33,598 bases of DNA from a virus. The stretch's first letter is position 1; every line of letters begins with the position of its first letter. A program made the position numbers and the translations under genes. The stretch is from IMG/VR virus record IMGVR_UViG_3300046474_000293, positions 1 to 33,598 of that record, one strand, 5' to 3'. The notes under the pieces were generated by a model that was not told the DNA's origin, made no database searches, and saw nothing but the letters and a program-made list of their open reading frames with translations. Shown one piece after another: positions 1 to 33,598 of this stretch.

Positions 1-1
1 G

Positions 2-88
2 GATGGGATCCACCCCAATCCCGATGCCCAGCCGTTTATTGCCGGGCTGATGGCCAAAGAACTGGCTCCACTAGTTAAGCATGAGTAA
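2..88 (+). CDS. tesA: TesA, C-terminal end (partial; 5' end outside window)
   Basis: The open frame from base 2 encodes DGIHPNPDAQPFIAGLMAKE followed by LAPLVKHE and a TAA stop at 86-88. This matches the C-terminus of TesA, the periplasmic multifunctional acyl-CoA thioesterase I / lysophospholipase L1 of the SGNH hydrolase family. The D-x-x-H pair (DGIH) is the usual C-terminal catalytic Asp/His block of that family. The stop overlaps an ATG at 81-83 that begins the displaced ybbO frame, so the two genes were originally translationally coupled. This is host chromosome and marks the left boundary of the prophage. Confidence 0.9.
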   Translation, partial: DGIHPNPDAQPFIAGLMAKELAPLVKHE

Positions 89-114
89 CGGGGTTTGCAG
101 ACGGCTCACAGGTA

Positions 115-127
115 AAGTTATGCAAAA
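115..127 (+). other. attL: attL core, 13-bp direct repeat
   Basis: AAGTTATGCAAAA is repeated exactly at 33017-33029. Both copies lie at the point where the ybbO reading frame is interrupted, and the sequences diverge immediately on either side. This is the expected overlap/core left by a tyrosine recombinase and fixes the left end of the prophage. Confidence 0.8.
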
Positions 128-157
128 TAACAATTCACCACCATTAATGCACTATAA

Positions 158-170
158 AATCAATCAGTTA
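158..170 (+). promoter_or_regulatory. predicted IHF binding site next to attL core
   Basis: AATCAATCAGTTA fits the IHF consensus WATCAANNNNTTR at every position. It lies between the attL core and the arm-type repeat at 190-208, where IHF bends DNA in P2-type attachment sites. The assignment rests on the consensus and position only. Confidence 0.55.
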
Positions 171-189
171 CATCACTAAAAAATTTAAT

Positions 190-208
190 TGGCGACAAAA
201 TGGCGACA
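190..208 (+). repeat. integrase arm-type repeat, left copy
   Basis: TGGCGACAAAATGGCGACA consists of two TGGCGACA units 11 bp apart. A copy with one mismatch lies at 32908-32926 in the same orientation, just inside the other att core. In the circular phage the two copies would flank the core, as expected for arm-binding sites of the integrase. Confidence 0.6.
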
Positions 209-315
209 GCCATTTAGCGCCAATGCCATTAACTGAGTTATCAAACATAGCAAAGATGAGCGTTATCAATCCAATGTATTGACCATTCCTTACTCATCAC
301 CAAATGACAGACGTA

Positions 316-340
316 AAAAACCCGCTTCGTGCGGGTTTTA
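316..340 (-). terminator. Rho-independent terminator after ogr
   Basis: CCCGC (321-325) pairs with GCGGG (331-335) around a TTCGT loop. The stem is extended by A/T pairs and gives a run of six U on the minus strand. It lies directly downstream of the ogr stop (354) and would end leftward late transcription before attL. Confidence 0.8.
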
Positions 341-353
341 GTTTAATTTGCAG

Positions 354-572
354 TTAGAGCCAAAGCGCGCCTTGCAGTGATCTATCCGGGTGAGGCGGGA
401 CTGGTTTGACCGTTCCGGGTTGCATGATGATCTTGGCTACGGTTTCTAAGGACTTGAACGTGCAACTGCAGTTGATGTTCTGACACTGGTTATATCTTTC
501 TTTGGTATCTTTCGAGACTTGAAAACTACTGCGGGTATGCGCTGCGCCCCCACATAATGGACAGTTCATCAT
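354..572 (-). CDS. ogr: Ogr/Delta-type late gene activator (zinc finger)
   Basis: The product is 72 aa from ATG at 572, the same length as P2 Ogr, and switches on the phage late promoters by contacting RNA polymerase alpha. The zinc ligands are visible as C4, C7, C30 and C35 (CPLC then CQNINC), with the family block ERYNQCQNINCSCTF. A longer frame opens at 650, but the start at 572 has a GGAG 9 nt upstream and gives the family length. The gene is last in the leftward D operon and has a TATACT-like -10 about 35 bp upstream. A half-site resembling the presumed CI operator lies at 590-600, consistent with direct repression in the lysogen as for gene B of phage 186. Confidence 0.92.
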   Translation of the reverse strand: MMNCPLCGGAAHTRSSFQVSKDTKERYNQCQNINCSCTFKSLETVAKIIMQPGTVKPVPPHPDRSLQGALWL

Positions 573-589
573 TATTAAATACTCCGTTA

Positions 590-600
590 TTTGTACACAG
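590..600 (-). promoter_or_regulatory. candidate CI half-operator in front of ogr
   Basis: On the minus strand this reads CTGTGTACAAA, 9 of 11 matching the CTGTACACAAA half-site of the cox-cI operator (30017-30027). It lies between a TATACT-like -10 (minus strand, near 613-618) and the ogr start. In phage 186 CI also represses the promoter of the ogr homologue. The match is short, so this is a hypothesis. Confidence 0.35.
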
Positions 601-651
601 GTGGGAACTTGTGGCGAGTATATAGATAAATTGGCCCCAAAAGGAATCACT

Positions 652-1746
652 TTATTCCATTTCTAACCCATCAATTTTCACTTCCAGTTCCAGGCTGGTC
701 GTAAATCCGCTTTCGCCCAGGTTATGGGTCAGCGTGGTAATGATCCATTCCGCCGCATCAATCTGCTGCTTAAACCCGCTCACCTTTACCGGCATCTCCG
801 TATAAAGCTCAGCCCTGCCGCGCGCCAGCTCAATGGAAAACGTGGCCACGCCCCGCTGAAGTCGTTCCCACTGCATTTTGGCTGCCCGCTCTGCATTAGC
901 GCGGCTGGCATAAGTCCGGCTCAGCACCAGCACGTTTTCATCCGTGCCGATCAGATAATCACCCTGCTTAGCCTCCGGCTCTTTTTTCTTTGCCGTGGTT
1001 TTGCGCCTGCGCTTCACCTTCGTGACTTCCTTCTTCACCGGCTCGCGCGTGTGCAGCCAGCTGGCTATCACGCCCGTGTAAGCATCACGATCTGCCAGGC
1101 TGAACCGGTGGCTGTCGCCGTCCCTGCGCTGAAGGGTGATAACCGGCAACACCTTTCCGCTGGCCGTTTTCCCCTGCCCCTGGCGGATAAACAGCAGGCT
1201 GCCATTTTTCACGCAGGCAAGCGCCCCGGACTGGCGCGCAAGGCGCATCAGAAAGCTGGCGTCTGATTCGTTCGTCTGGTCCATATGGTCAACGGCAAGC
1301 TTTGCCACATCATCACCCAGCGCCAGCTTCAGCTTATGCCTGGCCGCAATATCGCGTGTGATGTCGCCCACCGTGACCTTATGCCATGACTTTTCGCGTT
1401 TCGTGTTAAGCGTCTCGCGAAAGTCGGCACTGCGCGCGCGAAGCGTCAGCCGGTCAGGCGTTCCCGAGTGTTCAATTTCATCAACCGTGTAGGTGCCTTT
1501 GGGGATAAGCAGCTGCCCCTCCCACCCCAGCGCCAGCGTCAGTGCAACGCCCCGGCGGGGAAGCTGCAGCAGGCCGTCCGCATCGTCCAGCTGAATATCC
1601 AGCTGGTCAGCCTCAAATCCGCGGTTGTCCGTGAGCGTCAGGCTGATAAGCCGCTTTTCAATCTTCTGCGTGATGTCGGCACCTTCCATCGTCAGACGGA
1701 ACTGCGGCGCGCTGATGGCCCCGTTAGCCCAGGCGGAACTGTTCAT
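652..1746 (-). CDS. D: gpD, tail/late control D protein
   Basis: The product is 364 aa, of the phage late-control D family (P2 gpD), a structural tail protein that forms part of the tube-baseplate hub below the spike. The N-terminus (MEGADITQKIEKRLISLTLT) and the middle segment with DASFLMRLARQSGALA are typical of this family of gp27-like hub proteins. A basic stretch (KKEVTKVKRRRKTTAKKK) near residue 250 sits in a loop that varies between phages. Its start overlaps the U stop by ATGA, so it is translationally coupled in the F-E-T-U-D operon. Confidence 0.93.
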   Translation of the reverse strand: MNSSAWANGAISAPQFRLTMEGADITQKIEKRLISLTLTDNRGFEADQLDIQLDDADGLLQLPRRGVALTLALGWEGQLLIPKGTYTVDEIEHSGTPDRLTLRARSADFRETLNTKREKSWHKVTVGDITRDIAARHKLKLALGDDVAKLAVDHMDQTNESDASFLMRLARQSGALACVKNGSLLFIRQGQGKTASGKVLPVITLQRRDGDSHRFSLADRDAYTGVIASWLHTREPVKKEVTKVKRRRKTTAKKKEPEAKQGDYLIGTDENVLVLSRTYASRANAERAAKMQWERLQRGVATFSIELARGRAELYTEMPVKVSGFKQQIDAAEWIITTLTHNLGESGFTTSLELEVKIDGLEME

Positions 1747-2228
1747 TGCAGCAACCCTCCCACTGCAGAGTTAAGCCTGCCCACCGCGCCGGTAGCCGCG
1801 CTTTGCATCGCGGTTAACTGGTCGCTCAGGCTGCCAAACATCTCGCGCAGCGATTCATCCGTTCGCCTGAGCGTAAGCGTAAACTCGATGCGCCTGCACG
1901 CGCCGTTACTGAAAAACTCAGTGCTGGTCTTGTTCACGCTCTCAATAACAAACATGCCGTAAATTGCCCCGCTGCCCTCAATCAACGGCCACGCGCGGCC
2001 AAGCTCCGCAATCTGCTCCAGCGCGAACAGCGTCAGGCGGCCACCGGTCATTTCAGGCAACAGAACGCCCGTCAGCGTGATGGTGTCGTTATCCGGCCCC
2101 AAAAACTGCATTGACGGACGGACACCCACCCGGCTGTTTGTCGGAAACCGCCAGCTGCGCTGGTGTTGCAGCTGCTGATAGGGGGCAGTTTTCAGCATGA
2201 AAACAAACAGCCCCAGCGTCATCATCAT
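1743..2228 (-). CDS. U: gpU, tail completion/terminator protein
   Basis: The product is 161 aa and matches P2 gpU closely in layout: MMMTLGLFVFMLKTAPYQ, then W-x-F-P-T-N-S-R-V-G, then GRAWPLIEGSGAIYGMFVI. The C-terminus carries the IEFTLTLRRTDESL block. GpU acts in tail assembly, in the tail-tube terminator/gp6-like group. The start overlaps the T stop and the end overlaps the D start, both by ATGA. Confidence 0.92.
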   Translation of the reverse strand: MMMTLGLFVFMLKTAPYQQLQHQRSWRFPTNSRVGVRPSMQFLGPDNDTITLTGVLLPEMTGGRLTLFALEQIAELGRAWPLIEGSGAIYGMFVIESVNKTSTEFFSNGACRRIEFTLTLRRTDESLREMFGSLSDQLTAMQSAATGAVGRLNSAVGGLLQ

Positions 2229-4879
2229 GATTCAAACCCTCCACGGTCACTGTAGGAACTGCGCGCGCGGGCCTTAGCCTGCCGCTCTTTTTCTTCAATC
2301 TGGCGCATCACCTCATCCACCACACTCTGATGGCTTTCGCCCGGCTGCTGCACGATGGTGAATGCATAGCTGTTATGCACCGGGGCAGCCGCTCCGGCAG
2401 ACATTACGCCGCCGGTAGCACCCGCCGGTTGTGCTTTGGCGGGCAGGCTCATGGGATGCAGTGGCCGTGCTGCGGCCGGTGTACCTGCAAGCCCCATCGC
2501 CAGCGCGGCAGATGCGGCCAGTGATGCGGTGCGCCTGCGGCTGGTGATACTCGCCGGACCGTTCACAAGCTCCGGCCCGTTCTCTCCTGCAATCCCAAAC
2601 TTCCCGGCGGGAATAAAGCCGCCGCTGTCGTACAACCCGGCAAACCCCGTTGCCGATCCCGGACTCTTACCCGGCAGGCCCGGCAGGCCCGGCATCACCG
2701 GCGAGGCGTCACCCGGTTTCATCCAGTCAGGCAGATAGCTGGTCAGGGATGAAAGCTTGCTTTTCAGCCCCTCCCACTTCGCGCTTATCCCCGCCATCAG
2801 CCCGTCAATCATCTGCGAACCGGCCTCCTGAAAACGGGCCGGCAGCGCCTGCACGTCCGCAACAATTTCACTCCACTTTGAACTGATGTACGTCCTGATG
2901 GCGTCCCATACGGCGCTGACCTTGGTGCTGATGCCATCCCATAAGGCGGCAAGCTTCGGCCCCAGCGTGTCCCAGTTCTGCCAGATAAGCAGCGCCCCGG
3001 CGGCAATCAGACCAATAACCGCCAGAATCGGGTTCGCCAGCATCAGGCGGCCCAGCCATAAGATGCCGTTGCCCATCAGGCCAATCGCCCCACGGATAAG
3101 GGTGAACGCGCTGACGGTTTTGATGCCCAGCACGCCGCAACTCAGGCGCAACAGGGCCAGCGGGCCAAGAATGGCGGCAGCGGCCAGCGACAGAACCCCC
3201 ACGGCACTGGCCGCAATGGCAAATCCCGCGCCAAGCTTAAACAGCCCGGCGGTCAGCTGCGGGTGCTGCTTCACAAAATTACCCAGCGAGGTGGCGAGGT
3301 CACCCAGCCAGTCAGACAGTCGCTTGAGGTCCGGCGCGACGGTTTCACCAATGGCGGCCATTGCGTTGGTAAACGAACCGGTGGCCGCCTCCCATTTGTT
3401 GCCCAGGGTGTTCAGTGACGCATTGACGCGCTCACGCAGGGACGCCTGATTTTCAAGCTTGGCCGCCGTTTCCCGGTAGCCCTCAACGCCTTTGGAAATC
3501 ATGATGTTCAGCACCTGCAGCGTCTCCGCGTCATCGCCAAACATATCCTTCAGGGTGGTGAGTCGCTTCTGGGTGCTCAGGCTCTTAAGCTGCGCCAGCT
3601 GCTGATACATCTTATCGATGCCGCCGAACTCGCCCTTGCCGTTCGTGAAGTCAAACTTCACGCCGGTGCCTTTCAGGTCGCTGTTTACGCCCTTCATTTT
3701 GTCGGCGTCCATCATCCCCTGAAACACCTTGCGGTAGGCGTTACCGGCAGACTCGCCCGCCATGCTGGACTGATCGGCCATAACCAGCAGCGGCGCAAAG
3801 GTTTTTGAAGCCTCCAGCCCTTTCTGCTTGATGATGTCCATGGCGCTGCCGATTTTTGCATAACCCTGCAGCATGTTTCCCGGATCGACACCGGCATAGA
3901 ATCCCTTCTGGATGATGTCGGTCAGGGCCATCATGTCCTTTTCGCTGGTCTGCGTGGCGTCCTGCAGCTTGGCGGCAAATTCCGCCGCGTCAGTGGGCGC
4001 CATCTTCAGCTGAACGCCCAGATACGCCGTTGCCTCACCCAGCCCGCCCAGAATTGACTGCGCGCTCATACCCTGACGCCGCAGCATGGTCATCATGTTC
4101 TGAAAATCAGCCGTGGTGCCGGGCAGCTTGTCGCCCAGGCCCACCGCCAGCTTGTTGATTTTCTCAAATTCCGGCAGCACTTTTGCCCCTGGCCCCATCA
4201 TGGACGCGGCCAGCTGCGTGGAGGCATCCTCTGATTCAGCGTAAGCCCTGACCGGGGCCATCATCGTCATCCCGGTGGTCACGCCGGTGGCAACCATGCC
4301 CGCCCCGTTCCCGGCGAGGTTATTGCGCAGCTCCATCGATTTGTCATGTCGCGCCCGGATGGCGCTCAGCTTCTGCTGCCGTTCGCCCAGCTTTCGCAGC
4401 TGCGCCTGCTGGCGCTCAATCGCCGCGCTGGCACCGTCAGCATCCGTTCTGAGTCGGCGCTGCGCCGCGCTCAGCTGTTTGGTATCAATACCGGCAGTGG
4501 TAAGCGCCTCGCGCTGGCGCTGAACCGACAGGCGCAGACCGTTATAAGCCTGCTGCAGTTCGCTGGCGCGCCCTTTTGCCTGTGACAACAGCTTTGCCTG
4601 CTGCGCCGTGGGCCTGTTGGTTGCCGCAAACTGGGTCGCCAGCTGCGCGGCCTCATGCCGGGCGGTTGCCAGATTCTTTTCGGTAATAGCCAGCTGGGAG
4701 CGCGTCTTGCGAAAGCCGTCAATGCGCCCGGCCTGCTCGTTCAGGGATTTCAGGCCGTCTTTGCTGGCCCTTAGTGCGGCGGCCAGCTCCTTTGAGCCAG
4801 CCTGCGCATTTTTGAAAGGACGGGTGATTTTATCCACCGCGTTGAGAACCACCTGCAGACGCAGGTTTGTATCACTCAT
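2225..4879 (-). CDS. T: gpT, tail tape measure protein
   Basis: The product is about 884 aa (P2 gpT is about 815) and sets tail length while being threaded through the tube. The N-terminal 170 residues are charged and coiled-coil-like (many Q/R/A heptads). The central block contains the phage tape-measure core (ASTQLAASMMGPGAK through the DMFGDDAE region). Hydrophobic membrane-like segments follow around residues 555-590 and 600-635. The C-terminus has the common GGFIPAGKFGIAGENGPELV motif. ATG at 4879 (MSDTNLRLQ) overlaps the E' stop; a GTG at 4885 is an alternative two codons upstream. Confidence 0.93.
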   Translation of the reverse strand: MSDTNLRLQVVLNAVDKITRPFKNAQAGSKELAAALRASKDGLKSLNEQAGRIDGFRKTRSQLAITEKNLATARHEAAQLATQFAATNRPTAQQAKLLSQAKGRASELQQAYNGLRLSVQRQREALTTAGIDTKQLSAAQRRLRTDADGASAAIERQQAQLRKLGERQQKLSAIRARHDKSMELRNNLAGNGAGMVATGVTTGMTMMAPVRAYAESEDASTQLAASMMGPGAKVLPEFEKINKLAVGLGDKLPGTTADFQNMMTMLRRQGMSAQSILGGLGEATAYLGVQLKMAPTDAAEFAAKLQDATQTSEKDMMALTDIIQKGFYAGVDPGNMLQGYAKIGSAMDIIKQKGLEASKTFAPLLVMADQSSMAGESAGNAYRKVFQGMMDADKMKGVNSDLKGTGVKFDFTNGKGEFGGIDKMYQQLAQLKSLSTQKRLTTLKDMFGDDAETLQVLNIMISKGVEGYRETAAKLENQASLRERVNASLNTLGNKWEAATGSFTNAMAAIGETVAPDLKRLSDWLGDLATSLGNFVKQHPQLTAGLFKLGAGFAIAASAVGVLSLAAAAILGPLALLRLSCGVLGIKTVSAFTLIRGAIGLMGNGILWLGRLMLANPILAVIGLIAAGALLIWQNWDTLGPKLAALWDGISTKVSAVWDAIRTYISSKWSEIVADVQALPARFQEAGSQMIDGLMAGISAKWEGLKSKLSSLTSYLPDWMKPGDASPVMPGLPGLPGKSPGSATGFAGLYDSGGFIPAGKFGIAGENGPELVNGPASITSRRRTASLAASAALAMGLAGTPAAARPLHPMSLPAKAQPAGATGGVMSAGAAAPVHNSYAFTIVQQPGESHQSVVDEVMRQIEEKERQAKARARSSYSDRGGFES

Positions 4880-5054
4880 CGTCACCGGCTCCGCTGCGTA
4901 AAACTGCCCTGTGCCGCCACTCCAGCACCTCCGTCAGTGGCATGTTCTCCGTTACGGAGGGCGGCCAGTGAAATACGGTGGCGATGTCTGCCACCAGATC
5001 GTCTACCGTCAGGCCGTCTGGAAATCCGACGTCACCGACTTCGGCAACAAAAAA
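4872..5054 (-). CDS. E': gpE' extension, made by -1 frameshift from gpE
   Basis: A second frame overlaps the end of E and has no good start of its own. It reads FFVAEVGDVGFPDGLTVDDL, then VADIATVFHWPPSVTENMPL and TEVLEWRHRAVLRSGAGDDE, the hallmark of the P2 GpE+E' tail protein. Translation would enter it from E by -1 slippage on the heptamer T-TTT-TTG (5054-5048), giving a fusion of about 153 aa, against 142 aa in P2. E and E+E' act as tape-measure chaperones, analogous to lambda G and GT. The stop TGA at 4874-4872 overlaps the T start. Confidence 0.88.
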   Translation of the reverse strand, partial: FFVAEVGDVGFPDGLTVDDLVADIATVFHWPPSVTENMPLTEVLEWRHRAVLRSGAGDDE

Positions 5055-5332
5055 GTCACCACCTCAACCGACAGCAAAAGCAGATCGGCAGGGTCCATTT
5101 CGTTGATTTCGTGCGGCTGAAGCGCAGGCACGGAAATGCGCGGTAGCACAACCATCATCGCGTTGACGTCCATATCCATTAGCGCCTGCAGGCGGGTGCC
5201 GCGCAGCGAACCGGACTGGGGCTTACGCAGGGTGACCTGGGTGATGGTTTCTTTGCCGCGCTGGATAGGCGTATCGAGCACAACGATTTTTTGCAGCGGC
5301 AGGGTTACCGCCTTTTCAGCTTCTTTAGCCAT
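5009..5332 (-). CDS. E: gpE, tail assembly chaperone
   Basis: The product is 107 aa, of the phage tail assembly E family: MAKEAEKAVTLPLQKIVVLD, an ITQVTLRKPQSGSLRG block, then EINEMDPADLLLLSVEVVTFL. It lies between FII and T, where P2 E lies. The unshifted frame ends 12 codons after the slippery site, so two products are expected: E alone and the frameshifted E+E'. The stop is at 5011-5009. Confidence 0.92.
   Translation of the reverse strand: MAKEAEKAVTLPLQKIVVLDTPIQRGKETITQVTLRKPQSGSLRGTRLQALMDMDVNAMMVVLPRISVPALQPHEINEMDPADLLLLSVEVVTFLLPKSVTSDFQTA
5048..5054 (-). promoter_or_regulatory. -1 programmed ribosomal frameshift site (TTTTTTG)
   Basis: The minus-strand heptamer TTTTTTG lies in the E frame as acT-TTT-TTG, the X-XXY-YYZ arrangement and the same slippery sequence as in P2 E/E'. 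The -1 frame continues directly into the conserved E' sequence. Confidence 0.85.
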
Positions 5333-5390
5333 GTTGTTCAGTTCCTGAATTCAGTGAGAATAAGCGGCAGGATTTCACCTGCCGGAGTAA

Positions 5391-5906
5391 TCAGAGGCCC
5401 AGCGCGTTGCGGTGTGCTTCAAGCATGTCCACGCCGCCCACGATTTCGACCATGTTCACCAGGTCAACCTCGTAAAGCACCTCGCCGTTAATGGTCAGCT
5501 TGGCGTAGCTGTTGGTGCCGGACACTTTGGTGGTGCTGGATTCGCCCGATTTCCATTCTCCCGAGTCCACCTCCTTGTGGCGGCCACGCACGACCAGCTC
5601 AACGGCCTGTACTTCAGCGGTGTCATCGCGCTGGATAGATCCGGTAAAACGCAGCTGGATACCGTCCACGGTGGTGGCTCCCAGCTGCTTGAACAGCAGC
5701 AGTTCGGTGCCGCCAATGCTGAATTCGGTGTCCAGCGCGCCATCATCCAGCCCCATATCGATGTCCACCGCGCCGGGCATCCCGCCGCCACGGTATTTTT
5801 CAAACTTACGGGTGAATTTTGGCAGCGTCACGGACTCCACGATGCCCATCCAGTTGTTACCGGCGTTAAACAGGTTCAGGTGCTTAAGTTTGCGGGGTAA
5901 GGCCAT
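5391..5906 (-). CDS. FII: gpFII, major tail tube protein
   Basis: The product is 171 aa (P2 FII is 172) and forms the inner tube of the contractile tail. Typical family sequence includes MALPRKLKHLNLFNAGNNWM at the start, GGMPGAVDIDMGLDDGALDTEFSIGG in the middle and VDLVNMVEIVGGVDMLEAHR at the end. It follows the sheath gene by 12 bp and precedes E, the standard P2 order. Confidence 0.95.
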   Translation of the reverse strand: MALPRKLKHLNLFNAGNNWMGIVESVTLPKFTRKFEKYRGGGMPGAVDIDMGLDDGALDTEFSIGGTELLLFKQLGATTVDGIQLRFTGSIQRDDTAEVQAVELVVRGRHKEVDSGEWKSGESSTTKVSGTNSYAKLTINGEVLYEVDLVNMVEIVGGVDMLEAHRNALGL

Positions 5907-5918
5907 GTTTCCGTCTCC

Positions 5919-7091
5919 TTATGCGCTGGCGCGGCTGGCAAAGTTCACCAGATACTGGTCAGTAATACGCTGGCGCAGCAGCAGGTTTTCCAGCGGTGGC
6001 ACCGGCGTATAGTCGTAATCGATCAGCAGCTGCCCGGCTTTCAGCGTGTCTTTGGTGTTCACGCTTTCATCCAGCCAGCAGTCACCGCCAATGAGATAAC
6101 CCTGGTTAACCAACTGGCGCATTTTGGCGCGGATACCTTCAATGATGTCACGGGCCAGTGACGGGTTAAGCGGGCCATCCACAGACCACATATGTGCTTC
6201 CGCCATCGTGTCGGCCAGAACCTGCGCGGTGCGGGTGTAGTTTTCAAACGCGAAAAGCGGATCGTCACTGAGGCAGCGGGAACCCCAGAAGCGAAAGCCG
6301 TCCTTGCGGATAAGCGTGGTGATGTCGTTCTTGTTCAGCAGGCCCGCATCGGTGGCCGGATCCTGCAGGTCCCAGAACACATCGGCGGAAATGCCGGTGA
6401 CGCCGTTCACGCCCACGTTCGACAGGGTTTTGTGCCAGCCGGTCTGCTCATCAATTTTGGCGCGCAGGCCCAGCGCACGGGCGGTGGCGTAAGCCGTCGC
6501 GTCCGCACTGGTCACGGTGTCAAAATTGATGAAGTCCGGCCAGATAAGCATCCCTTCACGCTGGCTGAAGTTTTCGCGATAGGCAATCACGTCTTCAACG
6601 GTTTTACAGCCATACGCCGCCAGATAGGCAAAGCCGCGCAGGCTCTGGGCCACGGACAGCAGCTCGGTGGCCACCGCCTGCGTGTCATGCCCCGGTACGC
6701 CAAGAATGCGCGGCTTGACGCCCAGCTGCGCCTGCGCGGCCAGCAGCGCTTTCATGCCGGTGCGTTTGCCGTCAGTCGTCACGCCGCCGATGATATTGGT
6801 TGTGGTTTCCGCTTCGGTTTCGCCCTGCGCCACGCGCACAATCACGGTAATGGGTTTCGCCTGGTCGGCAATGGCATCCAGTGAACGGGCCAGCGTGCCG
6901 GACTCTCCAGCCTTGCCGCTGGCGGTCAGTACGTCAGTAACCAGCACGGGCTTGTTGAGCGGGAACATCGCCGCATCGGCATCATCGCCGGTGCAGACCA
7001 TGCCCACGATTGCCGTGCTGACGGTGGTAATGGTTCGGGTGCCTTCGTTGATTTCCTCAACGCGCACGCCGTGGTGATAGTCTTGCGCCAT
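5919..7091 (-). CDS. FI: gpFI, contractile tail sheath protein
   Basis: The product is 390 aa (P2 FI is 396) and polymerises around the tube to drive contraction. The sequence [20 protein letters not shown] at the start and the C-terminal block with [20 protein letters not shown] and LGGDCW-like ending identify the family. It is the first gene of the FI-FII-E-T-U-D-ogr operon. A TGT-N12-ACA Ogr site centred about 80 bp upstream of its start would place transcription start near 7115. Confidence 0.95.
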
Positions 7092-7161
7092 GTAACGAAT
7101 CTCCTGTTAAGGGGTTTCGCTATGGTGAGAGGTAAGGCGGGCTACTGCACTCAGTTGCCGT

Positions 7162-7179
7162 TGTGTGGGAAGTGGTACA
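7162..7179. promoter_or_regulatory. predicted Ogr-binding site of the FI late promoter
   Basis: The sequence TGT-N12-ACA is the consensus for P2 Ogr/P4 Delta activators, which act from about -55. Its centre at 7170.5 predicts a start near 7115, giving a leader of about 24 nt before FI. Similar sites occur at 11119-11136 and 18145-18162. Confidence 0.65.
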
Positions 7180-7182
7180 AAT

Positions 7183-7206
7183 AAAACAGGCCCGGATACG
7201 GGCCTG
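7183..7206 (-). terminator. Rho-independent terminator after tail-fibre assembly gene
   Basis: An eight-bp perfect stem CAGGCCCG (187-194 within the 7100s) pairs with CGGGCCTG (7199-7206) around a GATA loop. A U-rich run (TTTTATTT) follows on the minus strand. It lies 4 bp beyond the tail-fibre assembly stop and ends the V-W-J-I-H-G operon just before the FI promoter. Confidence 0.85.
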
Positions 7207-7210
7207 GTGG

Positions 7211-7597
7211 TTATGCTGGCATCTGCGGCCAGATGATATTGTAAGGGAAGTCGCTTGCTGCCGTGATGTCTCTCAGGAGCTGCCGGTACGCTTTGATTTT
7301 TTCTTTATAATCCGGCTCAACCGGGTAGTCATCCACCATGTAAACGTCAGTTTCTGCCAGCATGGCATCACGCTTAGCCCGCGCCATGGCTGAAAGTTGA
7401 TCCGCGCCGAGTTCGGCAGGCTCCATCAAAATGACGCCCCCCTTTTTATCGACCTCCACGACCTTACCAAGCGAAATACCTTCCAGGAGTGATGTCCACT
7501 TTTCATCGCTGATTTCAACTGAGTCGGCAGGAATGTCTTCTCCGTGAATATTTAGATCATAAAAACCAAATGTTGATGGGCTGTAGCGCTTAGTCAT
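7211..7597 (-). CDS. G: tail fibre assembly chaperone (Tfa/gpG family)
   Basis: The product is 128 aa. Short Tfa-type proteins help trimeric tail fibres fold. The C-terminal part, AMARAKRDAMLAETD followed by a KIKAYRQLLRDI helix and an aromatic/proline end (FPYNIIWPQMPA), is the family hallmark. It follows the tail fibre gene by 9 bp and is the last gene before a strong terminator. It is shorter than P2 gpG (175 aa) and belongs to the compact Tfa form. Confidence 0.9.
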   Translation of the reverse strand: MTKRYSPSTFGFYDLNIHGEDIPADSVEISDEKWTSLLEGISLGKVVEVDKKGGVILMEPAELGADQLSAMARAKRDAMLAETDVYMVDDYPVEPDYKEKIKAYRQLLRDITAASDFPYNIIWPQMPA

Positions 7598-7606
7598 AAC
7601 CTTTCC

Positions 7607-8629
7607 TCAGTAGCCGATGGCAATCCATTGTGAACCCGTGACACCCATTGTGAAGGAGGTTCCATTTAGTGTTACCGCCCGGATGTTCAGGGTGGTGAGG
7701 GATGTTGCTGCAGGCCCAAAGACAGTGAAGTTAGACGAACTCCACGAGCTGGAACTGATATCCCCACAGAAGCACCGGATCACCGCTTTGGGAAAAGCAA
7801 CAGGAAACGTTGCCTGCCCCGCTCCGGCTGAAAGATTTAAATAACCCCACTGAATGATTAGGCCGCCCGGCACATCTGGAATACGGATGTAATCACTGCC
7901 CGCAAACGTGCGCTTCCCAAACAGCCCCATCACCGCCGCGATTGTTGGAAGAAGCTTATCGCTGTTCCCGGTCATGTCAGCAGCTGCGCCAACGTTAAGT
8001 TTTGCAGCATTCCCAAGGCCAAGATTCAGAAATACCTTCGCAAGTAAGTCATCCTCTTTGAATTCAGAAAGCGCATTTTGTCCCTGTAGGTACTGCTTAT
8101 GAGGATTGACCGCCGCGACATGGTCTTTCATAAGATTGTCTGCATAAGCTTCAACCTCAATAATCGCGGTATCAACATATTTACGGGTTGCCAGAACCAC
8201 TGACGGGTCAATTTTGAGGGTGATGGCATCCGTGCTGTTCACAATCAGGATCATGCGAACGGTCTGCGTACGCCCGCTTCCCTCCTGCAGCGCTGGCTTG
8301 TAGGTTTCCGGCGTATTGCACACCGCTATCAGCGTACCGTCCTCGGAAAACAGCCCCATCTCACGGATCCAGAATCCCCCGTCCGTTTCGGGAATAATCT
8401 GCTCCGCGACAATCTGGCTGGCGTTCGCCGGATCGACGCTCAGCGTATTGATTGCTGCCCGCCGGTTCTCATGCACCAGCGCCGTCTGTGTTGCGGTTGG
8501 GGTTGGCAGCAAGCCGTTCCCGTCGCCCACGGCCATCTGGGTAATGTTCAGCTTGGTGCCCAGCGCGGCGGCATTCGCAATCTTAGCCGCGCCGAGGTTA
8601 GTCACGATGGCATAATATTTTTGTGTCAT
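7607..8629 (-). CDS. H: gpH-like tail fibre (short)
   Basis: The product is 340 aa, only about half the length of P2 gpH (669 aa). Residues 1-160 are the conserved baseplate-attachment part (YYAIVTNLGAAKIANAAALG, GGFWIREMGLFSEDGTLIAV). A short linker follows with AVNPHKQYL near residue 175. The C-terminal 90 residues form a different receptor-binding tip rich in Ser/Thr/Gly (IIQWGYLN, SSSSWSSSNFTVFG, GVTGSQWIAIGY), a fold common at fibre ends. Its start overlaps the I stop by ATGA. The tip would decide host range and pairs with the Tfa gene downstream. Confidence 0.9.
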   Translation of the reverse strand: MTQKYYAIVTNLGAAKIANAAALGTKLNITQMAVGDGNGLLPTPTATQTALVHENRRAAINTLSVDPANASQIVAEQIIPETDGGFWIREMGLFSEDGTLIAVCNTPETYKPALQEGSGRTQTVRMILIVNSTDAITLKIDPSVVLATRKYVDTAIIEVEAYADNLMKDHVAAVNPHKQYLQGQNALSEFKEDDLLAKVFLNLGLGNAAKLNVGAAADMTGNSDKLLPTIAAVMGLFGKRTFAGSDYIRIPDVPGGLIIQWGYLNLSAGAGQATFPVAFPKAVIRCFCGDISSSSWSSSNFTVFGPAATSLTTLNIRAVTLNGTSFTMGVTGSQWIAIGY

Positions 8630-9240
8630 GGTCCCACTTCCAGCAGATCGATAACGTGAACCGCCGCGCCGCCGTAAACGGAGCCGCTGACGGAGATAAT
8701 TTCCGGGGTGTAGGGATAAACGGTCATGTCGTCACCGTCATAGCTGGCGGCCGTCACTCGCATCTGGCCGTCAACCTGCAGATTGATGGACATCCCCAGC
8801 ATATGGCGGCTACAGGGCTTGGCATCGCTAATCAGCCGCTCCAGCTCCTGATAGGTTTCTTCGGTTATGCCCTGGTCCTGCACGCCGATATCCAGGCGGA
8901 ACGTGCCGGGTGCCTCACCGGTCTGCCACCACTCAATAATGCGAATGAGAAAGCCGAACGGTTCCACCACGCGGCGGATGGCGCTGGTTGTGCCTTTGTG
9001 CTGATGGATATAAAACGCATCCAGCACCACCCGGCGCTTGACGCTTTCCGCCCAGGCTTCGTCCCAGCGATCCACTGAAAACGCCCAGGCGAGATAAGGC
9101 AGGAACAGCACCGGACAGGTGGCCGGATTCCACAGGTCACGCAACGGCACCTCAAGACCTGAAATCCCGCTGCACGCCTCCGCATTCCGGCGCTCAAGCG
9201 TGGACGATCCCGGCGGCATAAGGCTGTTATTCAGGCTCAA
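8626..9240 (-). CDS. I: gpI, baseplate wedge protein
   Basis: The product is 204 aa, of the phage tail protein I family (P2 gpI, 176 aa). The blocks LWNPATCPVLFLPYLAWAFSVD and RRVVEPFGF are characteristic. It forms the baseplate wedge together with J and W. It overlaps J by ATGA upstream and H by ATGA downstream. Confidence 0.93.
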   Translation of the reverse strand: MSLNNSLMPPGSSTLERRNAEACSGISGLEVPLRDLWNPATCPVLFLPYLAWAFSVDRWDEAWAESVKRRVVLDAFYIHQHKGTTSAIRRVVEPFGFLIRIIEWWQTGEAPGTFRLDIGVQDQGITEETYQELERLISDAKPCSRHMLGMSINLQVDGQMRVTAASYDGDDMTVYPYTPEIISVSGSVYGGAAVHVIDLLEVGP

Positions 9241-10151
9241 CCTTCCCCCTCCTGATCCGCAACGGCTACAGCCGTTCCTGTGCAGTAACCGGTCTGCGTG
9301 CGGTCCATAATGATGTCCGCTGCAGGCTCGATAACTTCCACCCAGTCAACACCGGCCACGCGCAGCACCGCGCCGTAAGACTCCCTCCGCACGCTGCGCC
9401 CCAGCCTCCCTTGCTCAGTCAGATAGGCAGCCAGCGCAGTTTTCGCTGCGGCCAGACACGGCCCCGCCGTCACGCCGTCAAACAGATGCAGCCGGGCATC
9501 CACGCTGTAACTGAAAATCTCTGCCCCCTGAGTCGTCACTCTGTCCGCCACCGGCCTGACGGTTTCGGCATTCAACGCCTTATCGACAATGGTCAGCAGA
9601 TCAGCTGATGCCGTGCCGTCACCCTCACGGCTCAGCACGGTAATCAGCACCTCCGCCGGTGACGGACTGGTGGCCGACACATCCGCCACGCGCCCGTCCG
9701 CGCTCTTGGCGTAAAACTCGTAGGCCGCAGTTGGCCCGGCGACGGATAAGCCTTCAAAAGCGTTTGGCACTCTGAGGCGCAGATCGTCGTCCGACTCCAT
9801 AACGGCATCCACCGGCGGCACGGCATCGGTATCAGCAGGCGTGATGGTCAGGCGGGATACGTTGTAGTTGGCTGCCAGCTGGTCCAGATCGCTGCTCAGG
9901 GCATACGCAACCATAACCGCCTGCGCCGCCTCATTAATGCGCTGCAGGAGCAGGATTTCCCGATAGACGTTTTCCTGCAGGGTTTTGACCTGCGGATCGG
10001 ATTCCAGCGCCAGCACCCGGCGCACCGCCTCCTGTTTATCCACCGGATAAAGTGCGATCAGCGCCTCTTTACGTTCAGCCAGCAGCACCTCAAAATCCGG
10101 CACCTGGACAACCTGCGGCGCGGGTAGTTGTGATAAATCAATTACTGCCAC
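9237..10151 (-). CDS. J: gpJ, baseplate wedge protein
   Basis: The product is 304 aa (P2 J is 302), a baseplate J-like protein. It begins with the typical MAVIDLSQLPAPQVVQVPDFE segment and carries the RLRVPNAFEGLSVAGPTAAYEF block about half way. It forms the wedge that holds the fibre-bearing baseplate arms. It overlaps W by 14 bp. Confidence 0.94.
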   Translation of the reverse strand: MAVIDLSQLPAPQVVQVPDFEVLLAERKEALIALYPVDKQEAVRRVLALESDPQVKTLQENVYREILLLQRINEAAQAVMVAYALSSDLDQLAANYNVSRLTITPADTDAVPPVDAVMESDDDLRLRVPNAFEGLSVAGPTAAYEFYAKSADGRVADVSATSPSPAEVLITVLSREGDGTASADLLTIVDKALNAETVRPVADRVTTQGAEIFSYSVDARLHLFDGVTAGPCLAAAKTALAAYLTEQGRLGRSVRRESYGAVLRVAGVDWVEVIEPAADIIMDRTQTGYCTGTAVAVADQEGEG

Positions 10152-10494
10152 TGTTCACCCCCGTTGATACCGACATAGAAACCGGTGAGCCGTCATCGCG
10201 CTGCCCGGCAATATCAACCTGCATTGAGCCATCAAAATCAGTCGTCAGGTTCACCGTATCAAGCCGGATACGTGGCTCCCATCGACTGAGGGCCGAATAG
10301 GTGGCCGCCATGACCTGCAGGCGCACCACATCATTTTGCGGCTGGTCAATCAGCACCGATAAAAGTGAACCGTATTCGCGTCGTGCCACCCTGCTACCCT
10401 CCGGCGTAATCAGAATGTCACGCACCGACTGGCGGATATGTTCAATATCGGTAATGGCTTCGCCGGTATCCCGGTTCATTCCCAGATACATCAT
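10138..10494 (-). CDS. W: gpW, baseplate wedge protein (gp25-like)
   Basis: The product is 118 aa (P2 W is 115), of the GPW/gp25 family. It has the conserved IRQSVRDILITPEGSRVARR segment and ends in a strand-rich region. Its ATG overlaps the V stop (TGATG), which implies coupled translation. Confidence 0.94.
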   Translation of the reverse strand: MMYLGMNRDTGEAITDIEHIRQSVRDILITPEGSRVARREYGSLLSVLIDQPQNDVVRLQVMAATYSALSRWEPRIRLDTVNLTTDFDGSMQVDIAGQRDDGSPVSMSVSTGVNSGSN

Positions 10495-11072
10495 CAGTGT
10501 GGCCCTCCGGTACTTGCACCGCCTTTTGCCACGCCATCATGCGTGTGACCGTCCGCCACCACGCCGTTAGATGTCATCGCCCCGCCGCCCTGCGTCACGC
10601 CGCCGTTAATGACAACTTCGCTGTTAATTTGCGTCTGGTCTGCGGTGACAATGAACGCGCCTGTTTTCAGCTCTATGCTGTCCGAGGCCTCAATCAGCAC
10701 GCTCTTTATGCCTTTTATCAGCCAGCGCCCGGTGGCGGGTTCATATTCAAACCAGCCGCCGTCCGGGTACTCCGTCACGCTGCCATCTTCAGAATCTGAA
10801 GGTGGCGGGAAAGCCTCGGAATACACGGCGGGCAGTGCAAAGGCGGTTTCAAGATTGCCGCCCAGGCTCAGCAGAACCACCTGCTCACCCACTGACGGTT
10901 TCCACCAGATGCGTGAATTACCTGCCCGTAATGTCAGCCAGTTAATCCAGTTGGTTTCAAGGTCGCCCGTTTTCACCCGACACAGCCATTTATCCTTATC
11001 CACTTCCGAGACGGTCCCGGTACGGATCAGGTTGGTGATAAGGCGCATGATTTCGGTCAGTTGTGCATTCAT
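10494..11072 (-). CDS. V: gpV, baseplate spike
   Basis: The product is 192 aa from the ATG at 11072 (199 aa from 11093); P2 gpV is 211. It is the trimeric membrane-piercing spike with an N-terminal OB fold (WLCRVKTGDLETNWINWLTL, SVGEQVVLLSLGG). A beta-helical C-terminus follows, ending in GHTHDGVAKGG, whose H-x-H would bind iron at the tip as in P2. The start at 11072 aligns best with P2 V (MN plus about 15 residues before IRTG). Neither start has a clear ribosome site. The Ogr site at 11119-11136 is 46-47 bp upstream. Confidence 0.92.
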   Translation of the reverse strand: MNAQLTEIMRLITNLIRTGTVSEVDKDKWLCRVKTGDLETNWINWLTLRAGNSRIWWKPSVGEQVVLLSLGGNLETAFALPAVYSEAFPPPSDSEDGSVTEYPDGGWFEYEPATGRWLIKGIKSVLIEASDSIELKTGAFIVTADQTQINSEVVINGGVTQGGGAMTSNGVVADGHTHDGVAKGGASTGGPH

Positions 11073-11118
11073 GCTGGCATTATGGGAATACATCAGCTAA
11101 TAATTTAGCAAAAATGAT

Positions 11119-11136
11119 TGTGCCAACAACTACACA
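11119..11136. promoter_or_regulatory. predicted Ogr-binding site between V and the HEPN gene
   Basis: TGT-N12-ACA lies between the divergent V and cargo genes. A centre at 11127.5 predicts a V transcript starting near 11072, where a CATAAT (11084-11079, minus) could be the -10. It shows that the late promoter of V was kept when the cargo gene was placed on its far side. Confidence 0.6.
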
Positions 11137-11147
11137 AGGAAAGAGAG

Positions 11148-12590
11148 ATGGCCGTTTTAAATCTTGAGGACCAAACGCTAACATTTAATTATGCAAATAC
11201 TTGCTTAACGAATGTTTTGTGTAATATAGAGGTTGAAGATGATGGACATTGGAATAAAATCAATATCATTTCAAAAGATGAATCCTTGACGGAAATTCAG
11301 GGCATATTATCAGTCAACGTTGAAATTGATTTCGCAAACCCAACCAGCGATTACGGAAAAAAAACCGTAATCAAAAACGCATCAGTCAGAGGATTCTCTG
11401 TAAGATTCGGCTCTCCAGCAAAATTTAGCTTTTCACTTTACCCGGAAGAAGTCTACCTTCATTACAAGACCCCAAATATTAAACATAAAAGAAAAGTATC
11501 CCTGAGTTACTTCATCAACAAATCACCGATGATAGCACCTTATTGCCGTCTAGAGCCTAGTGAAAACGGAAGCGTAACTGAAGATAAATCCCCCCCATTA
11601 AGACTAAGCTCCACCAATGGGATTAAATTGCATTCTGATGTTTTATTTACGTTTGCACTTAATGGGGACCACTTTAATTCAGAAAGATACCAACTTATAA
11701 CAACGACATTTTCCAGAACCAAAAATATCATTGATTACATTAACAACTCCATTTCCCGTGAAATAAATGACGTAATGCTTTTATCCTCACTTCTACATGA
11801 TAATAGAGTTTCATTCTTAAGCTGGAAAGCTGAATACTTTGGCAATACAGTTTTTTGCTACAAGAGCAATAAATTTAGAGCTGCTGATATAGCGGACACC
11901 TCTTACAGACATCTTATTGATGCCAATGAAGTAGAGGATTTTTATAACGTCACTACACAAATGCTTAAAGTCTCACTCTATAAGCCCTCGATAAAAAACG
12001 CAATAAACTCATTAATGATAAGTAGTAAAACTGTAGTGGAGCTTTCATATCTCTCCTACTTTCAGGCGTTAGAATCCATGATACTGACTTACAAAAGAAT
12101 CAAAGGGACCGAATTCATTCTTGAGAAAAATAAATTCAAAAAATTACGCCAAAACCTTGAGAAATCAATTTCATCAGAAATCCCTGACTGTTCTGACACC
12201 AGAGCAAAGATAAAATCAAAATTAGCTGAATTAAATAGAATTTCCTTGAGGGAGGCCGGTGAGGAATTTTTCAAAGAACTTAATATTAACATGCAAGGAT
12301 TATGGCCATTATTCGATAACAAACACGCCGAAATAACAGGCTTAGTTTCTTTAAGAAATGTTTTAATTCATGGCGATCTAATACCCTCAGCAAACTTCCA
12401 TAGCCTTGCTATTGCCTCTGAACATTTGAGAGTGCTGCTGATAAGATGCACATTCAGTCTTCTTGGATGGGATTGCGCCAGAACAAAAGTAAGTCCTGAA
12501 TATCTCATGCGTACCAATAATATTTTCCATGAGGACACTCTTAAAAAATCCCTAAGAGATCTGCACTCTTACTTCAAAAAAAATAATTAG
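11148..12590 (+). CDS. HEPN-domain cargo protein, ApeA-like (putative anti-phage RNase)
   Basis: The product is 480 aa from the ATG at 11148, which has AAGGAAAGAG just upstream; a TTG ten codons earlier is less likely and runs through the Ogr site. The C-terminal third is helical and carries R403-N-V-L-I-H408 (LRNVLIHGD), the R-x4-H motif of HEPN ribonucleases. It is preceded by ALESMILTYKRIKG and KSKLAELNRISLREA, which resemble the HEPN domain of ApeA abortive-infection proteins. The first 300 residues are strand-rich, as in the ApeA N-terminal domain. It lies against the late operon, is AT-rich and replaces nothing essential, so it is a cargo gene. The HEPN motif is seen; ApeA kinship is a judgement from memory and defence is inferred. 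Confidence 0.65.
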   Translation: MAVLNLEDQTLTFNYANTCLTNVLCNIEVEDDGHWNKINIISKDESLTEIQGILSVNVEIDFANPTSDYGKKTVIKNASVRGFSVRFGSPAKFSFSLYPEEVYLHYKTPNIKHKRKVSLSYFINKSPMIAPYCRLEPSENGSVTEDKSPPLRLSSTNGIKLHSDVLFTFALNGDHFNSERYQLITTTFSRTKNIIDYINNSISREINDVMLLSSLLHDNRVSFLSWKAEYFGNTVFCYKSNKFRAADIADTSYRHLIDANEVEDFYNVTTQMLKVSLYKPSIKNAINSLMISSKTVVELSYLSYFQALESMILTYKRIKGTEFILEKNKFKKLRQNLEKSISSEIPDCSDTRAKIKSKLAELNRISLREAGEEFFKELNINMQGLWPLFDNKHAEITGLVSLRNVLIHGDLIPSANFHSLAIASEHLRVLLIRCTFSLLGWDCARTKVSPEYLMRTNNIFHEDTLKKSLRDLHSYFKKNN

Positions 12591-12603
12591 CATCTTAATT
12601 ATT
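12582..12603. terminator. weak AT-rich bidirectional hairpin between convergent genes
   Basis: AATAATTA (12582-12589) pairs with TAATTATT (12596-12603) around a 6-nt loop and is preceded by a run of A. It spans the stop codons of the convergent HEPN gene and S. The stem is all A/T, so termination may be weak. Confidence 0.4.
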
Positions 12604-13045
12604 AAGTTAACCATTTTAGGAAAGTATTTTTCAACTGCATTTCAACATCTTTATTCAGGCCAAGCAGCGGACGCTCGGCATATTTCACCTCAACTCCGCG
12701 CCGGTTCACCGTGTCTCTAAGCCCGTAGTGATGCACGCGGGCCAGCCGCTGAACCTGCCCGGTAAAAGACACTTCAGCCCGATTAGCATTGGCCTGCGCC
12801 TTGAGGTACTTCGCTGTTTTCAGCTTGGTGAACATTTTCCTGCGAATACGACCTTTCTTCGTTCTGGCAGTCACGCGCTTTGGCTCCCATGCAGTACCGT
12901 CCGGCGCACGCTGTGCGGTGATGTTCGCCTGCTGAATCTTACGCACGTCCCGCGCCACTTCACGCAGCATCCGTGAGCGCTGGGCGGGTTCCAGCTGATC
13001 CAGCAATGCAGCCAGCCAGGCATCAACCTGCTGCAGATTATCCAT
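12602..13045 (-). CDS. S: gpS, tail completion protein
   Basis: The product is 147 aa (P2 S is 150). The conserved blocks are QRAPDGTAWEPKR, KKGRIRRKMFTKLKTAKYLK and EVSFTGQVQRLARVHHYGL. It acts with R in tail completion and joining. It overlaps R by 8 bp. The last 18 or so codons (12602 to about 12655) are AT-rich, unlike the rest of the gene, and border the HEPN cargo gene. Confidence 0.93.
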   Translation of the reverse strand: MDNLQQVDAWLAALLDQLEPAQRSRMLREVARDVRKIQQANITAQRAPDGTAWEPKRVTARTKKGRIRRKMFTKLKTAKYLKAQANANRAEVSFTGQVQRLARVHHYGLRDTVNRRGVEVKYAERPLLGLNKDVEMQLKNTFLKWLT

Positions 13046-13472
13046 GTTGATGTGATGCCCAGAATTCGTCCGGCTGCTCAGGCTCCGGCACTGCCTCCAC
13101 CTGCATTACGCCATCCACTTCGCGGGCGATCACCCGTTCGGTCAGCTTGAGATTAAGACTCAGGTCGCAACGGTCATTACCAAGAATATCCACCTCAAAC
13201 GTAAACAGCTTCTCCCGCTCTGCCGTGTTCTGCAGCGCGTCGGGCTGGTTATCGCGCAGCCAGAACTGGACGGGAGCCATCAGCAGATTCTGATCGCCGG
13301 TGAAGTCCGTGATCACAATATTCAGCGTGTAACGGTACTCCCACGAAACGGAGTTAGCAGACGTGGCAACCAGCGAACCGTTATCCACAAACAGATGGAG
13401 CCGGTCAGGATTTTCGCGCACGTATGGCACGGCATCATTCAGGGCTTTTCGTAAGGACTGCGGCTTGTTCAT
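13038..13472 (-). CDS. R: gpR, tail completion protein
   Basis: The product is 144 aa (P2 R is 155). It begins MNKPQSLRKALNDAVPYVRE and carries SWEYRYTLNIVITDFTG and QFWLRDNQPDAL, typical of tail completion protein R. It needs S for head-tail joining. Its start overlaps the LysC end by 38 bp, a normal arrangement in P2-type lysis/tail junctions. Confidence 0.93.
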   Translation of the reverse strand: MNKPQSLRKALNDAVPYVRENPDRLHLFVDNGSLVATSANSVSWEYRYTLNIVITDFTGDQNLLMAPVQFWLRDNQPDALQNTAEREKLFTFEVDILGNDRCDLSLNLKLTERVIAREVDGVMQVEAVPEPEQPDEFWASHQHG

Positions 13473-13725
13473 CGTCTTTTTCCTGACAGGTCACTATGGT
13501 GTCCACCTTGTCGGCACAGTTCGCCCAGGCGGCTTCAGCGTCATCCAGCGCGGCCAGCAGCTCGCCATTACTTCGGGGTGCTGACGGTCCCAGGTGGCAC
13601 CGGGTGATTTTGGGACAGCCACTCACGGTAAGATTCACCTCCGGCGATGGCCGGTCTTGCGCGCAGCCGGACAACTGCATCAGGCAGAAGGGAATCAGCC
13701 CATATACGAAGTTCTTCATTTTCAC
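13435..13725 (-). CDS. lysC: LysC, outer-membrane spanin (Rz1-like lipoprotein)
   Basis: The product is up to 96 aa from GTG at 13725, or 94 aa from ATG at 13719, and most of it lies within lysB in another frame. A short hydrophobic signal ends in the lipobox L-S-G-C (LMQLSGC), predicting a lipoprotein anchored in the outer membrane. Together with LysB it would span the periplasm and fuse the two membranes at the end of lysis. P2 LysC is also 96 aa. Confidence 0.85.
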   Translation of the reverse strand: MKMKNFVYGLIPFCLMQLSGCAQDRPSPEVNLTVSGCPKITRCHLGPSAPRSNGELLAALDDAEAAWANCADKVDTIVTCQEKDDEQAAVLTKSPE

Positions 13726-13993
13726 GCTTCAGTTCCTCAATCCGCCGATGCCTGTCACGCAGCAGCGTGTTATTTTTTTCAGCCGCGGCATAAAGCTGCG
13801 TCTGCGCCTGGCTGCTGGTATGCGTCAGGATGTTCAGGGCAATCAACTGGCTGTTCTTCTGCGTCAGCGCCTGCTTTTTGCTGTTCAGTTCGGTTCTTTG
13901 AGTTTCAATCGTGTGGCTGGCGTTATTTAGCCGCCACGACTGCCAGCCAAGCATCGCAGCCAAAACGGCCATGACCATCACTAGCAAGCGCAT
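13568..13993 (-). CDS. lysB: LysB, inner-membrane spanin (Rz-like)
   Basis: The product is 141 aa from ATG at 13993, which shares its A with the endolysin TGA stop and has GGGAG about 11 nt upstream. The P2 LysB length is also 141. An N-terminal membrane segment (MRLLVMVMAVLAAMLGW) is followed by a long coiled coil (about residues 20-90) and then RIWADSLLPDAVVRLRARPA, the family end block. It forms the inner-membrane half of the spanin complex with LysC. Confidence 0.9.
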   Translation of the reverse strand: MRLLVMVMAVLAAMLGWQSWRLNNASHTIETQRTELNSKKQALTQKNSQLIALNILTHTSSQAQTQLYAAAEKNNTLLRDRHRRIEELKRENEELRIWADSLLPDAVVRLRARPAIAGGESYREWLSQNHPVPPGTVSTPK

Positions 13994-14508
13994 CACGTTT
14001 TGACTCCCTTCAGACACCAAGCCAGTTCCCGCGCACGGCGGTTATCCAGCCCCTGATTGAATACGCCTTTGACGTATACCCAGCGCGGCAGCTGATTGCA
14101 GGCATCGCGCCAGCGCTCCGCTTTCAACAGCTTCACCATCATGGAGCCGCAGGCGTTACCGGTTCCCACGTTGAACGCGAACGACACCACCGCGTCATAG
14201 ACCTTTTGCGGCATCTCCACGCCGACACAGCGCGCCAGCGCGGTTTCAACCCGTAACACATTGGTGATGAAATTCCCCGCCGCCTGCCGTTCCGTGATTG
14301 TCCTTCCCAACACCACGCCGTGGGTGTTTCCGATACCGTCTGTCCAGACGCCTGCACTGCACTGATAGGGACTGAGGCGGCAACCTTCATAGTCCGCAAT
14401 CAGCCGCATCCCCTCAACGGAGGTGTGCAGCTGCTGGAAGCCGGGCAGCGTGGCGGCAATGGCCAGCACGACACCCACGGCGCAACGCTTAACGAGTTGC
14501 AGATTCAT
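13993..14508 (-). CDS. K: SAR endolysin, P1 Lyz type (GH24 lysozyme)
   Basis: The product is 171 aa. Muramidase of the T4-lysozyme-like group with the triad E41-x8-C50-x5-T56 inside YEGCRLSPYQCSAGVWTDGI. The N-terminus (residues 8-24, RCAVGVVLAIAATLPGF) is a weakly hydrophobic signal-anchor-release segment rather than a cleaved signal. Cysteines at 9, 43 and 50 match the layout of P1 Lyz, in which the catalytic Cys is caged by a disulfide until the SAR Cys is released from the membrane. P2 gpK itself is a cytoplasmic endolysin, so the lysis mode here differs. GGGAGG precedes ATG closely. It overlaps the holin by 20 bp. Confidence 0.9.
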   Translation of the reverse strand: MNLQLVKRCAVGVVLAIAATLPGFQQLHTSVEGMRLIADYEGCRLSPYQCSAGVWTDGIGNTHGVVLGRTITERQAAGNFITNVLRVETALARCVGVEMPQKVYDAVVSFAFNVGTGNACGSMMVKLLKAERWRDACNQLPRWVYVKGVFNQGLDNRRARELAWCLKGVKT

Positions 14509-14701
14509 AGTCCTCCCGACTGATGCGCCCGCTGGCCAGCAGCTGATAGGTCTTGCGCTTGTAGTACCAGCTGATGAACGCCATCAGGATCCCGACCAGC
14601 AATCCGGCCACGGTTGAAAAATCCTTGAGCGACAGATCGCCCAGCCACGCCATCAGAATTGCAATGCACCAGGTGATAACGGTGCTGATTTTCTCCGCCA
14701 T
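14489..14701 (-). CDS. Y: small two-TM holin (class II, pinholin-like)
   Basis: The product is 70 aa with two hydrophobic segments (residues 8-20, TWCIAILMAWLG; and 28-46, TVAGLLVGILMAFISWYY) and a charged tail (KRKTYQLLASGRISREDYES). It occupies the place of P2 Y but is shorter and not clearly homologous. Size and topology match class II holins such as S21 of phage 21. A pinholin that only depolarises the membrane would suit the SAR endolysin encoded next. It starts 4 bp after the X stop. Confidence 0.8.
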   Translation of the reverse strand: MAEKISTVITWCIAILMAWLGDLSLKDFSTVAGLLVGILMAFISWYYKRKTYQLLASGRISREDYESATR

Positions 14702-14704
14702 GAT

Positions 14705-14908
14705 TCAGTCCCAAAGCTGAACGGTCTGAGAGGTGGCAGCAGGCGCAGATTCCGGCAGCTCAACCTCAAGGCCGTGAGGTAAAATCGGGCCATGTTCGGC
14801 CAGTCCCGGATTCGCCTGCAGCACCTGCTCCGTCACGCCCTGCGTGCGCCCGTAGTGACGCCAGCACAGTGCGTCCACCGTGTCATACTGCAGCGCACGC
14901 ACTTTCAT
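14705..14908 (-). CDS. X: gpX, tail protein X (LysM-like)
   Basis: The product is 67 aa, identical in length to P2 gpX. The sequence YDTVDALCWRHYGRT, VLQANPGLAEHGPILPHG and VELP form the LysM-like fold of the tail protein X family. It touches L directly upstream (ATG at 14908 overlaps the L stop). Confidence 0.93.
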   Translation of the reverse strand: MKVRALQYDTVDALCWRHYGRTQGVTEQVLQANPGLAEHGPILPHGLEVELPESAPAATSQTVQLWD

Positions 14909-15378
14909 CAGATCAGTTCCACAATGTTGTGCGGCATATCCTGCACCCGGCTAATCGCCCAGCGCGCATCGCGCCACAGCTCGCCGCTGGCATCTTCCAA
15001 GACCTCACCCCGCTTTGCGGCGGCTGCCGTGGCGTCAAAGTCCTGATAACGCTCGTTAAGCACCGCCCGCGCCCAGCACCAGACCGCATTGCGGTAGTGA
15101 TGCAGGCGCTGGCTTTCGCCTGCCAGCTTTTCTGACGGCACGTCCGCAAGGCTGTTAAAGCCCCTGATTTCCTGCCGTTCGCGGTAGCCATAAAGCTCCG
15201 CATTCACCTCTGACATCGCAGTCAGAACGACCTGACGCAGGCGGGCCGGGGTTACGGTGCCGTCAACGCGCATCGCCGCGCGAAAGCCCGCCAGATCGAT
15301 ATCCGGCCAGAAAGAGTTATTGAGGATAATTTCCGGCGTATCCGACGCCTTTTCTGGCGCAACAAACTGCATTGTCAT
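14908..15378 (-). CDS. L: gpL, head completion/stabilisation protein
   Basis: The product is 156 aa (P2 L is 169), of the phage head completion protein L family. The blocks NNSFWPDIDLAGFRAAMRVD, TPARLRQVV, and YRNAVWCWARAVLNERYQDFDAT are typical. It caps the filled head before tail joining. A 99-bp gap separates it from M and holds no gene. Confidence 0.93.
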   Translation of the reverse strand: MTMQFVAPEKASDTPEIILNNSFWPDIDLAGFRAAMRVDGTVTPARLRQVVLTAMSEVNAELYGYRERQEIRGFNSLADVPSEKLAGESQRLHHYRNAVWCWARAVLNERYQDFDATAAAAKRGEVLEDASGELWRDARWAISRVQDMPHNIVELI

Positions 15379-15478
15379 TGCCTTGGTACTCCTGAATTAG
15401 TCGGGCGGTGGACGGGGTTTTGATGCGGCAATGCCTGTCGCCACCCCGTGCCGCCCCGCGCGTTGGCACGTCCGGTTA

Positions 15479-16129
15479 TCAGCTGGCGTTACGAAGCTTC
15501 CGCTCCAGCTGCTCTGTGTCTTTTTTCACGCCGCATTTGTCGTCCAGCTGCATGGCGCGTTTCAGGTGATTCAGGGCTGAAACGGGCTGGCTTTCGCGCA
15601 GCACGTAGCCAAGCGACTTGTGCAGGCGGGCGCGTGACTGGTCAGGCATATCCAGACCATCGATCACGTCCAGCGTCTGCAGCAGCAGCTCAGCATCAAA
15701 CGGGGTTTCGGCCAGAAGGGCGGCTTTGGCGGCATCGGCCATTTCTTCCGTCAGCAGCGTCTGCACGTTCCGGTTAAAGCCGGTAGGCATAACCCAGCCG
15801 TGTTTCAGTGCATGGCGTCCGATAGCAAGCGCACCGGCATATTCCCCGGCATCGATACGCCACAGCATCACGTACATCAGCACGTCATCCTGACGCGCAC
15901 CGTCAGCGGCCAGCACGCCCTCCGCCCAGGCGGCATACTTGGGCAGCACTTCCAGCTTGATTTCGGCTTTTTTGACGGTGGACTGAATGCCCTTGAGGCG
16001 GCGGCGGTCCTCACCCAGCTGCATCAGCATCAGGTCATAGCCTTTTTCATGGCGAACGCTGCCGCCCTGACGGGCGGCCTGTTCGGCCTGAATGCGCTGG
16101 CGGTGTTGCCGTGCGGGACTCAGGCTCAT
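15479..16129 (-). CDS. M: gpM, terminase small subunit (endonuclease)
   Basis: The product is 216 aa (P2 M is 247). It begins MSLSPARQHRQRIQAEQAAR and carries MLMQLGEDRRRLKGIQS and DVLMYVMLWRIDAGEYAGAL, which mark the P2 terminase endonuclease family. It cuts at cos with gpP. It follows the capsid gene by 3 bp, as in P2. The C-terminus is helical and repeat-like (KSLGYVLRESQPVSALNHLK). Confidence 0.94.
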   Translation of the reverse strand: MSLSPARQHRQRIQAEQAARQGGSVRHEKGYDLMLMQLGEDRRRLKGIQSTVKKAEIKLEVLPKYAAWAEGVLAADGARQDDVLMYVMLWRIDAGEYAGALAIGRHALKHGWVMPTGFNRNVQTLLTEEMADAAKAALLAETPFDAELLLQTLDVIDGLDMPDQSRARLHKSLGYVLRESQPVSALNHLKRAMQLDDKCGVKKDTEQLERKLRNAS

Positions 16130-16132
16130 GGG

Positions 16133-17194
16133 TTACGCCCCTGCTTCCGGTGCTACGGCTGAGAAGTCGCCGATAGTGATGTTTTCTACCAGCGCGGCGC
16201 AGCGGTAATCCTCAACAACGTAGGCTTCGTTGACCGATTCAAAGTTTTCGATGCGGTCACGCTTCGGATTGTCGATAACCGAACGGCGGCGGGTGTCTTC
16301 CTGCCAGTAGATGGAGAGGTTATCCAGACGGGTGATCAGCACCGCATTGGCCGGGAAGTACGGCGCACGGACTGCCTGCAGGCCACCCATGCGTTTCTGG
16401 CTGATAATCAGGTCAGCAGCCAGCTTTTCCGTATTGGCCTGATCGCTGTTGACCAGCGGGAAATACTTGTCAGACAGCAGCTCACGGCCACAGATAACAA
16501 CCAGCTCGTCATCGTCCTGGAAAATCGGATCGATAAGCTCATTGACCGCATCCATCACCAGCGCGTCCAGGTTGGCGTAAGCGCCACCTTTGCCCACCTT
16601 CACCGGCGCGGCTGTAGTGGTGCCATCTTCTGCCGTGGTGCTGCCCAGCACGTTATCCGGCGCATCCTCACGCACCTTCTGCAGCCAGCCCTTGTTCACG
16701 TCCTGCAGCAGCTGATTCTCTGCGCGGTTGGAGGTTTTGACGCGCTTCACGCCGTTAAAGCCGATCATGATGCGGTCCAGCGACTGACGCTTAATGATCG
16801 CGTCCCGGATACGCACCTGGAAGTCCTGGAACTTGGCCCACATGTCCAGCTTGGCGTAGGTCAGCGCCGTATCGAAATTGGTCTGCTCACACTTGTACTC
16901 GACGCCCGCCATTACCGTTGGATCGGTTGGCTCACGGTCTTTCGCGGTGGTGTCGGTGGTACCAGCAATGGTGCTGCCCACGCCAAGACCCAGCAGCTCG
17001 CCGGACTGTTCAGCCACGCCGATCACGTTGATGTTGGTGAGAAATGCGGCCGACTGCTGGATCTGGTCTTCCAGCGTCTGCGCCACGGACGCCTCCACGT
17101 TGAATTTGCTCGACAGGTCAATGACCTCCACGCCGTTCAGGCGGGCCAGCTGCATCAGGTAGGCGTTAAAGGCAAAGCGGGTTTTCTGTTTCAT
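16133..17194 (-). CDS. N: gpN, major capsid protein
   Basis: The product is 353 aa (P2 N is 357). The HK97-fold capsid protein of the P2 group starts MKQKTRFAFNAYLMQLARLN and contains FQVRIRDAIIKRQSLDRIMI and VNSDQANTEKLAADLIISQK. It is cleaved by gpO after assembly; in P2 the first 31 residues are removed. It follows O and precedes M in the head operon. Confidence 0.96.
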   Translation of the reverse strand: MKQKTRFAFNAYLMQLARLNGVEVIDLSSKFNVEASVAQTLEDQIQQSAAFLTNINVIGVAEQSGELLGLGVGSTIAGTTDTTAKDREPTDPTVMAGVEYKCEQTNFDTALTYAKLDMWAKFQDFQVRIRDAIIKRQSLDRIMIGFNGVKRVKTSNRAENQLLQDVNKGWLQKVREDAPDNVLGSTTAEDGTTTAAPVKVGKGGAYANLDALVMDAVNELIDPIFQDDDELVVICGRELLSDKYFPLVNSDQANTEKLAADLIISQKRMGGLQAVRAPYFPANAVLITRLDNLSIYWQEDTRRRSVIDNPKRDRIENFESVNEAYVVEDYRCAALVENITIGDFSAVAPEAGA

Positions 17195-17210
17195 CGGGTT
17201 TGTTGCTCCA

Positions 17211-18065
17211 TCAGCAATTGGTCAGGCCGCCAGCCGGTACGTCACCGCCCGGCGCGCGCTGGCGATAATCGGTGCGGCTGTCCTGACGGCTCAGCTGCGC
17301 CTGAAGTTCGTTAAATGCGGCCACCTGCTCAGAGAAAGCGGTCTGCTGCGTTTGCAGCTCCGTTTCCATCTGGCTCAGCCGTTCGGCCTGCCCGCTCAGG
17401 GCTTCATCCGTGCGGTTGCTCAGGCTCTGCTGCTCGGTGGCAACCAGCTCCACAGCCTTATGCACGTCAGAAAAGCGCGCATCGTCGGACTGCTCTTTTT
17501 TGCTGAACAACGCGGTAACGCGGGTGAAAAGGGACGGCTTGTCGTCCTGGGCTTCCGTCAGTTCGATAACCGTTTCTTCAGCGGCGGAAAACAGGTTTTC
17601 AGGTGACTGCTTGCGGTTTGCCAGCGGGTTACGCGTGGCCGTTGCGCTGAACGTCAGGATTTCTGTCCCGAGGCTGGCCGGATCGTCAGTGGCCGCCAGG
17701 CCAATCAGATACGCCTTGCCGGTGTCGGCAAATTTCGGGCTGATTTCCATTGAGGTGAACAGCTTCTGGCCCAGCTTAACCAGCGCCACCAGACCGTCCG
17801 TCGGTTCAATATCCGCATACAGAGCCATCTTTCCGGCCAGCGGGCCATCCTTGATTTCTTCAGCCGCCAGCGCCGTCACTTTGCCGTAACGGTTAAACGT
17901 GCTGTCCGGGGAGTAAGACTTGATGTGCTCAAGGTTGATAGTGGCCGTGTACAACTCCGGGTTATACGCGGCGGCCATCTGTACCAGCCATTCGCGCGTG
18001 ATTTCGCGTCCGTCCGTGGTGGCACCTTCCACCCCGATACGAAAACGTTTTGCTTTTACCGTCAT
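17211..18065 (-). CDS. O: gpO, capsid scaffold and maturation protease
   Basis: The product is 284 aa, the same length as P2 O. The N-terminal serine protease has the triad D18, H47 (INLEHIKSY) and S105 (LFTSMEIS), close to P2 D19/H48/S107. The C-terminal half (about residues 190-260) is a Gln/Glu-rich coiled coil that serves as internal scaffold. It is the first gene of the head operon, 33 nt downstream of the transcription start predicted from the Ogr site at 18145-18162. Confidence 0.95.
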   Translation of the reverse strand: MTVKAKRFRIGVEGATTDGREITREWLVQMAAAYNPELYTATINLEHIKSYSPDSTFNRYGKVTALAAEEIKDGPLAGKMALYADIEPTDGLVALVKLGQKLFTSMEISPKFADTGKAYLIGLAATDDPASLGTEILTFSATATRNPLANRKQSPENLFSAAEETVIELTEAQDDKPSLFTRVTALFSKKEQSDDARFSDVHKAVELVATEQQSLSNRTDEALSGQAERLSQMETELQTQQTAFSEQVAAFNELQAQLSRQDSRTDYRQRAPGGDVPAGGLTNC

Positions 18066-18144
18066 GAGCCAGGCTCCGTTGAGAAATAACTCTGTGAGGC
18101 CTTATGTTTGCGGTGATGGGGGGTATGAAACAACGGGCTGGCAT

Positions 18145-18162
18145 TGTGGGGGAAACCACACA
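18145..18162. promoter_or_regulatory. predicted Ogr-binding site shared by divergent O and P
   Basis: TGT-N12-ACA, part of a longer dyad (TTGTGG...CCACACAA), lies in the 143-bp gap between O and P. Activation from -55 on either side would start transcripts near 18098 for O and near 18208 for P. P2 also has divergent Ogr-dependent promoters here. Confidence 0.65.
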
Positions 18163-18208
18163 ATCAGATGCGGCAGAAAAGGCGGCGTCGGGGCCGTATT
18201 TTGGGGCA

Positions 18209-19975
18209 ATGAATACAACACTGACGCCCGCAGACCTCGATCCCCGCAGACAGGCTCTTATCCTGTTCTTTCAGGGATACCGCATCGCCCGCATTGCTGA
18301 AATGCTGGGAGAGAAACCCGCAACCGTTCACAGCTGGAAGAAGCGCGACAAGTGGGGCGACTATGGCCCCCTTGATCAGATGCAGCTGACCACTGCCGCG
18401 CGTTACTGCCAGCTGATTATGAAGGAGCAGAAAGAAGGTAAGGATTTCAAAGAGATTGACCTGCTGGCGCGCCAGTCAGAGCGCCACGCCCGTATCGATA
18501 AGTTCAGCAACGGCGGGAATGAGTCGGATCTGAACCCGAAGGTGGCCAACCGTAACAGCGGCCCGCGTAAGCCGCCTGAGAAAAACGTCTTCAGCGACGA
18601 ACAGATTGAAAAGCTGCAGGAGGTTTTCCACGGTTCGATGTTCGGTTATCAGCGCAACTGGTGGGAAGCGGGCAACAAGCACCGTATCCGCAACGTTCTG
18701 AAGTCCCGCCAGATTGGCGCAACCTTCTACTTTGCCCGCGAAGCGCTGATTGATGCGCTGACCACCGGCCGCAACCAGATTTTCCTGTCAGCCAGTAAGG
18801 CGCAGGCGCACGTCTTTAAGCAGTACATCATTGAGTTTGCCCGTGAGGTGGACGTGGATCTGAAGGGCGACCCGATGACGCTCAGTAACGGCGCGTGCCT
18901 GTACTTTCTTGGCACCAACGCCCGTACCGCGCAGAGTTACCACGGAAACCTCTATCTGGATGAATACTTCTGGATCCCGAGATTCCAGGAGCTGCGCAAG
19001 GTTGCATCCGGTATGGCGCTACACAAAAAGTGGCGGCAGACGTATTTCTCCACTCCGTCCAGCCTGACGCATAGCGCTTACCCGTTCTGGTCCGGCGCCC
19101 TCTTCAACCGTGGCCGCGCCAAAACGGATCGCGTGGACATCGACCTGACGCACGGTTTCCTGTCGCCGGGTAAGTTCTGCGATGACGGCCAGTACCGCCA
19201 GATTGTCACCGTTGAGGATGCGGTGCGCGGGGGTTGTAACCTGTTTGATATCGACCAGCTGCGCCTGGAGTACAGCCCGCCGGAATACCAGAACCTGCTG
19301 ATGTGTGAGTTTATCGACGACCTCGCGTCCGTGTTCCCGCTTGCCGATCTGCAGGCGTGCATGGTGGACAGCTGGGAAGTCTGGCAGGACTTTGAGGCGT
19401 TGGCGCTGCGACCGTTCGGCTGGCGTGAAGTCTGGATCGGATACGACCCGGCCAAAGGCACGCAGCACGGCGACAGCGCCGGATGCGTGGTGATTGCGCC
19501 CCCTTCCGTTCCGGGCGGCAAGTTCCGCATTCTTGAGCGCCATCAGTGGCGCGGCATGGACTTCCGCGCGCAGGCCGATGCCATCAAGGAGCTTACCCGC
19601 CAGTACAACGTGACCTATATCGGCATTGATTCCACCGGCGTGGGGCATGGCGTCTATGAGAACGTGAAAATGTTCTTCCCGGCGGTAAAAGAGTTTGTCT
19701 ATAACCCGAACGTGAAAAACGCCTTGGTGCTTAAGGCATACGACATCATCAGCCACCGCCGTCTGGAGTTTGATGCGGGCCACACCGACATCGCCCAGTC
19801 ATTCATGGCTATCCGCCGGGCCACTACCGCCAGCGGCAACCGTCCGACCTATGAAGCCAGCCGCAGCGAAGAAGCCAGCCACGCCGATTTAGCCTGGGCA
19901 ACCATGCACGCCCTTTCCAATGAGCCGCTTCAGGGTGAAGCCGCACACACCAGCAACATCGTGGAGATTTTTTAA
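18209..19975 (+). CDS. P: gpP, terminase large subunit (ATPase)
   Basis: The product is 588 aa from ATG at 18209 (P2 P is 590). A 35-codon upstream extension to 18104 crosses the promoter and Ogr site, so it was not used. The N-terminus has a helix-turn-helix (GYRIARIAEMLGEKPATVHS, about residues 19-38). The motor has a Walker-A-like S166-R-Q-I-G-A-T and a Walker B at YLDEYF (D251, E252). The C-terminal nuclease-like domain starts at VWIGYDPAKGTQHGDSAG. It packages DNA with gpM. The stop TAA is followed at once by the Q start. Confidence 0.95.
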   Translation: MNTTLTPADLDPRRQALILFFQGYRIARIAEMLGEKPATVHSWKKRDKWGDYGPLDQMQLTTAARYCQLIMKEQKEGKDFKEIDLLARQSERHARIDKFSNGGNESDLNPKVANRNSGPRKPPEKNVFSDEQIEKLQEVFHGSMFGYQRNWWEAGNKHRIRNVLKSRQIGATFYFAREALIDALTTGRNQIFLSASKAQAHVFKQYIIEFAREVDVDLKGDPMTLSNGACLYFLGTNARTAQSYHGNLYLDEYFWIPRFQELRKVASGMALHKKWRQTYFSTPSSLTHSAYPFWSGALFNRGRAKTDRVDIDLTHGFLSPGKFCDDGQYRQIVTVEDAVRGGCNLFDIDQLRLEYSPPEYQNLLMCEFIDDLASVFPLADLQACMVDSWEVWQDFEALALRPFGWREVWIGYDPAKGTQHGDSAGCVVIAPPSVPGGKFRILERHQWRGMDFRAQADAIKELTRQYNVTYIGIDSTGVGHGVYENVKMFFPAVKEFVYNPNVKNALVLKAYDIISHRRLEFDAGHTDIAQSFMAIRRATTASGNRPTYEASRSEEASHADLAWATMHALSNEPLQGEAAHTSNIVEIF

Positions 19976-21013
19976 ATGAGCAAACGCAGGAACCGCAGCG
20001 GCCAGCAGGCCATTACCCGAACCGTTCAGGCCAGCGCACCGCAACAGCCGCACGCGGAGGCGTTCACCTTTGGCGATCCGGTGCCGGTGCTGGACCGGCG
20101 GGAACTGCTGGATTACGTCGAATGCGTGGTGATGGATAAGTGGTATGAGCCGCCGGTGAGCTTTGACGGGCTGGCGCGCACGTTCCGCGCCGCCGTACAT
20201 CACAGCTCGCCGATGGCCGTTAAGCGCAACATCCTGACCAGCACCTTTATCCCCCACCCGCTTCTGAGCCAGCAGGCGTTCAGCCGCTTCGTTCAGGACT
20301 ATCTGGTGTTCGGCAACGCCTATCTTGAAAAGCGTACTAACCGGCTGGGCGGCGTGCTGTCGCTAGAGCCGGCACTGGCGAAGTTTACCCGGCGCGGTAC
20401 CGATTTAGACACCTACTGGTTTGTGCAGTACGGCCTGACATCGCAGCCGTATGAATTCACCAAAGGTAGCATCTTCCACCTGATGGAACCGGACCTGAAT
20501 CAGGAGATTTACGGTCTGCCGGAGTACCTGTCAGCCATTCCTTCCACGCTGCTGAATGAGTCGGCCACGCTGTTCCGCCGCAAGTACTACATGAACGGCA
20601 GTCACGCGGGCTTTATCATGTACATGACCGACCCGGCGCAGAGCCAGGAGGACGTAAACAACATCCGCTCGGCGATGAAAGGAGCCAAAGGACCGGGCAA
20701 CTTCCGTAACCTGTTTATGTATTCGCCGAACGGTAAGAAGGACGGCATTCAGATCATCCCGCTGTCAGAGGTGGCGGCAAAGGATGAATTTCTTAGCATC
20801 AAGAACGTGAGCCGCGATGACATGATGGCCGCACACCGCGTACCGCCGCAAATGATGGGGATTATGCCGAGCAATGTTGGTGGGTTTGGCGATGTTGAGA
20901 AAGCAAGTGTAGTTTTTGTGAGGAACGAACTTATTCCACTCCAAAAACGCATGAAAGAGTTAAATAACTGGCTTGAAGAAGAAATAATAAATTTTTCAAC
21001 CTATGATTTATAA
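19976..21013 (+). CDS. Q: gpQ, portal protein
   Basis: The product is 345 aa (P2 Q is 344), the ring through which DNA enters the head. Conserved blocks include RTFRAAVHHSSPMAVKRNIL, YLVFGNAYLEKR and RDDMMAAHRVPPQMMGIMPS. The last 45 or so codons, from about 20870, switch to AT-rich codons (for example GAA GAA GAA ATA ATA AAT TTT), while the protein sequence still follows the family (VFVRNELIPLQKRMKELNNW). This gene lies next to the cargo module and the shift suggests a recombination joint. Confidence 0.95.
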   Translation: MSKRRNRSGQQAITRTVQASAPQQPHAEAFTFGDPVPVLDRRELLDYVECVVMDKWYEPPVSFDGLARTFRAAVHHSSPMAVKRNILTSTFIPHPLLSQQAFSRFVQDYLVFGNAYLEKRTNRLGGVLSLEPALAKFTRRGTDLDTYWFVQYGLTSQPYEFTKGSIFHLMEPDLNQEIYGLPEYLSAIPSTLLNESATLFRRKYYMNGSHAGFIMYMTDPAQSQEDVNNIRSAMKGAKGPGNFRNLFMYSPNGKKDGIQIIPLSEVAAKDEFLSIKNVSRDDMMAAHRVPPQMMGIMPSNVGGFGDVEKASVVFVRNELIPLQKRMKELNNWLEEEIINFSTYDL

Positions 21014-21019
21014 AATTAC

Positions 21020-21042
21020 AACTGGCTGCTAAACAGCCAGTT
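21020..21042 (+). terminator. hairpin after portal gene
   Basis: AACTGGCTG (21020-21028) pairs perfectly with CAGCCAGTT (21034-21042) around a 5-nt loop, 6 bp past the Q stop. A U-run is not obvious, so it may terminate weakly. The rest of the 109-bp gap to the next gene is AT-rich with nothing recognised. Confidence 0.6.
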
Positions 21043-21122
21043 GACATTCTCTTGAATTAAAAAAATACTAACTTCAATAACCATTATTTTAAACATTATA
21101 AACCAATACATTAAACTAAAAT

Positions 21123-22151
21123 TCATGGTCGAGAAATTGATACTTCAAACTTTGGACCAACGTTTGCGAGGATTATCCTTTTATCTGAACCTACCCAAAA
21201 CATCAATCTCAGCGCTTGGTGCCCCTCAGTAACATGTGTTCGAAAAGCCTTTAAACCATCTAATATTAATTGCTCCCTAGAATTTCCTGACTCCCTAAAT
21301 TTATTGACTGAGCTTTTAGGCTTCCTACATAAAACATGCACTATCGTTTCGAAAACCACAGATGAAAACTGTTGATTCCCGCCAGATTGATTCCTAATTA
21401 GTGACGCCAAGAAATCATGACCAATACTAAAATCTTCCCAACCTATTACACATGAAAGGTTATTTTTATCAATAAAAGACAAACAGCCACAAAATATTGC
21501 ACACTTTAAGGATACGTCATTATTTGCTTCAGAGTACAGCATCAGTGAATCAATACTTTTCAAAAAACCCCAAGCATTAGTATATGTTTTCACCTCGCAT
21601 GCACATACGCTTGAAATCCCTTCAGGAAGAATGGGATAAGATTCTCCAACTACCCCCCTAAGCGAAAACCCGTTAGACATAGAAAAAAACTCATCAGCCT
21701 GATTATAAAATATAGAGTAGTCGCCTTCCGATAATTTATTCCTTAGCATTAAATCCCTTAAGAAAGAAATAAAATATACTTTTCTTTTATCAGAAACTGA
21801 ATTAACTGAAGGACTAACCTCAAAGTTATCCCACTCAATTTCATGAGAAATAACTTGAGAGTCAAACTCGTCGATTATTAATAAAATCCCATTAATCAAT
21901 TTAACTACATCTTGTGGACTAAACACACATGAATCACCTTTTGGAAAGGCACCACTCAAAAGCCTATCACAAGGAAAAAAACCCTCTTCAGCCATTTTTA
22001 AAAGCATTAAAGTTTCAGATTTGATATCAATATCGCTGGATGAAATCACCTCTTTTAGAATCATCATCCCCTCAACGTAATCATTTACGTCAACATCTGA
22101 ACATATTAGAGGAGAAATGAAATATTCAAAATTAATAACCGACGTCATCAT
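21123..22151 (-). CDS. unrecognised cargo protein, partner of the AAA ATPase
   Basis: The product is 342 aa and I recognise no family. Its ATG (22151, or 22148) overlaps the end of the ATPase gene by 20 bp and has GAAGGA just upstream, so the two genes are translationally coupled and probably act together. The protein is acidic and Ser/Phe-rich, with no signal peptide or clear membrane span. The last 45 residues form a compact, conserved-looking block: K-A-F-R-T-H-V-T-x2-H-Q-A-L-R-L-M-F-W, then IILANVGPKFEVSI, with spaced His and Arg residues that could form an active site. It could be the effector of a two-gene defence system, but that is inference. It is AT-rich, unlike neighbouring late genes. 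Confidence 0.5.
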   Translation of the reverse strand: MMTSVINFEYFISPLICSDVDVNDYVEGMMILKEVISSSDIDIKSETLMLLKMAEEGFFPCDRLLSGAFPKGDSCVFSPQDVVKLINGILLIIDEFDSQVISHEIEWDNFEVSPSVNSVSDKRKVYFISFLRDLMLRNKLSEGDYSIFYNQADEFFSMSNGFSLRGVVGESYPILPEGISSVCACEVKTYTNAWGFLKSIDSLMLYSEANNDVSLKCAIFCGCLSFIDKNNLSCVIGWEDFSIGHDFLASLIRNQSGGNQQFSSVVFETIVHVLCRKPKSSVNKFRESGNSREQLILDGLKAFRTHVTEGHQALRLMFWVGSDKRIILANVGPKFEVSISRP

Positions 22152-24111
22152 CCATTCCTTCTGAGGCGATTTTTTTCCTTTTCTTACTGGCTTCCATCAA
22201 TATTTTTTCAATTTCCTTATCTGTTTGATCAAAGAAATCAGCAGGCCATTCTGGTATAGCACCAAAGTTATTTATTTCCACCTCTTTGAATATTGAACCA
22301 GTATCGTTCTTGCTGATAAAGTAAAGTGAAGACTTATCTAACCATCCATATTCATAGTCTTGAGCCACTCTCAGCCTTAGCCTATTTATCATATACTCAC
22401 TATGTGTCTCAATGATGCACTGACGCCCTGAAGCGGACATTATAAGAAATAAGTCACATAACTTTGACTGTACCTTAGGGTGTAAGTGTAACTCTGGCTG
22501 TTCAAATATTAAAACGTCCGATGACTGAGAATTTAAAAACATCAAAACTATAGGCAATACCTGGCTTACACCAACTCCAACATGAGTTAAATCCTGCCAT
22601 TTATCTTGCTTGGATGTCTTAACATAGAGTTCATAGCCAAGCTTGCCTTTATCAAAGGTACTCACCTCCTCGACAACTCCAAGAAAGGACAACCATTTAA
22701 TGCAAGCATCCTGTACCAAATCATATTTAATACTAAAAAAAAGCTTATCGTTAATGATTTCAGGACATGCGTAATGAATGTAGTTTTCTCTAATTCTATG
22801 TAAAAGTGAAGCAGTGAATTCCCCCTTTAGTCCAACCGTATTAGTATCATATGGACTTGATGAGTATACAGCCTGAGGTTCATTTCTCAGCGGCCCAAGA
22901 TATTTTATGCTTCTTGAGAATGAAAAGTTCATTGCATATGAAATATCATTTAACAAACTTGAGACAAAGTGGTCTATGGAAAATATTTTTTCAGAATTTA
23001 AATACCAAATATTTTGCAGGTGTTCCTTGTGTTTTTCCAAAAGAGTCATTATATTTTTATGTTTTTTATCATCTAATGAATTAACCCAAAATAACCATTC
23101 TTCAATATTAATTAATTCGTTGTAAAAACTGCTAGGCAAATCAGAAGATTGAAGAGGGTAATTTATATTAACAAAGCTATTCTTGAACTGCTCTAGTATT
23201 TTCTCAGCATTTGTAGGCAAAGCTGAATTAGCATAGGATAAGCCAGAATTTTTCGCCTTCAGCTTTTTATTATTATTAATAATATCTAAGACATTTTCGG
23301 GCAATTCTATACCCTCAAGTAATTGCTGCCTATCGTTTAAAATAAGATTATAAACCTCTCTGGAAAACTCCTTGGGTATATATAAATCATTGAAATCTAT
23401 CTCGTCACTATAATAATTCTCATAGTCTTTATTGCTTCGCCCACCTTTTACCAAAATATTTATAATTTCGTGACTTATCTTTTTTGTTTTATCATATTTA
23501 ATATTCATTAGAGTGGGAATTAGCTCACCCGTACTCACTAGCCCATCTATTTTATAGTTAGGATATTTTTTATTAAGCTCGGTGCTTTCGCTTGTATCAA
23601 ACTGGACAATTTCATAATCAACCTCTTTTAATTCATTGTAATTATCAGGTAATTTAAAATGAATCACATCAATTTTTTTATCATTACTTTCGGATTTTTT
23701 AGTTATGGAGTATTTAGCAGATATTATTAAAGGATGATACTCCTCATCAATTTTTGCGAAGCCCCTATCCCGCCGACCTAAAATTAACTCACAACTTATA
23801 AACTCTATAGAACTATCGCGTAGGAAAAAATCATCCCCAACTTCAAATGAAAAACCTATTGTTATTTGATTACTCTTTGAATCATGTTTTCTTATATCAC
23901 TGTATGACCCGAGACGGATAAGATCGCCATTGAGAACAACACCATCGCCTTCAAATTTATTTGAAAAAGTCTGTGCAAGCATCAAGATAACTTGGATCAA
24001 CGAACTTTTTCCACTACTGTTAGCACCGCAAAGGTAAGAACATGGGTTAAGTGTAATGGAGTGGGGCATATCCAATGTTTTAAAGTTATTAACAAATATA
24101 TTTCTTATCAT
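22132..24111 (-). CDS. AAA/ABC-type ATPase with DUF3696-like C-terminus (putative defence)
   Basis: The product is 659 aa. Walker A is GANSSGKSS (residues 29-37). The far C-terminal half has an ABC-like signature GVGVSQVLP, Walker B VLIFEQPELHLHP and the switch histidine in IIETHSEYMINRL. It ends in IPEWPADFFDQTDKEIEKIL, typical of DUF3696 ATPases, which resemble OLD and SMC/RecF-type enzymes. No TOPRIM nuclease is visible in it, so any nuclease or toxin would come from the coupled gene. GAGG lies 5 nt before ATG. It sits between cos and Q, near where P2 carries tin and old. AT-rich composition marks it as acquired. ATPase identity is sure; a defence role is inferred. Confidence 0.8.
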   Translation of the reverse strand: MIRNIFVNNFKTLDMPHSITLNPCSYLCGANSSGKSSLIQVILMLAQTFSNKFEGDGVVLNGDLIRLGSYSDIRKHDSKSNQITIGFSFEVGDDFFLRDSSIEFISCELILGRRDRGFAKIDEEYHPLIISAKYSITKKSESNDKKIDVIHFKLPDNYNELKEVDYEIVQFDTSESTELNKKYPNYKIDGLVSTGELIPTLMNIKYDKTKKISHEIINILVKGGRSNKDYENYYSDEIDFNDLYIPKEFSREVYNLILNDRQQLLEGIELPENVLDIINNNKKLKAKNSGLSYANSALPTNAEKILEQFKNSFVNINYPLQSSDLPSSFYNELINIEEWLFWVNSLDDKKHKNIMTLLEKHKEHLQNIWYLNSEKIFSIDHFVSSLLNDISYAMNFSFSRSIKYLGPLRNEPQAVYSSSPYDTNTVGLKGEFTASLLHRIRENYIHYACPEIINDKLFFSIKYDLVQDACIKWLSFLGVVEEVSTFDKGKLGYELYVKTSKQDKWQDLTHVGVGVSQVLPIVLMFLNSQSSDVLIFEQPELHLHPKVQSKLCDLFLIMSASGRQCIIETHSEYMINRLRLRVAQDYEYGWLDKSSLYFISKNDTGSIFKEVEINNFGAIPEWPADFFDQTDKEIEKILMEASKKRKKIASEGMDDDVGY

Positions 24112-24319
24112 ACTAACCTCAGCACCACATTTTAGTGAAAGCTACGTTTTTAATTATCAATATAAAAAATAGCCAACTGTAAAAACCCAGACATGACAAA
24201 CTATAATAATTTTTTAATGATTAGCCAAGCAGTAAATCAAAAATCAATCTGACTGCATCTGAACCAATAAACGAACAACAATGAAATCGATCCTTAAGCT
24301 AATTCCCCTTTTGCGCGCG
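24112..24319. other. AT-rich upstream region of the cargo operon
   Basis: About 200 bp without a gene. The part nearest the ATPase start has AT-rich promoter-like sequence (TTGATA and TAAAAT hexamers on the minus strand, spacing not ideal). The sequence becomes GC-rich abruptly at about 24311, at the cos site. I see no further feature. Confidence 0.5.
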
Positions 24320-24338
24320 CTCGTACCCCCGCCACGCC
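24320..24338 (-). other. cos: predicted cos site (19-nt cohesive end)
   Basis: On the minus strand this reads GGCGTGGCGGGGGTACGAG. P2 and 186 have 19-nt cohesive ends beginning GGCG(A/T)GGCGGGG, so the first 12 positions match, and the GC-rich patch stands out from AT-rich surroundings. It lies between the early operon and the Q end, the P2 position. Exact nick positions cannot be read from sequence. Confidence 0.7.
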
Positions 24339-24360
24339 TGCCCGCTTTATGAAGTGGTTT

Positions 24361-24465
24361 TCATGCACTGCATGACCTACGCAAAAGCCCGCCATTGCTG
24401 GCGGGCTTCAGGTAAAACGATCCTCGCGGGATCATGCGATCTCATGCAGCATAGGCATGCACTGC
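24361..24465. repeat. CATGC repeats and palindrome beside cos
   Basis: TCATGCACTGCATGA (24361-24375) is a perfect palindrome around one base. CATGC recurs at 24362, 24433, 24443 and 24456, and CATGCACTGC occurs twice (24362-24371 and 24456-24465). Three GATC sites lie at 24419, 24430 and 24438. The group adjoins cos and could be a terminase-binding region. Confidence 0.45.
24385..24408 (-). terminator. Rho-independent terminator of the early operon
   Basis: AAGCCCGCC (24385-24393) pairs with GGCGGGCTT (24400-24408) around a 6-nt loop, followed by a short U-run on the minus strand. It would stop leftward early transcription before cos and protect the cargo operon from read-through. Confidence 0.8.
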
Positions 24466-24476
24466 CCAAGCATCAG

Positions 24477-24734
24477 CTATAACAAGGAAAAGTCATCGTC
24501 AGTGGGATGATTTTCTGCCACGTCTGCAGATCGCTGTTGAAGATATAAAAGACCTTGTGAGAGTGAAACAGGTTCTGAAAACTCAAACATGAATGCGCCA
24601 TTGATAGTCCTGCCTAACCAGTAACCTCCCCCGTTCTTCTTTGGGCGCTGGAAGAAAACCCATCCGCCAGGAACGTATTTTGTGAGTGAGTCACCGCGAT
24701 AGACTATCTGGTAATTGTCGTCACGCTTGGCCAT
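24477..24734 (-). CDS. small phage protein, unknown function
   Basis: The product is 85 aa and I do not recognise a family. It has a basic/aromatic core (PGGWVFFQRPKKNGGGYWLG) that looks like a small beta-rich domain, followed by a helix (SLSQGLLYLQQRSA) and an acidic tail (HPTDDDFSLL). It is the last gene before the terminator and cos, 48 bp after the LexA-controlled gene, so it may be in the same SOS transcript. In phage 186 the SOS-induced antirepressor Tum is encoded in this region, but no similarity can be claimed. Confidence 0.6.
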   Translation of the reverse strand: MAKRDDNYQIVYRGDSLTKYVPGGWVFFQRPKKNGGGYWLGRTINGAFMFEFSEPVSLSQGLLYLQQRSADVAENHPTDDDFSLL

Positions 24735-24782
24735 ACGTCACCATCTTTTTCAAAGCTGCTGTTAAGGTTTAACATCTGAATT

Positions 24783-24974
24783 CTAGCCCTCTCCTACCTT
24801 CTTTCTTACGCCGTTCTTCTGGTCTCGAATCTCATCCACAATCCCAGTGAACATCTCTGCTACCCAGACCATGGCAATTTCTTTGTCGTCATCATTGTAG
24901 AGATCGTTGACCAATGAACGTGTAATCAAATCAATGCGCTGCAGCCGAATAGACTCCATGTAAAAATCTTTCAT
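24783..24974 (-). CDS. small SOS-controlled phage protein
   Basis: The product is 63 aa from ATG at 24974, which has GGAGGGAGA directly upstream; the frame opens at 24992 but inside the leader. The sequence is mostly helical (ESIRLQRIDLITRSLVNDLY, EIAMVWVAEMFTGIVDEIRD) with a basic tail. I recognise no family. A LexA box (24994-25013) lies 20 bp upstream of the start, so transcription should rise on DNA damage. By position it corresponds to the 186 p95 unit (dinI-like gene and tum). It could be an antirepressor or an SOS modulator. Confidence 0.7.
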   Translation of the reverse strand: MKDFYMESIRLQRIDLITRSLVNDLYNDDDKEIAMVWVAEMFTGIVDEIRDQKNGVRKKVGEG

Positions 24975-24993
24975 TCTCCCTCCCCAAAGCAAA

Positions 24994-25013
24994 CACTGTA
25001 TGCATGTACAGTA
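24994..25013 (-). promoter_or_regulatory. LexA box (SOS operator)
   Basis: CACTGTATGCATGTACAGTA matches the LexA consensus TACTGTATATATATACAGTA, with CTGT and ACAG half-sites 8 bp apart. On the minus strand a TATACT (-10) overlaps one half-site and TTTCAC lies 16 bp upstream as a possible -35. LexA bound here would block the promoter of the small gene at 24783-24974. Confidence 0.85.
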
Positions 25014-25078
25014 TATAAAGTCACATCAAATGTGAAACGATTTTTACCCTTTCCCAGGATTAACCTTAGCTTTTTTGA

Positions 25079-27325
25079 TTACATAGGTTTACCTCTCTGC
25101 TTCTCTGCAAGTAGATGAAATCTGGTAAGTAACTCTGTTGCCTTGGTTCTCTTGCGGGGCCGTAACAGCTCACCTTGTGCAGTACTGCTGAACCACATCC
25201 CGCCAATACGCGTTTCAGTTCCATCAACCAAACGTGAGGCAAGTCCGCGGCTGATAACTTCGCCACTAAGATCACGCACCTGCTCAATCACACGAATGCA
25301 GGCGGCCTCTTTCTTATGCGAACGCGTGAACACTTTGGCTGACTTTTGAGGCTGTTCGGAACGTATTCTGGTCAACTGCTTGCGCCGTTCCTTCCTGCTC
25401 ATACTTCTAAAGTCTAAATCAGGCATACTTTCCGGTTTCGTCAGATCCTCAGATCCCGATCTTCCCGTACAGTTATTGACAGAACTCCGAGAGGGCGCGT
25501 TCGCACCCTTAAGGTCAACCGCCAATTCAACGGCCCGCTTCGCGACAATCTTCCATTGCACGAGACGAGTTAAAATTGGTGTGTCCTCCCCGACGGATGT
25601 TGCATACACGCCTTTGATACGCAGAGTTTTCTCGCCGTATTCGTTGCGGTCTTGAGATGCCTGATACCATGTGCGCACAGCCAGATCGTCATGACGAACA
25701 AATGGCCCGCCCTGAGCATTAACGTATTCGGCCCAGTCACCATCATCGGCAGCATCATGAGCGGCAGCAAATTCGACACTGAGGCCGTGAGCGGTTTCGC
25801 TGTCTTTCATACGGCGTAATTCGCGGTAAACCGTGACCGGCGCACCGCCAACAAACTGAAACTGGCGAATGTGCCACCGTGCCGCCCAGGCTGAAACGGC
25901 TGGCGCAGTCTCTTTCAGCTCTTTGCCACTCTCATCATCCAGCTCACCATCAAGGGCGTATCCGTCGATGTTTTTGGAAATATATTTAGCCACATAGCCC
26001 GTCGCACTGCCTTTATCGGGATCGATGGCTTCAGCGTGAAAGCGGGCCTTCCGGGCTTTATCCGTAGTCAGTTCATCACTCTCTTCCTGATAGGCGTAAT
26101 CACGCAGGATTTGACGTACGCGGTCCACGTTTTCTGGAAGCATAAACATCAGCATGTGCCAGTGAGGCGTAGCGTCATGATGCGGCTCAGCTACACGAAT
26201 GCCGAAGATGCGAATATCTTCACGATGCAGTTTTGCGCGGACTTTCTGCCAGACGTTGCAAAGATAACGCTGGGTCTCTGCCGGGCTGGCGCCATTCCAT
26301 TTACGGTTGCGATAGCCGGTTTTGATAGTGGCGTGATACCGCGATGGTGCAGTGATGGTATAAAACTCCCCCACAAAACCCATCTCGTTACAGATATCCT
26401 CAAAGCCACGAATTCGGGTCATCAGCTCACAACGGCGGATCGCAGGGTTAGCAACGCTGCCATCATATTTCTCAATCAGGCTGATGCGGTTGCCTTCCTC
26501 GTCTTCCAGCTCCATCCCTTTAAGAAATTCACGGGTGCGGCGTTTCTGTTCACGCCATTCGATGATTGTCATGCTGCTGGCGTAAGGGGTGTGTTTTTTG
26601 CTGACGTTAGCCAGGGCAATCTGGAGATGTTCCCGCCACGATGCCGCGATACGGCGCAGCCGGCCTTTCCACCATTTTTCCATCTGCATACGCATTATGG
26701 CGGGGGTAACCTCTTCAGGGTCAAAGAGGCGAGACGTAACTTTCTCCCAAAGTGGAGGCGTCTGCTTAAACTCTCTGGTGATGGTTGCTGCCATCATGAA
26801 GATCCGGTGAGTGTATTTGTAATCTGATTCATCCCCCCCCAGGCCGTGTGCCTGAGCTATTTCAGCCAGAATGAAGCTGGCAACATCACCGGCCAGCAGA
26901 TCAACATCCGCACGGGCCATTTCAGGAAGACGGTTGAATCTTCTCATCAACTCCCAGAGAGTGCCGGCGGCGGTTGCTGCCCGGTTGTTATCGCCAGCGT
27001 TCTCGGTGAGCGTCATAAACGTACCCTGGTTCATTTCCCCCAGACGATACTGCGCATTCACCAGCTCAAGGCGTGGCAATGTCCGCTCAACGAAGGTTTT
27101 CGTTAAGTAGGCATTGGCCCGCTGAACACCATGCTCTTTCTCCAGCTCAGCCAGCCGGCGATTAACATCAATGCGGACAAGGGTGGGTTGCGCTTCCAGT
27201 AATTCCCGCGCATGCGAGACAGCCGCAATCAGTTGATGGCGGCGGAAGATTTGGTCATAGGTTAGATAAGGACTACCGATAGCCTGCCGTGGTGCGTTCC
27301 ACGGCCAGGCGTATTCTTGAGTCAT
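25079..27325 (-). CDS. A: gpA, rolling-circle replication initiator
   Basis: The product is 748 aa (P2 A is 761). It nicks the phage origin, which in P2 lies within the A gene itself, and stays bound to the 5' end. The HUH motif is H388-W-H390 (TPHWHMLMF). The catalytic tyrosine pair is Y444 and Y448 (YVAKYISKNIDGYAL), equivalent to Y450/Y454 of P2 A. N-terminal residues 1-250 are helical. The C-terminus (KRTKATELLTRFHLLAEKQR) is basic. It overlaps the Dam gene by ATGA and is the last gene of the early operon before the SOS unit. Confidence 0.95.
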   Translation of the reverse strand: MTQEYAWPWNAPRQAIGSPYLTYDQIFRRHQLIAAVSHARELLEAQPTLVRIDVNRRLAELEKEHGVQRANAYLTKTFVERTLPRLELVNAQYRLGEMNQGTFMTLTENAGDNNRAATAAGTLWELMRRFNRLPEMARADVDLLAGDVASFILAEIAQAHGLGGDESDYKYTHRIFMMAATITREFKQTPPLWEKVTSRLFDPEEVTPAIMRMQMEKWWKGRLRRIAASWREHLQIALANVSKKHTPYASSMTIIEWREQKRRTREFLKGMELEDEEGNRISLIEKYDGSVANPAIRRCELMTRIRGFEDICNEMGFVGEFYTITAPSRYHATIKTGYRNRKWNGASPAETQRYLCNVWQKVRAKLHREDIRIFGIRVAEPHHDATPHWHMLMFMLPENVDRVRQILRDYAYQEESDELTTDKARKARFHAEAIDPDKGSATGYVAKYISKNIDGYALDGELDDESGKELKETAPAVSAWAARWHIRQFQFVGGAPVTVYRELRRMKDSETAHGLSVEFAAAHDAADDGDWAEYVNAQGGPFVRHDDLAVRTWYQASQDRNEYGEKTLRIKGVYATSVGEDTPILTRLVQWKIVAKRAVELAVDLKGANAPSRSSVNNCTGRSGSEDLTKPESMPDLDFRSMSRKERRKQLTRIRSEQPQKSAKVFTRSHKKEAACIRVIEQVRDLSGEVISRGLASRLVDGTETRIGGMWFSSTAQGELLRPRKRTKATELLTRFHLLAEKQRGKPM

Positions 27326-28176
27326 GCAAACTCCCCGTTCACAGCACCAGGGTATAAAGCAGGATTAGCATGTTGAATCTGCGTTCCTGTGGGGCGGCTG
27401 ACACAGATAAGTTCTTCAGCGCTCTTACCTTTACCAGCGGCTACGCCAATGCTGCGCGGGGCGGTAATCTGATGAAGGTCAAACTGGCGATAGAGGCTTT
27501 TAACCAGACGGGTGTGGCTGTTGGAAGCGATGACCGGATGGCGGTTAGCCACATCACTCAGGACAGATGCCAGCTCATACTGTTTATCTTTTCCAAAGCC
27601 TCCACTGTGATAATCCGCAAAGGTGTCATCGTATGGAGGATCGCAATAAACCACATCGCCAGCTTTAAGCATGTTCAGCGTTTCAGTAAAATCAGCACAA
27701 ATGAACGTTGCCCGTTTTGCTTTTTCTGCAAAGGCTTTGATTTCTTCCAGCGGAAAATACGGCTCAGTGTAATTACCAAAGGGGATATTGAAATTGCCCT
27801 TCTGGTTATAGCGACACATGCCGCGATAGCCATTGCGGTTCAGATAAAGGAAATAGGCAGCGCGTTCCAGCAATGGCAACCCAAGATGATGATTAAATGC
27901 TTCGCGGATTGAGTAATAACTTTCCTGCGTGCGAATTTCCGCAAATGCCCGGAATGCCAAAATAATGAACTGCCGAGCGTTATCTTTAATCTGACGATAG
28001 AGGTTAATCAGGTCTGGATTAACGTCCGCCACCAGATACGCCTGATAATCAGTGTTCATCATCACAGCACATGAACCCGCGAAAGGCTCAACGAGGCGCT
28101 CACCCGCCGGCAAATGTTTAGTAATCTCAGCCATGATGCGTGACTTACTGCCTGCCCACTTCAAAACGGTATTCAT
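27322..28176 (-). CDS. dam: phage DNA adenine methylase (Dam family)
   Basis: The product is 284 aa, a D12-class N6-adenine methyltransferase expected to act on GATC. The AdoMet-binding part has KWAGSKSRIM (N-terminus) and EPFAGSCAV (residues 30-38). The catalytic motif is DPPY (179-182). It overlaps the DksA-like gene (ATGA) upstream and A downstream. Such enzymes are common in the 186-type early operon and can protect phage DNA or tune Dam-sensitive regulation. Confidence 0.92.
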   Translation of the reverse strand: MNTVLKWAGSKSRIMAEITKHLPAGERLVEPFAGSCAVMMNTDYQAYLVADVNPDLINLYRQIKDNARQFIILAFRAFAEIRTQESYYSIREAFNHHLGLPLLERAAYFLYLNRNGYRGMCRYNQKGNFNIPFGNYTEPYFPLEEIKAFAEKAKRATFICADFTETLNMLKAGDVVYCDPPYDDTFADYHSGGFGKDKQYELASVLSDVANRHPVIASNSHTRLVKSLYRQFDLHQITAPRSIGVAAGKGKSAEELICVSRPTGTQIQHANPALYPGAVNGEFA

Positions 28177-28400
28177 ACTGACGCTCCTCTGAAATGATAA
28201 GCGTGCAGCTCCTCGACTTGTTTACAGGTCACACACAGCGTCACGCCAGTAAGAGCCTTGCGGCGTTCTTCGGGGATCGGTGCTTCGCATTCTTCACAGA
28301 AGAACGCGCTAATCTGCACAGGGCGGTTGATCACATTTGCCAGGCTGCGGGCCAGATTCTCAGCCTCGCGCTGCTGCGCTAAATCCATTGAATCAGCCAT
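28173..28400 (-). CDS. TraR/DksA-type zinc-finger protein
   Basis: The product is 75 aa with a C-terminal four-cysteine zinc finger: C-E-E-C at residues 35-38 (FFCEECEAPIPEERRKAL) and CVTC at 57-60. Proteins of this family enter the RNA polymerase secondary channel and mimic ppGpp/DksA effects. Copies are standard in P2-like early operons. The N-terminal helix (DLAQQREAENLARSL) corresponds to the coiled-coil part of TraR. The start shares a base with the preceding stop (TAATG). Confidence 0.9.
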   Translation of the reverse strand: MADSMDLAQQREAENLARSLANVINRPVQISAFFCEECEAPIPEERRKALTGVTLCVTCKQVEELHAYHFRGASV

Positions 28401-28627
28401 TAGTGCAGCTCCTGCGCCTGTTTCTGAATCTCTTCAGCTTCTTCGCGAATCAGTTCAGCGGCTTCAATAGAATTCGCCGCACCACTGGCAATTTTTTCCG
28501 AAAGGAAATTAAGGCGAGATGAAAAGACAGCTGCACGATTACGGCGCTCATCCATACGTGCAGCATTCAGCAATGACTCGATCGCTTCAGGGGTGGTTTT
28601 AATTACTTTCGTTTCAATGTTTCTCAT
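28400..28627 (-). CDS. DUF2732-family early protein
   Basis: The product is 75 aa, highly helical, with a long charged C-terminal helix (AAELIREEAEEIQKQAQEL). The start MRNIETKVIKTTPEAIESLL and the ARMDERRNRAAVFSSRL core fit DUF2732, found in early operons of P2/186-like phages. Function is unknown. It is coupled to the zinc-finger gene by TAATG. Confidence 0.75.
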   Translation of the reverse strand: MRNIETKVIKTTPEAIESLLNAARMDERRNRAAVFSSRLNFLSEKIASGAANSIEAAELIREEAEEIQKQAQELH

Positions 28628-28694
28628 TAACTCTCTCCAGATTTAAGGCAAAAGAATGCCCGGCGGGTTTACGCCTTTAATTTCGGTTGGTTAC

Positions 28695-29036
28695 TTAATT
28701 AGGTAGTGAAAGCTTCTTAGGAAATAAACTCACGACTGCACGAAAATGGTTCATTGCACCTATCAGCGCGTACTTTTCATCACTCGTCAGCTCATCAAAA
28801 TCACATTCATGACGCTCTGACTTAAGGTTTGCCAGAAAGAATATTGCGGCCAGCGCACGCTTATTCTTTTCAAAATACACATCGCGCTTATCGCGCATAT
28901 CAAACATGAACCGCTTAAGCTCGTCACCGCAGCTTTCACCGAAAACTTTTGTACGAAGATTTGCAATGTGGCTCAGGCCTTTGACGCGTTCCCCGGCCGT
29001 CATTGGGACAATAGCTTGTTCAGCATTGATAGCCAT
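28695..29036 (-). CDS. DUF5347-like early protein
   Basis: The product is 113 aa, helical, with the family-like segments MTAGERVKGLSHIANLRTKVFG, DELKRFMFDMRDKRDVYFEK and TSDEKYALIGAMNHFRAVV. Similar proteins annotated as DUF5347 occur in P2-like prophages of Erwinia, Pantoea and related bacteria; this is from memory. Its start overlaps the Fil gene by 37 bp. Function unknown. Confidence 0.7.
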   Translation of the reverse strand: MAINAEQAIVPMTAGERVKGLSHIANLRTKVFGESCGDELKRFMFDMRDKRDVYFEKNKRALAAIFFLANLKSERHECDFDELTSDEKYALIGAMNHFRAVVSLFPKKLSLPN

Positions 29037-29191
29037 TTGCTCTTACTCCCTGTGGTAGTTAAACCTGCCAGTAATTCCGCCTGTGAAATTGACGGATGCC
29101 AGCGCCAGCCCTTCTCACCCATGATCCAGCCATTTCCGTAAGATGGAGAGGGATTCTGACGCTTCAAAAGAGGTGCTACAGAAAAAGCCAT
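29000..29191 (-). CDS. fil: Fil-like phage filamentation protein
   Basis: The product is 63 aa. The sequence LLKRQNPSPSYGNGWIMGEKGWRWHPSISQAELLAGL is characteristic of the 186 Fil / DUF2724 family. Fil expression makes E. coli filament by blocking division and is part of the early lytic programme. It follows CII by 7 bp. Confidence 0.85.
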   Translation of the reverse strand: MAFSVAPLLKRQNPSPSYGNGWIMGEKGWRWHPSISQAELLAGLTTTGSKSKWLSMLNKLLSQ

Positions 29192-29198
29192 AGTTCCC

Positions 29199-29708
29199 TC
29201 AACTCAGACCGATAGAAGCAGTGATACCACTTACCGCGTCTACAGTGGATGACAACGTGGGATTACTGTGAATACGCGCTTGCACTGCAAGGGCTGCCAA
29301 TGACAGATAACGGACGCCGGCATTAATGCTGGTCACAAGGGCACTTCTACCTCCAGCTGTTATTCGACCACCTGACACTGCATATGCTGCTAGCTGGCCA
29401 ACCTCCGCCGTGGCTTTCAGTGCGTAGATATCCAGCTTGTCTGCCGTCATTTCATTAACCGGGACAGATGGCAGACAGTGCATCTGAGCCAATAGCGCAT
29501 CAAGTAGGCTTGCATCCTCAGTAACATCTGTCAGCCGCATAAGATCCACACAGGTCAGCTGGTGCTTTTGATCAGGGTTGAGTTTGTTACGCAACATCTG
29601 CACGTTCATGCTGGCTTCAACCGCTACATCTGCCAGATTATGACGCTGAGCGAACGCCCGGCAGGCATCGTCAAAATGCGGGTGTTTAGAAACCTGAAAA
29701 TCAAACAT
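29199..29708 (-). CDS. cII: CII-type regulatory protein (186 group)
   Basis: The product is 169 aa, the same as 186 CII, with the start MFDFQVSKHPHFDDACRAFA almost the same as in 186. The N-terminal helix-turn-helix is in VAVEASMNVQMLRNKLNPDQ. In 186, CII activates the pE promoter to favour lysogeny. It is the second gene of the lytic operon after Cox/Apl. A CI-like half-site (29724-29733) lies just upstream. Confidence 0.93.
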   Translation of the reverse strand: MFDFQVSKHPHFDDACRAFAQRHNLADVAVEASMNVQMLRNKLNPDQKHQLTCVDLMRLTDVTEDASLLDALLAQMHCLPSVPVNEMTADKLDIYALKATAEVGQLAAYAVSGGRITAGGRSALVTSINAGVRYLSLAALAVQARIHSNPTLSSTVDAVSGITASIGLS

Positions 29709-29720
29709 TTCAAAAGTTCC

Positions 29721-29975
29721 CTATTGGGTACAGGATGGTTCACGGCCCACGATGATCTGAAAACGATTATGTCCCAGTGCCTGACGGGTTTGGCGCTCAA
29801 TGTATTTGAGGTAATGGATAGTATTTCTGCTGTTCTTATGGGACTTCTTGTCCTGAGAAAGGATCCCCTTTTCACACCAAGAACGAACAGTCCGTGGCTT
29901 CATACCGTGCAGTTCTGCGAACTCTTTGGTGGTCAGTTTCGCTTTTGGGATATAAATTGAAATCAAGGTCGCCAT
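29721..29975 (-). CDS. apl: Cox/Apl-type excisionase and repressor
   Basis: The product is 84 aa from ATG at 29975, with AGGAGA 10 nt upstream; an upstream frame to 30026 would run into the operator. The winged-helix DNA-binding part is KLTTKEFAELHGMKPRTVRSWCEKGIL. As in P2 Cox and 186 Apl (87 aa) it should help excision at att and repress the lysogenic promoter. It is the first gene of the leftward lytic operon, divergent from cI. The last codons coincide with a CI-like half-site. Confidence 0.9.
   Translation of the reverse strand: MATLISIYIPKAKLTTKEFAELHGMKPRTVRSWCEKGILSQDKKSHKNSRNTIHYLKYIERQTRQALGHNRFQIIVGREPSCTQ
29724..29733. promoter_or_regulatory. candidate flanking CI half-site
   Basis: TTGGGTACAG is identical to 10 bp of the right half of the cox-cI inverted repeat (30034-30044). 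It is centred about 302 bp from that operator, between cox and cII. Phage 186 CI uses flanking sites (FL, FR) about 300 bp from the lytic promoter. A matching site on the other side was not found. Confidence 0.4.
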
Positions 29976-30016
29976 GAGGCATATTCTCCTGTTGGGATAC
30001 GCTGAGTTTACATTTC

Positions 30017-30044
30017 CTGTACACAAAGTCGCATTTGGGTACAG
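30017..30044. promoter_or_regulatory. candidate CI operator between cox/apl and cI
   Basis: CTGTACACAAA (30017-30027) and TTTGGGTACAG (30034-30044) form an inverted repeat matching at 10 of 11 positions with a 6-bp spacer. It lies in the divergent control region where the lytic and lysogenic promoters must be. The repeat is seen; CI binding is inferred. Confidence 0.65.
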
Positions 30045-30070
30045 CCAGAAGATAGGATCTTATATTGGTC

Positions 30071-30667
30071 ATGTCAACAACAAAGTATACAAGTGAGATT
30101 ACACTAACACCTCAGTCGGGTGGTAGGGATGCAATAGACCGCATCATGGAAGCCTATGGATTTGGGGTGAGACAGCAGCTGGCGGACCATCTTGGGATTT
30201 CTAAGAGCACTTTAGCCAACCGTTACATGCGAGATACCTTTCCTTTCGATTGGGTCATACTCTGTTCCGTCGAGACCAAAGCCTCACTTCCATGGCTAAT
30301 GACAGGCAAAGGCCCCACGTTTGATCCAAAAGAATCGGACGTGATTAGCATCAATAGCATTCAGTTGGTGAATGGAGAGATTCAGCAGGTAGGCCATACC
30401 TTGTTCGATCAGTCCTTCTTAAAAAAAGACATTAAAAAACCACTACAGTTAATTGATGGTCAGAACCGATATATTATTGAATCGTCTTTTGGCGATGTTA
30501 ATGATGGCTTATGGCTTGTTGAGATTGATGGTAATAGCAGCTTGCGAAAACTTTCCCGACTCCCAAATAAAAAGTTGAGAGTCAGTGATAATGAAATTTC
30601 GTTTGAATGCAACCTTGATGATATTACACCTGTCGGACGTGTATCTATGACCGTCAGTTATTCTTAG
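30071..30667 (+). CDS. cI: 186-type CI repressor
   Basis: The product is 198 aa from ATG at 30071 (200 aa if TTG at 30065 is used, which is better spaced from AGGA). The N-terminal domain has RDAIDRIMEAYGFGVRQQLADHLGISKSTLANRYMRDTFPFDWVIL, the DNA-binding fold of 186 CI, followed by PWLMTGKGP. The C-terminal oligomerisation domain contains DGLWLVEIDGNSSLRKLSRLP and ISFECNLDDITPVGRV. It keeps the prophage silent. It is not a RecA-cleaved repressor (no LexA-like Ala-Gly/Ser-Lys pair seen), so SOS induction would need an antirepressor. int follows 8 bp later. Confidence 0.92.
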   Translation: MSTTKYTSEITLTPQSGGRDAIDRIMEAYGFGVRQQLADHLGISKSTLANRYMRDTFPFDWVILCSVETKASLPWLMTGKGPTFDPKESDVISINSIQLVNGEIQQVGHTLFDQSFLKKDIKKPLQLIDGQNRYIIESSFGDVNDGLWLVEIDGNSSLRKLSRLPNKKLRVSDNEISFECNLDDITPVGRVSMTVSYS

Positions 30668-30675
30668 GTTATCAA

Positions 30676-31716
30676 GTGTCTGTTAGAAAGCTTGATAGCG
30701 GTAAGTGGCTGTGTGAATGCTACCCTGCCGGACGTTCTGGACGCAGGGTTAGAAAGCAGTTCTCAACGAAAGGCGAGGCTGTTGCGTTCGAAAAGCACAC
30801 CATGTCTGAGACTGACGCTAAGCCCTGGCTTGGTGAGAAAGATGATACCCGTCTCTTAAGCGAACTGATCCAACTGTGGTGGGAACTGCATGGCGTCACA
30901 CTTGCTGACGGCAAAAACAAGAAATTACGCTTTCAAAATTTAAACAGAACTTGTGAAGCCCTTGGTGATCCCATCGCTGCTGACCTTACCCCTTTCGACA
31001 TATCAGAATATCGAAGAAAGAGAATTAGCGGTGAAGTCTTTAGCAAAAAACGTAACCGGTTTAGATTACCGGCCGCGCTTTCTACAATAAATATCGAATG
31101 CACTTACCTCACATCCGTATACAACAAGTTAAAAAAACTTGGTCATATTAAATATCCCAATCCTATCGAGAATGTTCCGCCATTCAGGATTAAAGAAAAA
31201 GAGCTATCATTCCTGAACATTGCCGAGGTGAACGCACTACTCAAGGCTTGTGAGGCATATGACAATGCCGATTTGACCACTATCGTGAAGATTTGCCTGA
31301 GCACTGGCTGCAGGTGGGGTGAGGCTTTGAACCTAAGAGGTTCTCAGGTCATCCCATACAAAATCAATTTCGCTTATACCAAAAGCGGTAAGAATCGATC
31401 CGTACCAATCACCAAAGAGCTGTTTGGCGAGATCAATGAAAAGCAAGGAGCGCTTTTTAAAGATGTGACCAAGCGGTTCAATACCGTCCTTAAGATGGCT
31501 AATATTGAACTGCCTCATGGTCAGAAAACGCATGTTTTGCGTCATACGTTTGCTAGCCACTTCATGATGAACAGCGGAAATATTCTGGTGCTAAGACAAA
31601 TTCTTGGCCACACAGACATCAAAATGACGATGATTTACGCTCACTTTTCGCCCGATCATTTAGAAGACGCAACGACAAAAAATCCGCTTTCGATGCTAGC
31701 TAAAAGTAATATTTGA
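30676..31716 (+). CDS. int: tyrosine integrase
   Basis: The product is 346 aa from a GTG start, 8 bp after cI and probably on its transcript. The catalytic residues are R213 (CRWGEAL), K236, H286/R289 (HVLRHTFASHF), H312 (LGHTDIK) and Y321 (MIYAH). The N-terminal arm-binding domain (SVRKLDSGKWLCECYPAGRSG) is of the P2 type. The last residues (SMLAKSNI) differ from those of a second copy of the integrase tail at 32807-32904 (ALIDVTAD), so the 3' end was exchanged when the next gene arrived. Confidence 0.95.
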   Translation: MSVRKLDSGKWLCECYPAGRSGRRVRKQFSTKGEAVAFEKHTMSETDAKPWLGEKDDTRLLSELIQLWWELHGVTLADGKNKKLRFQNLNRTCEALGDPIAADLTPFDISEYRRKRISGEVFSKKRNRFRLPAALSTINIECTYLTSVYNKLKKLGHIKYPNPIENVPPFRIKEKELSFLNIAEVNALLKACEAYDNADLTTIVKICLSTGCRWGEALNLRGSQVIPYKINFAYTKSGKNRSVPITKELFGEINEKQGALFKDVTKRFNTVLKMANIELPHGQKTHVLRHTFASHFMMNSGNILVLRQILGHTDIKMTMIYAHFSPDHLEDATTKNPLSMLAKSNI

Positions 31717-31775
31717 ATAATATTCTTTCGTATTATTTAAATGAATTTATTAAAAAATTTAGCGAGGGTGAATAT

Positions 31776-32675
31776 ATGACAGATTCTAGAAAACAAAATC
31801 CTGATTGGTTTAACTTCCAAGAAGAAATATGCGAGCATTTTATCAACCTTGGTGCAAATGCATCTACAAATGTTAAAGTTGACGGTGTAAGAGGTCCATC
31901 AAATATCGATGTCCTTGTAGAGTCAAAACACCTAGGTACAGATTTTAAATGGTTAGTAGAAGCCAAGCACTGGAAGAGTAAAGTTACAAAAGAAATAGTA
32001 CATGCTTTTTCTAACGTTGTGCAAAATACTGGTTCAGATCGAGGGTTTATTATTTCAAAAGTTGGCTTTCAATCTGGAGCGTTTGAAGCAGCAACCATGT
32101 CAAATATAAGTCTTTATACATTTGAAGAACTTAAAAAAAATACAAACCATTTATTTTTGACGAACATACTTAAACAATATTTGAACAGAACAATAATCTT
32201 AAGCACAAGGTATTGGTCTCATGATAAGTCAGTGAGAATCAAGTATAAATTAAGATTTGAAATTTGGGATTTTGAAGAGATTTTCTCATGTGGTGTTTTA
32301 CTGGGGATGATCGCAGAGATAATTACACGAGATGAAATTACTTACCCGTTTACCATGTTAGATTTTAAAGAATCCCCCATCAATACGATCAATAGTTTTA
32401 ATGACTTAATAAACTGGCTAAATTTCAACCTAAACAATTTAGATAATAAAATTTTGCAAGCGGAAATACTAATGTTTAAAAATAACGACTTCAGGCCTGA
32501 ATATAGTTATTTAACTCCAGATGTGATGTTGATCGCTAAACAGAAAAAATTCGATAGCATATTTGACTCAAGTATTATCCCTGAGAAAGAATTAAAATTA
32601 TTAATGAATGCTAGGGAAGAATTAATTAGGTGGAAAGAATTCGAGAAGCAATATGATAAAAAAAATCCGTTGTAA
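31776..32675 (+). CDS. Mrr-like PD-(D/E)xK endonuclease, cargo gene
   Basis: The product is 299 aa from ATG at 31776, which has GAGGG 8 nt upstream; the frame extends to a TTG at 31713 overlapping int. Residues 12-110 are the nuclease fold: E20, then D45 in SNIDVLVES, and E62-A-K64 in WLVEAKHW, followed by the helix with VHAFSNVVQNTGSDRGFIIS and GFQSGAFEAA. This is the Mrr/type IV restriction catalytic layout. The C-terminal two thirds are AT-rich with no recognised domain (possible target or sensor module). It lies between int and attR, where accessory genes load in P2-like phages. The catalytic core is clear; the anti-phage role is inferred. Confidence 0.75.
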   Translation: MTDSRKQNPDWFNFQEEICEHFINLGANASTNVKVDGVRGPSNIDVLVESKHLGTDFKWLVEAKHWKSKVTKEIVHAFSNVVQNTGSDRGFIISKVGFQSGAFEAATMSNISLYTFEELKKNTNHLFLTNILKQYLNRTIILSTRYWSHDKSVRIKYKLRFEIWDFEEIFSCGVLLGMIAEIITRDEITYPFTMLDFKESPINTINSFNDLINWLNFNLNNLDNKILQAEILMFKNNDFRPEYSYLTPDVMLIAKQKKFDSIFDSSIIPEKELKLLMNAREELIRWKEFEKQYDKKNPL

Positions 32676-32806
32676 CAATTTGAAGTTAGAGATTGGCAGA
32701 GTTAAAAATAAAAATTCCTATAAAATTTCATAGAAAAGCTTTAACTTAAGATTTTTATTGCATTATACAAACATAGTTGCGGTGGGATAAGTGCTTTTAC
32801 GGTAGA
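32676..32806. other. AT-rich gap, nothing recognised
   Basis: About 130 bp after the nuclease gene. A TTATAC hexamer near 32763 could be a -10 for rightward transcription toward ybbO but has no clear partner. No gene or hairpin of note is seen. Confidence 0.4.
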
Positions 32807-32904
32807 AGTCAAAGTTACAATGATTTAGGCTCACTTTTCGCCCGATCATTTAGAAGGCGCAACGACGAAAAATCCGCTGGCCTTGATTGATGTGACTGCG
32901 GATT
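32807..32904 (+). pseudogene. int': duplicated 3' end of integrase, catalytic Tyr codon lost
   Basis: This repeats the end of int (31615-31685) at DNA level: after an ATG ATT pair, the Tyr codon TAC has become TAG, followed by AHFSPDHLEGATTKNPL, then a different ending ALIDVTAD and TAA (32902-32904, approximately). It lacks everything upstream, so it is an inert remnant. It is followed immediately by the arm-type repeat, as would be the ancestral integrase end. Confidence 0.85.
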
Positions 32905-32907
32905 AAA

Positions 32908-32926
32908 TGGCGACAAAATGGCGGCA
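32908..32926 (+). repeat. integrase arm-type repeat, right copy
   Basis: TGGCGACAAAATGGCGGCA matches the left copy (190-208) at 18 of 19 positions, in the same orientation. It starts three bases after the stop of the integrase remnant and 91 bp before the attR core. Confidence 0.6.
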
Positions 32927-33016
32927 GAGAGTGTCAACTCATAGATACTGAAGGCATACATAAATTGGTTAAATCATTAATTAGTAATAATTTTTCATAT
33001 TAATCAAGGATGTATT

Positions 33017-33029
33017 AAGTTATGCAAAA
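33017..33029 (+). other. attR: attR core, 13-bp direct repeat
   Basis: AAGTTATGCAAAA is identical to attL (115-127). The core contains the ATG at 33022 used by the truncated ybbO. Right boundary of the prophage. Confidence 0.8.
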
Positions 33030-33598
33030 AATCATAGTAATAACCGGCTGTTCCAGCGGAATTGGCCTGGTCGCCGCCAACGATTTACTGCGTCGTGGCT
33101 ATCACATTTATGCGGCCTGTCGTAAGCCAGCAGACGTGGCGCGGATGAATGAACTGGGCTTTACCGGCATTCAACTCGATTTGAACGACAGCGAGAGCGT
33201 TGAGCGCGCCGCAGCAGAAATCCTCACCCTCAGCGAAGGGCGCGTATTCGGCCTGTTTAATAACGGCGGCTACGGCGTGTATGGCCCGCTGGAGTCGATT
33301 TCCCGTCAGCAGATGGAACAGCAGTTCGCCACCAATCTGTTTGGCACCCACCAGCTGACCACCCTACTTTTGCCGGCATTGCGCGCCAGTGGCCAGGCGC
33401 GGATTGTGAATACCAGTTCGGTTTTAGGGCTGATTTCCACACCCGGTCGCGGCACCTATGCCGCCAGTAAATATGCGCTGGAAGCCTGGTCCGATGCGCT
33501 GCGGATGGAGCTGCACGGCAGCGGCATTCGCGTCAGTCTGATTGAACCGGGTCCGATTAAAACCCGCTTTACCGATAATGTCAGCCAGGGGCAGTCAG
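33022..33598 (+). CDS. ybbO: YbbO, SDR-family oxidoreductase (partial, 3' end outside window)
   Basis: The visible 192 codons start MQKIIVITGCSSGIG (Rossmann TGxxxGIG, residues 8-15) and carry S132/S133 and Y146-x3-K150 (TYAASKYALEAW), the SDR catalytic set. The NNAG motif reads NNGG here. E. coli YbbO is an NADP(H)-dependent aldehyde/retinaldehyde-type reductase. The prophage removed the 13-residue leader that overlapped tesA; translation must now use the ATG at 33022, with AAGGA 11 nt upstream supplied by phage DNA. Coupling to tesA is lost. Confidence 0.9.
   Translation, partial: MQKIIVITGCSSGIGLVAANDLLRRGYHIYAACRKPADVARMNELGFTGIQLDLNDSESVERAAAEILTLSEGRVFGLFNNGGYGVYGPLESISRQQMEQQFATNLFGTHQLTTLLLPALRASGQARIVNTSSVLGLISTPGRGTYAASKYALEAWSDALRMELHGSGIRVSLIEPGPIKTRFTDNVSQGQS

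Follow-up and report, generated by a model that had tools for sequence, protein, structure and literature searches.

Tha, the gp03 protein of Staphylococcus phage 80alpha, is a prophage HEPN RNase that is triggered by tail proteins and shut off at induction (PMC11087260). The DSR2 defense is likewise triggered by phage tail proteins (PMC10981675), and Tai and Tab act on phage tail proteins (PMC11364771; PMC10884400). ApeA is likewise an anti-phage HEPN protein, encoded by one gene. Its N-terminal domain, ApeA_NTD1, was described in 2013 as a poorly conserved region of about 300 aa, composed mostly of beta strands and followed by the HEPN domain (PMC3710099). P2-like phages are known to vary in three regions, namely orf30, Z/fun, and tin-old at the right end (PMC3091744). 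Defense hotspots of these phages have been described at A-Q (PMC9122126) and at fun, referred to as hotspot 2 (PMC9519451). For the remaining region, P2 orf30 was published as a gene of unknown function (PMC3091744), and phage R18C carries a different gene at this position (PMC6823313).

The stretch of DNA analyzed here (the window) is a complete viral record of 33,598 bases from a P2-like phage. An open reading frame of 480 codons runs on the plus strand from an ATG at 11148 to a stop codon ending at 12590, antisense to the late operon, between the minus-strand genes for the baseplate protein gpV (10494-11093, core start codon at 11070-11072, with tblastn relatives in 117 loci) and the tail completion protein gpS (12602-13045), whose stop codon is 11 bp from that of the HEPN gene. 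This agrees with an earlier reading made from the sequence only, which had placed a 480-aa plus-strand gene between S and V, running counter to the late operon. A Shine-Dalgarno-like sequence, AAGGAAAG, precedes the ATG (11136-11143, plus strand), and ACAAGG ahead of the gene is common to 10 homologues; an alternative in-frame start, TTG at 11118, would give a protein of 490 aa. The GC content of the gene is 35.6%, compared to 52.1% for the remainder of the record, 54.7% for S, and 56.2% for V. Over its full length, the protein matches a PHROG family of unknown function (phrog_22870, E = 6.3e-50), PADLOC returned no family for it at E ≤ 1, and Rfam contains no structured RNA matching the locus.

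The C-terminal half of the protein is a HEPN domain of the ApeA type. Pfam HEPN_Apea (PF18739) matches aa 302-443 with 34.7 bits (E = 2.8e-8), above the curated cut-off of 24.4, and the Pfam HEPN model was matched independently by only two of eight relatives. The putative RNase active site, R403-N404-x3-H408, lies within LRNVLIHGD at 12354-12371 on the plus strand (R403, 12354-12356; H408, 12369-12371), and R403-N404-x3-H408-G409 is invariant in all 10 aligned relatives. LRNVLIHGD is therefore not a chance motif, given this invariance and a Pfam score above the cut-off. When modeled alone, aa 240-480 fold by themselves (pLDDT 85.0), and the predicted helical bundle, as delimited by the Pfam match, the separate model, and VIA-align, spans aa 276-441 (11973-12470, plus strand). 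Comparison of this model to solved structures with VIA-align returned HEPN proteins in all of rows 1-13 (Z 9.1 to 5.0), including HEPN-MNT toxins, Csm6 proteins, another HEPN protein, and AbiV (Z 5.0), followed by an unrelated designed bundle as the first non-HEPN row (Z 4.8). The best row was that of HEPN-MNT toxins with the motif within the aligned span (Z 9.1, 2.7 Å, 114 aa), although Z values below 13 are weak for helical bundles in general. Since Foldseek by itself returned nothing below E = 0.001 for the aa 240-480 model, the evidence for the fold consists of the uniform top VIA-align rows, the Pfam match, and the motif. The HEPN ribonuclease domain, LRNVLIHGD, and the numbering of R403 and H408 had all been given correctly in the sequence-only reading, which took the lack of a HEPN four-helix bundle around these two residues as a result that would speak against it; the predicted model contains this bundle. 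On the basis of the domain and its motif, the protein would act as an RNase.

The N-terminal half is predicted to resemble the tail-tube proteins of phages. In the full-length AlphaFold2 model (pLDDT 83.9), a beta-rich domain of aa 4-189 (11157-11714, plus strand) is followed by a helix, a beta hairpin, and the HEPN helices. Within this part, a barrel of the Hcp/tail-tube type is predicted for approximately aa 7-107, joined by strands of aa 223-239, and the strand order over aa 4-107 (b-b-b-helix-b-b-b-b) fits the Hcp/tail-tube group. The best VIA-align row for the N-terminal domain was Hcp1 (4hkh) with Z 10.9 and an rmsd of 2.5 Å over 112 residues, a value to be read with the caution that Hcp-like barrels are a common arrangement and that PilZ proteins receive Z of about 7. 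Rows 1-26, and nearly all of the first 33, were Hcp, phage tail-tube or tail proteins, or baseplate proteins. Neither Pfam nor PHROG contains a tail-tube match for the protein, and searches of the PDB found no sequence match to the tail-tube fold. Since no sequence method sees the relation, it is one of predicted fold. A search of BFVD gave no match at E = 0.001. The N-terminal part had earlier been suggested as a possible infection sensor, and the separate, Hcp-like N-terminal domain of the predicted model is consistent with this suggestion. Two other resemblances were examined and set aside. PilZ-like domains (MrkH, PlzA) were matched by Foldseek at E = 6e-4 but with an rmsd of 18 Å, and with Z of about 7 they ranked below the Hcp/tail-tube proteins. 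A likeness to exfoliative toxin (phmmer against the PDB, E = 0.23) is weak and backed by neither a HEPN nor a profile search, and was taken as chance.

Relatives of the HEPN protein are found almost only in the S-V slot of P2-like phages. Profile searches of IMG/VR identified 12 contigs with relatives, the aligned proteins being 25-48% identical to the window protein, and in all 12 the gene is located between S and V and antisense to the late genes. No match was obtained by tblastn of the protein in 50,697 phage and 72,556 plasmid records, by blastn of the gene with its borders in 5,426 E. coli genomes, or with a relative as the query in the phage records. Profiles were needed because single-sequence scans of the viral and genome contigs found no relative. 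As far as these sequence searches reach, the family is rare in cultured collections. Among the bacterial genomes searched (392 of the family, 369 of the class, and 398 of the phylum, a sampling rather than full coverage), the clear match was a P2-like prophage of Erwinia mallotivora, which was also in the viral set, and the family-level search gave in addition one very weak partial match. Outside P2-like phages, there were a short fragment beside transposase genes and a protein of 21% identity in a non-P2 chromosomal setting. The latter, a 487-aa chromosomal protein (L143, 6412-7875, genome G1008) that aligns over aa 128-449 and has no P2-like context, is a possible cellular cousin of the family.

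The two halves of the protein have diverged at different rates, the N-terminal one being the faster. Identity to the window protein was lower in the N-terminal part (15-44%) than in the HEPN part (34-56%) in every one of nine comparisons (for example, 18% versus 43% in L094), a pattern to be expected if the N-terminal part is a sensor engaged in an arms race. The ratio dN/dS is 0.12-0.52 in four informative pairs, and this purifying selection indicates that function has been kept. In phage L043, the V, W, J, I, R, M, and N proteins are 94-100% identical to those of the window phage, and the HEPN protein is only about 40% identical, and so S-V alleles turn over much faster than the neighboring genes. 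Judging from this turnover and from its low GC content, the HEPN gene is cargo. In a comparison of S (12602-13045) with L043/L130, the S protein shares only 84% identity with that of L043, compared to 94-100% for its neighbors, as though S had been replaced along with the cargo next to it.

The S-V gap had been considered to lie outside the known moron sites, which is not the case, as P2 orf30 (NC_001895, 9439-10224) is located there and the region is recorded as variable (PMC3091744; PMC6823313). P2 orf30 is annotated as nonessential, occupies S-V, and is antisense. The HEPN gene shares both this location, between S and the V promoter, and the orientation with P2 orf30, although it is 1443 bp long and P2 orf30 is 786 bp. 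In a survey of 114 S-V gaps besides that of the window, 74 were occupied and 40 empty, in a selected sample that includes four E. coli loci chosen for being occupied. The cargo comprises 40 protein clusters, of which 33 are antisense and 7 sense (examples within L002-L122 are L005 3767-5092, L051, L044, L053, and L006). It includes pairs of AAA and HNH proteins with Septu PtuA matches, AriA-like ATPases with DUF4435 (PARIS-type), SIR2, TIR, AIPR, FRG, DUF2971, and DUF5677 proteins, and EcoRII restriction-modification. HEPN-type genes seem to recur in the slot, with R-x4-H motifs (RHSLFH, RNNIVH) in further S-V cargo. A 594-aa S-V cargo protein has a PADLOC ApeA match (L030 4188-5969, 1.2e-10), and two other cargo families carry R-x4-H, namely a 304-aa family in six loci (L112 5048-5959, minus strand, and five others) and a 170-aa protein (L039 4484-4993). 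The A-Q (tin/old) and fun/Z hotspots also hold accessory defense genes of P2-like phages, and S-V looks like a third defense slot, the other two being those described in the available text of PMC9122126 and PMC9519451.

The upstream border of the HEPN gene is formed by a regulatory site of the late operon. A candidate late-activator (Ogr) box of the V promoter with the pattern TGT-N12-ACA is located at 11119-11136. It abuts the Shine-Dalgarno sequence and leaves 11 bp to the HEPN start codon, and the HEPN gene is thus placed as cargo of the orf30 locus is, with S on one side and the Ogr box of the V promoter on the other. Of 116 S-V loci, empty gaps included, 113 have a TGT-N12-ACA box some 64 bp ahead of the V start. 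The annotated activator site at pV of P2 is in the equivalent place but deviates from the exact pattern. Of the 12 homologous genes compared, 10 have the box 29-33 bp ahead of the start codon and one has it 58 bp ahead, and in the last, a damaged or badly assembled copy, it was not found. The window phage encodes its own Ogr-like late transcription activator (354-650, minus strand; Pfam Ogr_Delta, E = 2.5e-20). The window contains five TGT-N12-ACA matches in total, which is no more than chance, and the argument for the box is therefore one of position, not number. Two of the other four boxes are at presumed late promoters, at 7162-7179 (F, upstream of FI) and 18145-18162 (between O and P). Within 10900-12750, neither intrinsic terminators nor sigma-70 promoters occur beyond the chance rate, and the V-HEPN intergenic region has no consensus sigma-70 promoter, so that the promoter positions and antisense read-through are conjectural. 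A HEPN promoter within the V-HEPN gap must overlap the V promoter region. Given that the start site of the HEPN gene and the Ogr box for V overlap, Ogr should switch the HEPN gene off, and the gene is probably silenced when Ogr fires the late promoters.

Taken together with the low GC content of this cargo and a slot shared with Septu-type, PARIS-type, and other defense-type genes, the HEPN protein is probably a single-gene abortive-infection RNase, carried by the prophage against competing phages and active in the lysogen. Defense by a HEPN RNase is well supported as a kind of function; the defense role of this particular gene is one that we infer. In the lysogen, the HEPN protein would be made from a promoter in the short V-HEPN intergenic region, and its N-terminal beta-barrel half would serve as a sensor that holds the protein inactive. 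Binding of a product of an incoming phage to the sensor would then activate the RNase. Tail or baseplate proteins would be the likeliest trigger, and are possibly what is sensed, because the sensor is predicted to have a tail-tube fold and because Tha and DSR2 are triggered by tail proteins. The HEPN domain would function as a dimeric, metal-independent RNase that cuts RNA and stops both phage and cell. At induction, when the RNase of the phage itself must not fire, Ogr binding and the antisense late transcription would turn the HEPN gene off. A more specific version, which we regard as tentative and rather doubtful, is that a captured, tail-tube-like domain of the Hcp fold acts as bait, to which subunits of the tail tube or baseplate hub of the invader bind or with which they co-assemble. 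This would bring two HEPN domains together into an active RNase, with Ogr, the activator of the tail genes of the phage itself, preventing suicide from its position on the HEPN start site. If true, this would amount to a one-gene tail-assembly alarm wired to the late-gene switch of the phage itself.

The proposed abortive-infection RNase resembles Tha in being prophage cargo with an N-terminal sensor and a C-terminal HEPN domain containing R-N-x3-H. On the other hand, hhalign to Tha-1 gave a probability of 0.2%, with no detectable sequence relation, and Tha has 301 aa compared to 480 aa. The off-switch also differs, as Tha is controlled by ith, an overlapping antisense inhibitor gene, whereas the candidate switch of the window HEPN gene is the Ogr box; antisense ORFs of at least 45 aa inside the HEPN gene, considered as candidates for an Ith-like inhibitor, are not conserved in place among homologues. 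DSR2, Tai, and Tab share with the proposed system a tail protein as trigger or target. However, their effectors are different, and they have a tail protein as ligand, in contrast to the window protein, in which it is the sensor that is predicted to be tail-like.

The protein had been likened to ApeA in the sequence-only reading, which stands for the HEPN domain, of the ApeA type by Pfam, and not for the N-terminal half. Both proteins are encoded by a single gene and combine a C-terminal HEPN_Apea domain containing R-x4-H with a largely beta N-terminal part of about 300 aa. However, a sequence test with Pfam (E ≤ 1) found no ApeA_NTD1 (PF18862) in any of eight members, these being the window protein and seven of its relatives, and hhalign against four ApeA_NTD1 proteins from other genomes gave a probability of 0.3%, a negligible profile similarity in which only the HEPN motif region was aligned and both alignments were shallow. 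The N-terminal half may nevertheless be a highly diverged ApeA_NTD1 with ApeA-like action, in which case its tail-tube likeness would be coincidental or common to all ApeA proteins. The layout is the same, the published description of ApeA_NTD1 fits in outline (PMC3710099), and the domain positions are similar in an ApeA protein (L146; N-terminal domain 49-283, HEPN 312-454, compared to 302-443 for the window HEPN domain). Moreover, one of 10 relatives matches the PADLOC family Cas13-ApeA at 1.8e-6. The eight members without a detected PF18862 and the hhalign result speak against this, and a divergent ApeA is rather unlikely.

The remaining alternatives assign the protein a role other than that of a defense RNase. 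The close coupling to the V promoter region and the strict S-V location of the family would also suit a lytic function, in which the RNase would, for instance, set the timing of the late genes or block host translation at induction. This is improbable, as the slot is empty or holds unrelated genes in most P2-like phages, so that no lytic function is required there, while P2 orf30 is annotated as nonessential and the antisense orientation opposes late transcription. The predicted tail-tube/Hcp fold raises the question of whether the N-terminal domain poisons the tails of competitors, as Tai and Tab do, with the HEPN domain being structural or vestigial; prophage-encoded tail blockers do exist (PMC11364771; PMC10884400). 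However, the catalytic residues of the HEPN domain are invariant and the HEPN half is the more conserved, which argues that catalysis matters and leaves interference with tail assembly very unlikely. Equally hard to credit is a toxin of a toxin-antitoxin or addiction module that stabilizes the prophage. The nearest match of its predicted HEPN fold is the toxin of HEPN-MNT pairs, but there is no partner gene in the tight space between S, 11 bp from the HEPN stop, and the Ogr box that the start abuts, and the antisense ORFs inside the HEPN gene are not conserved among homologues.

As prophage defense cargo with a HEPN effector, the proposed abortive-infection RNase is ordinary in kind. It is unusual in its predicted tail-tube-like sensor, in being confined almost exclusively to one slot in one orientation, and in having its start site on the late-activator box of its own phage. 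The family adds a phage-borne HEPN effector in which the sensor half is predicted to be like the tail tube, a structure that several known defenses detect, and the orf30 slot, of unknown function in the literature found, holds many defense-marked genes beside the A-Q and fun hotspots. The arrangement bears on the general question of how a prophage with a suicide RNase avoids killing itself at induction.

The window phage carries further AT-rich cargo. In the classical A-Q (tin/old) hotspot, two genes on the minus strand (21123-24111, 33-35% GC) encode a 659-aa AAA_15/AAA_21-DUF3696 ATPase (PADLOC NsnB, E = 2e-69) and a 342-aa protein with no Pfam match, and are probably a second defense system. 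Directly downstream of the integrase gene, a plus-strand gene (31713-32675, 30.7% GC) encodes a protein of 320 aa that contains a restriction endonuclease domain of the Mrr type (Mrr_cat, E = 1e-13) and is a candidate for a third defense cargo.
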